The notes under the pieces are model-generated. The model was given only the letters and a program-made list of their open reading frames with translations, searched no databases and was not told the DNA's origin. This document shows positions 1-64,000 of a DNA stretch of 64,000 nucleotides, in pieces (positions within the stretch are counted from its first letter, which is position 1; each line of letters begins with the position of its first letter). The translations under genes were made by a program, and so were the position numbers. Source of the DNA: Ancylomarina salipaludis (GTDB lineage Bacteria; Bacteroidota; Bacteroidia; Bacteroidales; Marinifilaceae); assembly GCF_004122035.1 (NCBI RefSeq), contig NZ_SAXA01000001.1, positions 372,001 through 436,000 of the forward strand, in the 5' to 3' direction.

Positions 1-83
1 TGATTTTCTCATCACAATTTTATAAAATTAGTCTTGCAAACAAAGCCGAATTCAAATTTTGCTTACAAGACCACTTGCATTTT

Positions 84-3000
84 TCATTTCCCCGATTTCA
101 CTACCAATACCCATTCACCAGGGGTGCGTGCCGATATTTTATTATCATACATCGCCTGGCATGAGATTGTCGGCATGTAGAACTTGCCTAAATAAGAGGC
201 ATTCAGAAGAATAGTAAAACGCTTTGTTTTGCCAGCCTTTAGTCCAAAATAAGTATATACTCGATCATCCCGTATATCCTGATAATCGAACTGCTCAGCC
301 TGCTGGGTCGATTTGCCATCAAACATTCGGCTGTTATGAATCTCCCATCCCGAAGGAAAAAGTTGAGTCAGAGCCATTTCTTTATAATCTCCCAAAGTGC
401 CCGGGTTAGTGATGCTAACTTCCACCTTAAAATCACTTCCCTGAACAATAGACTCCGGCTTAATAAGATTATCATCCAAATCCTTATAATCGACCTTCAT
501 TGTTAAACCATTAGCTGATGCAGTTTTATCACCTTCCAAAGGAATACCTTCAACAGCCAATGTGGCATACATAACTGTAGTTGACTGATTAACAATCTCG
601 ACAACTCCCTTGTCAGTAGACTGTAATTGTACCTGATGCTGCTTCAGTTTTTTATCAGTGTTCACCTCAACTTTTTCCTGATCATTAAAACGATAGGTAT
701 AATTCAGATCACCACTTCCGGCATAGTCGCCTTGCAATAACTTGGAAAAAGCAATCAGACAATAAGCCGTGGTCTGTGTACTCATCCAGCTTTTTGATGC
801 TAGCTCTCCGGACAGTTTTTCGATAAGGGGCACCATGCGCTGTTTGTCCTTCAATAAAATCAAAGTCTCCAGAATCATCGCCTCATCACGTTCGGATGAA
901 CCATAAGTATAAGACAGTTCCTTATACGAAGGAATAGAGCCTGGCAACAAGCTCGTTATTTCCTTAGTCACCTCAGGCTTTCCCGCCAAGGCATAGGCCG
1001 CTGCCAATCGCCATTTCCCGGCATTGGTCAAATCATTCGACTCTCTCAAGCGGTTCATTGCCCCAATCTCAGCTTCTCCTGCCAAGGCAATTGTATATAA
1101 ACGATAAGCTTGAATCAATTGAGAATGAGCCTTACCATCAGATTGCCAATTATTGGCTTCGCGTTGCTGAAATTCCAACCATCGTTCTTTAAAACCAATA
1201 GGTAATTGGTACCCCAAGGCTTCCGCTTCAAGCATAAAATGACCGGCATAACAAGTCCCCCATGCATCTGATTTATCCCCTCCCGGCCAATAGCTCAGAC
1301 CACCATCGGCAAGTTGAAAACTTTTCAAACGATTGATACCTGCCTCAATATTGGTCGTCAATTTCTCTTTCACATTCTCATCAACCTCCATCACTTTATC
1401 CAAATAAAGCTGAGGAAATACCGATGAAGTTGTTTGTTCCACACAACCATGAGGGTAATCAATCAAATACTTTAATCGTCTGCCAAAATCAATAGGTGGA
1501 ATACTAGCCAAATCAAGAATCGCTGTATTGGTTCCATTAATGCCCACAGGAATAAATTCCTGTTTCCACATTTCACCAGGCTGAATGATTGTTGAATAAA
1601 TATCAGTTACTTTGGGATTGGGAATCCTCACCTGTACTTCCATCTCGTATTCAGCCTTTTCACTACCTGATTCGGCAATAATTTTCACCTTAGCCACACC
1701 TAAATTTTCCTTAACCAACAAATTAAATTCAATATCCTGATCTCCGATACGATTGAATTTTATCTGCTTGATACTACCATCTACAACTTGTAATAGATCG
1801 TTGCACTCAATTTTTACTGAAACATCTTGCAGTTTTTCATCCATAGCAAATACCGTAACAGGAATTTTCACCTCTTCAAATGGACTCAAGACACGGGGCA
1901 AAGTTGCCAATAACATCAAAGGACTTTTAACGGCTGTAGCCTTATCAGTAGAACCGTAAGCATTGTCTTTTCCCGCAACAACCATGGTTCTTACAGAGCC
2001 TATGTATTTAGGTAGCTTGATATGATGTTCAGCTGTTTTATTTTTATCCAATTCAAAGGGACCTAAAAACTTAACTACTGGTTTAAATCGATCAGCTTTC
2101 TTTTTGCCTTTTCCTTGTAAATCCTCATCACCACCAATAGCAAAAACCTGTTCGATTTGACCACCATAAGCCCCCAATACCATATTGTAAATATCCCATG
2201 TTTTCACGCCCAGGGCTTCTCTCTTATAGAAATTTCTCCACGGGTTTGGTGTTTCAAAACGAGTCAAATCAAGCAGACCTTCATCAACCATAGCAATAGT
2301 ATAGGTCATGGGATTACCATCACGTTCCTTCACCTTTAGAGTGACATCTTGTTCGGACGAAAGTTCGTCCGGCATATTCAAAACCGGATTCAACTGAGTT
2401 TGCGGATCCTCTACATTTAAAGGAATAGTCCCATACAATCTAATAGGTAAATCGTTAGCCGTATTAGCATGTGGCTGTAAAAGAGTAATACTAACATAAA
2501 CTGTCGGAGCCATTTTATCAGTCAACTTCAAATCAAAAACAGTTTCCTCATCCTGAGTTTGTACCCAAAATGAATTCAGCACTTTCGACCCATTTTCCAA
2601 ACTAATCAGAGCTCTCCCATTTTTACTGCCTTTAAACGTAATTTTAGCAGTTTCGCCCACCTTATAATCCTTTTTATCGGAGCCAAACATCAACATACTG
2701 GCACCACCCGGATTATCCTCCTGAGCTCTTCCGGCCCAACCTGGCCAATCAACATACACCGTTTTACCACTAACATGACCGTCAGTATCTTTCACCCGAA
2801 TCAAATATCTTCCCCAATCCGGGTATTTTATTTTAAAATCAAAATCCCCAATACCTTGTGAATTGGTTGAAATGGTTTTGGAAATAAGTGGCGTGTGGTA
2901 AGAACTTCCGGCATAGGATGCCAAATTATCTGGTCCTAACTGCCACCACCATCTCCAGCTCACTTTAAAAACCTGAACCTCGATCCCTTTTCGTGCAATA

Positions 3001-5636
3001 GGATTCCCATTAGCATCAACAGTCACAACACTAACCTTATGATTCTCATCGGTAAGCAACATACCGCGAGCTTTATCACCTGCAGGCGTCTTCAAACCAA
3101 CGAAAGCTTTATAAGGCGCATATGGCAAACTTATTTGATCGATACTAAAATCGCCGCCTTCTTCGAATACTCGAGTTAAAAAAGTTGCTTTAAGCATTCC
3201 CGGGGCATGACTCTGTATTTTTAGATTAGAAGAAAAATCAGCCAATCCATTATCATCCACCTCTCCTTCAAAAAGACTGTATTCTTCGGATTCAAATTCC
3301 TGAGTAGGATCATCAAATACAAAATCAGTATAACGTTTAAAACGGGTCTTTACCGACTTTAACTTGACATCTATAACAGCTTTCAGATTACGTGCAACAG
3401 CACCGTGCAACCATTTCACCTCTAGTTTTCCTTTCACAGCATTGTCCTGCGCCGTTAACTTATCTTTTCCAAAATCAATCTTAATTTTTAAACGATTAGG
3501 TTTTACTGTTTCAATACGAAGACTTTTCTCAAATGTGGCTCCTCCCACTTTAACCCTTGCCAACCAATTACCTGTCGGTGCATCAGAATCGGTAGTTGTT
3601 ATGAAAGAATAAAAATCACCAACACCTTGAGTTTTCACCATATGCTTAGTCGTTTGTCCCCGCGGATTAATCAATTCGAAGCTTAACGGATGATTTTTAG
3701 GTAACACTTTCTGCTTATCCTCAAGAATAAAATTCAAGAAAAGAGTATCACCCGGTCTCCAAACTCCACGATCTCCATACATATAGCCTTTGATTCCTTT
3801 GGATATTTTCTCTCCTGAAACATCAAAAGTACTCAAGGATAGAGAAGATCCATCATCCAACTTCAAATACCCTTTTTGCTTACCTTTATTAGCAATCAAC
3901 AAGAAAGGCTTTTGTTTCAAATCAATAGTACACAAGCCATCCTTATCTGTTTTCTGTTTACCCAAAAGTTGTTGCTGATAATTATATATTTCAACTTCAA
4001 TATCTGATAAGGGCTCTGTTGTTCGCAAATCGGCTACGGCAACCACTACCTTTTTATCATTTCCCGATTTGGCAATAATCCCCAAATCAGAAGCCAAGAC
4101 ATTGCGTCCCACTTTTTTATTCTTGTAATAGGAGCTTTTGCAAGGGTTGTTTCGATCATACCAATTGTAATCCTCATCATAATAGTAGGTCTCGATACCA
4201 TCCCAAGCCGAATCTTCCTTTTCATCAATACTATCCCAATTATCTTCAAGCTCTTCATCAGACTGGGCTTCTTCTGAACAAGGATAAAGTGAATAAGCCC
4301 TTTTCATACTTAATTCCACACGATAAATGGCTCCGGGGTCATTCTGAATAAATTCATCCAAGTCTATTGAAAAAGTATTCCATTGCCCGTAATCAATTAA
4401 GTTAGGAGAAGTCAGTTCAATGGTCTTTTTGAAAACCGGACGCGAGACTCGTCTCATCTCACTATCCTGATCCAATTGATTTACCTGTAAAAACTGTGTC
4501 ACATTATCTTCAAAAATCTTTATAATCTCAACATCAACTGCCGATAAATTCACGGTCTTAAAAGGGAAATGCAAACCATTGGAATTAGGAACAATAACCC
4601 CTTTACCAATCAAACTAATTTGTGGTTTAATAGCCTCAAATGTTAATCCCTTAGTATATGATTTCTGTAATTTAGTTGAAGAAACACTTAATATTCCACT
4701 TGAAATTTTAATTTCTTTAGAACCTGTTATACGATTATTCGGATAAACTTTTAAGACATTTCCCTCGATTGTAAACTTGAGCTTCTTTGCACTTTCAATC
4801 TCTACCAATCCACGAAAATCCTGCTGTCCATCTAAAGGATCAGAAAAATGAATCTCAACATGCTGTTCCGGTTGCTGTAAAACAAGGGCTTTCATCAGTT
4901 GAAAACTATTGATAGACGGAATTTCAATTTCTTTTTCACCCTTCACATCAACATTAAAAGGTTCGCCATTGAAAGCAAGAATCAACTTTCTGTCATTATC
5001 TGTACGAATCAGACTATCAATTGTAAAACAGTGGATTTTCGACCCAACATTATGTTCCCATTTTAATTTTATCCTATTATCTTCAAGCTCTGCCTTCATC
5101 ATTTTCTCGACAATCTGATTATCAATTACATCAGAAGTAGCCAGTTCTCCCTTCAATGCATTATATTTTAATTCAGTTGGCTTATAAGGCGAAAAACTAA
5201 TTTTAGAAATTCGAACAGCTTGTTTTATGATCTGTATCTGAATTGGGAATTCAGCAAATTCTTTAGGAACATCAATCAACTTGCCTAAATGAAAAGTCCC
5301 TTTATATCTCTGTCCGGATTTTAGACTTTCCTCAGGATTAAAAATAAGAGTTCTATTATCCAACCATGTAATTTTCCCTTTTATTTCAGGTTCAAAAGAA
5401 AACACATTATTTTTCACTGGAACTCCTGACTCAACATCCTGCTTAAATTGTCCACTCAGTCGAATTTTTATTTTCGACTCACTAGAAATAATACCTGAAG
5501 TATAGGAATCAACATATTCACTAAAGCCAGGATTTATTTTCACATGAGTTGGCATCTTTTCTTCTTTTCCCAGAAGAAAAAATACAGAAATGGCCACTAT
5601 CACTAGTAGTCCCAAAATAATAAGGATCTTTTTCAT
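84..5636 (-). CDS. Alpha-2-macroglobulin family protein (bacterial, thioester-containing)
   Basis: Bacterial alpha-2-macroglobulins trap or inhibit attacking proteases in the periplasm or at the cell surface. The protein has an N-terminal hydrophobic segment (about residues 2-22) followed by KEEK and a long series of beta-sandwich MG-like domains. The thioester motif HGCVEQTTSS lies near residue 1398 (CxEQ), followed by an alpha/alpha-barrel-like thioester domain and a C-terminal receptor-binding-like domain. An acidic, tyrosine-rich insertion lies around residues 455-505. The length (about 1850) fits Bacteroidota members and is longer than E. coli YfhM. The frame also opens at a TTG at 5645, but the ATG at 5636 gives the natural MKK start and is preferred. 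No lipobox cysteine is visible, so it is probably anchored by its N-terminal helix. No pbpC gene is visible beside it; that side is the window edge. Confidence 0.92.
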   Translation of the reverse strand: MKKILIILGLLVIVAISVFFLLGKEEKMPTHVKINPGFSEYVDSYTSGIISSESKIKIRLSGQFKQDVESGVPVKNNVFSFEPEIKGKITWLDNRTLIFNPEESLKSGQRYKGTFHLGKLIDVPKEFAEFPIQIQIIKQAVRISKISFSPYKPTELKYNALKGELATSDVIDNQIVEKMMKAELEDNRIKLKWEHNVGSKIHCFTIDSLIRTDNDRKLILAFNGEPFNVDVKGEKEIEIPSINSFQLMKALVLQQPEQHVEIHFSDPLDGQQDFRGLVEIESAKKLKFTIEGNVLKVYPNNRITGSKEIKISSGILSVSSTKLQKSYTKGLTFEAIKPQISLIGKGVIVPNSNGLHFPFKTVNLSAVDVEIIKIFEDNVTQFLQVNQLDQDSEMRRVSRPVFKKTIELTSPNLIDYGQWNTFSIDLDEFIQNDPGAIYRVELSMKRAYSLYPCSEEAQSDEELEDNWDSIDEKEDSAWDGIETYYYDEDYNWYDRNNPCKSSYYKNKKVGRNVLASDLGIIAKSGNDKKVVVAVADLRTTEPLSDIEVEIYNYQQQLLGKQKTDKDGLCTIDLKQKPFLLIANKGKQKGYLKLDDGSSLSLSTFDVSGEKISKGIKGYMYGDRGVWRPGDTLFLNFILEDKQKVLPKNHPLSFELINPRGQTTKHMVKTQGVGDFYSFITTTDSDAPTGNWLARVKVGGATFEKSLRIETVKPNRLKIKIDFGKDKLTAQDNAVKGKLEVKWLHGAVARNLKAVIDVKLKSVKTRFKRYTDFVFDDPTQEFESEEYSLFEGEVDDNGLADFSSNLKIQSHAPGMLKATFLTRVFEEGGDFSIDQISLPYAPYKAFVGLKTPAGDKARGMLLTDENHKVSVVTVDANGNPIARKGIEVQVFKVSWRWWWQLGPDNLASYAGSSYHTPLISKTISTNSQGIGDFDFKIKYPDWGRYLIRVKDTDGHVSGKTVYVDWPGWAGRAQEDNPGGASMLMFGSDKKDYKVGETAKITFKGSKNGRALISLENGSKVLNSFWVQTQDEETVFDLKLTDKMAPTVYVSITLLQPHANTANDLPIRLYGTIPLNVEDPQTQLNPVLNMPDELSSEQDVTLKVKERDGNPMTYTIAMVDEGLLDLTRFETPNPWRNFYKREALGVKTWDIYNMVLGAYGGQIEQVFAIGGDEDLQGKGKKKADRFKPVVKFLGPFELDKNKTAEHHIKLPKYIGSVRTMVVAGKDNAYGSTDKATAVKSPLMLLATLPRVLSPFEEVKIPVTVFAMDEKLQDVSVKIECNDLLQVVDGSIKQIKFNRIGDQDIEFNLLVKENLGVAKVKIIAESGSEKAEYEMEVQVRIPNPKVTDIYSTIIQPGEMWKQEFIPVGINGTNTAILDLASIPPIDFGRRLKYLIDYPHGCVEQTTSSVFPQLYLDKVMEVDENVKEKLTTNIEAGINRLKSFQLADGGLSYWPGGDKSDAWGTCYAGHFMLEAEALGYQLPIGFKERWLEFQQREANNWQSDGKAHSQLIQAYRLYTIALAGEAEIGAMNRLRESNDLTNAGKWRLAAAYALAGKPEVTKEITSLLPGSIPSYKELSYTYGSSERDEAMILETLILLKDKQRMVPLIEKLSGELASKSWMSTQTTAYCLIAFSKLLQGDYAGSGDLNYTYRFNDQEKVEVNTDKKLKQHQVQLQSTDKGVVEIVNQSTTVMYATLAVEGIPLEGDKTASANGLTMKVDYKDLDDNLIKPESIVQGSDFKVEVSITNPGTLGDYKEMALTQLFPSGWEIHNSRMFDGKSTQQAEQFDYQDIRDDRVYTYFGLKAGKTKRFTILLNASYLGKFYMPTISCQAMYDNKISARTPGEWVLVVKSGK

Positions 5637-5682
5637 GTCGATCAATCTGAATTAAATATAAAAAAGGTATTGTTACTGATTA

Positions 5683-5690
5683 CAAAACTA
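5683..5690 (-). promoter_or_regulatory. Candidate -7 box (TAGTTTTG) for the macroglobulin gene
   Basis: On the minus strand the sequence reads TAGTTTTG, matching the Bacteroidota TAnnTTTG -7 element, about 47 bases upstream of the ATG. No good -33 box is visible, so this is tentative. Confidence 0.35.
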
Positions 5691-5883
5691 ATATTTTATT
5701 GATAATTAAATAACCAATCTAGAAATTCAAAGAATATCATATTTAAAGGGACGATAAATCCAGTTGAGTCTACAGTTTTATTAAATTAAGATTTTGCATG
5801 AATCTGCATTATTTCTTACTATTTTTGGAAGAAGAATTCAATATTCCTATAAGAATTACAAACATTACTTTAATTTCAAATTC

Positions 5884-6681
5884 ATGAAACGAATCATATC
5901 CTTAGCTCTATTGTTTTTATTTTCATTAAGCATATCTGCCCAAAACAAAAAGGATGAACAAGGACGAAAACAAGGCTATTGGGAAAATACCACGCCCATG
6001 GGAAAAAAAATATATGCCGGATATTTTAAAGATGGCTATCCTGATGGTGAAATGATTCGCTATCATGACAATGGTACTATAAAAGCTCGCTTGGTCTTTA
6101 CAAACGAAGGTAAAAAGGCCACAGCAAAACTCTACAACACATACGAACAGTTATCTGCTATCGGGAATTATAGCAACAAAAAGAAAGACTCTCTTTGGCA
6201 ATACTTTGATAAAAATGAACAAATTCGAATTCAGGAATATTATGAAAATGGGGAAAAAGATGGGCTGAGCACTTATTATTACCCCAATGGTCAAGTATAC
6301 GAGACCTATGAATATCAAAACGACCTTAAAAATGGGAAGTGGATCCGTTACGATAAATTCGGAAATAAAGTCATAAGTGCCCACTACTCCAATGGCAAAC
6401 TGAATGACGCTTTCACAACCTATTATAACAATGGCATTATTAAAATTGATGGATTTTATAAAAACGGCAAGCGACATGAAAAATGGATTTTTTACACGAT
6501 AAAAGGTAAAATTGATAAAACGATAACATACCAAATGGGAATTGCTGATAACCAAGATGAACTTGATGCCAAGCAACAACAGGATCTAGAAGCTATGGAA
6601 GCGAATAAAAATAAGGATATCGATCCGGAACATTATATAGATAACCCTACTGAGTATTTAATGAAACAACGAGGAAAATAA
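5884..6681 (+). CDS. Secreted MORN/YwqK-like repeat protein
   Basis: The protein starts with a clear signal peptide (MKRIISLALLFLFSLSISAQ) and then carries about eight short repeats of the MORN-variant type, with recurring elements such as GYW, YYENG, YYPNG, WIRYD and YYNNG. This is the pattern of proteins annotated as YwqK-family antitoxin or MORN repeat variant. Bacteroidota encode many such exported proteins of unknown function, and there is no sign of a toxin partner here. The frame is open from 5794, but the first 30 residues would precede the signal peptide, so the ATG at 5884 is the likely start. The C-terminus is charged and rich in Gln, Glu and Lys. It is divergent from the macroglobulin gene and 62 bases upstream of xseA. 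Confidence 0.8.
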   Translation: MKRIISLALLFLFSLSISAQNKKDEQGRKQGYWENTTPMGKKIYAGYFKDGYPDGEMIRYHDNGTIKARLVFTNEGKKATAKLYNTYEQLSAIGNYSNKKKDSLWQYFDKNEQIRIQEYYENGEKDGLSTYYYPNGQVYETYEYQNDLKNGKWIRYDKFGNKVISAHYSNGKLNDAFTTYYNNGIIKIDGFYKNGKRHEKWIFYTIKGKIDKTITYQMGIADNQDELDAKQQQDLEAMEANKNKDIDPEHYIDNPTEYLMKQRGK

Positions 6682-6743
6682 GTATTTTGTAGTAACAAAA
6701 AGCAAATACACAATCTGTAAACCTTATTAAATAAACACGACCT

Positions 6744-8117
6744 GTGAAAAGCATCAGCCTATATCAATTAAACAATCAAATCAAATCGCATTTATCCGAT
6801 GCCTTTTCGGATGAAATCTGGGTGGTTGCTGAGATATCAGAACTGAGGCAAACTCAAACAGGACATTGCTATCTGGAGCTAATCGAAAAAGACGAAAATA
6901 CAGATCAGATTACAGCCAAAGCTCGTGCGACAATATGGGCATACACCTTTAGAATGCTTCATCCTTATTTCAAAACCAGTACAGGACAAACACTTAGTTC
7001 AGGAATTAAAGTTTTGATAAAAGTTAGTGTTGAGTTCCAGGAAATATATGGTTACAGTCTGAATATTAAGGATATTGATCCCACATATACCTTGGGTGAT
7101 ATGGCCCGAAGAAAAAAAGAGGTCATCGAAAAATTGAAACAAGAAGGCGTCTTTGATATGAATCGGGATCTTCTGTTTCCGGAAATTCCCAAAACTATAG
7201 CCCTTATTTCATCGCCAACAGCAGCCGGATATGAAGATTTCGTTGATCAACTGGAGAATAATTCACAAGGATATAAATTCCACCACAAATTATTCCCGGC
7301 TATTATGCAAGGGAATCAGGCAGAAGCATCTATTATTGAAAGCTTAGAGAAAATATATGCCTACGAAGATATTTTTGATGTAGTTGTTATCATCCGTGGC
7401 GGAGGCTCAAGTTCTGATCTCAATTGCTTCGATACTTACGCCCTGGCTCAAAACATTGCACAATTCCCAATTCCTATCATCTCAGGAATTGGTCATGAAC
7501 GAGATGAAAGTGTCGTAGATATGGTGGCTAATGTAAAAGTAAAAACGCCAACGGCTGCTGCCGAATTCTTAATCGATTGTTTTGACGAATGCGAGGCCTA
7601 TCATGAAGGTTTACAAGAGAGTTTCATTGCTGGTGTACAAGATATTTTAACCGAATCTTCTGATCGATTACAGATGCTTTCACAAAAGTTCACCCCGCAG
7701 GTTCGTCAGATATTAGCTAATAAAACAAATCAACTTGATATGGCCAGACAAAGCATCATTGCGTCCGGCAAAAGTCTGTTGCGTAACTCAAAACATCAAT
7801 TACAATCCTTCTCTTTCGACATAAAGCTAAACAGCAAGCATCTGCTTGATATGGAACAAATGAATCTCAATCAGTTTATATTAAAACAAAGAAATGTGAG
7901 TCGGCGATTCTTCAACAAACACAAGCATCAACTCGAACTTTTCGAACAAAGTGCCAAATACGCAGATCCTGAAAACATATTGAAAAAAGGCTACACTTTA
8001 ACTCTTAGTCAAGGTAAAATTGTAAAAGATGCCAGCCAGCTGAAAGAAGATGATATCATCGAAACCAAATTTGCCAAAGGCAGTGTTGAAAGTCAGGTCA
8101 AACAGATAAAAAAATAA
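6744..8117 (+). CDS. xseA: Exodeoxyribonuclease VII large subunit
   Basis: This is the catalytic subunit of exonuclease VII, which degrades single-stranded DNA to oligonucleotides in mismatch repair and damage processing. The N-terminal OB-fold covers roughly residues 1-105 and the nuclease domain follows, with the family motif RGGGSSSDL near residue 219 and SGIGHERDESVVD followed by KTPTAAAE near residues 246-272. A long coiled-coil region and a short C-terminal segment (GYTLTLSQGK) complete the usual plan. The length of 457 residues is normal. The start is GTG, since no ATG lies near the conserved N-terminus. xseB follows after 39 bases, which fits a two-subunit operon. Confidence 0.96.
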   Translation: MKSISLYQLNNQIKSHLSDAFSDEIWVVAEISELRQTQTGHCYLELIEKDENTDQITAKARATIWAYTFRMLHPYFKTSTGQTLSSGIKVLIKVSVEFQEIYGYSLNIKDIDPTYTLGDMARRKKEVIEKLKQEGVFDMNRDLLFPEIPKTIALISSPTAAGYEDFVDQLENNSQGYKFHHKLFPAIMQGNQAEASIIESLEKIYAYEDIFDVVVIIRGGGSSSDLNCFDTYALAQNIAQFPIPIISGIGHERDESVVDMVANVKVKTPTAAAEFLIDCFDECEAYHEGLQESFIAGVQDILTESSDRLQMLSQKFTPQVRQILANKTNQLDMARQSIIASGKSLLRNSKHQLQSFSFDIKLNSKHLLDMEQMNLNQFILKQRNVSRRFFNKHKHQLELFEQSAKYADPENILKKGYTLTLSQGKIVKDASQLKEDDIIETKFAKGSVESQVKQIKK

Positions 8118-8156
8118 AACTTACTATAAATTATAAACGTCTTAAACATATATCCC

Positions 8157-8357
8157 ATGTCAAAAAAGAAAATAAACTACCGCGAAGCCATCACCGAAAT
8201 TGAAGAAACCATTCAGGCAATTGAAAATGAAGAATTGGATGTGGATCAACTTTCGGATAAAGTAAAACGTGTCTCTGAGCTTTTAAAAATCTGCAAAGAA
8301 AAATTACACAACACCGAAAAGGAAGTTGAAAACATCCTGAATGAAATGGATGATTAA
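8157..8357 (+). CDS. xseB: Exodeoxyribonuclease VII small subunit
   Basis: This 66-residue protein is the small subunit that oligomerises on the XseA coiled coil. The sequence has the expected two-helix pattern, starting with YREAITEIEETIQAIENEELDVDQL and ending in an acidic tail (ILNEMDD). It lies 39 bases after xseA and 50 bases before the PBP4-like gene, all on the same strand. Identification rests on length, the helical pattern and the position after xseA. Confidence 0.93.
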   Translation: MSKKKINYREAITEIEETIQAIENEELDVDQLSDKVKRVSELLKICKEKLHNTEKEVENILNEMDD

Positions 8358-8407
8358 AATAAATTTCTGACTTTTTATATACCTAACTGTCCTTATCACA
8401 CATAAAT

Positions 8408-9835
8408 ATGAATCGATCTGCTTTAAACTTATGTTTCTGTATCTATCTTATTGTGCTAAATTTTTCGACCTATGCTCAAAAAACTGGCGATCAAGATTAT
8501 TTAAACGGATTTGTAAAAAATGAAATATTTAAATCAGCGAGCATTGGCATTGAGATTCGGGATCTGAAAACAGGTGAAATTTTAGCCGCTCACAACTCAG
8601 AAAAGAGCCTGACTCCTGCTTCAACACAAAAGCTACTGACAACAGCGGCGGCACTTGAAATTTTAGGCTCAGATTTTCAGTTTCAAACTGAAGTTTTAAT
8701 CACTGGTCGAATTAATAAGGATGGCATATTGATGGGAAATCTCCTTATCAGAGGCAGTGGAGATCCCAGCCTGGCATCCAAATATTTTCCAGAGAACAAC
8801 CGCTTTATTTCTTCGATTTACAATGAACTGAAAAAAAATGGAATCCATCAGATTAATGGCAAGCTAATAGTTGATGCGAGTTACTACAAAAGCTCTGTGC
8901 CACGCACATGGATTTGGGAAGATATTGGGAATTATTATGGAGCCATACCTCATACAATCAGTTATAAGGACAATACTTACACGCTGCATTTTGAATCTAA
9001 GGAAGCTGGTCAACTCACAAAGATCACAAAAGTTGACAGCAAACAAAGCGGAATGACATTCTCCAATGAAGTGATGAGCTCAACCATCAATAAAGACCGA
9101 GCCTATATCTTTGGTGGACCTACGGATTCGCATAGACTTATTGACGGGACCATTCCTCAGAATCGCACTGACTTTAAAGTAAAAGGTGCCGTATCAAGAC
9201 CTGAACTCGTATTGCTTTCAGATTTAAGCAAAGTTCTTCAGGCGGGAGGCATTCAAATTAAAGAGCAGGATTTTAAGACAAAAACTCAGAAAACATTACT
9301 AAAATTCAAGTCACCTCCCCTATCTGAAATAGTCGCTTTAACCAATCAAAAAAGTATCAACCTGTTTGCCGATCATCTTTTATTTCAAATTGGGATAACA
9401 CAAAAAAAAGAAGGCAATTGGCAATCGGGCATCAGCGCTTTAAAAGAGTTCTGGCAGTCAAAAGGCCTTGATTCCTCAAGCTTATTTTTATTTGATGGTA
9501 GTGGTCTATCCCACTTTAATGCGATATCAGCACGAGCTTTGAATCAAGTCTTGGTTCACATGAATAGAAGTGAAAATGCAACATCCTTTTTCAATTCACT
9601 ACCTATTGCAGGTCAAAATGGCACACTAAAAAGTTTTGGAAAACAAAGCGACTTAGCAGGAAATTTCATGGCAAAAACAGGTAGCATGACGGGTGTCAGA
9701 TCCTATTCCGGAATCCTTAAAAGACAAAATGGCACCCAACTTGCGATTAGTCTCATCATCAACAATTACTCATGTTGTACTCAACTTCTTAATGAAGAAC
9801 TGAAGACTTTACTGGTAAATCTAGCCAGTAATTAA
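8408..9835 (+). CDS. dacB: D-alanyl-D-alanine carboxypeptidase/endopeptidase (PBP4 type)
   Basis: This exported penicillin-binding protein of the S13 peptidase family trims pentapeptide stems or cleaves peptidoglycan cross-links in the periplasm. A signal peptide (about residues 1-23, ending TYAQ) is followed by the active-site SxxK motif STQK at residues 72-75. SIN, the SxN motif, lies near residue 317 and KTG near residue 422, in the usual order with the large S13 insertion between the first two motifs. The length of 475 residues is typical. It follows xseB on the same strand and ends just before a strong hairpin terminator. Confidence 0.94.
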   Translation: MNRSALNLCFCIYLIVLNFSTYAQKTGDQDYLNGFVKNEIFKSASIGIEIRDLKTGEILAAHNSEKSLTPASTQKLLTTAAALEILGSDFQFQTEVLITGRINKDGILMGNLLIRGSGDPSLASKYFPENNRFISSIYNELKKNGIHQINGKLIVDASYYKSSVPRTWIWEDIGNYYGAIPHTISYKDNTYTLHFESKEAGQLTKITKVDSKQSGMTFSNEVMSSTINKDRAYIFGGPTDSHRLIDGTIPQNRTDFKVKGAVSRPELVLLSDLSKVLQAGGIQIKEQDFKTKTQKTLLKFKSPPLSEIVALTNQKSINLFADHLLFQIGITQKKEGNWQSGISALKEFWQSKGLDSSSLFLFDGSGLSHFNAISARALNQVLVHMNRSENATSFFNSLPIAGQNGTLKSFGKQSDLAGNFMAKTGSMTGVRSYSGILKRQNGTQLAISLIINNYSCCTQLLNEELKTLLVNLASN

Positions 9836-9859
9836 ATAACAGATCCTAAAAAATAAAGA

Positions 9860-9892
9860 AAGCTTCACCAATAAAAATCGGTGAAGCTTTTC
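9860..9892. terminator. Bidirectional rho-independent terminator
   Basis: A perfect 10-bp stem (AAGCTTCACC at 9860-9869 and GGTGAAGCTT at 9880-9889) encloses a 10-base A-rich loop. It sits between the convergent dacB and porin genes and is followed by T-rich sequence. It can serve both genes. Confidence 0.85.
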
Positions 9893-9912
9893 TATATATT
9901 GTAATTTCTCTA

Positions 9913-11193
9913 TTAGAAGAAATAGTATAAACCTACAGAAATACGTGTGTTTCCAACCCAGTGAGAATTGATCACCTCAGCTTTTTCATTAATAGCACCA
10001 TCAGTAGAATCTGCATAAGCAGCAGCCGTATATTCAACTTCCAATTCAAGCTTTAGATTGTTAATCTTTTTTGACACACGAGGTGCAATACGGTACAACT
10101 CACCAATATTCTGACTACGGCTATAAATCATATTAGGCACAACCTCATCATCAGCGCCATAATTTTTTGAATAACCAGCTAATAAGGCTAACTCATAGTT
10201 ATTTTTCTGATATGAAAGATCTGCCCATGTCCCCAACACTTTAATGGGGGTGTAAGAAGCTTCATTGGTTACAGGATTTAAACTCTTAGCCGCATAACCA
10301 CCCAACATCAACACATCGGTCATATTCGATCCGTAAGTTGCCTGTGCTTTAATTGTAAGCGGTTTAAAATTTAACTTGAAATAGCCCATTACTGCCCATG
10401 AAGAAAGGGTTTCATCATTCTTCCAAGTTTGAAGATCGTTATTTTCTTTAGAACCTGTTGTACTCAAAAGTGAAGGTTTAATAGTCTTGTATTCAGCACT
10501 AGCTCCTATCAAATGCTTTCCTGCATAATAGTGAACCTGTCCTTGAATGATTGGTAAACCTGCATTTCTCAAATAACGGTTACCTGCCCCTAAAAGACCA
10601 GTACTTGTATAATCACGCTCAGATGCCAAAGCAGCTAAAATTTTCCAATTTTCTGTTTTATGAGTTAAACGCACTTGCGGGTTACGAGCAAATGGCTTGA
10701 ATGGCAAACCAGCATTGGCACCAACTGTTCCTGGAAAAACTTCAGCAACAAAAAGGGGCGACCAAGTCTGTCCAATCAATAAAGATATATTTCCCCAGTC
10801 TAAATTCACAAAAGCATGACGCAAACGCATACCATTAACATCAGACTCTGCATTCCCAATAAACTCAGCTTCCAACAAACCATTGGTTTTGGCACCCAAA
10901 ATATCCGGACCTGTAATTTTTGCATTTACACGCGACTGAATAACAGCCATATTGTAAACGCCACCTTTGTTTATGTCTTTACCACTGGCATCCAATAATT
11001 CATCCTGAGGATATAGCAAAATAAAGCCCTCACGAGCACTTACTGTTTGGCGAGTATCATAAGTAAAAAGAGAATGTACATAGCCTCCAAATTTTACCTG
11101 AATAGGCTTTTTCTCTTCTGTGGATTGTGCAGACAATAAACTTGTACTGCAGAAAAATAGAATAAATAAAAATAAATAGTTTTTGCGATTCAT
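9913..11193 (-). CDS. Outer-membrane beta-barrel porin-like protein
   Basis: The protein has a signal peptide (about residues 1-22, ending LLSAQ) and a body of alternating aromatic and polar beta strands with a final strand ending in phenylalanine (ISVGLYYFF), the usual signal for barrel insertion. Features such as KFGGYVHSLFTYD, LRHAFVNLDWGNISLLIGQTW and RNPQVRLTH resemble DcaP-like or general porins that pass small solutes through the outer membrane. The substrate cannot be told from sequence. It appears to be a single-gene unit with its own promoter, since the neighbouring barrel gene upstream has its own terminator. Confidence 0.8.
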   Translation of the reverse strand: MNRKNYLFLFILFFCSTSLLSAQSTEEKKPIQVKFGGYVHSLFTYDTRQTVSAREGFILLYPQDELLDASGKDINKGGVYNMAVIQSRVNAKITGPDILGAKTNGLLEAEFIGNAESDVNGMRLRHAFVNLDWGNISLLIGQTWSPLFVAEVFPGTVGANAGLPFKPFARNPQVRLTHKTENWKILAALASERDYTSTGLLGAGNRYLRNAGLPIIQGQVHYYAGKHLIGASAEYKTIKPSLLSTTGSKENNDLQTWKNDETLSSWAVMGYFKLNFKPLTIKAQATYGSNMTDVLMLGGYAAKSLNPVTNEASYTPIKVLGTWADLSYQKNNYELALLAGYSKNYGADDEVVPNMIYSRSQNIGELYRIAPRVSKKINNLKLELEVEYTAAAYADSTDGAINEKAEVINSHWVGNTRISVGLYYFF

Positions 11194-11222
11194 AGCAATT
11201 GCTTATAATTTAAGATTTGCCG

Positions 11223-11230
11223 CAAAGATA
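11223..11230 (-). promoter_or_regulatory. -7 box (TATCTTTG) for the porin gene
   Basis: The minus strand reads TATCTTTG, an exact match to TAnnTTTG, 30 bases upstream of the porin ATG. The -33 region is A/T-rich without a clear TTTG. Confidence 0.5.
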
Positions 11231-11337
11231 GTTTTTTTAATGAGAGTTAAAATGTGTTAATTAAGAAGATGTGACGATTTGAGGATGAGATGATGTGAGA
11301 AGCTAAACTAGGTATTTTTAAACTTATTTAAATGAGA

Positions 11338-11371
11338 AAAACCTCCAAGGAGTAAAATCCTTGAAGGTTTA
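11338..11371 (-). terminator. Rho-independent terminator of the barrel-protein gene
   Basis: The stem AAACCTCCAAGG with CCTTGAAGGTTT has one mismatch in 12 pairs. On the minus strand it is followed by TTTT, just past the stop codon of the gene ending at 11394. Confidence 0.75.
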
Positions 11372-11393
11372 TAAGTTATATTTCTATATCAGC

Positions 11394-11975
11394 TTAAAAC
11401 GAATAAGCAACTCCCAACTGAATCACTGAATTATATGCTTTAGAATTATCAATATCATCAAGCTTTGACAACCCTCTATTATATCTTACGTCAAGAGATA
11501 TTTCATCACTTACATCAAAAGATAAACCGAAGTTTAAACTAAAATCAAAATCCTTAAATTCATCTTTTATATCAACTGTACCAGTCACATCACCTTGTTC
11601 AGCTTGAGCTTCAGCTTTTACCAAAAACCCCAATTGTGGACCTGCATACACATGAATTTTATCAGATGCTCCCAGACTCATTTTCAAGAGTAATGGAATA
11701 TTTATATAAGTAGTTTTTATCGATAGATCACCATCCCCACTATCAATTTTCCAGCCTTGTCTAGAATATAGCAATTCTGGTTGAAAAGATAGATTATTAT
11801 TTAATGGTAGATTCAAAAATCCACCAAAATATAAACCAGCTTTCATATCAACATCGTCAACATCATCACCTACGAGATTTGAAAGGTTTAATCCTGCTTT
11901 TGCACCAAATTTAACATCTTGTGCATACCCATAAGAAGCGATTAAAACACAAATAACAACTAAGATTTTCTTCAT
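11394..11975 (-). CDS. Small outer-membrane beta-barrel protein (OMP_b-brl family)
   Basis: This 193-residue protein has a signal peptide (residues 1-18, ending YGYAQ) and the standard start of the Bacteroidota PorT-like or OmpX-like barrels (DVKFGAKAGLNLSNL). Later strands read LSFQPELLYSRQGW, INIPLLLKMS, VYAGPQLGFLV and SLDVRYNRGLSKL, with a terminal aromatic (VAYSF). It is predicted to be an eight-stranded outer-membrane barrel. Its role is unknown; such proteins are numerous in the phylum. It has its own terminator and candidate promoter boxes. Confidence 0.85.
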   Translation of the reverse strand: MKKILVVICVLIASYGYAQDVKFGAKAGLNLSNLVGDDVDDVDMKAGLYFGGFLNLPLNNNLSFQPELLYSRQGWKIDSGDGDLSIKTTYINIPLLLKMSLGASDKIHVYAGPQLGFLVKAEAQAEQGDVTGTVDIKDEFKDFDFSLNFGLSFDVSDEISLDVRYNRGLSKLDDIDNSKAYNSVIQLGVAYSF

Positions 11976-12006
11976 AATATTTTTTTAGGGTTAGTTTATA
12001 ATGACA

Positions 12007-12058
12007 CAAATTTATCCTAATTATTTTATATTATGATCTGTCAAATCTGTCAAATTTA
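12007..12058 (-). promoter_or_regulatory. Candidate promoter region with two -7-like boxes and a short direct repeat
   Basis: On the minus strand, TAAATTTG occurs twice, at 12007-12014 and 12051-12058, both matching TAnnTTTG. Next to the distal box is a tandem 9-base repeat (ATCTGTCAA twice on the plus strand, about 12036-12053). Neither box has a well-spaced -33 element. Confidence 0.4.
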
Positions 12059-12112
12059 TGAAGATCTATTCATTATAATAAAAACGGGTCTTACAGAATC
12101 AACGAATACAAT

Positions 12113-12739
12113 TTATTTTTCATATTCCTGATACACAATCAAAGAGTTGCCTTCGAAATCGATTCGAAAGCTATCTCCCATGGATTCGTTTAATGTCCCT
12201 TGCCACAACATGTCCAGTTTCTGATTAGTTAGTTCGTAGCGTAGGTTAGCTGTCGTGATAATGGTTTCTGCTTGAGGAGAGAATATTGAGACTTGTTGAC
12301 CGATATAAGAATCGAAGTTTCGGGAGCGCATAACCGGGGTGAAGATCCCATAATCAGTCAGCATTTTCACCTTCATCTTTTTCGTATAAGATGGCAGAAG
12401 AAAAATATTACCAATCATATGATCATCCCGTTCTCCCGTAGCACCAACAATGGTAATATCGTTGATTTTATTAGCCAAACACCAGTTTACGGCTTTGGTT
12501 AAATCGTTGGTATCCTGATTCGAAAAATGATGGATAATATCCTGATATTTGCGTTTTAAATCATCAGAAAGTGAATCTAAATCACCCACAATTGCATGAG
12601 CTTCTATACCCGCAGTTTCCAGCTTATTAATGGCTCCATCACAACAGACAATGCATTCCGATGATTTTAAACTGTTCAATGGAATTTCATGGACTGGAAA
12701 ACTGCCATTAGCCAATATAACTGCTGATTTTGATCTCAT
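12113..12739 (-). CDS. thiN: Thiamine pyrophosphokinase
   Basis: The enzyme converts thiamine and ATP to thiamine diphosphate and AMP. Family motifs are visible in order: CCDGA near residue 32, GDLDS at 52-56, SNQDTNDLTKA at 73-83 and GATGERDDH at 99-107, which together form the catalytic and nucleotide site. The C-terminal half is the beta-sandwich thiamine-binding domain. The length of 208 residues is normal. It is the last gene of the TPP-riboswitch operon, 45 bases after the PnuT-type transporter, so imported thiamine would be phosphorylated at once. The same gene has been called tnr3 in Bacteroidota. Confidence 0.94.
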   Translation of the reverse strand: MRSKSAVILANGSFPVHEIPLNSLKSSECIVCCDGAINKLETAGIEAHAIVGDLDSLSDDLKRKYQDIIHHFSNQDTNDLTKAVNWCLANKINDITIVGATGERDDHMIGNIFLLPSYTKKMKVKMLTDYGIFTPVMRSRNFDSYIGQQVSIFSPQAETIITTANLRYELTNQKLDMLWQGTLNESMGDSFRIDFEGNSLIVYQEYEK

Positions 12740-12784
12740 TTTTCTGTGGTGTAAACTTATGAGTCACAAAAATAGGGTTTTGCT

Positions 12785-13375
12785 TTAGATTGCTTGAGAC
12801 TTTGCCAAATCTTTTTTCCACTGATAATAACCATACAAAGCCAGAATCGTGTAAAAAGCAAATAAAATTGAAGTTGGGTACAAACCTTTGTAAAGATACA
12901 ATCCCATGGATACGGCATCAACGAGTACCCAAACCAGCCATTGCTCCAGAATCTTACGAGCCAACATCCATGTGGCGACAATACTTAGAGCGGTTGTAAA
13001 CGAATCCCAGTATGGAATAGGAGAATCGGTATAATTAACCAAAATAAAAGAAATGCCAATGTAGATAAACAAACTCGCCAATAAAAGCTTAAAAAACAAA
13101 CCAAGCCCTAAACTGACTACGGGTAATTCTTCTTCAACCTGCCCTTTCGAGCGAGACCAATGAAACCAACCATATATGCTGATGAATACATAATAGAACT
13201 GAAGCCCCATATCTGCATAAAACTTGGCAACAAAAAACACATAGATATACATCAGTGCAGAGAACAAACCAACCGGCCAGAGCCATTTGTTTTGTTTGAT
13301 TTCTAAATACAGAAAAATAAAGCCTGAAAGCGTTCCTATTATTTCAACACTGTTTGCACTGATCCAATCTAACAT
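12785..13375 (-). CDS. pnuT: PnuC-family transporter, probable thiamine transporter PnuT
   Basis: This inner-membrane protein of about 196 residues has seven or eight hydrophobic segments and the PnuC family signature: YWDSF, then ATWMLARKILEQW, then VDAVSMGLYLYKGL. PnuC proteins usually carry nicotinamide riboside, but members placed between a TonB receptor and thiamine pyrophosphokinase under a TPP riboswitch are assigned to thiamine (PnuT). The context here is exactly that. The frame opens at a TTG at 13396; the ATG at 13375 gives the better N-terminus. A hairpin lies just upstream, between the receptor stop and this start. Confidence 0.88.
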   Translation of the reverse strand: MLDWISANSVEIIGTLSGFIFLYLEIKQNKWLWPVGLFSALMYIYVFFVAKFYADMGLQFYYVFISIYGWFHWSRSKGQVEEELPVVSLGLGLFFKLLLASLFIYIGISFILVNYTDSPIPYWDSFTTALSIVATWMLARKILEQWLVWVLVDAVSMGLYLYKGLYPTSILFAFYTILALYGYYQWKKDLAKSQAI

Positions 13376-13390
13376 CCTGTTTTTATATCT

Positions 13391-13434
13391 AACCAAGCTG
13401 AAAGTAATCGCTCTCAGCTTGGTTTTAAAATTAA
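13391..13434 (-). other. Intercistronic hairpin between receptor and pnuT
   Basis: A perfect 11-bp stem (AACCAAGCTGA with TCAGCTTGGTT) encloses a 22-base loop. On the minus strand it ends about 16 bases before the pnuT ATG and is not followed by a T run, so it does not look like a normal terminator. It could stabilise or process the mRNA, or lower pnuT expression relative to the receptor. Confidence 0.6.
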
Positions 13435-13467
13435 TAACTTAAATTATGAATCCGAATCTATTCCTGA

Positions 13468-15939
13468 TTAAAAAGTAAGACTTAAGCCAGCCATAAAGTT
13501 AATTCCAGCCTGAGGGAAATAACCATCCATTGCATAACGTTCGCCACCATAGATATATGAATACACCCAGGCATTCGATTCGTATTCTGCATCAAACACA
13601 TTATTCACCAACAGATTGAATTTCAAACTTTCTGCAAATTTTGGTTTGAATTCATATGAGAAATTTACATTCGATACGGTGTAAGCATCCAAACTTCTGT
13701 CATCATTTGATGAATTATCGATATATTGTTTACCCACATATTGAGATATTAACTGCATGCCAAAACCAGATTGAGTGTACGAAAACACCGAATTAGCCGT
13801 TACATTGGGTGAAAAAGCCAAATCTGTTGTACCTAAATCAGAAACTGCTTGTTCTCCAGTCTCCCAGTTATCCCAATTATCAACATGCTCTACAAAATCC
13901 TTTATTTTATTTTCACTCAATGATAAATTCCCTTTCCAGGAAAGCGATTTTGTAATATTTGTTGCTGCACTTAACTCAACACCTGTTCGATAAGACTTAT
14001 CAACATTTACCATCACAGCTGAACCAACATCATTTATTTCACCGGTCAAAACCAACTGATCCTTATAATCCATATAAAACACATTCGCTTCAAACAGGAA
14101 ATTCGCTTTTGATAACTTATAAGTTAACTCGTAATCAAATAAACGCTCACTCGTTGGTACACTTCCAGGCTTTGCATCAGTATAATTACTTCGATTAGGT
14201 TCACGATTAGCGACTGATAAAGAAGCAAAAAGACGGTGATTCTCGTTGAATTCATAATTCAAACCAACTTTAGGATTAAAGAATAAAAAATCGTGATTTT
14301 GAGTAATATCTCTTAAATCTGAATCGATGCCTTTAATTTTATAATCAATCCCTCTTAATTGCATATCAGCATACAAACTCAAAGAATTATCTACGGCAAC
14401 ATTAGCTTTTACATAAGCATTATACTCTTCTTTAGTTCCATTATTATCATAATAATGATCGCCTAAAAATGAATCCCCGGCATTTTTCATCCAACGAATT
14501 TCACCAAAGTGGTCACCATCGTATTTGTTCCAGCCACCCCCTGCAACCAGGTCAAGCGATTCCATTTTCTTCGAAAAAGAAAAGACTGCTCCGTAAAAAT
14601 CATTATCCAACCATTTACGACGAATAATATCGGTTTTTTCAATGGTTTCACCCCCGATTACAACTGGAGCCAAAGCATATTTTTCAAGTTTATCATTTTT
14701 CTTAAACTGCTCGTAATATCCCTCTCCTTGCGTATAATGAAAAGCCATATTAAACTTAGTATTATCCGCAAACAGGTGAGTTAAAAACAAACGGTAATGC
14801 TTCTGCCAATAATTATCGGTTTCATTGTCATAGGTATACTGGTTGTAAGTTCGGGAATCGGAAGCCAACATATGATCAACCACTTCCTGACTAACTAACC
14901 AATGATCGGCATAACGTTGCATACCTTCTGCATCATTTTCCAAACGAACTTTAGGTACGCCGTTCCAGGCTTGATACGTTTTTTCTTTCCCTACAATTAC
15001 ATTGGCTTTTACGCTGGTGCGTTCCCCATAATATCCTGCAGAAACATAGGCCGATTGCAAATCAGAACTAGCTCTGTCAATAAACCCATCCGACGTAATT
15101 TTAGACAAACGTGCATCAAAAGCAAAACCTTTCTTTAAACCAGTTCCAAGTTTAACGGTATTTTTAAAGGTATTAAATGATCCGGCCGAACTTGAGATTT
15201 CAGCATAAGGCAAAGCATTTACATTCTGTGTTTGCATATTGATACTCGCACCAAAAGCACCTGCTCCACTGGTTGATGTTCCCACACCACGTTGAATTTG
15301 AATATCATCAAGCGATGAAGTAAAATCAGGCATATTTACCCAGAAAACACCATGCGATTCTGAATCATTCAAAGGAATACCATCAACTGTCACATTGATA
15401 CGATTGGCATCAGATCCACGAATACGAAAGCCGGTATAACCCACACCGGCGCCCGCATCAGTTGTGGTTACGAATGAGGGGGTAATTGATAAAAGCATCG
15501 GAATATCCTGTCCCAAATTTCGCTTCGACAAATCTTCATGACTTACATTAGTGACAACAACCGGCGTTTTTGAATCTGCTCGGGTTGCTGACACCAAGAC
15601 CTCATCTGCCAGGATAGCTGAATATTGAAGAACAAAATCCAATCTTAGGTCTGATTTAAGATCAACTTCTTGTGTTTGCGGTTTAAAAGCTAAAAAGCTT
15701 GCCACAATCTCGTAAAAACCCGGCTTTAAGTTTTCAATTTTGTATTCACCATTAGCATTGGCAGACACGCCATGCATACTCCCTTTTATTACAACTGCTG
15801 CCCCAGGCAGAGGATTTCCATCCTGATTAAGCACTTTCCCTCTCAACGTGATTTGAGAAAATCCTGCAAAACAGAAAAATTGAAACACAAGCAGCAAAGC
15901 TACTTTTGTAAATAATGAACTGATTTTTTTTGTAGACAT
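13468..15939 (-). CDS. TonB-dependent outer-membrane receptor, probable thiamine receptor
   Basis: The 823-residue protein has a signal peptide ending near residue 28 and a carboxypeptidase-regulatory-like beta domain (about 30-115, TLRGKVLNQDGNPLPGAAVVIKG). A plug domain follows (about 120-240, with FRIRGSDANRINVTVDGIPLND and the RGVGTSTSGAGAFGA segment), then a large beta-barrel ending in phenylalanine (FMAGLSLTF). TonB receptors import scarce nutrients using the proton motive force. The TPP riboswitch upstream and the pnuT and thiN genes downstream indicate thiamine or a thiamine phosphate as substrate, matching the omr1 gene described in this phylum. It is not paired with a SusD protein, so it is not a polysaccharide-utilisation receptor. 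Confidence 0.9.
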   Translation of the reverse strand: MSTKKISSLFTKVALLLVFQFFCFAGFSQITLRGKVLNQDGNPLPGAAVVIKGSMHGVSANANGEYKIENLKPGFYEIVASFLAFKPQTQEVDLKSDLRLDFVLQYSAILADEVLVSATRADSKTPVVVTNVSHEDLSKRNLGQDIPMLLSITPSFVTTTDAGAGVGYTGFRIRGSDANRINVTVDGIPLNDSESHGVFWVNMPDFTSSLDDIQIQRGVGTSTSGAGAFGASINMQTQNVNALPYAEISSSAGSFNTFKNTVKLGTGLKKGFAFDARLSKITSDGFIDRASSDLQSAYVSAGYYGERTSVKANVIVGKEKTYQAWNGVPKVRLENDAEGMQRYADHWLVSQEVVDHMLASDSRTYNQYTYDNETDNYWQKHYRLFLTHLFADNTKFNMAFHYTQGEGYYEQFKKNDKLEKYALAPVVIGGETIEKTDIIRRKWLDNDFYGAVFSFSKKMESLDLVAGGGWNKYDGDHFGEIRWMKNAGDSFLGDHYYDNNGTKEEYNAYVKANVAVDNSLSLYADMQLRGIDYKIKGIDSDLRDITQNHDFLFFNPKVGLNYEFNENHRLFASLSVANREPNRSNYTDAKPGSVPTSERLFDYELTYKLSKANFLFEANVFYMDYKDQLVLTGEINDVGSAVMVNVDKSYRTGVELSAATNITKSLSWKGNLSLSENKIKDFVEHVDNWDNWETGEQAVSDLGTTDLAFSPNVTANSVFSYTQSGFGMQLISQYVGKQYIDNSSNDDRSLDAYTVSNVNFSYEFKPKFAESLKFNLLVNNVFDAEYESNAWVYSYIYGGERYAMDGYFPQAGINFMAGLSLTF

Positions 15940-16032
15940 TACAATAAAGTTTTTTAGGCTGAATAGATCAGCATTCGATAAAAAAATATTGCAATGAGGT
16001 TCTTAAGATGAGATATCAGGCGAATAGTAATT

Positions 16033-16137
16033 TCGCAATTCCCTACGCCGGCATTATCCGGATCAGGTGTAAGAAACCGAAGTTAATCTGTTTCTAAGGG
16101 TATAATCTCAGCCCGTTTATTTAAGGCACCCCACTGT
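16033..16137 (-). ncRNA. TPP riboswitch (THI element)
   Basis: Read on the minus strand, the region contains the conserved blocks GTGGGGTGCC, GGGCTGAGATTATACCC, CACCTGATCCGGATAATGCC and GGCGTAGGGAA in the canonical order and spacing. These form the pyrimidine-sensing and diphosphate-sensing arms. It lies about 95 bases upstream of the receptor ATG and should reduce expression of receptor, pnuT and thiN when thiamine diphosphate is plentiful. Confidence 0.97.
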
Positions 16138-16147
16138 TATTAGTGCG

Positions 16148-16178
16148 CAAAGGTAATTTGATTTCCTTAAAATACAAG
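16148..16178 (-). promoter_or_regulatory. Promoter of the thiamine operon (CTTG-N19-TACCTTTG)
   Basis: The minus strand has TACCTTTG at 16155-16148 and CTTG at 16178-16175, 19 bases apart. This matches the Bacteroidota TTTG-N19-21-TAnnTTTG pattern with one change. The predicted start of transcription (about 16141) falls just before the riboswitch, as expected. Confidence 0.75.
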
Positions 16179-16268
16179 TCTCAATTCATTTCAATACGGA
16201 ATGATCTAAACTTTTCATTATCAACAAAGATACAAGGAATATCTGATAGCAAACAAAGTCTCTGGCAC

Positions 16269-16297
16269 AAAAAAAGCACCCATAAAACTTGGGTGCT
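16269..16297 (-). terminator. Rho-independent terminator of the thioredoxin genes
   Basis: The stem AGCACCCA (16275-16282) pairs with TGGGTGCT (16290-16297). On the minus strand it is followed by a run of seven T. It lies 27 bases past the stop codon of the exported thioredoxin gene. Confidence 0.85.
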
Positions 16298-16323
16298 CTC
16301 ATATTTAAAGACTTAGCAGTCCT

Positions 16324-16770
16324 CTATTTTTCACTAACAACTTCCTTTACCCCCATAACTTCGGTTAAAGCTTTCACAAAGGTTGCTTTTGGAAAAGCCC
16401 CTTTTGCCATCTGGGGTTGCCCTTGGGCAGGAATAAACAAGAAGGAAGGAATACTTGTAATACCAAATGCAGCCGAAACCGCTCTGGCCTTATCCGTATC
16501 CACCTTATAAATTTGAATGGCATCGCCATATTCCTCTTGTAATTCTTCAAGAATTGGCGCTACCCTTTTGCAAGGACCACACCAAGTCGCATAAAAATCA
16601 ACAATTACAGGCTTATCACCTTTAAACACCCATTCCTTTTCATTCACAAAGTCAAAAACTTTTTCTTTAAAACCTTCATCATCCAAAGCAATCACTTTCG
16701 ATTGAGAGAAGCCTGCAAGGCTCAGGAATACAAACCCTAACAGGAAGGTTGATTTTATTAAATTTCTCAT
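16324..16770 (-). CDS. Exported thioredoxin
   Basis: The protein has a signal peptide (residues 1-22, ending LAGFSQ) and one thioredoxin domain with the active site WCGPC (Cys64, Cys67) and the conserved cis-proline region GITSIPSFLF. It should act on disulfides in the periplasm. The next gene upstream is a cytoplasmic thioredoxin closely similar in sequence (shared EKVFDF, FKGDKP or FEGNKP, QPQMA and GALSK-like or GAFPK-like segments), so the two look like a local duplication with different destinations. The gap between them is 57 bases and holds a candidate promoter. Confidence 0.92.
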   Translation of the reverse strand: MRNLIKSTFLLGFVFLSLAGFSQSKVIALDDEGFKEKVFDFVNEKEWVFKGDKPVIVDFYATWCGPCKRVAPILEELQEEYGDAIQIYKVDTDKARAVSAAFGITSIPSFLFIPAQGQPQMAKGAFPKATFVKALTEVMGVKEVVSEK

Positions 16771-16795
16771 AATTGTTTGATTTATTATTGATGCT

Positions 16796-16803
16796 CAAAT
16801 ATA
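16796..16803 (-). promoter_or_regulatory. -7 box (TATATTTG) between the two thioredoxin genes
   Basis: TATATTTG on the minus strand matches TAnnTTTG and lies 26 bases upstream of the exported thioredoxin ATG. It suggests that this gene can be expressed separately from the upstream thioredoxin. No clear -33 box is visible. Confidence 0.45.
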
Positions 16804-16827
16804 CTTGAATATTCTTACTTCAGAAGA

Positions 16828-17187
16828 TTATTCACTCACGCCTAAAACATCCTTAAATGCTTGCTTGAAGGATTCTTTTGACAAGGCACCTTGAGCCATC
16901 TGAGGCTGGCCATCCTGTGGTACAAATAAGAGCGAAGGAATACTTTGTATACCAAATACAGAAGACAACTCTTTTTCTTCTTCCGTGTTAATCTTATAAA
17001 TCTCCAATTTGTCACCATACTCTTTCTTCAACTCTTCCAAAACAGGAGCTACCGCTTTACAAGGTCCACACCAGTCTGCATAAAAATCAATTAAACAAGG
17101 TTTATTCCCTTCAAATTTCCAATCCTTATTATTTTCGAAATCAAACACCTTTTCCTTGAAAGATGCTAATGTTAAATGCTCTACCAT
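16828..17187 (-). CDS. trxA: Cytoplasmic thioredoxin
   Basis: This 119-residue thioredoxin has no signal peptide. The active site is WCGPC (Cys40, Cys43) and the cis-proline region reads GIQSIPSLLF. It reduces cytoplasmic disulfides using thioredoxin reductase, which is not in this window. It is a paralogue of the exported thioredoxin just downstream. The first residues before the domain are short (MVEHLTLASF), as in housekeeping thioredoxins, but whether this is the main TrxA of the cell cannot be told here. Confidence 0.9.
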   Translation of the reverse strand: MVEHLTLASFKEKVFDFENNKDWKFEGNKPCLIDFYADWCGPCKAVAPVLEELKKEYGDKLEIYKINTEEEKELSSVFGIQSIPSLLFVPQDGQPQMAQGALSKESFKQAFKDVLGVSE

Positions 17188-17495
17188 AATTATTAAATTT
17201 AAAAATGTAAATATGTCTATTTCTACATATCAATTAACATGCCAAGATAATAATATGACAAAATGCCACTGTTTAGATTGAAGAGCGCCTGACTAATTCA
17301 TGAAATCAATAGCATCCAAATCATCTTTAAAATAGGTGCAATTTCATTAGAAAGCTGATTATCTATTCTTATATTTTAGAATGATCCTAAATAATTGTAT
17401 TTTTGCCCGATCAAGGAGATATTCGTTTCAAACTTGAAACATGTATCAGCTTAAGCTAATACACTCCTGAATTGATATTTATATAAGTTTAAACT
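17188..17495. other. Intergenic region between divergent trxA-like and cca genes
   Basis: This 308-base AT-rich region holds the promoter regions of the two divergent genes. On the plus strand a promoter-like pair for cca is visible near 17375-17405. No coding frame, RNA gene or strong hairpin was seen. Confidence 0.6.
17375..17405 (+). promoter_or_regulatory. Promoter candidate for cca (TTTA-N19-TATTTTTG)
   Basis: TATTTTTG at 17398-17405 matches TAnnTTTG, and TTTA at 17375-17378 lies 19 bases upstream. The start codon is about 90 bases downstream. Confidence 0.5.
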
Positions 17496-18908
17496 GTGAA
17501 GAGATTTTTAACACACCCCATATTCCCTATACTTTCAGATATTGTAACGGAAGAAAACCTTGAATCCTACGTAATTGGAGGCTTTGTTCGTGACCTTTTT
17601 CTTGAAAGAGAATCGAAAGACATTGATGTTGTCGTAATAGGCAGCGGCATCGAATTGGCTAAGAAAGTCGCTGCTCGTGCAGGTAATACTAAGGTCTCTA
17701 TTTTTAAGAGTTACGGTACGGCCATGCTCAAATACAAAGGCTTTGAAATCGAATTTGTAGGCGCACGCAAGGAGTCCTATCAAAGAGATTCACGTAATCC
17801 GATTGTAGAAGATGGGACACTGGATGACGACCAAAAACGTCGGGACTTTACCATTAATGCCTTGGCATTGAGCCTGCATAAAGATAACTTTGGAGAACTT
17901 CTTGATCCCTTTGGAGGCATCGAAGATCTGCAACACAAAATTATCAAAACACCACTTGATCCTATTATCACCTTCTCAGATGATCCTCTGAGAATGATGC
18001 GTGCCATTCGTTTTGCAACCCAACTGGGCTTTAAAATTTCTGATGTTACTTTTGAGGCTATAAAAGCCAATAAGGATAGAATTCACATCATCTCTAAAGA
18101 AAGAATTATTGAAGAGATGAATAAAATTGTGATGTCAAAACAGCCTTCAATTGGGTTTAAATTACTGGATGAAGCGGGCTTACTCGAACTTATTTTTCCT
18201 GAATTTGGCAAATTGAAAGGTAGAGAAACACGAAACGGCATTAGCCATAAAGATAATTTCTATCACACCCTTGAAGTTCTTGACAATTTATGCTGCCACT
18301 CTGACAATTTATGGTTGCGTTGGTCCGCTTTACTTCACGACATTGCCAAACCCAAAACAAAAAAGTTTGTCAAAGGTATTGGCTGGACTTTTCACGCTCA
18401 CAACTTTATAGGCGAGAAAATGGTCCCCCAAATTTTCAAGAACATGAAACTGCCTTTGAATGAAAAAATGAAATTTGTTCAAAAAATGGTTTCCTTACAT
18501 ATGCGCCCTATCGTTTTAGCACAAGAAGTTGTGACCGATTCGGCTATTCGCCGTTTATTATTCGATGCAGGTGACGATATTGAAGAATTAATGCTGCTTT
18601 GCGAAGCTGATATCACATCGAAAAACGAAGCCAAAGTGAAGAAATTTCTGGATAATTTTCAACTCGTACGTCGCAAACTAAAGGAGGTTGAAGAAAAAGA
18701 TACTATCAGAAATTTTCAACCCCCTATCAGTGGTGAAGAAATCATCAGCACTTTCAACCTTTCACCTTCACGTGTTATCGGAGATATAAAAACAGCTATA
18801 AAAGATGCGATTCTCGATGGTGAAATTCAAAACAACTACGAAGAAGCCTATCAGTATATGCTCAAAAAAGGTAAAGAACTTGGCTTAAAAGCCAACTCAA
18901 AAAAGTAA
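17496..18908 (+). CDS. cca: CCA tRNA nucleotidyltransferase with HD domain
   Basis: The enzyme adds or repairs the CCA end of tRNA. It has the class II nucleotidyltransferase head: GGFVRD at residues 28-33, the metal-binding DID at 42-44 and the [11 protein letters not shown] motif near residue 120. An RNA-binding helical region follows. An HD phosphohydrolase domain ([11 protein letters not shown] near residue 280) lies in the C-terminal half, as in many bacterial members. The start is GTG; no nearby ATG keeps the conserved N-terminus. The length of 470 residues is typical for the phylum. It is a single-gene unit with its own terminator. Pure poly(A) polymerase activity is less likely. Confidence 0.93.
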
Positions 18909-18911
18909 ATA

Positions 18912-18943
18912 AAAAACTCGAATGTTTCATTCGAGTTTTTTTT
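18912..18943 (+). terminator. Rho-independent terminator of cca
   Basis: AAAAACTCGAATG pairs with CATTCGAGTTTTT around a three-base loop and is followed by further T residues. It starts three bases after the stop codon. Confidence 0.9.
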
Positions 18944-19007
18944 ATGAAACACTTAAAACATAGTTAAAAAAAACATTAAAATTTAAAAAGGGAAAGCATA
19001 TTATATC

Positions 19008-19015
19008 TACTTTTG
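19008..19015 (+). promoter_or_regulatory. -7 box (TACTTTTG) for the hydrogenase gene
   Basis: TACTTTTG matches TAnnTTTG and lies 45 bases before the ATG. The upstream region is A-rich and has no clear -33 TTTG. Confidence 0.5.
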
Positions 19016-19060
19016 CGGCGTCAAAAAAAACAATCCTAACAACCCAAAAATACAGCAAAA

Positions 19061-20503
19061 ATGGCTTACGTAGATAATACAATGATTATTCGAAGAGATC
19101 TGGTTGCCAATATGGCAGAGCTCTTTAACGATGACAAACTTGTTTCTAATCTTGATAGGGTTCCCCTTGAAATGGCTCCAAGAAATAGAGAAGACGCGGA
19201 TCGATGCTGTATATTTAAGGAAAGAGTCATCATTAAAGAAAAGTTAATTCCACTTTTGGGTTTCGAACTTGAAGATGATCGTGATGAACTTAAAACACTA
19301 GGTGAATATGCAACAGAAGCTCTTCAGAGAGAAAATCCTATCGAAAAGATACTAACTGTTGTTGACGAAGCCTGTACCTCATGTGTTCAGAATTCATATA
19401 TCGTAACCAATCTGTGTAAGGGGTGTGTGGCTCATCCATGTATGATGAACTGCCCTAAAAAAGCAGTAAGCTGGAATGCGAATGGTCAGGCTCAAATTGA
19501 TCCTAAAAACTGTATCAACTGTGGGATCTGCATGAATGTTTGCCCTTATCATTCAATTATTTTCATGCCTGTACCATGCGAGAATGCCTGTCCTGTAGGT
19601 GCCATCTCTAAAAATGAGCACGGTAAGGAACAAATTGATGAAGAAAAATGTATCGATTGTGGTAAGTGTATTACAGCTTGTCCATTTGGTTCAATTATGG
19701 AGAATTCACAAATCATCGATGTGATGAAATCTCTAAAATCAGAACAAGAAACGATCGCTCTGGTTGCTCCAGCCCTATATGGCCAATTCAAATATAAAAC
19801 AGAAAATGTTATTGGTGCCATAAAAACACTTGGCTTCCATGACGTGATTGAAGTTGCTAAAGGTGCAAATGTCACAACCGTAAATGAGGCAGATGAGTTA
19901 CTTGAACGTCTGGAAGACAAAGCTCCATTTATGACCACATCATGTTGTCCGGCCTATGTTTCAGCTGTAAAAAAACATATTCCAATGATGGAGCAGTACG
20001 TATCGCACACAAAAAGTCCGATGTATTACACTGCTGAATTAGCTAAGAAACAATACCCAAATGCCAAATTGGTATTTATTGGTCCATGTATTGCTAAACG
20101 CCGTGAAGGAATGGCTGATCCGAATGTGGATTATGTGATGACATTTGAGGAGTTGTCCGGTCTGTTTAGAGGATGGCATATAAATATCGATGGTAATCCA
20201 ATTGAGCTTGACAGAAGTATTAAAAATCACGGTCGTGCTTATGCTGCCAGTGGTGGTGTTGCTCAATCGGTGCTGGAGGTAAAACCATACGTCAATATAA
20301 AACCTGTTATCGTAAATGGCTTAGACAAAAAGAAAATCAATATGCTAAAAGCCTTTGCAAAAACCGGAAAAACCAGTGGTAATTTCATTGAAGTGATGGC
20401 TTGTGAAGGAGGCTGTATTGCAGGGCCTAGCTCCCATTACGATCCTAAAACAGGACTGAAAATATATCAGAATAATTTGAAGGAATTTCCTGAAGATTTA
20501 TAA
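19061..20503 (+). CDS. [FeFe] hydrogenase, monomeric, group B-like
   Basis: The enzyme interconverts protons and hydrogen, most likely releasing H2 from reduced ferredoxin in fermentation. The N-terminal half has many cysteines in ferredoxin-like sets: CTSC and CKGC near 107-130, CINCGICMNVC near 150, CENAC near 171 and CIDCGKCITAC near 197. The H-cluster motifs follow: TSCCPAY near 292 (L1), FIGPCIAKRRE near 339 (L2) and EVMACEGGCIAGP near 444 (L3). The changes from group A consensus (Tyr for Trp in L1, GPC for MPC in L2, GPSS in place of GGGQ in L3) suggest the group B enzymes common in anaerobic Bacteroidota. No NADH-binding subunits or maturases HydEFG are nearby. Confidence 0.9.
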   Translation: MAYVDNTMIIRRDLVANMAELFNDDKLVSNLDRVPLEMAPRNREDADRCCIFKERVIIKEKLIPLLGFELEDDRDELKTLGEYATEALQRENPIEKILTVVDEACTSCVQNSYIVTNLCKGCVAHPCMMNCPKKAVSWNANGQAQIDPKNCINCGICMNVCPYHSIIFMPVPCENACPVGAISKNEHGKEQIDEEKCIDCGKCITACPFGSIMENSQIIDVMKSLKSEQETIALVAPALYGQFKYKTENVIGAIKTLGFHDVIEVAKGANVTTVNEADELLERLEDKAPFMTTSCCPAYVSAVKKHIPMMEQYVSHTKSPMYYTAELAKKQYPNAKLVFIGPCIAKRREGMADPNVDYVMTFEELSGLFRGWHINIDGNPIELDRSIKNHGRAYAASGGVAQSVLEVKPYVNIKPVIVNGLDKKKINMLKAFAKTGKTSGNFIEVMACEGGCIAGPSSHYDPKTGLKIYQNNLKEFPEDL

Positions 20504-20520
20504 TTCAAATTCAATTATTA

Positions 20521-20561
20521 AAAAAATGGTCTGTCTCAAAACAAGAGACAGACCATTTTTT
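20521..20561. terminator. Bidirectional rho-independent terminator
   Basis: A perfect 17-bp stem with a seven-base loop is flanked by A and T runs that are part of the stem. It lies between the convergent hydrogenase and histidine kinase genes and can serve both. Confidence 0.93.
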
Positions 20562-20591
20562 ATTTTCGTCTGCACGAATTTCTCCTTGCAA

Positions 20592-21950
20592 TTAAAAAGT
20601 TAGTGTAAATGTTGTTTTTTCATCAGGAATAGAATGTGCAGTAATTGTACCACCATGCAAACGTACAATTTGCTTTGATAGAGCCAATCCAATTCCGGAT
20701 CCCTTAGGTTTGGTGGTAAAAAATGGAATAAAAACTTTATCCAACACCTCCTTTATTATACCTTGCCCGTTATCGGTAAGCTGAATCGAAATCCGTCCAC
20801 GCTTATTCAAATAGGCCCTCAAACTTATTTTAGGGTTCTCGGTATGTTCAAGTGCATGAATTGAATTCTTTATCAAATTAATCAATACCTGCTCAATTAA
20901 AAGTTCGTCAGCTGAAAGCTCAATCGATTCAGGATCAATACTGATACTACACTCAATATTACGATTTTTCATCTCTTCTTTCATCAACATATGGATGTTG
21001 TCGAAAAGTTGCTTAACAGGAAAAATACTAAAATTCGGATTCGGTATCTTAGTCAGATTTCGATAAGTATCAACAAAATGCAACAAACCCGAACTACGTT
21101 TTTGAATTGTTGCCAAAGCCATCTTCACTTCGGTAATCGTTTCTTGATCTTTTTCATCAAACTTACTGACATTACTCATCCCAAAATCATCAAGAATAGT
21201 AGTCAATGTATTCGATAAAGAAGAAATGGGGGTAATAGAATTCATGATTTCATGAGTTAAAACACGAATCAATTTTTGCCACGATTCTATTTCCTGTTCC
21301 TCAAGCTCGTATTGGATATTTTTAATCGAAACCAGAATAACCTGTCTGTCGTTTATTTTAAACTCGGTAGCATAAATCGCCAATTGCAAAATATCATCAT
21401 TATCATTAACCTTGATCAGCGTATTTTCACCATGCTTAAGTTTCAGAAGCGCCTCAACAAATTCAGGACTGAAACTTTCTAAATCCTGAATTTTAGTCAG
21501 ATTACTAACCTGAAACAGTTTCTTGGAAGCATTGTTTATCATCTCAACCGAACCATCGCGATGAAATGCTATCAGTGAAATTCCAATATGCTGAATAACG
21601 GTTTGCAAGTAAAAATAATGCTCCTCCTTCTCGGCCCTGATTTTCTGAAAATCAGAAATCACCGCATTAAAAGACTCCTGCAATTTATCAAAAGAACTCC
21701 CTAAGCCCTGCACCTTAAAATTTCTTGTAAAATCAGAATAGCGTATCGATTCCAGGAAATTTTTAAGCAACCTATTGGTTTTTTCAACGTACTTAATCAT
21801 CTCGTAAATCTGATAGATAATTACAAGAAAAATAAGACTGGCTGTCGTATAATAGTTATTCTTTGACAAAACAAAAGCCAATAGAAATATAGCTGCAGAA
21901 AGCGCTACAATCCTAAAAATAAAATTAAGTCTGAAGCTTTTATAAACCAT
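20592..21950 (-). CDS. Membrane sensor histidine kinase (NtrB/NtrY-like)
   Basis: This 452-residue kinase has two hydrophobic segments (about residues 12-45) with almost no periplasmic loop, then a HAMP-like linker, a PAS domain (about 115-215), a phosphoacceptor helix with THEIMNSITP (His near 233) and an ATPase domain. The N box NLIKNSIHAL, the G1 box DNGQGI and the G2 box GSGIGLALSKQIV are intact. The lack of a real external loop suggests it senses a membrane or internal signal. It overlaps the end of the upstream response regulator gene by 11 bases, so the two are co-translated partners. Confidence 0.92.
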   Translation of the reverse strand: MVYKSFRLNFIFRIVALSAAIFLLAFVLSKNNYYTTASLIFLVIIYQIYEMIKYVEKTNRLLKNFLESIRYSDFTRNFKVQGLGSSFDKLQESFNAVISDFQKIRAEKEEHYFYLQTVIQHIGISLIAFHRDGSVEMINNASKKLFQVSNLTKIQDLESFSPEFVEALLKLKHGENTLIKVNDNDDILQLAIYATEFKINDRQVILVSIKNIQYELEEQEIESWQKLIRVLTHEIMNSITPISSLSNTLTTILDDFGMSNVSKFDEKDQETITEVKMALATIQKRSSGLLHFVDTYRNLTKIPNPNFSIFPVKQLFDNIHMLMKEEMKNRNIECSISIDPESIELSADELLIEQVLINLIKNSIHALEHTENPKISLRAYLNKRGRISIQLTDNGQGIIKEVLDKVFIPFFTTKPKGSGIGLALSKQIVRLHGGTITAHSIPDEKTTFTLTF

Positions 21951-23313
21951 ATTTCTCTAATCTTCGATACAAGGATGTTCTAGTTAAACCAAGTTCTCCG
22001 GCTGCTTTCGAAATGTTTCCCTGATTGGTTTTTAATACTTTCTGAATGATATTCTTTTCCACCTCTTCCAAATTGTAACTATCCAGCTCAACATCGCTTT
22101 GTTGCGAATGTCCGGTATTAATCTGAAAATCGCTGGGTTGCAAATTATTATCATCGGCCATAATTACTGCACGCTCCATCAAATGCTGAAGTTCGCGTAC
22201 ATTTCCGGGCCAGGAATAATCGTATAATTTATTGATACACGCTTTTGAAAGTGGACCAAAACTCTTCTTATACTTCTTCGCATAAATCTTCAAGAAATGT
22301 TCTGCCAATAAAGGAATATCCTCGTATCGTTCGTTTAGTGCCGGCAAACTAATCTCTACTGTATTAATTCGGTAAAGCAAATCCTGTCTGTAATTTTCCT
22401 CAGCTACCATCTGAAGAATAGGCATATTTGTTGCACAAATCAGTCGAATATCAATCGGAATCGGTTTGTTTGACCCCACACGAATAACTTCGCGTCTTTC
22501 AAGAACCGTCAGTAATTTAGCCTGCATAGGCAAAGATAAGTTACCTATTTCATCCAGAAACAGTGTCCCTCCTGAGGCGATTTCAAAACGACCGGGACGA
22601 TCCGCTCTTGCATCGGTAAAAGCACCCTTTACATGACCAAACAATTCACTCTCGAATAAGTTTTCATTAATTGAACCCAAGTCAACACTTACAAACACCT
22701 CATCCTTTCTCGACGAATTTCGATGAAGAGCTCGCGCAACAAGTTCTTTTCCCGTTCCATTCTCTCCCAATATTAAAACATTGGCATCTGTTACCGCCAC
22801 CTTTTGTATGGTCGAAAAAACAGTTTGCATTTCAGGAGAAACACCAATAAAATCATTGAAAGGCTGATCCAAAACCGCATTCAACTCTTTTTGCTTGGAT
22901 TTTAATTGCTTCACCTCTTCTTTCGATTTTCTAAGTTTGATCGCTGAAGAAATTGTGGCCATTAGCTTTTCATTTTGCCAAGGCTTTAAAATAAAATCAG
23001 TCGCACCTGCCTTGATTGCTTTTACAGATTTCTCAACATCACCATAAGCCGTGATGAAAAGCACAACCGCTCGGGGATCAATTTCAAGAATTCGATTCAA
23101 CCAATGATAGCCCTCCTGCCCACTAATGGCATCCTTTGTAAAATTCATATCCAAAAGAATCACATCATAGGTTTCCTGCTTCATCAATTTGGGAATCAAT
23201 TCAGGATCTGATTCGGTGTGAATCAACTCAACATGCTGCTTCAACAGCAATTTCAATGAAAAAAGAATATCTTCATTATCATCAATTGCTAAAATTTTTC
23301 CGACTTTACTCAT
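21940..23313 (-). CDS. Sigma-54-dependent response regulator (NtrC family)
   Basis: The protein has a receiver domain (phosphoacceptor Asp55 in ILLDMNF, acidic pocket Asp11-Asp12) and a AAA+ domain with Walker A GENGTGKE near 176. The sigma-54 contact loop reads GAFTDA instead of GAFTGA and is followed by FLDEIG. A C-terminal Fis-type helix-turn-helix (NISKAAGELGLTRTSLYRRL) completes it. It should drive sigma-54 promoters when phosphorylated by the kinase encoded next to it. The divergent permease operon has a sigma-54 promoter and dyad sites in the shared intergenic region, making it the likely target. Confidence 0.94.
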   Translation of the reverse strand: MSKVGKILAIDDNEDILFSLKLLLKQHVELIHTESDPELIPKLMKQETYDVILLDMNFTKDAISGQEGYHWLNRILEIDPRAVVLFITAYGDVEKSVKAIKAGATDFILKPWQNEKLMATISSAIKLRKSKEEVKQLKSKQKELNAVLDQPFNDFIGVSPEMQTVFSTIQKVAVTDANVLILGENGTGKELVARALHRNSSRKDEVFVSVDLGSINENLFESELFGHVKGAFTDARADRPGRFEIASGGTLFLDEIGNLSLPMQAKLLTVLERREVIRVGSNKPIPIDIRLICATNMPILQMVAEENYRQDLLYRINTVEISLPALNERYEDIPLLAEHFLKIYAKKYKKSFGPLSKACINKLYDYSWPGNVRELQHLMERAVIMADDNNLQPSDFQINTGHSQQSDVELDSYNLEEVEKNIIQKVLKTNQGNISKAAGELGLTRTSLYRRLEKYGL

Positions 23314-23390
23314 TGTTTCCGTTTTTATATCTCAACTGCTTAAGTTCTAATCTAACCAAAGCCTTTTCATCTTCTTTTTTGATTTGTATG

Positions 23391-23406
23391 TGTCCAAAAT
23401 CGAACA
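23391..23406. promoter_or_regulatory. Dyad site 1 for an NtrC-type activator
   Basis: TGTCCAAAATCGAACA has the form TGTnC-N6-GnACA. It matches dyad 2 in outer bases and spacing. It lies 78 bases upstream of the regulator start and about 140 bases upstream of the -24/-12 promoter. Confidence 0.55.
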
Positions 23407-23443
23407 TCAAGATAGGACTAAAAATCCAAAATCAAAACAAAAA

Positions 23444-23459
23444 TGTTCGATTTCGTACA
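23444..23459. promoter_or_regulatory. Dyad site 2 for an NtrC-type activator
   Basis: TGTTCGATTTCGTACA has the form TGTnC-N6-GnACA, the same as dyad 1. A weaker third copy (TGTTCGAAAATCGATCA, 23465-23481) starts 21 bases on, two helical turns away, which fits cooperative binding of oligomers. Confidence 0.6.
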
Positions 23460-23546
23460 AAATTTGTTCGAAAATCGATCATTTTGCAAATCTAAAAATG
23501 ATTAAATTACTGCATGATAAGCTGATATACAACAAACAAGATTTTT

Positions 23547-23562
23547 TGGCACGAAACTAGCT
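23547..23562 (+). promoter_or_regulatory. Sigma-54 (-24/-12) promoter of the permease operon
   Basis: TGGCACGAAACTAGCT carries a perfect -24 half (TGGCACG) and a GC at -12, with exactly 10 bases between GG and GC. Only the -12 box departs from TTGC (TAGC). The start of transcription would be near 23573, about 150 bases before the permease ATG. Confidence 0.8.
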
Positions 23563-23721
23563 GATAAATAAACTCATAAAGTATTCGAGTGTAATCATAA
23601 ATTCTGTTTTCTATTATAAAAATTTTGGTAATTGAAGAAGGAAAATAAATCAGCCGAAAATTTAAAATAATATTATTTTAAATTCGCAAAACAATTCTCG
23701 AAACAACAGATATATTAATTA

Positions 23722-26070
23722 ATGTTCAAAATTTTTCTAAATACTGTTTTCAGGAAACTCTATCTTCAAAAGGGATATTCACTGATTAATATTTTAGGTT
23801 TAGCTACAGGAATTACTTGTAGCTTACTTATTTTATTATGGGTTGAATACGAATTAAGTTTTGATTCATTTCATCAAAACAAAAGCCAGATATACAGTGT
23901 TTACGAAAATCAGACCTATGCTGATGGTGAAACTTTCACCGTTTATGCAACCCCTGCGCCACTTGCCGCCAATCTGAAAGAAAATATTGATGAAATTGAT
24001 AAGGCTACTCGCATTTCAAGAACATGGGGGAAATTAATGCTAAGCACTGAAGGATCAACTTTTGTTGAAAATTCGGGATTATGTGTTGATCCGGATTTCT
24101 TCAAAATATTTAGTTTTCCGGTCCTTCTTGGCAACCCCAACCTAGTTATGCCGGATGAACGATCAATTGTTATTACTGAAAAGATGTCCAAACGCTATTT
24201 CGGAGAGGACAATCCATTGGGAAAAACCATCAGCATCAATACAAATCTTAAATATCATGTCAGTGCGGTTCTTAAGGACTCGCCTAAAAATTCGTCACTC
24301 TATTTTGACTTTTTATTACCCTTCAACTTTATTAAAGAAAATTGGGGATTTAATCTAAACAATTGGGATTCTCATGCATTTTTAACGATAATCCAAATTA
24401 AAAACAACACCTATATACCAAGTTTAGAGACTAAAATAAAACCCTATATCAAACAAAACCTAAAACAATCAAATACCGATCTGGCATTACAAAAGTTTTC
24501 TGATTATCACCTCCATTCAATCAATGGGAACAAACTCAGTCCCATTCTGTACATCAGAATTTTCACCCTGGTTGCGTTTATTATCTTATTGATTGCCTGT
24601 TTTAACTATATGAACCTATCCACAGCACGTTCAGAACGACGAGCCAGAGAAGTTGCTGTAAGAAAAGTTGTAGGCGCGCACAAAAGAGGATTGTTCGCTT
24701 TATTTATGGCTGAATCAATTTTCATCAGTCTGCTAGCTTTTGGATTAGCAATTGTACTCGTGGAGTTACTTCTACCCTTTTTTAAGGAATTAACACAAAG
24801 AGATCTCACCTTAAAATTATCCAATCCAACTTTACTTTTATCTTTTGCTGCAATCGTTCTGTTTACCGGTTTTGTTTCGGGAAGCTATCCAGCTTTATAT
24901 TTATCATCGTTTAAACCCATTCGAATCCTCAAGGGAAAATTATACCGCGATTCCCATTTATTTCGTAAATTGATGGTTATTATTCAATTTATAATATCAG
25001 TAGCTCTCATTATTTGCTCAAGCGTTATTTACAGACAATTGGATTTTCTTCAAGATAAAGATGTTGGCTACCAGAAAGACAACATCATTTACATTGAGAT
25101 GCTGGATAATTTCCAGAAACACTATCCAAAATTGAAGGAAAATCTGATTAAAATACCCGGTGTACTTAAGGTTACTGCGGCCAACCAAATGCCCATTAAT
25201 TTTACAAATTCAACATCAGATATTTCTTGGAAAGGGAAGTCGAAAGATGCAAAAGATGTCTTGTTCCAGTTAAGTTTCGTCGATTATGATTTTATTGAAA
25301 CTTTTGAAATGGAAGTCCTACAAGGACGTGCTTTTTCATCAAAACAAGGCGCTGACAGTCTAAAACTGGTTATTAACGAAGCTGCTGCTTCCGTTATGAA
25401 TATGAAATATACCATTGGAGAAAAAGTCAAAATTTGGGATTACGAGGGCGAAGTCATTGGTATTGTCAAAAATTTCAATTTTAACAGCTTACAAGTTGGT
25501 GTCAAACCCTTACTCATGCTTATGAGCTCCGATGAATTTAAATATATTGCAATTAAAACATCGGGAGACGAACAACCCATAATAAACAAAATTAGGGAAA
25601 CCTGGAGCAAATCTTTTCCTAAAATACCTTTCTCATATCGCCTCTTGAAAGATGATTTCTCATATTTATACAAAGCCGAATCACGCATGAGTCTGGTTTT
25701 TATATCCTTTACTCTAATAGCGATAATTATATCGGCACTGGGCTTATTTGGCTTGTCATCATACATTATTGAACAGAAATATAAGGAAATGGGGATCCGA
25801 AAAGTTTTTGGCGCTGAATTTCAAAACCTGTTAAGATCATTCCTCTACCGTTTTCTGAAATGGATATTACTAGCCAACCTTATTGCCTGGCCAATTGCTT
25901 ATTTTCTTATGCAATGGTGGTTAGCAGGTTTTGCTTATCGAATTCATATTTCGTGGATGGAATTTTTGGGAGCTGGCCTTCTGTCTATCCTAATTGCCTT
26001 TATAACGGTTTTTTATCAGAGTTATAAAATATCAACAATTGCCCCTATAAAAGCAATTAGATACGAATAA
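23722..26070 (+). CDS. ABC transporter permease, MacB/FtsX type (first)
   Basis: This 782-residue permease has an N-terminal membrane helix (GYSLINILGLATGITCSLLI), a periplasmic MacB-like core domain (about 45-270), three helices with an FtsX domain (about 285-410), a short helix near 425, a second periplasmic domain and a final FtsX-like block of three helices (about 660-780). The segments ARSERRAREVAVRKVVGA and YKEMGIRKVFGAEF are the typical coupling regions for the ATPase. Such long permeases are common in Bacteroidota and may work in lipoprotein, peptide or drug handling or in envelope stress. The gene is first after the sigma-54 promoter, with the ATPase 42 bases downstream. Confidence 0.9.
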   Translation: MFKIFLNTVFRKLYLQKGYSLINILGLATGITCSLLILLWVEYELSFDSFHQNKSQIYSVYENQTYADGETFTVYATPAPLAANLKENIDEIDKATRISRTWGKLMLSTEGSTFVENSGLCVDPDFFKIFSFPVLLGNPNLVMPDERSIVITEKMSKRYFGEDNPLGKTISINTNLKYHVSAVLKDSPKNSSLYFDFLLPFNFIKENWGFNLNNWDSHAFLTIIQIKNNTYIPSLETKIKPYIKQNLKQSNTDLALQKFSDYHLHSINGNKLSPILYIRIFTLVAFIILLIACFNYMNLSTARSERRAREVAVRKVVGAHKRGLFALFMAESIFISLLAFGLAIVLVELLLPFFKELTQRDLTLKLSNPTLLLSFAAIVLFTGFVSGSYPALYLSSFKPIRILKGKLYRDSHLFRKLMVIIQFIISVALIICSSVIYRQLDFLQDKDVGYQKDNIIYIEMLDNFQKHYPKLKENLIKIPGVLKVTAANQMPINFTNSTSDISWKGKSKDAKDVLFQLSFVDYDFIETFEMEVLQGRAFSSKQGADSLKLVINEAAASVMNMKYTIGEKVKIWDYEGEVIGIVKNFNFNSLQVGVKPLLMLMSSDEFKYIAIKTSGDEQPIINKIRETWSKSFPKIPFSYRLLKDDFSYLYKAESRMSLVFISFTLIAIIISALGLFGLSSYIIEQKYKEMGIRKVFGAEFQNLLRSFLYRFLKWILLANLIAWPIAYFLMQWWLAGFAYRIHISWMEFLGAGLLSILIAFITVFYQSYKISTIAPIKAIRYE

Positions 26071-26112
26071 AATGACACACTATATTTCTCACAAACTGAA
26101 ATTAAAGATATC

Positions 26113-26796
26113 ATGATAAAGACAAACAACTTAATGAAAAAATTCAGAACCAATGAGGTGGAAACCACTGCTCTGAATAACGTAAACCTGGAAATAAATG
26201 AAGGTGAATTTGTTGCTATCATGGGGCCCTCCGGTTGTGGAAAATCGACGCTACTTAATATTCTGGGTTTATTGGACAACCCTAGTAGTGGCGAGCTTTT
26301 TTTCTACAACGAACGTGTTGACGGATATAATGAACGACAACGAACCAATCTCAGAAAAGAAAACATTGGCTTTGTTTTCCAAAGTTTTAATTTGATTGAA
26401 GAACTAACCATTTATGAGAATGTAGAACTTCCCTTACTCTACATGAAAGTTTCAAGTTCGGAGCGAAAAAGACGTGTCAATGAGACCTTAGACAGAATGA
26501 AAATTATGCACAGAGCCAAGCATTTCCCCCAGCAATTATCCGGAGGACAACAACAACGAGCTGCCATTGCCCGTGCGGTTATCACAAACCCAAAACTCAT
26601 TTTAGCCGATGAGCCGACTGGGAATCTCGACTCAACCAATGGAGAAGAGGTGATGAATCTGCTGACTCAGCTCAACGAGACGGGAACCACCATCGTGATG
26701 GTAACCCACTCCCCTTCAGATGCGGATCGTTCTCATCGAATCATTCAACTTTTCGACGGACATATTGTAACTGAAAATATGAGACAAAAACTGTAA
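26113..26796 (+). CDS. ABC transporter ATP-binding protein (LolD/MacB type)
   Basis: This 227-residue ATPase has Walker A GPSGCGKST (residues 38-46), a Q-loop in FVFQSFNLIEELT, the signature LSGGQQQR near 142, Walker B LILADEPTGNLDS and a switch histidine in MVTHSP. It belongs to the LolD/MacB/FtsE group that powers FtsX-like permeases without moving substrate through a channel. It sits between two long permeases with gaps of 42 and 45 bases and should serve one or both. Confidence 0.95.
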   Translation: MIKTNNLMKKFRTNEVETTALNNVNLEINEGEFVAIMGPSGCGKSTLLNILGLLDNPSSGELFFYNERVDGYNERQRTNLRKENIGFVFQSFNLIEELTIYENVELPLLYMKVSSSERKRRVNETLDRMKIMHRAKHFPQQLSGGQQQRAAIARAVITNPKLILADEPTGNLDSTNGEEVMNLLTQLNETGTTIVMVTHSPSDADRSHRIIQLFDGHIVTENMRQKL

Positions 26797-26841
26797 TCTC
26801 TAAAAATATTTGACCTACTTATGGAATAAAAGAACAATCCT

Positions 26842-29271
26842 ATGCTCAAAAATTTCTTTATCACTATTATTCGAAATATATCAAGAAATAAGTTCTATTC
26901 TGCTATCAATATGGTAGGATTGTCCATAGGATTAGTCTGTACTATCTTAATCACGCTCTTTATTCGTGATGAATATTCCTACGACAAGTACAATCTTAAA
27001 CACGACCGAATTTACAGAATTGGAATAGATTTTGTCCTCAACGGGAATCGTGACCGCACAGCCACTTCAGCTTTACCCATGGGTCCGACCTTCAAACAAT
27101 ACTTCCCCGAAGTGCAAGAATATGTACGGTTTATAACCGCGCACAAACAACAAATTACATATCAAGACAAAAACTTTTACGAAGAAAATATTGCCTATAC
27201 AGACTCAACTCTTTTTAATGTTTTCTCATATGAATTAGTAAAAGGAGATCCGAAAAAGGCACTAACACAACCTTTCTCTGCAGTATTAAACGAAACCTTA
27301 GCTCATAAATATTTTGGGGATGAAGATCCTATTGGCAAGATTATTAAAGTTGATGAAAGACACCAGTTTACTGTCACAGCTATCATAAAAGACATTCCGT
27401 CCAATTCACATTTTAAATTCAACATCCTTTATTCCATCAGTACATTGGCTAAACGAAGTGGAAACGCCAACTTCAACACTATTGAACCCATCTCCTTTTG
27501 GAATTTTAGCTATTACACTTTCATTTTACTCAAAGAGAATAGCTCTATTGATAAAGTTGAACAACGATTCCCGCTTTATTATCAAAAATACATGAACGAC
27601 TTTGGCGAACAATTTGGGATCGATTTCAAAATAATATTTCAAAAACTTACAGATATCCATTTAAAATCAGATTTAAACTGGGATGCTCCAACAGGCAATA
27701 TAAAGTACATCTATATTCTATTGGCAATTGCCATCTTTATCCTATCAATTGCAGGAATCAATTATATGAATATGGCCACTGCAAGATCAAGCAAAAGAGC
27801 CAAAGAGGTTGGTATGCGTAAAGTTGTTGGTGCTCAAAAAGAAAGCATCATTCGTTTATTTCTGTTAGAAAGCTTAACTCTCACATTTGCTGCTTTAGGC
27901 ATCGCAATCATAATTGTAGAATTAATCCTTCCTGTTTTCAATATGATGGTCAACAAAGATCTGGTTCTAAACATCGTTCAAACGCCTGACATCTTTTTAT
28001 TTATTATTTCTATAGCACTAATCCTTGGGATACTCTCAGGATCATACCCGGCATTTTATTTATCCGCCTTTCGTCCGGTAGCAATTCTTAAGGGAAGAAG
28101 AAAAGCAAGAGGTGGCAACAAGCGTTTAAGACAAATTCTGGTTATTTGCCAGTTTACAGTTTCAGCTATCATGATTAGCGGAACAATCATTGTCATTTCG
28201 CAACTCTTTTTCCTGAAAAATAAGGATATGGGATTTGATAAAGAAAACATTCTTATTGCTCCTATTCGTGACTCCTCGCTCAGGACCAATATGAATATTT
28301 TCAAAACTGAACTCAAGAAAAACTCGAATATTGAAGCTGTAGCAACATCTAATTCAATAATCGGATTCTCTAATTCAAAGACCGTTCATTTGTATGAGAC
28401 AGCCGATGGAATGAAAGAGCATGCTTTAAATTTCAACATAATTGACTTTGATTATATTGATTTAATGAAATTAAGATTGATGCAAGGGCGTAAATTCAAT
28501 AAAGCAATTAAGACCGACTCTACAACCGCCTTTATTGTCAACCAATCTGCAAGTAATAAATTTAAATGGGGAGCCAATGCCATAGGCAAAAAACTTCAAT
28601 TTGGCGTTTCATTTGGAGAACATAAAGAAGTAAGATTAGGGAAAGTCATCGGTGTTATAACTGATTTTCATTATCAAACCCTAAGCACAACAATTGAACC
28701 CCTGAGCCTCTTTATTTCTGAAGCCCCTGAAGACAGAGATGTTATTTATATTAAAATCAGACAAACTAATCAAAATGAAACCATAAGCTACATTCGGGAT
28801 GTATGGAAATCCTTTAGTCCCAATCATGCATTTCATTATTTCTTTTTGGATGATAAAATCAATAAGAGATTTAAAACCGAAGAACGATTGACTCTACTGT
28901 TTATTATTTTTTCATTCATCTGTATTTTAATCGCTTCAATGGGATTATTTGGTTTATCCTCCTTTATGGCTGAACAACGAAACAAAGAACTCGGCATAAG
29001 AAAAGTCCTGGGAGCATCAACCAATAATATTGTATATCTCTTAACCCGGGAATTTCTTAAACTCATAATAATCGCCAACCTGATTGCAGTTCCCTTTGCT
29101 TATTGGGCTCTTAATATTTGGCTACAGGATTTTCCTTATAGAATTGTTATACATGCATGGGTTTTTATTCTAACTCTGATTATTACACTCATTATCGGTC
29201 TTTCTACAGTCTCGTGGCAATCCTTTAAAGCTGCCAAGTCTGATCCGGTTATGGTCATTAAATATGAATAG
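26842..29271 (+). CDS. ABC transporter permease, MacB/FtsX type (second)
   Basis: This 809-residue permease has the same plan as the first: N-terminal helix (FYSAINMVGLSIGLVCTILI), a MacB-like periplasmic domain, a middle FtsX block (ATARSSKRAKEVGMRKVVGA) and a C-terminal FtsX block (RNKELGIRKVLGAS). It is clearly a paralogue of the permease at 23722-26070 but diverged, so the two may form a heterodimer around the shared ATPase. No membrane-fusion protein or TolC-like gene follows in the operon. Confidence 0.9.
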   Translation: MLKNFFITIIRNISRNKFYSAINMVGLSIGLVCTILITLFIRDEYSYDKYNLKHDRIYRIGIDFVLNGNRDRTATSALPMGPTFKQYFPEVQEYVRFITAHKQQITYQDKNFYEENIAYTDSTLFNVFSYELVKGDPKKALTQPFSAVLNETLAHKYFGDEDPIGKIIKVDERHQFTVTAIIKDIPSNSHFKFNILYSISTLAKRSGNANFNTIEPISFWNFSYYTFILLKENSSIDKVEQRFPLYYQKYMNDFGEQFGIDFKIIFQKLTDIHLKSDLNWDAPTGNIKYIYILLAIAIFILSIAGINYMNMATARSSKRAKEVGMRKVVGAQKESIIRLFLLESLTLTFAALGIAIIIVELILPVFNMMVNKDLVLNIVQTPDIFLFIISIALILGILSGSYPAFYLSAFRPVAILKGRRKARGGNKRLRQILVICQFTVSAIMISGTIIVISQLFFLKNKDMGFDKENILIAPIRDSSLRTNMNIFKTELKKNSNIEAVATSNSIIGFSNSKTVHLYETADGMKEHALNFNIIDFDYIDLMKLRLMQGRKFNKAIKTDSTTAFIVNQSASNKFKWGANAIGKKLQFGVSFGEHKEVRLGKVIGVITDFHYQTLSTTIEPLSLFISEAPEDRDVIYIKIRQTNQNETISYIRDVWKSFSPNHAFHYFFLDDKINKRFKTEERLTLLFIIFSFICILIASMGLFGLSSFMAEQRNKELGIRKVLGASTNNIVYLLTREFLKLIIIANLIAVPFAYWALNIWLQDFPYRIVIHAWVFILTLIITLIIGLSTVSWQSFKAAKSDPVMVIKYE

Positions 29272-29301
29272 TTCACCAATAATATTTTATAAAACTTAGC
29301 T

Positions 29302-29586
29302 ATGAGAGAATTATGTATCCCAATACCTATCAATATAGGATCAGATCTAGCCGAGATTGAAGTTAAGATTAATAAGAAGAATCGAAAATTCCTCTATCGC
29401 TTGGAGTCCTTCCCATGGGAAGTTGACGATCATGATATTCGAGACGGCATTACCGAAGATTTGCTGAAAATTTATCAGCTCAAAAAAACAATAGCCAACT
29501 ACGATAAAGACTGGGAATTAATTCAAATCTACCCTCCTGTCGAAAAAGCTAAAATCATTCAAATTCTCTTTAGAAAAAAACAATAA
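29302..29586 (+). CDS. Small conserved-looking protein of unknown function
   Basis: This 94-residue protein follows the second permease by 30 bases and is likely the last gene of the sigma-54 operon. It has no signal peptide, membrane segment or cysteine pair after the N-terminal region (one Cys at residue 5). The sequence is mixed charged with a predicted beta-alpha pattern: AEIEVKINKKNRKFLYRLES, then an acidic stretch around VDDHDIRDGITEDLL, then a helix and a C-terminal strand. I do not recognise the family. Position suggests a cytoplasmic helper or feedback element of the transporter, but this is inference only. Confidence 0.65.
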   Translation: MRELCIPIPINIGSDLAEIEVKINKKNRKFLYRLESFPWEVDDHDIRDGITEDLLKIYQLKKTIANYDKDWELIQIYPPVEKAKIIQILFRKKQ

Positions 29587-29647
29587 ATCAAGCAATTCGT
29601 TTCAATTCAACACCGAAAATCAGAATATCTCTCAACAGATATTAAAC

Positions 29648-29677
29648 ATTGTAACAAACGCATTTCTTATATTTTTG
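29648..29677 (+). promoter_or_regulatory. Promoter candidate (ATTG-N18-TATTTTTG)
   Basis: TATTTTTG at 29670-29677 matches TAnnTTTG, and ATTG at 29648-29651 lies 18 bases upstream. It would drive the secreted repeat protein separately from the sigma-54 operon. Confidence 0.5.
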
Positions 29678-29747
29678 CAATTACCTGTAACTTTTGAGTC
29701 GTCTGTTCGTTAAATAAGCAACTTGAATATTTTAACGCTTACTTACA

Positions 29748-31019
29748 ATGAAAAAATATCCACACACTCAATCCAGGCTTAAGCTATTGTTTTTATTTAC
29801 TCTACTTACGGGACTTACTACTTTATCAAACTCAATATCAGCACAAAGCAAATGCATGATTTACGGAAGTGTCACAACAATTGAGGGGAAAACTTATGAA
29901 GGACCAATACGTTGGGGGAACGAAGAAGTCTTCTTGTCTGACATTTTCAATTCTGAAAAAATCTCAAATCCCTATATCAAATACCTGAATAAATCAAACT
30001 TTAAAACAACTTACAAATCTTCGACTCACACCCATTCCCGGGATTGGGTTAATATATCAGTCCACACCGACAGACAAAGTACGAGTTCCTTCGACAGAAA
30101 GTTTCAATGTCGGTTTGGTGATATAAAATCAATAACGGTAACTGGACGAGAAAGTGTTAGTTTAGAACTGAAATCAGAAAAATTCATCAATCTCAAAGGT
30201 GGATCCAATGATGTAAACACCAGCATATCAGTTTTAGATATTGAACTTGGACTAATCAATCTGAATTGGAATAAAGTTGATATCATCAGATTTTTCCGCC
30301 CTGCTCAAAAAATTAACGATTCATTCGGTCAAGGTATTTATGGCAAACTCACAACCACTCAAGGCGAATTTACGGGTTTTGTTCAGTGGGATCATGACGA
30401 ACGATTATTAGATGATGTATTGGATGGAAATTCCTCCGATGGGAATCTCAAGATACCTTTCCGAAAAATCAACAATATTACAAAACAAGAAAACGGCTGT
30501 CTCGTGAAACTCAATTCGGGAAGAGAAATTGAGTTGTACAGCACCAATGATGTTAATAGCAGTAACAAAGGAATTATCATGAGCCTTCCTAACATTGGCA
30601 GAGCCGATTTTGACTGGAAGCATTTTATCTCTTTTGAAATCATGAGTGAGCTTGAAACAGAAAATCTTTGCGACACTTTATTCCCGGAAAGTGAAAGACT
30701 TTATGGTAAAATCGTCACAAAATCAGGAAAAGAATTCGAAGGCGTTATTGTTTATGATTTAGACGAAGCCATGGATTCTGAATTACTAAATGGCTACAAT
30801 GATGATATTAAATTTTCTATTCCCTTCAGAAACATTAAAAGTATCAAACCAATGGCTGAAGATTATTCCTCCATTGAACTCAAAAGTGGAGAGAAACTAT
30901 TTCTGGGCGATCAGGCCGATGTATCCTATAAAAATGCAGGCATTATTATTTTCACATCCTCAGAAGAATACCACATTGTAAAATGGAGCGAACTTGAAAA
31001 AATTATCTTCATGGAATAA
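29748..31019 (+). CDS. Secreted protein with three copies of an unrecognised domain
   Basis: A signal peptide (residues 1-33, ending NSISAQ) is followed by three related segments of about 105-150 residues. Copy 1 is about residues 36-182, with an insertion of roughly 45 residues; copy 2 is about 188-305; copy 3 is about 314-423. Each copy begins with YGxxxTxxGxxxxGxxxW or a close variant (MIYGSVTTIEGKTYEG, GIYGKLTTTQGEFTGFVQW, RLYGKIVTKSGKEFEGVIVY). Each continues with a D/E-rich turn, IPFRxIxxI in copies 2 and 3, a V/I-x-L-x-S-G strand, and ends in a W...I-x-F segment. The pattern suggests small beta-barrels. I do not recognise a named family. It has its own promoter candidate and ends before a strong terminator. 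Confidence 0.8.
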   Translation: MKKYPHTQSRLKLLFLFTLLTGLTTLSNSISAQSKCMIYGSVTTIEGKTYEGPIRWGNEEVFLSDIFNSEKISNPYIKYLNKSNFKTTYKSSTHTHSRDWVNISVHTDRQSTSSFDRKFQCRFGDIKSITVTGRESVSLELKSEKFINLKGGSNDVNTSISVLDIELGLINLNWNKVDIIRFFRPAQKINDSFGQGIYGKLTTTQGEFTGFVQWDHDERLLDDVLDGNSSDGNLKIPFRKINNITKQENGCLVKLNSGREIELYSTNDVNSSNKGIIMSLPNIGRADFDWKHFISFEIMSELETENLCDTLFPESERLYGKIVTKSGKEFEGVIVYDLDEAMDSELLNGYNDDIKFSIPFRNIKSIKPMAEDYSSIELKSGEKLFLGDQADVSYKNAGIIIFTSSEEYHIVKWSELEKIIFME

Positions 31020-31431
31020 AATCCTCATATATAATCTCTGAAACAAAAAAAACTTACCACACAAAGCTTGAATAGATTCAAGTTTTGTGTGGTTTTTTCG
31101 TTTTACAAAACGAAATACAAAACCTAACACACAACATAAATATCAAATAATTCATAAAATCTAAATCAATCAAAACTATTAACCTGCTTTTAATATTTTA
31201 ATACCAAATTCTCATTTCGTCATCCACAAAATCCAAATTACCCTATATGTTAACAACACTAAAATATTTTTAACCGTCAAAACATTCCATTAGTCACGAT
31301 TTTGATGCTTTTTACAATTAATTAGCTTATTTTTACCTCACATACGACTATTCCTCTTTTTATTATTTAGAAATAGGAATCTTCTCATGATTTTATATGA
31401 TTAAATAATACGCAACTTTATTGATTTTGCT
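31020..31431. other. Long intergenic region upstream of the giant surface-protein operon
   Basis: This 412-base region contains the terminator of the preceding gene (31057-31098) and then about 330 AT-rich bases without a coding frame. A possible promoter pair, TTTG at 31301-31304 and TATTTTTA at 31328-31335, has a spacer of 23 bases and is weak. Confidence 0.5.
31057..31098 (+). terminator. Rho-independent terminator
   Basis: CCACACAAAGCTTGAA pairs with TTCAAGTTTTGTGTGG (one G-T wobble) around a TAGA loop and is followed by TTTTTT. Confidence 0.93.
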
Positions 31432-34400
31432 ATGAATACAAAAGCAATCAGCTTAATTTATATTATTATCCTACTGTCATTTTCAAGTGCTGTTAATGCT
31501 AAAGATTTTTATTGGATTGGAGGTTCCGGAAACTGGAATGAAATTCAGCACTGGAGTGATCAACCTGGTGGTCAGATCAATCCGGACGCTGCTGTCCCAA
31601 ATTTTGGTGATAATGTATTCTTTGATGAAAACTCATTCCCGGTACCAGGCGCCGTGGTACTCATCAATGATGTGGCTAAGTGTGCTAATATGGATTGGTC
31701 GAATGTAACTAATTTGCCAACACTTAAAGCGGATAATGATCCGGCTCACTTCTTAACCATATACGGTGGATTAAAGCTAAGTTCCAATATGCTTTTAGAT
31801 CTACTAAAGCCATTATATTTTAGTGCGTCCACACCCAATAATGAAATCGACTTTGCAGGCCACACTTACAACAATGATATTTACTTCACCAAAAATGGAG
31901 GCTGGATTATAAAAACACCTCTCCACGTACAAAATCATATCATCTATTTTGAACAAGGAAATTTAAGTTTTGAAGCGGATATAACCTGTGCCCAAATTAT
32001 AGCAGATAATCCAATATCCAGAACTTGGAACTTAAACAACTCAAACATAACACTAAGCGAGTCAGGAGCTTCCGTTCTTAAAATTAATTCTGACAATTTA
32101 AACCTTAATCCCGGAAATTCAAAAATTACAATAACAGGAACTAATGCAAGTCTCGACATATCCGGTAATTCAACAATCAACTTATATGATGTTGAATTTC
32201 AAAAAAACGGAGCTGGAGTTTACAATGATGCCTTAAAAGTCAACTTTAACCAACTCGAATTTCTAGCCGGAGGTAATTTAAAAGGATCGAATCAATTTCA
32301 GAATCTGATTTTCACCAAAGGAAATAATTACCTGATTTATAGTGGTGCAGATCAAACCATTCAAAATTTATTTACGGCAGAAGGAAGCTGTAGTCAACAC
32401 ATTAGTATTTCTGGTGTTGATGGAAATGGAACTATTATTGCGAATTCAACATCATTAGATTTCCTTAAAGTTAAAAATATGGTTGCCTCAGGAACCGCAG
32501 CTCCTTTCAATGCAACAAGCTCATTCAATTTAGGTGGAAACACGGACTGGAAAATCACTTCGCCTCTTCCCCAAAACTACAACTGGATTGGTGGTACCGA
32601 TAATAAATGGAATACACCCACTAACTGGGACGGGAATTGCGTGCCCTCTCGAATTGACAATGCCACAATTAATGGCAGTTTTAATGTAGAAATTGATGCC
32701 GATTCAGAATGTAAAGACTTAAGCCTTTCAAATGCCGTCACCCTATCGGGGTCATCATCACTTAGTATATTCGGATCTTTAGATGCCGGCAATGCCATTT
32801 GGAATCTAGTCGGGAATTGCCACTTTGAAGGCGATGCCAATCATACCATCTCTATAATCAACAGTTTTAAAGCTGATGTTTATTTTTCAGGAAACGGAAC
32901 CTGGCAACTGCTAACTGAACTTAAGATTCCGGATCATGCTTTATATTTGGAATCAGGTAATATTATTTCAAATAACAACAACTTAGACCTAAATCAATTC
33001 TTATCTATTGGTGATTTAAATCGCAGCTTAGATCTGGGAATCTCCACACTTAGACTAAATGGTAACTTTCTAAAAACATGGGATGTTGAAGGCAGTCATT
33101 TTACTATCCCTAACAATGATTACTTAATTGAATTAATTCAACAAACTGCCGGATTTTACAACAATCACATTTCGACTATAACTTATAACAGGGTTCATTT
33201 TAATGATCCAAGAGAAAAAGCCAATCTAACCAATGAAAGCAGTGCAACCGTTAATTTTAAAGAATTGCAATTTCTGGCAGGGGCTAATATATCAGGAGAT
33301 CATAATTTTGACACGTTCATTTTATCGGCTGGGAAAACCTATCTTTTTGAAACAGGTAGCCAACAAAAGATTTTAAATAAAGATGGTTTCATTGCAGAAG
33401 GATCCTGCTCCGAATTTATTTACTTAACTGGTAATGGAGGTGTTTCTACAATTATATCAGATGTCAATTCTGATAGAATCACCAATGTCCAGATTACCGA
33501 CCTTGAAGTAACAGGAGGTGTAACCCTTTCAGGTGGTCTGAATGCAGCTAATTCTTTTGGTATATCAAACTACACCGGTTGGAATATTATACCTAAAGGA
33601 GGAAGTGATGATTTTATCTGGAAAGGAACCGAAGACTCTGACTGGTTTAATCCTAAAAACTGGGATCCGGAATGTGTTCCAACGCGACTGGATAATGTTT
33701 TCTTCGACGCGGGTAATCTTACGCCTGGCGGAAGCAGCACAATTACTGTAAATGGCACCCGAATTCCGGAATGCAATAATATGACATGGTCTAATGCCTC
33801 CTCATTAAAATTCGATGGTAATAGTGATCTGTATATTTATGGAAGTCTTGATTTCTCATCTCTTCCAGCAGGATCATTCACTTACGATGGTATAATCTAC
33901 TTCAAATCTGAAAATGATGTTAATATAAAATTAGATCAAGTTTCACTGTCCAACAATGTTATTTTTGAAGGGACTATTCAGGAAAACAGTTTATGGTTAG
34001 CAGGAACATGGACGATTGATAGTAATTTTGAAACTTCCGGAGATATCCAACTAAAACGAGGCAAACTTATTTCTAACAATTTTGATATAAGCTGTAATGA
34101 ACTTTATTCAAACTTTAGTGATGACAGAACACTACAATTAGATGCTTCTATACTGCATCTAAACGGTATCTTTTTATCACCAGAGAATCTAAATTTCATA
34201 TCGGGAACTTCAGAAATCATAGTGGGTGAAAATGGACGGGTTGAAGTTACAACTGGTACAGACGCAGTAGCATTTAATAAGGTTACCTTTGATCAGGAAA
34301 CAGGAACTGCTCTGTTCGCAATTCGTGGGAAAAACGTTTCGTTTAATCAAATCGATGTTAAATCAAATGCTAACTTCCTTTATGGCGGCTTTAATGTAGA

Positions 34401-37400
34401 CAACCTAATCTTAAACCAAGGAAAAACCTACAAGTTTACGCAGGGTGAAATTTATAATATTGGTGACATAACTGCCATTGGAACCTGTGAAGGAACCATT
34501 GATATTTCGAGTTTATCAGCTGGATCTGAAACAACTTTCAACAGTAAAAATGGGAATCCGATAAGTGTAAATCAAGTCAATTTAATAGACGTATTTGCAA
34601 CCCCGCCTGCAACATTTACAGCTAATAATTCAATAGACCTAGGTCATAATGACGGTTGGATATTTGCAACAACACCAACAACCAGAAACTTATTCTGGGT
34701 TGGAGGTTCAGGTACGTGGGATGATCCTGCCCACTGGTCAGAAACATCAGGAGGTTCTCCTGGAGCTTGTGTACCTACAGCCTTGGATAATGTTTATTTT
34801 GACATTAATTCATTCTCTGGCAAAAATCAAGTTGTTTCCACTGGTAGTGGTGATATCCGATGTCGAACTATGGATTGGAGAGGATCAGAAGGCACATCTC
34901 CTATCTTCCAAATGGGAACTATAGCTATATCAAGCGTTTATATGTATGGTTCATTTATACTTAACGAAAATCTTACGGTTAACATACCTGATGTTGATTT
35001 CTACTTTCGATCAACCGAAAAAGGCAACACTCTTATTCTTCATGACTTCAGTTTCCCCAACAATGTCACATTCGATGGTATAGGTGGCGAATGGACATTA
35101 GCCAATAATTTAGATATTGACGGGAATCTATTTCTGGACAATGGAGATTTTATTTCTGCTGGATTTGATGTTTCATGTAACTATTTTGAATCATCAGACT
35201 TAACCTTCTCTGGTAGAAAAAGAACCTTAGATATTAGAAATTCAAAATTCACCATCCTTGGATACGAGAATAGTTTTTCAGTAAATATCGATGCAGCTGA
35301 TATTAATGCCCGACAAACCCTAACGCTTTTAGCTGACGGTAGTGAAGTAATCATTGAGAGTGAAAAAGCATTCTTCATTGGTGGTGCATTTACGAGTAAT
35401 GTCACTTTTAACGCAATTCGCTTTAATAACAAGGGCAGTCTAAGATCTGAAAATCTTGTAACCCGAATTAATGATTTAACCTACGAACAAGGGGGTGAAT
35501 TAAATGGGACTTTGAATATCGGTAAACTAACCCTTAACAAAGGAACACAACCCAACACTTTTGAATTTGAATCTAATGTCACGTTTCCTATTGAAGAATT
35601 TACGGCTCTGGGCTCATGTAATTTCCCTATCGATATTCGAGCTAGCAAAAGTGGTAAACAAGCAAACCTTGAAGTAAAAAACAGCGTCAATGTCAACTTT
35701 ACTGTACTCACTGATATTAATGGTGTCGGTTCAAGTGTAGCCTATATTGCAAACAATTCAATAGAAAATACCAACGTTACAAACTGGACAGTAAACCCGG
35801 TAGCAGCTATTGATTTATACTGGGTTGGTAATGGTTTAAATGATGAATGGTCTAACCACCTAAACTGGAGTAAAACTTCTGGTGGCACATCTGAAGGTTG
35901 TGTCCCTACTGAACTTGACAATGTCTTTTTTGATGACAAATCATTTTTGGGTAGTAAAACCGTACTTATTAACTCCGATGCCCGATGTCACAATATAACC
36001 TGGACTGATGACGTTGATCCTTCTTCAATTTTTACGGTTCAAAATCAGTTGGATGTTCATGGTTCTCTCGATTTTAGTGAAAATATGACTCTTGAAATGT
36101 CTGGCGATTTAAAATTCAAGGGAGATGGCTTAACGGCTGATAAACCAATCGATTTTGCGGGAAAAGCCTTAGATGGGGATATTTACTTCGATGGAAAAGA
36201 TCAATCTTGGATCCTTCAAAACAACTTATCTACTTCCGGAGATCTATTCTTAGAAAATGGTGCCTTTGATACCAAAGGAAATAAGATGTCTCTATCTAGT
36301 TTTTCGTCTTTAAATTCTTCTCCTCTTGCCAGTAGAAAATTAAATATTTCAGGATCAATTGTGACTGTTAATGCAGAGAAATTTAAATCCTGGAGTATGA
36401 TTTTTATCGGTTCCCCTTTAGAATTTACGGCAGTAAACTCAGAACTATACTTTCCTAAAAAAGGAGGAATTTATTGCGAGAGCTCAAACGATGTCAAATT
36501 TGGAGATGCCATATTCGATGGGTATGGTGAAATTGACGTAAATGGGAATGGATTTGAAACAGGTAAAGGTGAGTTTAAAACGGTTATATTCCGCCAGCAA
36601 GGCCAGATTTTTGGGGATCATACCATTTCAAATCTAGAGTTCACATTAGGATATGGCGAAAATTCAATTCAAGCAGGAAGAACGATCAACCTGACTAATG
36701 AATTAATAATGGAAGGTGTTAACTGTTCATATGTTTATTTAAAATCGAGTAAAGATGGAGAGCAAGCTTTCATAAATTCAAGCAAAGAACTGACCATTTA
36801 CCATGCATCTTTGGAAAACATTAAAATGACTGATAGCAACAATCATTGGGTTGTTGGAAAATATCTTAATGTTGGTGGCAGTAGTGTTGGATGGGTTGCA
36901 ACGGCTAAAGATGACGATAGTGAAGAAGCCCCCTCATTTAAAGAAACATTGCCTGTTCGTCAGGAATGGTGTAGCAGTACAGCAAGTCTCAATCATGTTA
37001 CATATTTTCCTATAAACGACAGAACCACATTCCAATGGGCATACAGCCCCGATGGTTCAGCCCCATACATTGATGAAGCTGGAGAAACATCTGCCACAAT
37101 TGTTGTGAATAAAAGTGGATTCTATCGAGTTGAAATCAATTATAACAACCCCAATGGAGATCCATGTTTACTTTACTCGACCATAGAAGTAGTCATGAAT
37201 ACAACTTCAGATATTGTCATTGAATTCACTACAACCAACGTTCAGTGTTATGGAAATTCAGATGGTTTTATTAAAGCTGTAGCACAAAATGGGAATGCCC
37301 CTTTTACTTTCTATTGGGAAGATGAAACTGGAAAAACTGTAGATGCATCATCACCATTAGGAACAAATGAAAGTTATGCGTCAAAATTGGCTCCGGGTAA

Positions 37401-40400
37401 ATATTTTGTTCAGGTTAAAGATGATAAAGGTTGTGACCAAACAAACTCTGTAGACATTTTTAATGCCTACGAAATGTTTATCAATAATATAACCAAAAAA
37501 GATTTAAAATGCTTTAATATTACCGATGGAGAAATTGATATAGATGCTTCAGGCGGTACCGGAACTTTGACCTATTACCTGGATGGTAATCTTGGGGCTG
37601 CACATAACACAGGACTTTCAGCCGAAGAATATATCATTCACGTACAAGATGGCAACAACTGTAAATCAGATGAGGAAAGCGTTGAGATTCTTTCTCCGGA
37701 AGAAATTACATTTGATTTTGCTTCAACTGATATTTTGTGTGCCGGTGATAAAAATGGTTCTATTGATCCTCAAATCAAGGGAGGTGTTGCCCCATATAAC
37801 GTCAACTGGACTGGCAGTAATGGTTTCAATTCTACAGATGCAATTATTACCGATCTGGAAGGAGCAACTTATACAATCGAAGTGACAGACGCCAATAATT
37901 GTGTTTACACAACTCCGTTCGAATTGTTGGAACCAGAAGAAATTATTCTAAGTAACACTATAGTTAAAGATGCCAATTGCTTTGGAGAATCTTCAGGTGA
38001 GATTTTTGTTGAAGCTGATAAGGGAACAGCACCTTACACATACACCATAGATGCAACAACAAACACAAGCGGGCAATTTAATGATTTAGCAGCCAACACA
38101 TACGCTTTAAAAGTAACAGACAAAAATGCCTGTGTCAAATTGCAAGACATAACAATTAAAGAGCCTATGGAAATGGGATTTATTGTTGCTGATAATATTT
38201 CTCCAACCTGTAATGATTTAAAAGATGGAATTATAAATATTGTCCCTTATGGAGGAAATAACGATTACACCTTCTCGTGGTCCGGGCCAAACGATTTTAG
38301 ATCTTATACTAAAAACAATACAGGCTTAGATTTTGGAGACTATACTCTTTTACTTAAGGACAAAAAAGAATGTACCCTTGAAGAAACTATTAGCCTTGTA
38401 AAAAGCACTCCTCTTCAATTAGGTCTGGTTATTGAAGAAGAAGTCACTGCCCCAGGAGCTAATGATGGTCGTTTCAGATTAGAAATTCTAGGGGGAACTA
38501 TTCCATATACATATACCGTATCAGGCCCCAATGGATATTCTAATTTTAGCCCAAGTTTCTTCGATGAAGACAAAGCTCTTTTTGAAAACCTTGAAGGAGG
38601 ACTTTACACAGTAACAATAACCGATGAAAGTTCATGTGGTAGCATCACCAAAGACATTATGCTACCTGAAGGCAATCTTTTAATTGCTCAAATTATCGAT
38701 CAGGAAGATGTATCCTGCATTGGGTATAATGACGGGGCTTTAAATGCAACAGCAATTGGAGGTGACGGCAGCTATTCATACTCATGGTCTGGACCATCAG
38801 GATTTACAGCTAACAGCAAATCGATTTCTGCACTTATCCCGGGTACTTATACCTTAACGGTTCAATCGGCAGGACAAAGTGCAACCGATCAAACTATAAT
38901 TTTAGAACCTGCTCCATTAGACGCATCTTCAATTCTTAATAATGTCGCTTGTTTTAATGAACCCAACGGAAGCATTGAGTTGGATATCACTGGTGGAACA
39001 AAACCTTATTCTATCTTTTGGACAGGTGACAGAGGCTTATTCTCTCATTCAGATAAAATTTACGATTTGGCTGAAGGCGATTACGATTATAAAATAACTG
39101 ATACCAGAGGTTGTTTCCTTTCAAACACACTAACTATTAGCCAACCAGATGCAGTTGCTATAAGCCAAACACATACTGATATTACAGATATGGGCTTGCG
39201 TGATGGAACAATTACAGCTACGGCAACTGGAGGAACACCTCCGTACACCATCTTTATTTCAGGCCCAAATGAATATTCTAAAAAGTCACTGAACAACCAA
39301 ACAGGTATTTACACCGTTGACTTTCTTGAACAAGGGGTTTATGTCGTTGAAGTTCTTGATGCCAATGAATGTAGAGCAGTTACTGAAACCCGAATCTATG
39401 AACAAGAAAAAATGGTCGTTTCTTTAGTTTCAAAAACAAGTCCGATATGTCACGGTGGTGAGGAAGGTTCAATAGAGATTATTGTTGAAGATGGCAGTGG
39501 CGATTACACTTTGTCATGGGAAGCAGACAATCACTATAAAAAAACAGTTCTTTTAAATACATCTCAAACATCTAAAATAGAAAACTTAAAAGCCGGTAAT
39601 TACACATTAACGGTTACAGATAACACCACAAATGAAGTTATAACTTTTAAACAAGAAGTTACAGAACCCGATCTTGTAGAGGTTGAGTATGGTATCCATA
39701 ACATATCCTGTTATGGAAAAACAGATGGTTCTATCAATATTTACCCTAAAGGCGGAACACCAAATTATAATTATATATGGGAAGGTGATATTGCTCCTAA
39801 TAATCTAAATAATGAAGATCAAAAGAATTTAAGTCCTGGTTTATACAATGTAACAGTAACCGATTCAAGAAATTGTATATCTGAAAAATATCTATTCGAA
39901 GTTAAAGCACCCGAGGTCTTTTCAGGTGTATCAAGCATAACGGAACCCTTGTGCTACGGAGATAAGAATGGCGAAGTGAAACTGGATATTACTTCCGGAG
40001 CTATTCCTTACACAATAAGCTGGAACACAGGAGCTATAACTCAAGATATTTCCGGTTTAAGAATTGGAACCTATTCTTGCACTGTAATCGACAATAAAAA
40101 TTGCGAATTTAGGGACACTGTTATTTTAACTCAACCAGACTCACTTATTGCAGAAATAAATACCTTTAATGATGTGAGATGTTACGGGCTAAATAATGGA
40201 GACGCCTCTGCAACTGTAAATGGAGGAACGATTCCTTATAGCTTCAACTGGTCGAATGGTGAAACCACAGAAAACATCAATAATTTACGCCCTAAAAAAT
40301 ACGAACTAATCGTGACTGATCAGCATAATTGTCAGGATACAGCAAGCGTCGTAATCCAGGAACCTGAAGAATTACTTCTAAAAGCTGAGGCAAACCGACC

Positions 40401-40905
40401 AACAGTTGAGGGTGCTAATGATGGTGCAATTTTCTCAAAAGCTTTGGGTGGAATACCTAACTATACCGCGACTTGGGAAATAGAAACGGGTGCAGATATA
40501 TGGTCTAATTTATCAGAACCCAATTTAGAAATTAATAATTTAGACAGGGGAAAATATAAATTAACTCTCTCCGACCAAAATTCGTGTTCGGTAGATACAA
40601 TTATTAATTTAGAATATTTATATGACAGGATGATTGAAATCCCTAAAGCATTTACACCTAACCATGATGGATATAATGATTATTGGGATATCCTAAGAAT
40701 TGAATATATTCAACGACTTAAAATTGTCATCTATGATCGACTTGGAGCCACAGTTTATACGTTCTCAGGCACAGGAAATGAATATAAAGGAAACCCTTGG
40801 ACAGGAACAAACAAGAATTCACACTTGCCAATTGGTTCATATTATTATGCCATTGAAGCTGATGATTCAAAACCATTAACAGGAACAGTAACCATAGCAC
40901 GTTAA
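31432..40905 (+). CDS. Giant T9SS surface protein with SprB repeats and type B sorting domain
   Basis: The 3157-residue protein has a signal peptide (residues 1-23). Five modules of about 345-375 residues follow, starting near residues 24, 382, 727, 1087 and 1461. Each opens with an aromatic-W-x-G motif (FYWIGGSGNW, YNWIGG, FIWKG, LFWVGGSGTW, LYWVGN) and continues with HW or NW, CVPT or CVPS and DNVFFD. A linker domain covers about 1830-1925. Then come 14 SprB-like repeats of 75-88 residues (about 1926-3065), each with a C-x-G-x-x-D/N-G opening, a GG-x-x-P-Y core, and a TVTD-x-x-x-C close. The C-terminus from about 3066 (PKAFTPNHDGYNDYWDI) is the CHU_C/gliding-type sorting domain used for type IX secretion. 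It is likely exported to the cell surface as an adhesin or motility-type filament. The PorP/SprF gene follows after 39 bases. Confidence 0.93.
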   Translation: MNTKAISLIYIIILLSFSSAVNAKDFYWIGGSGNWNEIQHWSDQPGGQINPDAAVPNFGDNVFFDENSFPVPGAVVLINDVAKCANMDWSNVTNLPTLKADNDPAHFLTIYGGLKLSSNMLLDLLKPLYFSASTPNNEIDFAGHTYNNDIYFTKNGGWIIKTPLHVQNHIIYFEQGNLSFEADITCAQIIADNPISRTWNLNNSNITLSESGASVLKINSDNLNLNPGNSKITITGTNASLDISGNSTINLYDVEFQKNGAGVYNDALKVNFNQLEFLAGGNLKGSNQFQNLIFTKGNNYLIYSGADQTIQNLFTAEGSCSQHISISGVDGNGTIIANSTSLDFLKVKNMVASGTAAPFNATSSFNLGGNTDWKITSPLPQNYNWIGGTDNKWNTPTNWDGNCVPSRIDNATINGSFNVEIDADSECKDLSLSNAVTLSGSSSLSIFGSLDAGNAIWNLVGNCHFEGDANHTISIINSFKADVYFSGNGTWQLLTELKIPDHALYLESGNIISNNNNLDLNQFLSIGDLNRSLDLGISTLRLNGNFLKTWDVEGSHFTIPNNDYLIELIQQTAGFYNNHISTITYNRVHFNDPREKANLTNESSATVNFKELQFLAGANISGDHNFDTFILSAGKTYLFETGSQQKILNKDGFIAEGSCSEFIYLTGNGGVSTIISDVNSDRITNVQITDLEVTGGVTLSGGLNAANSFGISNYTGWNIIPKGGSDDFIWKGTEDSDWFNPKNWDPECVPTRLDNVFFDAGNLTPGGSSTITVNGTRIPECNNMTWSNASSLKFDGNSDLYIYGSLDFSSLPAGSFTYDGIIYFKSENDVNIKLDQVSLSNNVIFEGTIQENSLWLAGTWTIDSNFETSGDIQLKRGKLISNNFDISCNELYSNFSDDRTLQLDASILHLNGIFLSPENLNFISGTSEIIVGENGRVEVTTGTDAVAFNKVTFDQETGTALFAIRGKNVSFNQIDVKSNANFLYGGFNVDNLILNQGKTYKFTQGEIYNIGDITAIGTCEGTIDISSLSAGSETTFNSKNGNPISVNQVNLIDVFATPPATFTANNSIDLGHNDGWIFATTPTTRNLFWVGGSGTWDDPAHWSETSGGSPGACVPTALDNVYFDINSFSGKNQVVSTGSGDIRCRTMDWRGSEGTSPIFQMGTIAISSVYMYGSFILNENLTVNIPDVDFYFRSTEKGNTLILHDFSFPNNVTFDGIGGEWTLANNLDIDGNLFLDNGDFISAGFDVSCNYFESSDLTFSGRKRTLDIRNSKFTILGYENSFSVNIDAADINARQTLTLLADGSEVIIESEKAFFIGGAFTSNVTFNAIRFNNKGSLRSENLVTRINDLTYEQGGELNGTLNIGKLTLNKGTQPNTFEFESNVTFPIEEFTALGSCNFPIDIRASKSGKQANLEVKNSVNVNFTVLTDINGVGSSVAYIANNSIENTNVTNWTVNPVAAIDLYWVGNGLNDEWSNHLNWSKTSGGTSEGCVPTELDNVFFDDKSFLGSKTVLINSDARCHNITWTDDVDPSSIFTVQNQLDVHGSLDFSENMTLEMSGDLKFKGDGLTADKPIDFAGKALDGDIYFDGKDQSWILQNNLSTSGDLFLENGAFDTKGNKMSLSSFSSLNSSPLASRKLNISGSIVTVNAEKFKSWSMIFIGSPLEFTAVNSELYFPKKGGIYCESSNDVKFGDAIFDGYGEIDVNGNGFETGKGEFKTVIFRQQGQIFGDHTISNLEFTLGYGENSIQAGRTINLTNELIMEGVNCSYVYLKSSKDGEQAFINSSKELTIYHASLENIKMTDSNNHWVVGKYLNVGGSSVGWVATAKDDDSEEAPSFKETLPVRQEWCSSTASLNHVTYFPINDRTTFQWAYSPDGSAPYIDEAGETSATIVVNKSGFYRVEINYNNPNGDPCLLYSTIEVVMNTTSDIVIEFTTTNVQCYGNSDGFIKAVAQNGNAPFTFYWEDETGKTVDASSPLGTNESYASKLAPGKYFVQVKDDKGCDQTNSVDIFNAYEMFINNITKKDLKCFNITDGEIDIDASGGTGTLTYYLDGNLGAAHNTGLSAEEYIIHVQDGNNCKSDEESVEILSPEEITFDFASTDILCAGDKNGSIDPQIKGGVAPYNVNWTGSNGFNSTDAIITDLEGATYTIEVTDANNCVYTTPFELLEPEEIILSNTIVKDANCFGESSGEIFVEADKGTAPYTYTIDATTNTSGQFNDLAANTYALKVTDKNACVKLQDITIKEPMEMGFIVADNISPTCNDLKDGIINIVPYGGNNDYTFSWSGPNDFRSYTKNNTGLDFGDYTLLLKDKKECTLEETISLVKSTPLQLGLVIEEEVTAPGANDGRFRLEILGGTIPYTYTVSGPNGYSNFSPSFFDEDKALFENLEGGLYTVTITDESSCGSITKDIMLPEGNLLIAQIIDQEDVSCIGYNDGALNATAIGGDGSYSYSWSGPSGFTANSKSISALIPGTYTLTVQSAGQSATDQTIILEPAPLDASSILNNVACFNEPNGSIELDITGGTKPYSIFWTGDRGLFSHSDKIYDLAEGDYDYKITDTRGCFLSNTLTISQPDAVAISQTHTDITDMGLRDGTITATATGGTPPYTIFISGPNEYSKKSLNNQTGIYTVDFLEQGVYVVEVLDANECRAVTETRIYEQEKMVVSLVSKTSPICHGGEEGSIEIIVEDGSGDYTLSWEADNHYKKTVLLNTSQTSKIENLKAGNYTLTVTDNTTNEVITFKQEVTEPDLVEVEYGIHNISCYGKTDGSINIYPKGGTPNYNYIWEGDIAPNNLNNEDQKNLSPGLYNVTVTDSRNCISEKYLFEVKAPEVFSGVSSITEPLCYGDKNGEVKLDITSGAIPYTISWNTGAITQDISGLRIGTYSCTVIDNKNCEFRDTVILTQPDSLIAEINTFNDVRCYGLNNGDASATVNGGTIPYSFNWSNGETTENINNLRPKKYELIVTDQHNCQDTASVVIQEPEELLLKAEANRPTVEGANDGAIFSKALGGIPNYTATWEIETGADIWSNLSEPNLEINNLDRGKYKLTLSDQNSCSVDTIINLEYLYDRMIEIPKAFTPNHDGYNDYWDILRIEYIQRLKIVIYDRLGATVYTFSGTGNEYKGNPWTGTNKNSHLPIGSYYYAIEADDSKPLTGTVTIAR

Positions 40906-40944
40906 AAATAAATTAATCGACCCATTAGCCTCTTACATATTATA

Positions 40945-41994
40945 ATGAGAAATATTTTTATAAGTTTAATCTTCATATTTACACTACATATTTCAGCAAA
41001 GGCACAGCAGCTTCCTTTGTATAGTCAATATGTTGAAAATGGATTTTTATTTAATCCAGCCATGGCTGGTTCACGTATTTACACGCCAGTTCGCCTAACC
41101 ATACGTCAGCAATGGGCAGGTATAAATGGTGCTCCTGAAACCCAGGCATTAAGTATTCACCGTAATTTTGGAGAAAGATGTACAACCTGCGACGCAGTTG
41201 GTAATCCGTTGGCACGTAGAAGTACTCAAAGGGGATTGGGAATGGGAGCTTATGTCTTCAACGACAAGTATGGCGCAATATCCCGTACAGGTTTTGAATT
41301 ATCATATGCCTATCATTTGGAATTTAATCGTCAATATTATGGAAAAAGAGGAACACGTTTATCGTTTGGATTAGGTGGTATCTTTTATCAATATAAATTT
41401 GATGGCAATTACATACCAGTTGGTGATCCTCTATACACAGGAGGTGACATCGTATCATACATTCCTGATGCTAATTTTGGAGTTTATCTCTACAACAACG
41501 ATTACTTTGTTGGATTTTCAATAGCACACTTATTTGAATCTTCCGTTAAGATGGGGGATTCTGGTTTCAACAACGATATCATGTTGAGACATTATTATTT
41601 CACTGCAGGCTATACCTTCAACATCAATAATCAGGTTGCTTTAGAACCCTCAGTTATTGTCCGCAGAACATTAGATTCTCAGAATTATATCGACTTAACA
41701 GCAAAATTATATGTTCGAAGTTTTTGGCTCGCCCTATCATACAGAAGCAATGAGCAATTTGTAGGTATGTTGGGAGTCAATTTTGCCAAATATTATTTGG
41801 GGTATTCATATGACTATTATTCAAATAATTTACTTGCTCAAAATAGTAATGGAACGCATGAAATTACTTTTGGTGTCAATTTAGATGTTCCAAAATCGAT
41901 GATTCATGACTTAATGAGACGAAATAGAAATGAAGCGGCTAAAACGCGTCGAAAGATCAGACAAAAGAAAACGAATAGCTTTATGTTCTTTTAG
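40945..41994 (+). CDS. PorP/SprF family type IX secretion membrane protein
   Basis: This 349-residue outer-membrane barrel protein has a signal peptide ending SAKAQ, and the family opening LPLYSQYVENGFLFNPAMAGS is intact. PorP/SprF proteins are needed to export or anchor T9SS cargo with type B sorting domains and are usually encoded next to that cargo, as here. The C-terminus is basic (RRNRNEAAKTRRKIRQKK) and longer than the last barrel strand. It lies 39 bases after the giant protein gene and 33 bases before the lipoprotein gene, so the three should be co-transcribed. Confidence 0.95.
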   Translation: MRNIFISLIFIFTLHISAKAQQLPLYSQYVENGFLFNPAMAGSRIYTPVRLTIRQQWAGINGAPETQALSIHRNFGERCTTCDAVGNPLARRSTQRGLGMGAYVFNDKYGAISRTGFELSYAYHLEFNRQYYGKRGTRLSFGLGGIFYQYKFDGNYIPVGDPLYTGGDIVSYIPDANFGVYLYNNDYFVGFSIAHLFESSVKMGDSGFNNDIMLRHYYFTAGYTFNINNQVALEPSVIVRRTLDSQNYIDLTAKLYVRSFWLALSYRSNEQFVGMLGVNFAKYYLGYSYDYYSNNLLAQNSNGTHEITFGVNLDVPKSMIHDLMRRNRNEAAKTRRKIRQKKTNSFMFF

Positions 41995-42027
41995 CAAAAA
42001 TCATTTATTTGTTTAAATTTCAATAAA

Positions 42028-43395
42028 ATGAAACGACTCTTATCTTCATTAATAATTCTTTCATTTGTTTTCCTTATTGTTGCTTGCGACAATAAGGAAG
42101 AATTTAATCACGATCCGGATTTTCTATTAAACTTCTCAAATGACAGCTTAACATTCGATACCATTTTCTCCGGGCTGCAATCAACAACCAAGCAATTAAA
42201 AATTTACAACCCCTCTTCAAAAGCCATCTATCTTGATGAAATTACACTTGAAAACAATAATGAAGGTTACCGATTAAATATTAATGGTGTAGATGGAAAT
42301 ACGGCTAGGCAAGTTTATATTCCTGCCAAAGACAGTCTCTATATTTTTGTTGAATTAAATGTCCCGGATAATGATCAGGATGCTCCGCGCCTAGTCGAAG
42401 ATTACATCCTATTAACATACAACTCCAAAGTGCAAAAATTTCTGCTTAAAAGTTGGGCACAAGATGTTATTCGTTTTGATAATAATGAACTTCAAACTCA
42501 GGAATGGACACAAAACAGACCTTATTTCATCGATAATAATTTATATTTAAAGCAAGACCAAATACTGACAATACAAGCCGGAACAAAGGTCTTTTTCCAA
42601 AAAGGAGCCGGCATCCACATCCATGGGACCTTAAATATTGATGGGAGTTTTGAAGCCCCGGTATTCTTCGGTTCCCATCGCCGCGAAGAATTATACAAAA
42701 ATGTTCCCGGACAGTGGGAAGGCCTTTTCTTCTATGATGAAAGCAAAAACAATTTCATTTCGCATTTAAAATTAGAAAATGCAATAAAAGGCATCAGCGC
42801 TCAATCAGAAACAAACAGCAATAGTCTGGAAATTGAATACTCACAATTCCTCAATTTCACGACTACAGGGATTAAAACAAACAACTTCAACCTAAAAATG
42901 CACGATGTTATCGTTTCAAATTGCGGCGAACAAGCAGTGCTTCTTGAAGGTAAAGGTGATTTTGAATTCTCCCACTGTAACTTCATAAATAACTGGTTTC
43001 TTTCACAAAGAGCAACCCCATGCATAAGCTTTTTAGCAAACGAAGAAAACGATAATGCATTAAAAATTTACAATAGTATTATTTGGGGAAGCAAGACTAA
43101 TGAATTTGAATGTGGCCAAACGAATACATTTCAATTTAAAAACACACTTATTAAACTCAATTCTGAGAAACAAAATATATTTTCAAATCGATTTGAAAAC
43201 TGTATTTTTAATACCGATCCTCATTTTGTCGATAAAAATAATCACAATTACAACCTAAACGCTGAATCTATTCTTATCGACAAGGCTAAACTCGATATTG
43301 CCAACATTTACCCCATCGACTTTAATGGTAATTCGCGAATCTCTGACACAACTCCGGATATCGGAACTTATGAATATGTAGAAACAACAGATTAA
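42028..43395 (+). CDS. Lipoprotein with right-handed beta-helix region
   Basis: The N-terminus is a lipoprotein signal with lipobox LIVAC (Cys20), followed by an acidic spacer. Residues about 30-150 resemble an immunoglobulin-like or choice-of-anchor domain (FDTIFSGLQSTTKQLKIYNPS). Residues about 180-430 read as a parallel beta-helix, with short strands in ISHLKLENAIKGI, LEIEYSQFLNF and FEFSHCNFIN and a C-terminal TPDIGTYEY segment common in such proteins. Related lipoproteins in Bacteroidota are usually at the cell surface, and function is unknown. Its place right after a T9SS cargo and PorP gene suggests a surface accessory role. Confidence 0.8.
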   Translation: MKRLLSSLIILSFVFLIVACDNKEEFNHDPDFLLNFSNDSLTFDTIFSGLQSTTKQLKIYNPSSKAIYLDEITLENNNEGYRLNINGVDGNTARQVYIPAKDSLYIFVELNVPDNDQDAPRLVEDYILLTYNSKVQKFLLKSWAQDVIRFDNNELQTQEWTQNRPYFIDNNLYLKQDQILTIQAGTKVFFQKGAGIHIHGTLNIDGSFEAPVFFGSHRREELYKNVPGQWEGLFFYDESKNNFISHLKLENAIKGISAQSETNSNSLEIEYSQFLNFTTTGIKTNNFNLKMHDVIVSNCGEQAVLLEGKGDFEFSHCNFINNWFLSQRATPCISFLANEENDNALKIYNSIIWGSKTNEFECGQTNTFQFKNTLIKLNSEKQNIFSNRFENCIFNTDPHFVDKNNHNYNLNAESILIDKAKLDIANIYPIDFNGNSRISDTTPDIGTYEYVETTD

Positions 43396-43416
43396 AATTA
43401 TTTCATAGGAGTAAGC

Positions 43417-44493
43417 ATGAAGAATATTACCTTTTTAATACTGGTCTTATTTTTCCATCAGAGTTCCTTTTCTCAATCGAAGTCTGGGGGAAAACTTGAT
43501 GATTTACGATCAGACTATAGAATTTTATTTTACAATGTTGAGAACCTATTTGATACAAAAGATGATAGCTTAAAAAACGATGCTGAATTCCTACCCCAAG
43601 GGCAAAAATATTGGACTTGGAATAAATATCAGGACAAATGCACAAAAATAGCCAAGGTCATTATAGCTGCAGGTGGTTGGCAAGTTCCTGATATTGTTGG
43701 TTTATGTGAAATTGAGAACAAAAATGTCTTAAAGGGAATTATCTATTCAACACCATTAAATAAAGCCAGGTATCAAATCATTCATAAAGAATCTCCGGAT
43801 CACAGAGGAATAGATGTGGCCCTTTTATTCCAACCGGCTAGCTTCTTCCCCATCGATACCGCATTTTTGAGATTAATTTACGACGGGGCCTCTCATTCTT
43901 CTACGCGCGATATTTTATACGTCAAAGGCACTACACATACCGACGACACCCTACATTTATTTGTCAATCATTGGCCATCACGATGGGGAGGACAATTGGA
44001 ATCGGAACATAAACGAATTGCTGCCGCCAAGCTATTGCGAAATAAAGTCGATTCAATATTCAACATAAATTCAAAAGCTAAAATCATTATTATGGGTGAT
44101 TTCAACGATTACCCTAACAATAAATCGATCACTACAACCTTAAGAGCAAATAAACCAAAGCTCCAATTTAAAAATAATGAATTATACAATTTAGCTTCAT
44201 TTCTGGAAGATAACAGTTCTATCGCTTCACACAAATATCAAGATGTTTGGGGCATGCTCGATCAATTCATTATTTCTGGAGCATTGATGAATGGTAATGG
44301 AATTTTAAATGCACAACCTAGCGATATGCACCTTTTTGCTCCTCCATTCTTGCTTGAAGATGATAAAACATATAAAGGCATACAACCATTCAGAACCTAT
44401 ATTGGATACAAATATCATGGTGGCTTCAGCGATCACCTGCCCGTTTATCTTGATTTGTGGCGACATTTAGAAAATGGCGAACAATCTCAATAA
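43417..44493 (+). CDS. Exported endonuclease/exonuclease/phosphatase family protein
   Basis: The protein has a signal peptide (residues 1-19) and a DNase I-like fold. The key elements are YNVENLFD (Asn and Glu of the metal site), LCEIEN (catalytic Glu), VNHWPSRWGG, IIMGDFNDYP (Asp-Asn pair) and the final GGFSDHLPVYLDL (Asp-His pair). All catalytic positions appear present. Substrates of exported members range from DNA to phosphoesters and cannot be told here. The start is supported by an AGGAG sequence (43407-43411) five bases before the ATG, unusual in this phylum. It follows the lipoprotein gene by 21 bases. Confidence 0.88.
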   Translation: MKNITFLILVLFFHQSSFSQSKSGGKLDDLRSDYRILFYNVENLFDTKDDSLKNDAEFLPQGQKYWTWNKYQDKCTKIAKVIIAAGGWQVPDIVGLCEIENKNVLKGIIYSTPLNKARYQIIHKESPDHRGIDVALLFQPASFFPIDTAFLRLIYDGASHSSTRDILYVKGTTHTDDTLHLFVNHWPSRWGGQLESEHKRIAAAKLLRNKVDSIFNINSKAKIIIMGDFNDYPNNKSITTTLRANKPKLQFKNNELYNLASFLEDNSSIASHKYQDVWGMLDQFIISGALMNGNGILNAQPSDMHLFAPPFLLEDDKTYKGIQPFRTYIGYKYHGGFSDHLPVYLDLWRHLENGEQSQ

Positions 44494-44589
44494 TTAAACA
44501 CAAATAATTTCATCCTTAAACAAAAACTTGTCCCTCAAAATTCTACAAATAAACAATAATTATTATCTTCAGCTATAAAATAACATTAT

Positions 44590-45072
44590 ATGAAATTTGA
44601 AAAAGATTTATTGGTTCAGAAATCGACAACTAAAACAATTTTAGGGGTCTTACATTTCGTCCTTATTATTTTATGGATTGGATCTAAATTTTATATAGAA
44701 GAGGATTTCAGTGACTTTGATCTATTTTATTTAATTGGCTTGTTTTTATTAGGCTCATTATTCATTTTAGAAGGTAGAGGAGTCCCCTTTGCAAAAATCT
44801 TCGGGAAAGCCTTTATTTTAATTGATGAAGAACGAATTAGTGTAAAAAGAGGTGTATTCAATAAAGAACAAATCATATTTTGGAACGAAATCAAACAGAT
44901 AGAATACAAACCCAATTATTTCCTTTTCACAAAACACGACGATAGTCAATTACCATTTAAATTAAGACATCTGGCTTTCCGTTTCAATAGAGAAATATTA
45001 GATTTTATAAAAGTTATTGGAAAAAGCAAAGGCCTGGATGTGAAACGATTGATTGAACTCAAAAAGAAATAA
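44590..45072 (+). CDS. Small membrane protein with PH-like C-terminal half
   Basis: This 160-residue protein has two hydrophobic segments (about residues 17-34 and 48-62) close together, then a cytoplasmic part with ILIDEERISVKRGVFNKEQIIFWNEIKQIEY, a pattern seen in bacterial PH-like membrane-associated domains. No catalytic motif is visible. It lies 96 bases after the nuclease gene and ends before a terminator, so it may be the last gene of the operon or a separate unit. The family is not firmly recognised. Confidence 0.65.
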   Translation: MKFEKDLLVQKSTTKTILGVLHFVLIILWIGSKFYIEEDFSDFDLFYLIGLFLLGSLFILEGRGVPFAKIFGKAFILIDEERISVKRGVFNKEQIIFWNEIKQIEYKPNYFLFTKHDDSQLPFKLRHLAFRFNREILDFIKVIGKSKGLDVKRLIELKKK

Positions 45073-45093
45073 AACATAACTTTATTCAAGAAT

Positions 45094-45134
45094 ATCCTCT
45101 CTTGATTTTTTTAATCAGGTAGAGGATTTTTTTT
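45094..45134 (+). terminator. Rho-independent terminator
   Basis: ATCCTCT (45094-45100) pairs with AGAGGAT (45121-45127), with an inner TGATT/AATCA stem and a small internal loop. It is followed by eight T. Confidence 0.8.
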
Positions 45135-45228
45135 GCTATTAAATTCAATATGAATGAAAATAGCTTCAAAAGAAAAATATTGCTTAAATTGATCCCTCAG
45201 ACAATAATATTCACAAATATTTCCACTT

Positions 45229-45855
45229 ATGCTCTTCAGGTTAATACATTTATTTAGCCTATTTCTTATTGTTCTCAGCAACTCTACTATTGCTCAAAAC
45301 AGCATTCACCTTGTTCCTGAAACCAGTTCCATTCGTGTATTTGGAACTTCGAATATTCATGATTGGGAAATGTATGTCGAATTCCAAACCGAAACTTCAG
45401 ACTATGAAATACCCAATAACTCCCTTAAAAACCTGAAGAATGTTGAGTTTAAAATTGAAGGGAATCAGTTTAAAAGTAAGGAAAGTGCTATGGAAAAGAA
45501 AGCCCATAAGGCTATGAACTTATCACAGTTCCCATATATTACTTTTTTATTGAAAAGAATTACTATTCGAAATAGTAAACCAACCAATTTTAATGCTATC
45601 GCTATTGGTACACTAATTATCTCAGGTCAGTCAAAGGATGTTAAGCTGCCTATAAAGGGGAACATATTGGGAAATAGAAAAATGAATATTACAGGTTATA
45701 TCGATTTAAAAATGTCTGATTTTAAAATTAAACCTCCTACGGCTTTTTTCGGAGCAATTTCTACCGCTAATGAAATTAAAATCGCCTATTCTATTGATTT
45801 TACCTCAAAAGAAAAAATCAGTCCGGAGATGCTAAGTTCTAATCTTAATCCTTAA
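45229..45855 (+). CDS. YceI family periplasmic protein
   Basis: This 208-residue protein has a signal peptide (residues 1-23, ending STIAQ). The YceI-type lipocalin-like barrel shows as SSIRVFGTSNIHDWEMYVEF, MEKKAHKAMNLSQFPYITF and GTLIISGQSKDVKLPIKG with KMSDFKI. YceI proteins bind isoprenoid-type lipids such as polyisoprenoid quinone precursors in the periplasm. The sequence has the HDW motif seen in many members. It appears as a single-gene unit; a hairpin with T run lies downstream at 45902-45938. Confidence 0.88.
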   Translation: MLFRLIHLFSLFLIVLSNSTIAQNSIHLVPETSSIRVFGTSNIHDWEMYVEFQTETSDYEIPNNSLKNLKNVEFKIEGNQFKSKESAMEKKAHKAMNLSQFPYITFLLKRITIRNSKPTNFNAIAIGTLIISGQSKDVKLPIKGNILGNRKMNITGYIDLKMSDFKIKPPTAFFGAISTANEIKIAYSIDFTSKEKISPEMLSSNLNP

Positions 45856-45881
45856 TATCAGTCATATCCCAAGTTTTTTCC

Positions 45882-45889
45882 TAATTTTG
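45882..45889 (+). promoter_or_regulatory. -7 box (TAATTTTG) upstream of the nitronate monooxygenase gene
   Basis: TAATTTTG matches TAnnTTTG. The predicted start of transcription (about 45896) would lie just before the hairpin at 45902, which is odd for a simple promoter. Confidence 0.4.
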
Positions 45890-45901
45890 CCGACATATAA
45901 T

Positions 45902-45938
45902 AAGACACAAGAAGTTTGTTTTTCTAGTGTCTTTTTTT
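45902..45938 (+). terminator. Rho-independent terminator or leader attenuator
   Basis: AAGACACAAGAA (45902-45913) pairs with TTCTAGTGTCTT (45922-45933) with one mismatch and is followed by a T run to 45938. It may end the yceI transcript, or act in the leader of the next gene, since a -7 box lies just upstream. Confidence 0.8.
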
Positions 45939-45962
45939 GCACACACTCAGTAACAAATAATC

Positions 45963-46922
45963 ATGATAAATAAAATCACTCAACTTTTTGGCATCGAAAA
46001 ACCGATCATTCAAGGCGGAATGGTATGGTGTTCAGGATGGAAACTTGCAACTGCAGTCAGTAACGCAGGAGGTCTGGGTTTAATCGGGGCAGGCTCTATG
46101 CACCCGGACACGTTTCAAGAACATATCCAAAAAGCAAAAGCAGCTTGTAACAAACCTTTTGGGGTCAATGTGCCTTTACTTTATCCTGAAACGGATAAAA
46201 TCATGGATATTATCGTAAAAGAAGGTATCAAAATCGTATTTACATCAGCTGGAAGCCCTAAAAAATGGACGCCATTTTTAAAAGGACATGGCATTACTGT
46301 AGTTCATGTGGTTTCAAGTGCTTTTTTTGCAAAAAAATGCGAAGAGGCCGGTGTTGATGCTATTGTTGCAGAAGGTTTTGAAGCTGGAGGACATAATGGC
46401 CGTGAAGAAACAACAACACTTGCCTTAATTCCCAACGTAAGAAAAGCGACAAGCTTACCTTTAATTGCAGCCGGCGGTATTGGTTGTGGAAAAAGTATAT
46501 TAGCCGCTCTTGGTTTGGGAGCTGATGGCGTTCAAATTGGAACTCGCTTTGCTGCATCAACAGAATCATCATCTCACATCAATTTCAAAGAAGCAATTGT
46601 CAAGTTAGACGAGGGAGGCACCAAGCTTTCTCTTAAAAAATTAGCACCTACCCGAATGATTAAAAATAAGTTTTTCGATCAGGTTTATGAAGCTGAATGC
46701 CGCGGTGCCTCTGCTGAAGAAATGAAAGAATTACTCGGTAAAGGCCGTTCTAAAAAAGGTATATTCGAAGGTGATCTTGAGGAAGGAGAACTGGAAATTG
46801 GTCAAGTTGGCTCAATGGTAAAATCAATTCAGCCTGTTGCAGAAATCATGGCAGAAATGATGACTGAATACAAACAAGAACTTGCTATTCTTCAATCAGA
46901 ACAATCCAAATACCAATTCTAA
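45963..46922 (+). CDS. Nitronate monooxygenase / FabK-like flavoprotein
   Basis: This 319-residue TIM-barrel flavoprotein has the family features IIQGGMVWCSG, AGGLGLIGAGSM, PFGVNVPLL, EGFEAGGHNG (catalytic His region), AAGGIG and GADGVQIGTRFAAS for FMN phosphate binding. The family includes nitronate monooxygenases, which oxidise toxic alkyl nitronates, and FabK enoyl-ACP reductases of fatty acid synthesis. Sequence alone does not settle which. It is not next to other fatty acid synthesis genes, so the usual annotation nitronate monooxygenase is kept with caution. Confidence 0.87.
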   Translation: MINKITQLFGIEKPIIQGGMVWCSGWKLATAVSNAGGLGLIGAGSMHPDTFQEHIQKAKAACNKPFGVNVPLLYPETDKIMDIIVKEGIKIVFTSAGSPKKWTPFLKGHGITVVHVVSSAFFAKKCEEAGVDAIVAEGFEAGGHNGREETTTLALIPNVRKATSLPLIAAGGIGCGKSILAALGLGADGVQIGTRFAASTESSSHINFKEAIVKLDEGGTKLSLKKLAPTRMIKNKFFDQVYEAECRGASAEEMKELLGKGRSKKGIFEGDLEEGELEIGQVGSMVKSIQPVAEIMAEMMTEYKQELAILQSEQSKYQF

Positions 46923-46998
46923 AAGAATCAAAAAAAGGCTGGCATGCAGATGTTTTCATCACGAAAACAAAACGATGTTTCCAAATTAAAGTGAAAAA

Positions 46999-48240
46999 AT
47001 GATTGAATTCGATAAGTTTACACTCGATAATGGACTTAAGGTAATCGTACATCGCGATACCTCGACACCTTTAGCTGCTGTTAATATCCTATATAATATT
47101 GGGGCTAAGGATGAAAATCCGGAACAGACCGGTTTTGCTCATCTTTTTGAGCACCTCATGTTTGGAGGCTCAATAAATATCCCCAATTATGATGAACCGC
47201 TTCAGCAAGTTGGAGGTGATAATAATGCATGGACAAGTAATGATGTAACAAACTACTACCTGACGGTTCCTAAAGAAAATCTGGAAACCGGTTTTTGGCT
47301 GGAGTCAGACAGAATGCTGAGCTTGGCTTTTACTGAGAAGAGTCTGGACGTTCAAAAAGCCGTCGTGATTGAGGAATTTAAACAGCATTATTTCAATCAA
47401 CCCTATGGTGATGTTTGGCTGCATCTTCGCCCCCTTGCCTATAAGAAACACCCCTACCAGTGGTCTACAATTGGGAAATGTATTGAGCATATTGCTGATG
47501 CACAATTGCAAGATGTGAAGGATTTTTTCTTTCATCACTATGCCCCAAACAATGCCGTATTAGTGGTATCTGGCCATGTTGAAACCGAAGAGGTAAAACG
47601 GCTTGCTGAAAAGTGGTTTGGTCCTATAGAACGTAGAGAGATTACGCCCCGAAATTTGCCAACAGAACCCAAACAAACCGAATTTCGGTCTCTTCATCTT
47701 GAAAGAGAAGTGCCTTATGATGCCATCTACATGGCTTTTCATATGTGTAGCAGAAATCATGAGGATTTTTACAAAGTGGATCTGCTTTCCGATATTTTAT
47801 CCAATGGTCAATCCTCACGAATATTTCAAACTCTTATCAAAGAAAAGAACCTTTTCTCAAGCATAGATGCTTATTTAACTGGTGATTTTGAGCCTGGATT
47901 ATTCGTTATCAGCGGGAAACTTACCCAAGGAGTTAATATGATGGATGCAGAAAAAGCTATCTGGGACGTTCTCGATGAAGTTTCAGCGACCAAAGCCAAT
48001 GAATATGAACTGCAAAAAGTGAAAAATAAGATTGAATCATCTCTCGTGTTCTCGGAGATCAGTTTTCTAAATAAAGCCATGAATATTGCTCAGCACGAAA
48101 TCACTGGTCAAGCTGAAGATATTAATCTTGAAGTTGAAAAATACAATAAAGTCAGCACTGCTGATTTACAGGAAATGGCTCAAAAAATTCTGATCAAAGA
48201 AAATTGTTCCACACTTTATTATCACGCAAAAAAACAATAA
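46999..48240 (+). CDS. M16 family zinc metallopeptidase, catalytic subunit
   Basis: This 413-residue M16 peptidase carries the inverted zinc motif HLFEH near residues 49-53 (context TGFAHLFEHLMFGGS) and the downstream glutamate in VVIEEFKQ. That marks it as the active member of a two-gene pair. No signal peptide is visible, so it likely acts in the cytoplasm, degrading peptides. The next gene is its inactive partner, with the stop and start codons sharing a base (TAATG), so translation is coupled. Confidence 0.93.
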   Translation: MIEFDKFTLDNGLKVIVHRDTSTPLAAVNILYNIGAKDENPEQTGFAHLFEHLMFGGSINIPNYDEPLQQVGGDNNAWTSNDVTNYYLTVPKENLETGFWLESDRMLSLAFTEKSLDVQKAVVIEEFKQHYFNQPYGDVWLHLRPLAYKKHPYQWSTIGKCIEHIADAQLQDVKDFFFHHYAPNNAVLVVSGHVETEEVKRLAEKWFGPIERREITPRNLPTEPKQTEFRSLHLEREVPYDAIYMAFHMCSRNHEDFYKVDLLSDILSNGQSSRIFQTLIKEKNLFSSIDAYLTGDFEPGLFVISGKLTQGVNMMDAEKAIWDVLDEVSATKANEYELQKVKNKIESSLVFSEISFLNKAMNIAQHEITGQAEDINLEVEKYNKVSTADLQEMAQKILIKENCSTLYYHAKKQ

Positions 48241-49532
48241 TGGAGAAATTGAATCGCAGCCTACCACCTCATTTTAAAACAATTGAGCATGTAGATATTC
48301 CCAAATCAAAACAAGAAGTTTTGAGCAACCAGATTCCTGTCCATATTATTGCCGGAGGAAGTCAGGACGTTCTGAAAATTGAAATGATTTTTAATGCGGG
48401 ACTTTGGTATCAGAAATCGCCACTCATTTCCGGCACCTGCAATTCGATGCTCAATGAAGGCACTGAAAAATATTCAGCAGCTGAACTTGCTGAAAAATTC
48501 GATTTTTATGGGGCTTATATTACCTATAATAACAGCCAGCACGATGCCAGTGTGTGTTTGTACACTTTAAACAAATATCTGGATGAGACGCTTGATTTAC
48601 TTGAACAAATTATAAAGTACCCTACTTTTCCTGAGAAAGAATTCAAAACCATTCTCAGCAATAAGAAACAAGACTTTTTAGTAAATAGAGAAAAAACTAA
48701 CGCCTTAGCTAAGGAAAAATTCAATGCGCTGATCTACGGAGCAACGCATCCATATGCCAACGTATTTGAAGCAAAGGTATTTGATGAAGTCAAATTGGAT
48801 GACATCAAGGAGTTTTACAAGAACTTTTATACATCTGACAATTGCCGTATTATCGTTTCCGGAAAAATGGATGAGACGGTATTACCCAAAATCGAAAGTC
48901 GGTTCGGGGCTTCAGCATGGCAAACAAAGACTTCGGGTATTGAACCTGAACATAAACTTATAAGTTCAAACGAAAAGAAAAGCTTTGTATTAAAAAAAGA
49001 TGCCGTTCAGTCATCCATCCGGATTGGGCGCCCTCTCTTTAATAAAACACATCCTGATTTTGCAGGAATCATGCTACTCAATCTAGTTCTTGGTGGCTAT
49101 TTCGGTTCTCGTTTAATGCAAAATATCCGTGAAGACAAAGGCTATACTTATGGAATTAATTCTGTTTTACTTTCACATTTGGAATCGGGGCATTTTGCTA
49201 TTATAACAGAAGTAGGGACGGATGTATGCGAAGCTGCTATCTCTGAAATCTATAAGGAAATTGACCGTTTAAAAGAAGAACTCGTTCCTGAAGATGAACT
49301 AAATCTTGTAAAAAACTTTTTTGCAGGCGAAATGCTTCGCAGCTTTGATAGCCCCTTCGCATTATCTGAAAGCTTAAGAGGGAATCTTCTTTTCGGATTC
49401 GACAATTCATATTACGAAAGATTTCTTCAGGATATCAAAGCGACAACATCTCAGAAAATAATGGAATTAGCAAACACTTATTTCCAAAAAGAAGATCTTT
49501 ACGAGGTTATTGTTGGCGAAAACAAAGCCTAA
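48240..49532 (+). CDS. M16 family peptidase-like protein, non-catalytic partner
   Basis: This 430-residue M16-fold protein lacks the HxxEH zinc site: the matching region reads LISGTCNSMLNEGTEKYSA. It keeps the substrate-binding R/Y segment of partner subunits (GSRLMQNIREDKGYTYGINS). Such pairs form a clamshell in which one half holds the metal and the other binds substrate. The frame is open from 48204, but the ATG at 48240 overlaps the stop of the catalytic gene and is the natural start. A terminator follows shortly after the stop codon. Confidence 0.93.
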   Translation: MEKLNRSLPPHFKTIEHVDIPKSKQEVLSNQIPVHIIAGGSQDVLKIEMIFNAGLWYQKSPLISGTCNSMLNEGTEKYSAAELAEKFDFYGAYITYNNSQHDASVCLYTLNKYLDETLDLLEQIIKYPTFPEKEFKTILSNKKQDFLVNREKTNALAKEKFNALIYGATHPYANVFEAKVFDEVKLDDIKEFYKNFYTSDNCRIIVSGKMDETVLPKIESRFGASAWQTKTSGIEPEHKLISSNEKKSFVLKKDAVQSSIRIGRPLFNKTHPDFAGIMLLNLVLGGYFGSRLMQNIREDKGYTYGINSVLLSHLESGHFAIITEVGTDVCEAAISEIYKEIDRLKEELVPEDELNLVKNFFAGEMLRSFDSPFALSESLRGNLLFGFDNSYYERFLQDIKATTSQKIMELANTYFQKEDLYEVIVGENKA

Positions 49533-49552
49533 ATTACAAGACATATCACTCA

Positions 49553-49584
49553 GGGCAATTAGCAAAAGCTAATTGCTCTTTTTT
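49553..49584 (+). terminator. Rho-independent terminator of the M16 genes
   Basis: GGGCAATTAGC pairs with GCTAATTGCTC (one wobble) around AAAA and is followed by a T-rich tail. Confidence 0.85.
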
Positions 49585-49825
49585 GTTTTCAAGAAATTCG
49601 AAACTCTTACCTTCGAAAAAAAATTAGTATTTTATCCATACTAAAAGAATTGGAGCTAAATAAATTGGCTAAACAAGCAGGTAAATCGGGAGTTTTAATT
49701 AATTTTATAAGTCACTTACAACAAACAAATCGAAAACAGGCTTTTTTCTAAGGTCAATTTCTATCTCAAATTATCTTAATAGTTTTTTCCGGTTTGTATT
49801 GCGATATAATATAAATTAGTACCAT

Positions 49826-52057
49826 ATGACTGTTGAAACCCAACAAGATAAAGAATTAATACTGGCAAGCTATCAAAAGCTTTTGGCAAGTTGCAAAAGA
49901 AGCAACACGCCAGAAACAAAGGCTATGATAGATAAGGCATTCCATTTTGCCTGGGATGCACATAGAGGCGTACGTCGAAAATCAGGAGAACCTTATATTA
50001 TTCACCCCATTGAAGTAGCTGAAATTGCAGCTAAAGAAATTGGTCTGGGAACAAAATCTATTGTATCAGCCTTATTACACGATGTCGTTGAAGATACGGA
50101 TTACACGGTTGAAGATATTGCTCATCATTTTGGAGACAAAGTCGCAGCAATTGTTGATGGACTCACAAAAATATCCGGAGCTTTTAATCAGCAAACCTCA
50201 ATGCAAGCTGAGAATTTCAGAAAGATGTTATTGACTCTTTCTGATGATATTCGTGTTATTATCCTCAAAATTGCAGACCGCCTGCACAATATGCGTACAC
50301 TAAGCTCCATGCCACTGCGTAAGCAAATGAAAATTGCAGGTGAAACCCTATTTCTTTTTGCTCCTCTGGCTCACCGATTGGGGCTATACAAAATTAAAAC
50401 AGAGCTTGAGGATTTAAGTTTGATGTACGAGCATCCTGAAGATTATAAAAGTATTGCCGAAAAGATTAAAAACAAAGAGGCAGAACAAGAACTGGTTTTA
50501 GAACAAATTATCCAGCCTATAAAAGAACGTCTGGATGATAATCATATCGTTTGTACAATTATCAATCGACCGCGTTCAATATTTTCAATCTGGAATAAGA
50601 TTGAGAATCACAAAATCAAACTACAAGATATCTACGACCTTCCAGCCATCAGAGTGATATTTAAACCCCAAGAAGGTGTCCCTGAAAAAAACCAATGCTG
50701 GAATATTTATTCTTTGATTACAGATATTTACAAACCCAAACCTGAACGTATCCGTGATTGGATGAGTACACCCAAAGCCAATGGTTATGAAGCTCTGCAT
50801 ATGACAGCTATGGGCCCACTTGGGAAATGGGTTGAAATTCAGATTTGCTCCAATAGAATGAACGAAATTGCTGAACGTGGCTTTATCGCTCATTCCAGAT
50901 ACAACACCGATAGTGAATCTGAATTGGATAAATGGCTAAAAGATGTCCGTGAAATTCTGGAAAATCCGGAATCGGATGCTCTGGCCTTTCTCGATGAATT
51001 TCGTTTGAATTTATTTTCTCAGGAGATCCAGGTCTTTACCCCAAAAGGTTTAATCAAAACCTTACCCAAACATGCCAGTGCTTTAGATTTTGCTTACGAA
51101 ATCCACACAGACATTGGTAATCAATGCATTGGTGCAAAAGTCAATCACAAATTAGTCCCACTCAATTACGTTCTTCGAAGTGGCGATCAGGTCGAAATCT
51201 TAACTTCGGAGAAACAAAAACCAAAGGCTGAGTGGCTGGAATATGTGGTAACGGCTAAAGCCAAATCGAAAATTAAAGCCGAATTTAAGGATGATCGAAA
51301 ACGTCTCATTCGTGCAGGTAATAAAAAGCTGGAAGAACATCTCCAAAGTATTGGACTTGTTTTAAACTCAAAGGCAACAAAAAAACTGATGGAACACTAT
51401 CAGTTTACAAATAAAGAAACACTTTTCTTAAACATCGGCTCGTCGCAACTGAAGCTTGACGAAATAGAACGAATTGTCAAAAAGAAATCAAAAAATAAAT
51501 TTATTAAATACTGGAAGCTTCAGCTTTTTGGTAGTGATGACAAAAAAATTACATCCGAGGTAACTGAAAGCAAACCCGAGATTGATAAGAAGAAACCCTT
51601 CCTTTTGGAAGAAACCATGTCCGAGGAAAAATACAAAATTGCAACATGTTGTAAACCAATTCCGGGTGATGACGTAGTGGGTTATGTTGATATGGTTAAC
51701 AATGTTACCATTCACAAACGAAAATGCCCCAATGCACTAAAACTGATGTCAAGTCAAGGAGATCGAATCCTCGAAGCAAACTGGACCAGTCATCGTTTGA
51801 TGTCTTTTCTAGCCATTATCGAACTCAATGGTATCGATAAGATCGGAATCGTTAACGATATCACCTCAATTATTTCAAAAGATCATCATGTCAACATGCG
51901 ATCCGTACATTTTGAAAGTCACGATGGTGTTTTTGAAGGATTAATACACCTCTATGTACATAATACAGAGGACTTAAACAATCTAATGAAAAAGCTAATC
52001 AAAATTAAAGGTCTCGACAACGTCAGACGAATTGAAAATATAGAAGAATACAGTTAA
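49826..52057 (+). CDS. Bifunctional (p)ppGpp synthetase/hydrolase (RelA/SpoT family)
   Basis: This 743-residue long RSH enzyme has, in order, an HD hydrolase domain (LLHDVVEDT near 84-92, KIADRLHNMRTL near 150), a synthetase domain (RPRSIFSIWNKI, IYDLPAIRVIF, DWMSTPKANGYEALH), a TGS domain (about 395-455), a helical region, a CCKPIPGDDVVGYV/KRKCP zinc-finger-like segment and a C-terminal ACT domain. Hydrolase residues look intact. In the synthetase, the usual EIQIRT reads EIQICS near residue 337, and the AHW that follows reads AHS, so synthesis may be altered. fur and purA follow on the same strand. The stringent response nucleotide is known to inhibit PurA-type enzymes, so the link may be functional. 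Confidence 0.94.
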   Translation: MTVETQQDKELILASYQKLLASCKRSNTPETKAMIDKAFHFAWDAHRGVRRKSGEPYIIHPIEVAEIAAKEIGLGTKSIVSALLHDVVEDTDYTVEDIAHHFGDKVAAIVDGLTKISGAFNQQTSMQAENFRKMLLTLSDDIRVIILKIADRLHNMRTLSSMPLRKQMKIAGETLFLFAPLAHRLGLYKIKTELEDLSLMYEHPEDYKSIAEKIKNKEAEQELVLEQIIQPIKERLDDNHIVCTIINRPRSIFSIWNKIENHKIKLQDIYDLPAIRVIFKPQEGVPEKNQCWNIYSLITDIYKPKPERIRDWMSTPKANGYEALHMTAMGPLGKWVEIQICSNRMNEIAERGFIAHSRYNTDSESELDKWLKDVREILENPESDALAFLDEFRLNLFSQEIQVFTPKGLIKTLPKHASALDFAYEIHTDIGNQCIGAKVNHKLVPLNYVLRSGDQVEILTSEKQKPKAEWLEYVVTAKAKSKIKAEFKDDRKRLIRAGNKKLEEHLQSIGLVLNSKATKKLMEHYQFTNKETLFLNIGSSQLKLDEIERIVKKKSKNKFIKYWKLQLFGSDDKKITSEVTESKPEIDKKKPFLLEETMSEEKYKIATCCKPIPGDDVVGYVDMVNNVTIHKRKCPNALKLMSSQGDRILEANWTSHRLMSFLAIIELNGIDKIGIVNDITSIISKDHHVNMRSVHFESHDGVFEGLIHLYVHNTEDLNNLMKKLIKIKGLDNVRRIENIEEYS

Positions 52058-52078
52058 TGCATTTTTTTTGCTTCTAGT

Positions 52079-52111
52079 TTTGCAAGTAATCAAAAAAAAA
52101 CACTATTTTAG
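52079..52111 (+). promoter_or_regulatory. Promoter candidate for the Fur-family gene (TTTG-N21-TATTTTAG)
   Basis: TTTG at 52079-52082 lies 21 bases before TATTTTAG (52104-52111). The -7 box departs from TAnnTTTG at one base. Confidence 0.4.
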
Positions 52112-52157
52112 TCCCGTTATTTAAAATTAGATTAGATAGTAATATAGCTTTAAAAGT

Positions 52158-52613
52158 ATGATTAGCGAAGACACAAAAGAAATTGTAAAAAAGATGTTTA
52201 CTGATTACCTTCAAAAGAAGGGCCACAGAAAAACACCTGAAAGATATGCCATACTTGACGAAATATATTCCCGTGAAGGTCATTTTGATATTGAGTCGCT
52301 TTATATTTTTATGAAGAATAAAAATTATCGTGTAAGCAGAGCTACTCTTTACAATACTATCGATCTTCTTTTAGATTGTAAGCTTGTAATTAAGCATCAA
52401 TTTGGAAAAAACATTGCTCAATTCGAGAAGGCATATGATAGTAATAAACACGATCACTTAATTTGTACCAAATGTGGTAAAGTTCTTGAATTTTGTGATA
52501 CCCGACTGGAAGATGTTAGAAATAACGTGTCTGACGATATGGACTTTTTAGTTTCACATCATTCACTATATATTTACGGAACTTGTCAGGATTGTAGAAA
52601 AAAAGCCAATTAA
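52158..52613 (+). CDS. Fur family transcriptional regulator
   Basis: This 151-residue regulator has a winged-helix DNA-binding half ([32 protein letters not shown]) and a metal-binding half with [13 protein letters not shown] and a second CxxC near the C-terminus (CQDC). The CTKC/CQDC pair makes the structural zinc site. The DNA-binding region is typical. Whether it senses iron, peroxide (PerR) or zinc cannot be told from sequence alone. It lies 100 bases after the RelA/SpoT gene and is followed by its own terminator. Confidence 0.93.
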
Positions 52614-52636
52614 GATATCAACACCCTATATATTTT

Positions 52637-52664
52637 AAAGTCCTTATTTATAAGGACTTTTTTT
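52637..52664 (+). terminator. Rho-independent terminator of the Fur-family gene
   Basis: AAAGTCCTTA pairs perfectly with TAAGGACTTT around a four-base loop (TTTA) and is followed by TTTT. Confidence 0.93.
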
Positions 52665-52715
52665 ATTCCCCACGGTGATTTTTCAACAACACACGGTCTA
52701 ATCTAAAATATTTAT

Positions 52716-52723
52716 TACCTTTG
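52716..52723 (+). promoter_or_regulatory. -7 box (TACCTTTG) for purA
   Basis: TACCTTTG is an exact TAnnTTTG match. No clear -33 element lies 19-21 bases upstream. The leader would be about 185 bases long. Confidence 0.5.
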
Positions 52724-52913
52724 ACCGTTAACAATTAGCTGTTAACATCAAACAAAAATTCTCAGCTAATACTTTCCAAAAATCGGCATGTATCAGCTGG
52801 GTTGTAATCAACCGTTTTATTCAAATTATTTGTCGATAAATAACCCGATTCCAAGCTTCTTTATAGAGCTAAAATCATAGTTAATTCGATAAATCAGATC
52901 AAATTATTACCCT

Positions 52914-54179
52914 ATGAAAGTTGACGTACTTTTAGGCCTCCAATGGGGAGATGAAGGAAAAGGCAAAATTGTAGATGTACTTACTCCAAAGTACGATATT
53001 ATAACTCGATTCCAAGGAGGGCCCAATGCTGGTCATACTCTTGAGTTTAATCAAATCAAGCACGTTTTACATACGATTCCATCAGGAATTTTCCGTGACG
53101 ATAAACTAAATGTGATTGGTAATGGTGTTGTAATTGATCCTGTTATTTTTAAAAAAGAAATCGAAGGAATCAAAGCCATTGGCATTGATTTGAGTAAAAA
53201 CCTGTTCATCTCGAAAAAGGCTCACCTAATTTTACCTTCACATCGTATTTTAGATGCTGCCTCAGAAGCTGCAAAAGGGAAATCAAAAATTGGATCAACT
53301 CTAAAAGGTATTGGTCCAACCTATATGGATAAAACAGGTCGTAACGGTTTAAGAGTAGGTGATATTCTTTCAAACTTCGACGAAAAATATAAGGCTTTGG
53401 TTCAAAAGCATGCTGACATGTTGGATAAATACTATTCTTTCGAATACGATTTGTCAGAATACGAAGCAGAATGGTTTGAAGGCATTAAATTACTTCAGGA
53501 ATTCCAACTAATCGATAGCGAACAATTCTTAAACGATAGCCTTAAAAATGGCAAATCAATTCTGGCTGAAGGTGCTCAGGGTACCCTATTGGATATTGAT
53601 TTCGGTTCTTATCCATTTGTTACTTCATCAAACACCGTTTGTGCGGGTGCTTGTACTGGTTTAGGTATTGCTCCAAACAGAATTGGTGAAGTTATTGGAA
53701 TCTTTAAAGCCTATTGTACTCGCGTAGGTATGGGACCTTTCCCTACAGAACTGTTTGATGCTGATGGAAAAGAATTAAGAGATAAAGGACATGAATTCGG
53801 TTCGACTACAGGTCGTGAAAGACGTTGTGGCTGGTTAGATCTTGTGTCACTTAATTACTCTATCATGATTAATGGAGTAACTCAATTAACCATGATGAAA
53901 TCTGATGTTCTGGATGGTTTTGATACAATTAAAATTTGTACTGGTTACAAACTTGACGGTAAAGAAATCGACTATGTGCCTTATGAAATGACTGACGCTA
54001 TTGAACCTGTTTACACTGAATTTAAAGGTTGGAAAACAGATATGACTTCTATGTCAAGCGAAGATGAATTTCCTGAAAACTTTAAAGCCTATGTTGATTT
54101 CATTGAAAAAGCAACAGGTGTACCTATTACAGTTGTATCAGTTGGACCTAATCGATCACAAACAATTGAAAGAAAATAA
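52914..54179 (+). CDS. purA: Adenylosuccinate synthetase
   Basis: PurA joins IMP and aspartate using GTP to form adenylosuccinate, the first step from IMP to AMP. The N-terminal GTP-binding and catalytic segment WGDEGKGK (residues 11-18, Asp13) and GPNAGHT (His41) are intact. The IMP-binding loop reads STLKGIGPTYMDKTGRNGLR, and EGAQGTLLDIDFGSYPFVTSS follows near residue 222. The length of 421 residues is normal. It has its own promoter candidate and a downstream terminator. Confidence 0.97.
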   Translation: MKVDVLLGLQWGDEGKGKIVDVLTPKYDIITRFQGGPNAGHTLEFNQIKHVLHTIPSGIFRDDKLNVIGNGVVIDPVIFKKEIEGIKAIGIDLSKNLFISKKAHLILPSHRILDAASEAAKGKSKIGSTLKGIGPTYMDKTGRNGLRVGDILSNFDEKYKALVQKHADMLDKYYSFEYDLSEYEAEWFEGIKLLQEFQLIDSEQFLNDSLKNGKSILAEGAQGTLLDIDFGSYPFVTSSNTVCAGACTGLGIAPNRIGEVIGIFKAYCTRVGMGPFPTELFDADGKELRDKGHEFGSTTGRERRCGWLDLVSLNYSIMINGVTQLTMMKSDVLDGFDTIKICTGYKLDGKEIDYVPYEMTDAIEPVYTEFKGWKTDMTSMSSEDEFPENFKAYVDFIEKATGVPITVVSVGPNRSQTIERK

Positions 54180-54230
54180 GACTCGTTTATTCGATTAAAA
54201 TCTCGAATTAAACTCGTATCAAATTATATC

Positions 54231-54275
54231 AAATCCTCAGTAACTTCAATTCGAAGTTGCAGAGGATTTTTTTTT
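54231..54275 (+). terminator. Rho-independent terminator of purA
   Basis: AAATCCTC pairs with GAGGATTT, with an inner AACTTC/GAAGTT stem and a small internal loop, and a run of T follows to 54275. Confidence 0.85.
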
Positions 54276-54420
54276 ACAATGATTTAATAATGATTAATTC
54301 TGTCAACTTGACTATTTTCATAGCAAAAACTTAATATTTAAGACAAAGTCTCTTAGACATTTTATTTATATTGATTAAGTTTGATTACCAAATTTTATAA
54401 TTGAAGAATGAATTAGTCCG

Positions 54421-55485
54421 ATGGAGCAAAATAATTCGACAAACCCCAAGACACTTCTCAAAGCTATAAGCCCGCAGCGTGTAATTTGGCCAATTCTGAT
54501 TGGTTTTGTTGCAGTCATTTATTTGCTTGTAAAGGATTTCGAACCCGGAACATTTGATTTAATTGAATTTTCATGGATTACCCTTATCGGTTTATTCATT
54601 GCCTTTCTGATGATGGCACTCCGGGATTTTGGGTATATGGCCAGATTAAGAATATTAACAGAGAACGAATTTTCATGGCGAAAAACCTTCCGAATCATTA
54701 TGCTTTGGGAATTTACTTCAGCAATCACACCATCAGCCATTGGGGGCACCTCATTTGCGATCCTATATCTGAATAAAGAAGGTTTAAATCTAGGCAAAAG
54801 TTCTGCAGTCGTGATGGCCACATCCTTTCTGGATGAGCTTTATTTCATTATCATGTTGCCTTTGATACTACTTGTTCTTGATTGGCAACAACTTTTTCTA
54901 CTTAATGCAGAAAACACATCCTCCTTAGCATCTTCTCTTTTATTTTTAATTTTAGGGGCTTACCTCTTAAAACTAGCCTATCTAATTGTACTGAGTTATG
55001 GACTATTTAAAAATCCACGAGGCTTAAAATGGCTGTTACTTTGGATATTTAAATTACCGATCCTCAGAAGATGGAAACAGGGAGCTAATCAAGCAGGAAC
55101 TGATATTATTGAAAGTTCAAAAGATCTAAAAAACAAAAATTACATCTTCTGGCTTAAGGCATTTTTTGCAACATTCTGTTCGTGGACTGCCCGGTACTGG
55201 GTAGTGAATTCGATATTGCTTGCCTTTTGGTGCTGCAAATATAGCTCACTTGATCATCTCATGATTTTTGCTCGTCAGCTTTTGATGTGGATCATGATGC
55301 TTATAAGTCCCACACCTGGTGGAAGTGGTTTTTCAGAGTGGGTATTCACAAAATATCTGGGGGACTTCATCCCTGAAGCAGGACTGAGTATTACCTTAGC
55401 CTTAATCTGGCGATTAATATCTTACTACCCCTACCTCTTTATTGGCGCATACATGCTGCCAAAGTGGATTAAAGAGAATTTTTAA
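54421..55485 (+). CDS. Flippase-like membrane protein (LPG synthase TM / UPF0104 family)
   Basis: This 354-residue integral membrane protein has about eight hydrophobic segments and the family features LRDFGYMARLRIL, then EFTSAITPSAIGGTSFAILYL in the first half and SPTPGGSGFSEWVF in the second. The family (PF03706) covers membrane parts of lysylphosphatidylglycerol synthases and flippase-like proteins. The soluble aminoacyl-transferase domain of MprF is absent, so lipid or glycolipid translocation is the more likely role. No glycosyltransferase gene is adjacent. Confidence 0.85.
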   Translation: MEQNNSTNPKTLLKAISPQRVIWPILIGFVAVIYLLVKDFEPGTFDLIEFSWITLIGLFIAFLMMALRDFGYMARLRILTENEFSWRKTFRIIMLWEFTSAITPSAIGGTSFAILYLNKEGLNLGKSSAVVMATSFLDELYFIIMLPLILLVLDWQQLFLLNAENTSSLASSLLFLILGAYLLKLAYLIVLSYGLFKNPRGLKWLLLWIFKLPILRRWKQGANQAGTDIIESSKDLKNKNYIFWLKAFFATFCSWTARYWVVNSILLAFWCCKYSSLDHLMIFARQLLMWIMMLISPTPGGSGFSEWVFTKYLGDFIPEAGLSITLALIWRLISYYPYLFIGAYMLPKWIKENF

Positions 55486-55558
55486 ATAAAAAATGCTCCA
55501 AATAAATTGAAGCATTCTATATATCAGGTAGAATCTACCGGCTTTGCCAAATCTTAGT

Positions 55559-56509
55559 CTACATCTTATTCCAAACCAAAGCTGCACAACCCAAAACCGC
55601 GGCATTATCACTCAAGCCGGAAGGCAAAACTCTTATTTTATTTTTATAAATCGATAACAAATTTTTCTCCAAAGTTTCACGAACCGGATCAAATAATATA
55701 TCACCTGCTTTCGTCAATCCACCAAACAGAAAAATAGCTTCAGGACTTGTAACTGCAACCACATTGGCCAAAACCTCACCCAAAATAGTTGCTGTGTAGG
55801 TGAAAGTTTCCATTGCTACTGAATCGCCTCTATTTGCTGCTTCTGCCACCATTTTCGCAGTAAGCTGGTTGAAAGGAACATCTCTCAACTCACTGTCACC
55901 ATTATGTCTGGCCAATAATTTATAAACTGATCTTTTCACCCCAGTGGCTGAAACATAGGTTTCCAAACAACCTTTTCTACCACAGCCACACTCACGACCA
56001 CTTTTACGTACAATCATATGCCCAACTTCACCTGCAAAACCATCATGACCATGAAGGATATCACCATTGGCAAAAATTCCGCTCCCCAATCCGGTTCCTA
56101 AGGTAATCACCATAAAATGATTCATATCCCGAGCTGCACCAAATACTTTTTCACCCATTGCAGCAGCATTGGCATCATTGGTAATATAAACCGGAACATC
56201 CAAACGTTTTTTTATCAGCTCAACAAATGGAATACTCCCTTTCCAGCGCAAATTAGCAGCATCTTCAATTGTTCCTGTATAATAACTTGCATTAGGCGCA
56301 CCAATTCCGATTCCTTTTATATCGATTTGATAAGGCAAATCATTCCGGACAGAATTTATTGAACTAAATAATTCATCCAGATAATCTTCTACATCGGCAT
56401 GTTTTTGCGTAGGAAGTGTTCCTTCAGAAATACAAATTCCTTCCTTATCAATAAAACCAAAAACCGTGTTGGTCCCTCCAATATCAATTCCTAATGCGAC
56501 TTCTTTCAT
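55559..56509 (-). CDS. ROK family sugar kinase (glucokinase-like)
   Basis: This 316-residue kinase has the ATP phosphate motif DIGGTNT at residues 9-15, LGTGLGSGIFANG, the GEVGH segment and the ROK zinc motif CGCGRKGCLE near residue 173. It should phosphorylate glucose or another hexose or amino sugar in the cytoplasm. The frame also opens at an ATG at 56527 that overlaps the end of the transporter gene, but MKEVALGIDIGG from 56509 fits the family better. It follows the MFS sugar transporter gene by 10 bases, so uptake and phosphorylation are coupled. Confidence 0.9.
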   Translation of the reverse strand: MKEVALGIDIGGTNTVFGFIDKEGICISEGTLPTQKHADVEDYLDELFSSINSVRNDLPYQIDIKGIGIGAPNASYYTGTIEDAANLRWKGSIPFVELIKKRLDVPVYITNDANAAAMGEKVFGAARDMNHFMVITLGTGLGSGIFANGDILHGHDGFAGEVGHMIVRKSGRECGCGRKGCLETYVSATGVKRSVYKLLARHNGDSELRDVPFNQLTAKMVAEAANRGDSVAMETFTYTATILGEVLANVVAVTSPEAIFLFGGLTKAGDILFDPVRETLEKNLLSIYKNKIRVLPSGLSDNAAVLGCAALVWNKM

Positions 56510-56519
56510 TCGAATATGC

Positions 56520-57752
56520 TTAATCATGTTTAAATCCCTTTACAGCATAATAGAAGATATATGCGTAACAAAGAACAGTAATAATAAATGAATTTTGAAG
56601 GCCAAAATTATCTGCTAAAACACCCATTAGCAATGGAACAATAGCCCCACCAACAATGGCTAAACAAAGAATTCCGGATCCCTGACTTGTATGCTGACCC
56701 AATCCATCAATTGCAAGCGTAAAGATAGTAGGAAACATGATAGAATTAAACAATCCAACTAAAACAATACTCCATAAAGCAAGCTGTCCATGTGTTAACA
56801 TACTGGTTACAACCAAAAACACCACCATAATGGTATTAAAAGCCAGTAATTTATTTGCTGCCACTTTATGCATAATAGCAGATCCAATAAACCGTCCAAG
56901 CATAGCGCCTCCCCAAAAAATAGAGACATAGCTTGCAGCTTGAGCTTCACCAAACAAATTTAAAGCATCATGTCCCAAATAGCTTACCAAAGCACTTCCG
57001 ATAGAAACCTCAGCTCCTACATACATAAATATAGCAACTGCTCCTAAAACTAAATGTTTATGATTCCAAGCTGACCCTTCTGCTTTCTGCTCCTCTGCAT
57101 TTATAATTTTTGGCAATTTCACAAAAGCAAAAACCAATGCAATCAATCCCAATGCCACAGCCAAACCAATATAAGGCATTTGAACAGCAGAAGCACGGTT
57201 TATCAAATCATCACTATTATTATCTAATATTAACCAGGCTCCAAACATGGGAGCCACTGTTGTTCCTAAACTGTTAAAACCTTGTGTCAAATTCAAACGG
57301 CTTGATGCAGTTTCAGGACTTCCCAATTCAGCAACAAAAGGGTTCGCTGCCACCTGCAAAATCACTATTCCGGTAGCCAAAACAAAGAACGCAAATAGAA
57401 AGAAGCCATAGGATAAAAACGAAGCTGCCGGATAAAATAAGAGAGCTCCCAAACCTGCCACAGAAAGACCTAAAACGATTCCGTACTTGTAGCCAATTTT
57501 ACCAATGATACGCCCAGCAGGTAACGACATTAAAAAATAAGCACCAAAAAAAGTGAATTGAACCAACATGGCCTGAGTAAAATTCAAATCGAATAAACCC
57601 TTCAAATGTGGAATTAAAATATCATTCATACAGGTTAAAAATCCCCACATAAAAAACAGGCTCGTCAACAAAGCCAATGCCCCCCTCAAATTCATAGCCT
57701 TTTCACCCTTTTCGCTTTTCGATCCTTTGATCGCTGCACTTATAGATACCAT
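56520..57752 (-). CDS. MFS sugar transporter, FucP/GluP (FHS) family
   Basis: This 410-residue transporter has 12 predicted membrane helices and the FHS family opening FFMWGFLTCMNDILIPHLKGLF, with AGRIIGKIGYKYGI in the first loop. The family carries glucose, galactose or fucose with protons; in Bacteroidota many are glucose/galactose or other hexose carriers. It is first in a two-gene operon with a ROK kinase, and an AraC regulator is transcribed divergently, which suggests substrate-induced expression. Confidence 0.92.
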   Translation of the reverse strand: MVSISAAIKGSKSEKGEKAMNLRGALALLTSLFFMWGFLTCMNDILIPHLKGLFDLNFTQAMLVQFTFFGAYFLMSLPAGRIIGKIGYKYGIVLGLSVAGLGALLFYPAASFLSYGFFLFAFFVLATGIVILQVAANPFVAELGSPETASSRLNLTQGFNSLGTTVAPMFGAWLILDNNSDDLINRASAVQMPYIGLAVALGLIALVFAFVKLPKIINAEEQKAEGSAWNHKHLVLGAVAIFMYVGAEVSIGSALVSYLGHDALNLFGEAQAASYVSIFWGGAMLGRFIGSAIMHKVAANKLLAFNTIMVVFLVVTSMLTHGQLALWSIVLVGLFNSIMFPTIFTLAIDGLGQHTSQGSGILCLAIVGGAIVPLLMGVLADNFGLQNSFIITVLCYAYIFYYAVKGFKHD

Positions 57753-57809
57753 AATGTCTTGTTTTAGATTTTTACTTGCAACAAAGCTTCAATATTTACA
57801 ACTAGAACT

Positions 57810-57827
57810 ATGGTACTATTTTACCAT
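57810..57827. promoter_or_regulatory. Inverted repeat in the sugar-transporter/AraC intergenic region
   Basis: ATGGTA (57810-57815) and TACCAT (57822-57827) form a perfect 6-bp dyad with a six-base spacer. It lies between the divergent starts and 10 bases upstream of the AraC -7 box. It is a candidate operator; the bound protein is unknown. Confidence 0.45.
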
Positions 57828-57837
57828 TAAATAACAC

Positions 57838-57845
57838 TATATTTG
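57838..57845 (+). promoter_or_regulatory. -7 box (TATATTTG) for the AraC gene
   Basis: TATATTTG is an exact match to TAnnTTTG, 64 bases before the ATG. A second dyad (AATAATTACT-N7-AGTAATAATT, about 57855-57881, one mismatch) lies just downstream and could be an operator at the transcript start. Confidence 0.5.
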
Positions 57846-57909
57846 CATTCTATTAATAATTACTGACATAAAGTAATAATTATTTGTTATCAATATTAAT
57901 TATTAAGAG

Positions 57910-58800
57910 ATGGCGCTATTTTTAGAAGAGATTCCTTTAAAAACGACCTATTCATTCCGAAGTAAAATTGATATTTTGCCTCATATTGTTGTGCCATGGC
58001 ATTACCATCCTGAATTTGAGCTCATCTATATTGAAAAGAGCAAAGGCACCCTAATAGTTGGAGATTGCATTGATAAATTTACCGATGAGGATATGATTTT
58101 CCTGGGGCCCAATGTGCCTCACGTTATGACAAATGAAGAATCTTATTATCAAAAAGATCCTAATCTCAAAGCTAAAGCCAGAGTCATCCATTTTAAAAAA
58201 GAAATATTTGGAAACAACTTATTAGGCCTACCTGAATTAGATAAAATCAACCTCTTCCTTGAGAAAAGTTCCAGAGGCTTTCGGGTTCAGGGCACTACCA
58301 AAACAAAAATCGTTTCGATCCTGAATGATTTACACGAAGCCAAAGGCGCAGTTAGAATCATACTCTTATTACAGATCCTAAATCTCCTTTCAGAGGATAA
58401 GAATGAAATTTATTTAGCAAGTGAAGCATTTGTTGAAAGCTTCAAGCATTCATCCAATCAGAAGCTCTACAATGTTTATGAATATGTAAGCAAGCATTTT
58501 CAGGAAACCATCGATTTAGAATCTGCAGCGAAGGTTGCCAACCTAAGCAAAACCGCCTTTTGCCGTTTTATTAAAACGAAAACAAACAAAACCTTCTCAG
58601 AATTTCTAAATGAAATGAGGATTAATTACGCACAAAAGCTATTGGTAGACGGAAAATTAACAATAGCTCAAATCGCATACGAATGTGGTTTTAACAGCCC
58701 CTCATATTTTAACAAGCAATTTAAAAACTATACTGGACTAACACCTCAAACTGCCAGATTGCAGGCAAAAAAAAATAGTATGTATCGGTTTTATAAATAG
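57910..58800 (+). CDS. AraC family transcriptional regulator
   Basis: This 296-residue regulator has an N-terminal cupin domain (PWHYHPEFELIYIEKSKGTLIVGD and GPNVPHV) and a C-terminal pair of helix-turn-helix motifs (ESAAKVANLSKTAFCRFIK and IAQIAYECGFNSPSYFNKQFK). The cupin half likely binds a sugar. It diverges from the MFS and ROK genes with a 157-base gap that carries two dyads, so it probably controls them and perhaps itself. A weak hairpin follows the stop codon. Confidence 0.92.
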   Translation: MALFLEEIPLKTTYSFRSKIDILPHIVVPWHYHPEFELIYIEKSKGTLIVGDCIDKFTDEDMIFLGPNVPHVMTNEESYYQKDPNLKAKARVIHFKKEIFGNNLLGLPELDKINLFLEKSSRGFRVQGTTKTKIVSILNDLHEAKGAVRIILLLQILNLLSEDKNEIYLASEAFVESFKHSSNQKLYNVYEYVSKHFQETIDLESAAKVANLSKTAFCRFIKTKTNKTFSEFLNEMRINYAQKLLVDGKLTIAQIAYECGFNSPSYFNKQFKNYTGLTPQTARLQAKKNSMYRFYK

Positions 58801-58834
58801 AAGTGGCTACCAACATAAAGCTGACAGCCACTTT
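58801..58834 (+). terminator. Possible terminator of the AraC gene
   Basis: AAGTGGCT (58801-58808) pairs with AGCCACTT (58826-58833) around a 17-base loop. Only a short T tract follows, so efficiency is doubtful. Confidence 0.45.
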
Positions 58835-59068
58835 CAAAGAAAACCAATTAATTATACTATTAAAACCATCATTTGGGACACCACTCCCAAAGTCATGGAG
58901 AACTCAGTCTCTTTATGATCTATGGTTTTGCCTATTTTAACCAATAACCAGACCAAATGACACAAACTATTCAATTACAACACATAAGACCAAGTTTATT
59001 TTAAGATCTAAGCTATCAAAGTGTTCGGCTACGTCACAATGCTGTTCATAATCGAACACATCAAAAAA

Positions 59069-60052
59069 TTAATGATAGCTTTGATCTCCTGATGTCGAAT
59101 GGCCGTATACCCAAATTTCACCATGCTTTGCATAGAGTTTTCTCTCGGCTGATCTTTGTCCTGCATGTAAATCTCCTGATGAAGCTCTCAAATCAAAACT
59201 TAAAGCATCCATCTCATTTTCAAAATCCATTGTAATATCACCCGAGGTAGAGGTGAATTTTGAATCTGCAAGTAATTCTATCCCCTCTCCTCTTATATCA
59301 CCGGAAGTTGCCATTAAATCGAGTACTGTTTTGGCATTTTTGATGGTAAAATTTCCCGAACTTGAAACATTACTTAGTGCCCCATTAATGTCTTCAAATT
59401 TCAAATCACCAGATGTTGTTTTAGTACTTAAATTTCCTTTTACATCGATAAAAGACATATCGCCGGATGTTGCACTAGTTGAGATATCGGCCTGAATATG
59501 AGAAAAATTCTGATCACCAGAAGTTGATACTGCTGATATACTACCTTTTAAATAGTCAATTTTCAAATCCCCTGAACTTGTTGTTGAAGTGAGATTGGTT
59601 TCAATATTTTTAAGCTCAATGTCTCCCGAACTCGCTTTTAGTCTCATCTTATCCGATATAATATCTTCAACATACACGTCACCTGATGAATTTATAATCT
59701 CTATATCCGTTGAATAAGGAACTTTAAAATTCAAATAAGCGTCGAAACGGCCGCTAATAAAACCAGGCGTCTCAACCCAAACTTTTAAAGTAGAACCATC
59801 CTGACGATGCTTAATTTCAAAATCCTTACTGCCCCTTATCTTTCCTTGAATCAAACCTTTAAACTGAACATCATCTCTATCCTCACCAATGATATTGACA
59901 TCTGTGAAACGGCCTTCAATTTCAATTCGTTTAATTCCATCATATTTAGCATCAGCTTTTGCATATATGGTTTGAGCAACACTACAAAATGGCAGAACCA
60001 AAAGCCCTGCAAGAACAATGATGTACTTAAAATTCAATTTCCTAATCTGCAT
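59069..60052 (-). CDS. Secreted DUF4097-type beta-strand repeat protein
   Basis: A signal peptide (residues 1-26, ending CSVAQ) precedes a domain with about 11 repeats of 18-22 residues, each built around SSGD or TSGD (one SSGN), followed by a short strand. The series runs from about residue 120 to the C-terminus and ends TSGDQSYH. This is the DUF4097/head-GIN-like beta-helix pattern. Function is unknown; related proteins are exported and sometimes sit near anti-sigma or two-component genes, which are absent here. It is a single-gene unit. Confidence 0.85.
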   Translation of the reverse strand: MQIRKLNFKYIIVLAGLLVLPFCSVAQTIYAKADAKYDGIKRIEIEGRFTDVNIIGEDRDDVQFKGLIQGKIRGSKDFEIKHRQDGSTLKVWVETPGFISGRFDAYLNFKVPYSTDIEIINSSGDVYVEDIISDKMRLKASSGDIELKNIETNLTSTTSSGDLKIDYLKGSISAVSTSGDQNFSHIQADISTSATSGDMSFIDVKGNLSTKTTSGDLKFEDINGALSNVSSSGNFTIKNAKTVLDLMATSGDIRGEGIELLADSKFTSTSGDITMDFENEMDALSFDLRASSGDLHAGQRSAERKLYAKHGEIWVYGHSTSGDQSYH

Positions 60053-60237
60053 AACTTTTATTTTAAATTTATATTAGACTTGATAGTTCAATCAGCATTA
60101 AAAACGTGTGTACCTATATATGACGACAATACTAAACATATAGTTACATCCCGATTCAATTAAATTTATCGAAAACTATTCGCCTTATATCTAACGCCTC
60201 ATAACCAGAGTATTCTTTAATAAATTCCTCAAAGCTA

Positions 60238-60268
60238 TTTAGACATCTTCTAAATTATATTATCTTTG
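60238..60268 (+). promoter_or_regulatory. Promoter for the FNR-like gene (TTTA-N19-TATCTTTG)
   Basis: TATCTTTG at 60261-60268 matches TAnnTTTG, and TTTA at 60238-60241 lies 19 bases upstream. The leader is about 40 bases long. Confidence 0.6.
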
Positions 60269-60314
60269 TCAGGAATAAATAAGACATTTTTCAATTCTGA
60301 AATCAAATAAACAA

Positions 60315-60986
60315 ATGCAAACAGATAGTAATTCAGAACAAATTTTGACGGAAAGCTCTGTGGTTTCTAATACCGAAATTGCACCCGGAGTTTTCGTACT
60401 TAAAATCAGACGAAATATTAATTTTAAACCAGGACAATATATCGGTATCACTACCGACAAAAATGTTGCTCCTCGCCTCTATACCATTGCCAGTAACACA
60501 AAAGACGACGTTATACAAATCTTATACAATGTAAAAGACGACGGATGGCTAACGCCCAGACTGAGCGAACATAAATTTGGTTCAACCATTTATATGACAA
60601 AACCTGATGGTGATTTTATTGATGATGACAGTCCCGCCTGGTGGATTGCATCCGGGACGGGGATTGCCCCATTTGCATCCATGTTTCGATCGGGACTAAA
60701 AACCAACAAAACTTTAATTCACGGTGGTCGATTTGCCCATTCATTCTTTTTTGAAAAAGAATTCCGCCCAATTCTTAAGGCTAACTACATTCGTTGTTGC
60801 TCTCAAGAAAGTGCTGAGGGTTTGTATAATGGAAGATTAACCCGATATTTGCAGGATATAGAGACTTTTCCTGAGGATTGCAGGTATTTTTTGTGCGGTA
60901 GTCCTGAAATGGTTGTTGAGGTAAGAGATTTACTTATTGACAAAGGAGTCGCTTATAATAAAATCGTTGCTGAAATCTATTTTTAG
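60315..60986 (+). CDS. Ferredoxin--NADP reductase-like flavoprotein
   Basis: This 223-residue protein has an FAD-binding beta-barrel (FKPGQYIGI, PRLYTIAS as the RxYS/T motif) and an NAD(P)-binding domain (ASGTGIAPFASM, FLCGSPEMV) ending in AEIYF, as in short bacterial ferredoxin or flavodoxin reductases. It would pass electrons between NADPH and ferredoxin or flavodoxin. It lacks an iron-sulfur domain of its own. rlmN follows after 78 bases on the same strand; RlmN needs reduced flavodoxin or ferredoxin, so a link is possible but not shown. Confidence 0.88.
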   Translation: MQTDSNSEQILTESSVVSNTEIAPGVFVLKIRRNINFKPGQYIGITTDKNVAPRLYTIASNTKDDVIQILYNVKDDGWLTPRLSEHKFGSTIYMTKPDGDFIDDDSPAWWIASGTGIAPFASMFRSGLKTNKTLIHGGRFAHSFFFEKEFRPILKANYIRCCSQESAEGLYNGRLTRYLQDIETFPEDCRYFLCGSPEMVVEVRDLLIDKGVAYNKIVAEIYF

Positions 60987-61064
60987 TTCCGGTTTTAATA
61001 ATCAAAAAAACAGAACACATATGTTGATGACCACCAGGAATTAACAAAAAATTATTATAAGCAG

Positions 61065-62108
61065 ATGGCTAAAGAAATACTATTAGGAAAAACATTGGAG
61101 GAATTAACTCAAGTTGTTTTAGATTTAAAACTTCCAAAGTTTACTGCCAAACAAATTGCCGATTGGCTTTATAAAAAAGATATTACAAGTATTGACGAAA
61201 TGTTAAACTTGTCGTTGAAAGCCAGAACGCTCCTAAAAGAAAATTTCGATATCGGTTTAACAGCCACGATCAAAGAACAATGTTCGGTAGATGGGACTAA
61301 AAAATACCTTTACCCAACCAATCATGAAGGTCAGTTTATCGAAACAGCTTATATCCCTGATGATGACAGAGCAACGCTTTGCGTTTCATCTCAAGTGGGA
61401 TGTAAAATGGGTTGTCTATTCTGTATGACAGGCAAACAAGGTTTTCAGGGACAACTTAAAGCCGCTGATATCATCAATCAGGTTCGTAGTCTACCCGAAA
61501 GACATCAGCTTACAAATATTGTTTACATGGGAATGGGTGAACCTCTGGACAATGTGCCTGAAGTTATGAAGTCACTTGAAATTCTTACCTCGGATTATGG
61601 TATGGCTATGAGTCCGCGTAGAATTACCGTTTCAACCATCGGAATTATTCCAGGAATGAAGACCTTTTTGAACGAAAGTGAGTGTCATTTAGCCGTGAGT
61701 CTGCACACACCTTTCGACGATGAGAGAAAAAAACTAATGCCAATTCAAAATGTATACCCGGTAAAAGATGTTTTGAAGATGATTCGTGAATTTGATTTCG
61801 GTCGTCAACGAAGAGTTTCTTTCGAGTACATCATGTTTAAGGGAATTAACGACACGCCTGCGCACGTTAAAGAATTGTGTAAAATTCTAGATGGTATTAA
61901 ATGCCGAATGAACTTAATTCGATTCCACCCTATTCCAAACTCACCGCTTCTTGGCTCTGATGAATCAACAGTTGAAGAATTTAAAAACTTGCTTAATAAG
62001 AAAGGCATCACCACAACCATCCGTCGTTCACGTGGGCTGGATATCTTTGCTGCCTGCGGTCTCTTATCAACTAAGGAATTGGTGAAACAACAAAATAAAG
62101 ATTTCTAA
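61065..62108 (+). CDS. rlmN: Dual-specificity 23S rRNA/tRNA adenine C2-methyltransferase
   Basis: This radical SAM enzyme methylates A2503 of 23S rRNA and A37 of certain tRNAs. The iron-sulfur motif CKMGCLFC (CxxxCxxC) is near residues 112-120, the SAM-contact region MGMGEPLDN lies near residue 160, and the second catalytic cysteine is in IFAACGLLS near residue 331. The length of 347 residues is typical. It ends just before a strong terminator. Confidence 0.96.
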   Translation: MAKEILLGKTLEELTQVVLDLKLPKFTAKQIADWLYKKDITSIDEMLNLSLKARTLLKENFDIGLTATIKEQCSVDGTKKYLYPTNHEGQFIETAYIPDDDRATLCVSSQVGCKMGCLFCMTGKQGFQGQLKAADIINQVRSLPERHQLTNIVYMGMGEPLDNVPEVMKSLEILTSDYGMAMSPRRITVSTIGIIPGMKTFLNESECHLAVSLHTPFDDERKKLMPIQNVYPVKDVLKMIREFDFGRQRRVSFEYIMFKGINDTPAHVKELCKILDGIKCRMNLIRFHPIPNSPLLGSDESTVEEFKNLLNKKGITTTIRRSRGLDIFAACGLLSTKELVKQQNKDF

Positions 62109-62127
62109 GCAATCGAAAATATCATAC

Positions 62128-62162
62128 AAAAAAAATCCTGCCTTAACAGCAGGATTTTTTTT
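62128..62162. terminator. Bidirectional rho-independent terminator
   Basis: A run of eight A, then TCCTGC, a seven-base loop, GCAGGA and eight T. It lies between convergent rlmN and the LacI gene and can serve both. Confidence 0.92.
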
Positions 62163-62180
62163 ATACTATATTCTGAGCTT

Positions 62181-63200
62181 TTACTTTTCAGATGAAGCTC
62201 TCACAATTAAGTCAGCATGTACAACTGCTTCTTTCACTTTATCGCTATCAGGTTTATTCTCCATTTGTTCGAAAAGCAGATTGGCAGCTTCTCGCCCTAC
62301 TTCTTTCGGATTCTGATCCATTGTCGAGATTGAAGGCTCCATATAACGAGAACGACGGCTGTTTGAGAACCCAACAACAGCAACTTCTTCCGGAATCTTA
62401 AATCCAAGCTCTTTAGCTGCCATTATAGCACCAATAGCCAGCTCATCATTAATTGCAAAGAAAGCATCCGGGCGATTACTTCTGGATAATAATTCCATTG
62501 TCGCACTTTTGGCCGAATCAACAGTAAAATCACAGCGAGAAATCAAAGTCTCATCCAAATCAATATTTTTATCCGAAAGAGCAAGCTTGTACCCTCTCAT
62601 TCTATTTCGACCAAACAACATGTACTCCGGGCCGGTCAGAAAAGCGACACGCTTGGCTCCGCCTTCCAACAGGTGAGTCACTGCAGCGTGAGCAGCAGCC
62701 GCATCATCAGCCACAACTTTCGACACATCCAGCTCTTTTGAAGTTCTATCGAAAAGCACGATGGGCACCCCCATATCCTTAATCTTATGAATATGATCGT
62801 AAGTATTGGTTGCACGAGATAAAGACAGAATAATTCCATCCATTCTCATGTTCAAAAATCCATCAACATTTTTCTTTTCTTTTTCAAGCTTCTCATTTGA
62901 TGAACTCACAAAAACCTGATAACCATGCTCATCAGCAACTTGTTCAATTCCTTTAACTACCGAAGCATAAAACGAACTCACAATCTGAGGAACAACGACA
63001 CCAATTGTATTCGACTTTTGAGTTTTAAGAGCAACAGCCAACGGATTGGGTCTATAGTTCAATTCCTTAGCAAGCTTTTGAACCGCTTCACGTGTTTGTA
63101 AGCTAATTTCCGGATTGTTCTTTAAAGCTCTTGAGACTGTAGAAACAGATATACTGAGTTTCTCAGCAATATCTTTAATCGTTACGGGTCGGTTTGCCAT
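62181..63200 (-). CDS. LacI family transcriptional regulator
   Basis: This repressor of about 339 residues starts with the LacI helix-turn-helix and hinge (VTIKDIAEKLSISVSTVSRALKNNPEIS) and has a periplasmic-binding-like sensor domain (IGVVVPQIVSSFYASVVKGIE, MRMDGIILSLS, VAFLTGPEYMLFGRNRMRGY). It should bind a sugar or related ligand. Three in-frame ATGs lie at 63209, 63206 and 63200; the last gives the usual short lead before the helix-turn-helix. No transporter or enzyme genes are adjacent in the window, so the target is not clear. A promoter with a dyad at the transcript start lies upstream. Confidence 0.92.
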   Translation of the reverse strand: MANRPVTIKDIAEKLSISVSTVSRALKNNPEISLQTREAVQKLAKELNYRPNPLAVALKTQKSNTIGVVVPQIVSSFYASVVKGIEQVADEHGYQVFVSSSNEKLEKEKKNVDGFLNMRMDGIILSLSRATNTYDHIHKIKDMGVPIVLFDRTSKELDVSKVVADDAAAAHAAVTHLLEGGAKRVAFLTGPEYMLFGRNRMRGYKLALSDKNIDLDETLISRCDFTVDSAKSATMELLSRSNRPDAFFAINDELAIGAIMAAKELGFKIPEEVAVVGFSNSRRSRYMEPSISTMDQNPKEVGREAANLLFEQMENKPDSDKVKEAVVHADLIVRASSEK

Positions 63201-63337
63201 AGACATCATTTTTAAACTATTTTCCGTTAAATTCTACTAAAGAGTCTTAAATTAAACTCCATTCTAATTTAGAACTAAGAAGATCAACAGAGTGAATATA
63301 AAAGAAAATTAATAGTCGTATTAATTTTTGAATACAG

Positions 63338-63361
63338 AAATTACAATACCAATTGTAATTT
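63338..63361. promoter_or_regulatory. Perfect inverted repeat at the LacI-gene transcript start
   Basis: AAATTACAAT (63338-63347) and ATTGTAATTT (63352-63361) form a perfect 10-bp dyad with a four-base spacer. It begins about ten bases after the minus-strand -7 box, so it covers the predicted start of transcription. It may be an operator, or a hairpin at the 5' end of the mRNA. Confidence 0.55.
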
Positions 63362-63370
63362 GCAGTATCA

Positions 63371-63401
63371 CAAAGATAAAATAATTCAGATAGTTTCAAT
63401 A
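63371..63401 (-). promoter_or_regulatory. Promoter of the LacI gene (ATTG-N19-TATCTTTG)
   Basis: The minus strand reads TATCTTTG (63378-63371) with ATTG (63401-63398) 19 bases upstream, close to the Bacteroidota consensus. The leader to the LacI start would be about 160 bases. Confidence 0.6.
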
Positions 63402-63459
63402 AATAGATTGAGGTTTTGAATAACATCAATTCAAAAACCAAAAAGATAATCTGAAATTC

Positions 63460-64000
63460 TTAATTTAATTCTTTTTCCTCAATTATCGAATTGATAACAG
63501 CAAATATGATAATTGCAGCTAATTTTGAACTGCGATTATCTTCATCGAAACGAGGAGCGATTTCAGCTATATCAAAACTAAGCACTTTTCCTGACCGAAT
63601 CATCATCTTTATTAAAGTTAAGATTTTTTCGGGATGCAAACCAAAAGGCTGAGGAGCACTCACTCCAGGTGCATAAGCTGATGAAATCACATCAGAACAA
63701 AGCGTAAAGTAGATATTTTCTTGCTTTTTGGCATAACGCATCAAATCCTGACCAATATTAAACATGTTGGCAGATGTAATATCCTTAGCCATAATATATT
63801 TAACATTTAAGGAATCCGCTTTTTTAAACAGGCTGACTGTGTTACCATATTGCTGAATACCAGCAACCATATAATTAAAAGCTTTATTCTTACGCTGGCA
63901 ATCATCTGCAATTTGGGAAAACATCGTTCCGGAACTACTGCCATTTTCGTATGGACGCATATCGAAATGCGCATCCAAATTAAAAATCCCTAAACTTTGC
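63460..64000 (-). CDS. hutG: Formimidoylglutamase-like arginase family protein (5' part outside window)
   Basis: The reading frame runs off the window edge and only the C-terminal 180 residues are present. The manganese-binding motif LDAHFDMRP lies near the visible N-terminus and FDIAEIAPRFDED supplies the second metal segment, with a GVSAPQPFGL-type loop between them. This combination fits formimidoylglutamase or a close ureohydrolase, which cleaves N-formimidoyl-glutamate in histidine breakdown. The frame continues upstream of the TTG at 63978 with SLGIFNLDAHFD in frame, so that TTG is not a start. Other hut genes would be expected beyond the edge. The product could also be another arginase-family enzyme. 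Confidence 0.82.
   Translation of the reverse strand, partial: QSLGIFNLDAHFDMRPYENGSSSGTMFSQIADDCQRKNKAFNYMVAGIQQYGNTVSLFKKADSLNVKYIMAKDITSANMFNIGQDLMRYAKKQENIYFTLCSDVISSAYAPGVSAPQPFGLHPEKILTLIKMMIRSGKVLSFDIAEIAPRFDEDNRSSKLAAIIIFAVINSIIEEKELN

Follow-up and report, generated by a model that had tools for sequence, protein, structure and literature searches.

The window, that is the whole 64,000-nucleotide stretch of Ancylomarina salipaludis DNA analysed here, contains a two-component system on the minus strand and, divergent from it, an ABC transporter operon on the plus strand. Orthologues of 95-97% identity come from Ancylomarina. The genes flanking the intervening region are:

20592..21950, minus strand: partner histidine kinase, 452 aa, with a HATPase_c domain
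21940..23313, minus strand: response regulator, 457 aa, with a receiver, a Sigma54_activat AAA+ domain (GAFTDA loop) and HTH_8, a Fis-type HTH
23722..26070, plus strand: permease 1, 782 aa, duplicated MacB_PCD/FtsX, ADOP/DarB-like
26113..26796, plus strand: ABC ATPase, 227 aa, assigned by domain search
26842..29271, plus strand: permease 2, 809 aa, duplicated MacB_PCD/FtsX
29302..29586, plus strand: conserved 94-aa protein, without a Pfam or NCBIfam match

Consistent with the sequence-only reading, which had posited that the divergent regulator/kinase pair acts through sigma-54, the regulator has the receiver, Sigma54_activat AAA+ and HTH_8 domains of the sigma-54 enhancer-binding class, the kinase gene follows it, and the genome encodes one sigma-54 gene (rpoN; Sigma54_DBD 178 bits in a 488-aa frame). 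The AAA+ loop reads GAFTDA rather than GAFTGA, a variant listed for Desulfovibrio among those expected to retain activation (PMC4641369). By hydropathy, the window kinase has a single above-threshold run and two paralogues have two; the N-terminus reads as two hydrophobic helices joined by a very short loop, a predicted topology which suggests a kinase of the intramembrane-sensing type. The permeases resemble DarB (the darobactin exporter), ADOP and MacAB-TolC in architecture, but against the ADOP and DarB families (TIGR03434 and NCBIfam NF038008) they reach only 285 and 150 bits, both below the curated cut-offs of 622 and 700.

The 94-aa protein matched no profile in Pfam or NCBIfam, and its single-sequence fold has low confidence (mean pLDDT 54). 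Eight regions from relatives retain the operon and extend far enough to show this gene; it is syntenic in six of them (and was not called in L313 and L315), which fits the operon membership proposed for it earlier. In one Ancylomarina genome (L315) the operon lacks both permease 2 and the 94-aa protein. The Marinifilum and Labilibaculum operon opens with an HlyD-type adaptor that is missing from Ancylomarina, while the rest, small protein included, is mostly syntenic. A more distant genome (G026) is missing the divergent operon and has kept the regulator and one trans site.

Between the regulator and permease 1 lie the following elements:

23391..23406, no strand: dyad 1, TGTCCAAAATCGAACA, upstream operator copy, Ancylomarina only
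23407..23414, minus strand: TANCTTGR, TATCTTGA, candidate -7 box for the promoter of the divergent regulator
23444..23459, no strand: dyad 2, TGTTCGATTTCGTACA, primary predicted operator
23465..23481, no strand: dyad 3, TGTTCGAAAATCGATCA, 17-bp degenerate tandem copy
23547..23562, plus strand: sigma-54-type promoter TGGCACG-N4-TAGCT, TGGCACGAAACTAGCT

The letters described earlier, two 16-bp dyads with a degenerate third copy and a TGGCACG-N4-TAGCT promoter, were all recovered at these positions. In the -24/-12 element, GG at 23548-9 is followed by ten bases and then GC at 23560-1, and the operon transcript is predicted to start near 23573. Dyad 2 begins 103 bp before the T of TGGCACG and lies 21 bp, or two helical turns, from dyad 3. 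The box as originally written, TGTYC-N6-GWACA, occurs four times in the window, whereas shuffling gave 0.42 +/- 0.79 and not one of 100 shuffles reached four; with one mismatch allowed the window count was not above chance. Although this form thus stands above chance in the window, the informative operator is better written TGTTCG-N4-CGAACA. The window promoter is the only exact match to TGGYACGN4TWGCW in the 4.15 Mb genome, and the sigma-54 consensus alone, with up to one mismatch, is not enriched genome-wide (52 matches versus 57 in the reversed control), so that the evidence rests on the conjunction of boxes and promoter and on its conservation.

Whether related genomes share the boxes had been set beforehand as a test capable of refuting the proposal, and they do. 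Dyad 2, dyad 3 and the -24/-12 element are conserved across 21 aligned divergent regions (a 22nd, L104, was excluded for having a different neighbour gene), with TGTNCG-N4-CGWACA as the dyad 2 consensus, the right half retained in dyad 3, and the promoter stretch TTTGGCAYGAAA almost invariant. Pairwise identities, which overstate independence because the compared genomes are related, averaged 91% over the 12 core columns of dyad 2 versus 46% in its own 4-bp spacer, and reached 79% in dyad 3, 87% in the -24/-12 span and 76% in the 37 bp separating dyads 1 and 2, the last two versus 49% in the spacer that runs from dyad 3 to the promoter. Two details of the earlier description need adjustment: a conserved pair of dyads does exist, but it consists of dyads 2 and 3, dyad 1 being present in 5/5 Ancylomarina-type regions and degenerate in Marinifilum and Labilibaculum; and the GG-N10-GC spacing holds in the window, whereas relatives keep GG and, in nearly every copy, the G of the -12 element, but the C is variable, often giving GT, or GA at other targets. 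The TANCTTGR box is in register on the regulator strand in 21/21 regions and resembles the Bacteroidota -7 box TAnnTTTG and the SM5 motif TAnnTTGY (PMC9723704). It may serve as the promoter of the regulator gene, the expected transcript start of which is overlapped by dyad 1.

The broad box had also been proposed to define a regulon to be found by scanning for copies near sigma-54-type promoters. By itself it discriminates little, with 41 matches genome-wide against 24 in controls and many copies within genes, and the search was therefore narrowed to the perfect palindrome TGTTCG-N4-CGAACA, of which the 4.15 Mb hold four copies, three upstream of genes and one inside a gene. A composite pattern, TGTTCR-N4-CGWACA followed 49-101 bases downstream by GGYAY-N7-G, matched the genome exactly four times and the reversed control not at all; a fixed pattern of this kind may miss weaker regulon members. 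These sites, and one variant, are:

Window divergent region: composite site 1, permease-ATPase-permease operon
C8: composite site 2, MacAB-TolC-like operon
C12: composite site 3, PD40/tricorn/S41 protease, tricorn-type
C53: composite site 4, DUF5916 outer-membrane protein
C53:95304-95387: TGTCC-variant site, TonB-type beta-barrel (none in controls)

The regulon proposal is thus upheld in its narrower form, the copies standing in phase upstream of sigma-54-type promoters. Box and promoter recur at family orthologues of the C12 (25/27), C53 (22/22) and C8 (19/25) targets, although, since these orthologue counts rely on a score threshold, setting pattern counts beside their controls is the cleaner test. 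The same boxes therefore precede at least four other envelope genes or operons, and one regulator probably runs a small envelope-defence programme; the putative assignment of the trans targets to the window regulator rests on the identity of the operator. A further full dyad fitting the broad box, TGTTCATAATCGAACA, lies between convergent genes at 59043-59058 of the window and was left out of the regulon because no promoter match is nearby. Related genera (L275, L290) have a further target family, a conserved 321-aa protein with no Pfam match, whose gene is preceded by this operator and promoter.

Presence of the operator follows presence of the regulator. Over 59 family genomes the composite pattern gave 76 matches versus 1 in the control, spread over 28 genomes: all 26 with an orthologous regulator (83-100% identity) and 2 of the 33 without one. 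The matches in these last two genomes fall within ORFs and were disregarded. The Fisher probability for 26/26 versus 2/33 is about 1e-14, a figure which overstates independence because the genomes are related. A phylum-level sample of regulators of roughly 52-73% identity, from Pedobacter, Pontibacter, flavobacteria and Bacteroidales MAGs, extends this association: the 500 bp upstream of 52 regulators with a TR[TAN][AS]LYRR recognition helix contain the dyad in 40 cases (0.9 expected from dinucleotide shuffles) and tandem dyads 20-23 bp apart in 25 (0.00 expected), while regulators with another recognition helix have the dyad in one of five. The divergent genes examined phylum-wide are mostly an adaptor, an ATPase and an FtsX permease.

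Distances from the start of the dyad to TGG cluster at 70-72, 80-82, 92-94 and 102-104 bp, with a phase concentration of R = 0.91 at 10.5 bp over 76 distinct sites and p = 0.0007 in a Monte Carlo test on seven locus/lineage spacings. The FtsX genes in G038 and G039 were not counted because their spacing of 86 is out of phase. Paired dyads thus sit on one face of the helix within 70-200 bp upstream of the promoter, as in an NtrC-type UAS, and such phasing is expected if activation proceeds by looping or direct contact.

Elsewhere in this genome, three paralogous sigma-54 regulator modules (L070, L071 and L073, on C2, C5 and C52) each adjoin ABC/FtsX genes and a TGGCAT promoter. At least two of them have distinct dyads of their own, GTGTTGG-N5-CCAACAC and TTAGACA-N5-TGTCTAA, in the same helical phase (equivalent to 69.5 and 81.5), and none of the three carries the TGTTCG-N4-CGAACA operator. 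A cobalamin riboswitch (RF00174, 88 bits; L074:7272-7471, minus strand), followed by a terminator-like hairpin, precedes a sigma-54-type response regulator gene by about 200 bases. On C2 (L075:4894-12131), a sigma-54 activator and a 797-aa sensor-like gene stand ahead of apparent lactate-utilisation genes, with TGGCATTTCTTTTGTC in between.

With nine full-length enhancer-binding proteins (EBPs) in the genome, four of them (the window regulator and the three paralogues) beside ABC/FtsX operons, the dyads might be bound by one of the eight remaining EBPs and the divergent regulator be a mere neighbour. We consider this improbable, as across the phylum the operator adjoins this regulator and goes with the recognition helix of the latter, the presence of the operator tracks the regulator orthologue in every one of the 26 genomes, and two of the three close paralogues have different dyads while none has this one. 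Nearly as improbable, if marginally less so, is a role of the dyads as operators by which the regulator gene is repressed or autoregulated from an ordinary sigma-A promoter, the TGGCAC match being incidental. The conserved TANCTTGR box between dyads 1 and 2, the overlap of dyad 1 with the expected regulator start and the lack of enrichment of the sigma-54 consensus alone would all suit such an arrangement, but it leaves aside the phased GGYAY-N7-G downstream of the same box at trans targets and a -24/-12 span nearly as conserved as the dyad. Autoregulation of the regulator may exist in addition.

That palindromes and a -24/-12 match have met by chance in AT-rich intergenic DNA is scarcely credible: the chance-level count of one-mismatch dyads in the window is in its favour, and it is contradicted by the conservation, the 76 versus 1 composite matches, the phasing and the co-occurrence with the regulator. 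We hold it highly likely that the region is the operator and promoter of a predicted two-component, sigma-54-dependent switch with an envelope export and repair regulon in trans. From the observed sequence, conservation, phasing and co-occurrence we infer the course of phosphorylation, binding and activation as follows. The kinase would sense an envelope signal and phosphorylate the divergent NtrC-type regulator, dimers of which would bind tandem TGTTCG-N4-CGAACA dyads two helical turns apart and so face sigma-54 polymerase at a TGGYAY-N7-G promoter 70-104 bp downstream, where ATP hydrolysis by the regulator would open the sigma-54 complex. The local output would be the permease-ATPase-permease set and the small protein; in trans, the same regulator would drive the MacAB-TolC-like operon, the tricorn-type S41 protease, the DUF5916 protein and the TonB-type barrel. 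A physiological theme of envelope export and repair is suggested by this list of targets, and it agrees with accounts of sigma-54 and the bacterial exterior (PMC3162934) and of sigma-54 and envelope stress in Flavobacterium psychrophilum (PMC9723704).

Several known systems are close to the one proposed. The F. psychrophilum study maps -24/-12 promoters of a sigma-54 regulon including protein-quality-control and envelope-stress genes (PMC9723704); the promoters and the envelope-stress genes are shared features, whereas its own gene list comprises chaperones, Lon and gliding, and the section considered matches no activator to its operator. An in silico prediction of sigma-54 control of COG0577/FtsX-like ABC permeases in Bacteroidia, described by its authors as first evidence (PMC12316311, 2025), pairs this promoter class with this transporter class, but the passages considered describe neither an operator nor a partner activator, nor a regulon of several operons, and the terms UAS and "upstream activating" are absent from the main text. 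Regulators of the NtrC/ZraR/AtoC type have the same receiver, AAA+ and Fis HTH arrangement, the same tandem dyads 70-170 bp upstream of -24/-12 promoters and the same dependence on the face of the helix; what differs here is the TGTTCG-N4-CGAACA operator, the GAFTDA loop, the exporter and repair targets and the Bacteroidota lineage. The biochemistry of NtrC-type activation is well known.

Bce-type modules of Firmicutes (BceRS-BceAB) likewise place a two-component system beside an ABC transporter with an FtsX-type permease, and the kinase N-terminus here, judged by hydropathy, may be of their intramembrane-sensing kind. Assignment to the Bce-type detoxification modules, which have an OmpR-type regulator and a BceB-type ten-helix permease, was rejected: the regulator is of the sigma-54/NtrC type and the permeases are duplicated MacB_PCD/FtsX proteins, MacB/ADOP-like and often accompanied by a periplasmic adaptor. 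Since the kinase N-terminus suggests intramembrane sensing, a wider and rather doubtful possibility is that the system is an ancient, phylum-wide Bacteroidota counterpart of Bce/Cpx-type defence, in which the kinase reads the state of the FtsX/MacB exporter and the sigma-54 regulator fires a trans repair programme via one conserved operator.

The kind of system is thus already known, and the predicted window switch is a well-supported addition to it. Operators of Bacteroidota sigma-54 activators seem hardly to have been described so far, and the open literature searched had none of this kind; judged by that literature, the operator and the regulator paired with it appear new, as do the phasing and the trans regulon. 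Sequence here links a single activator to its operator, recognition helix and target genes, and a simple pattern suffices to find regulon members. This provides a testable model in which exporters, outer-membrane proteins and a tricorn-type protease would be coupled to envelope stress in marine Bacteroidota, a coupling which the same operator would extend to Pedobacter and flavobacteria.
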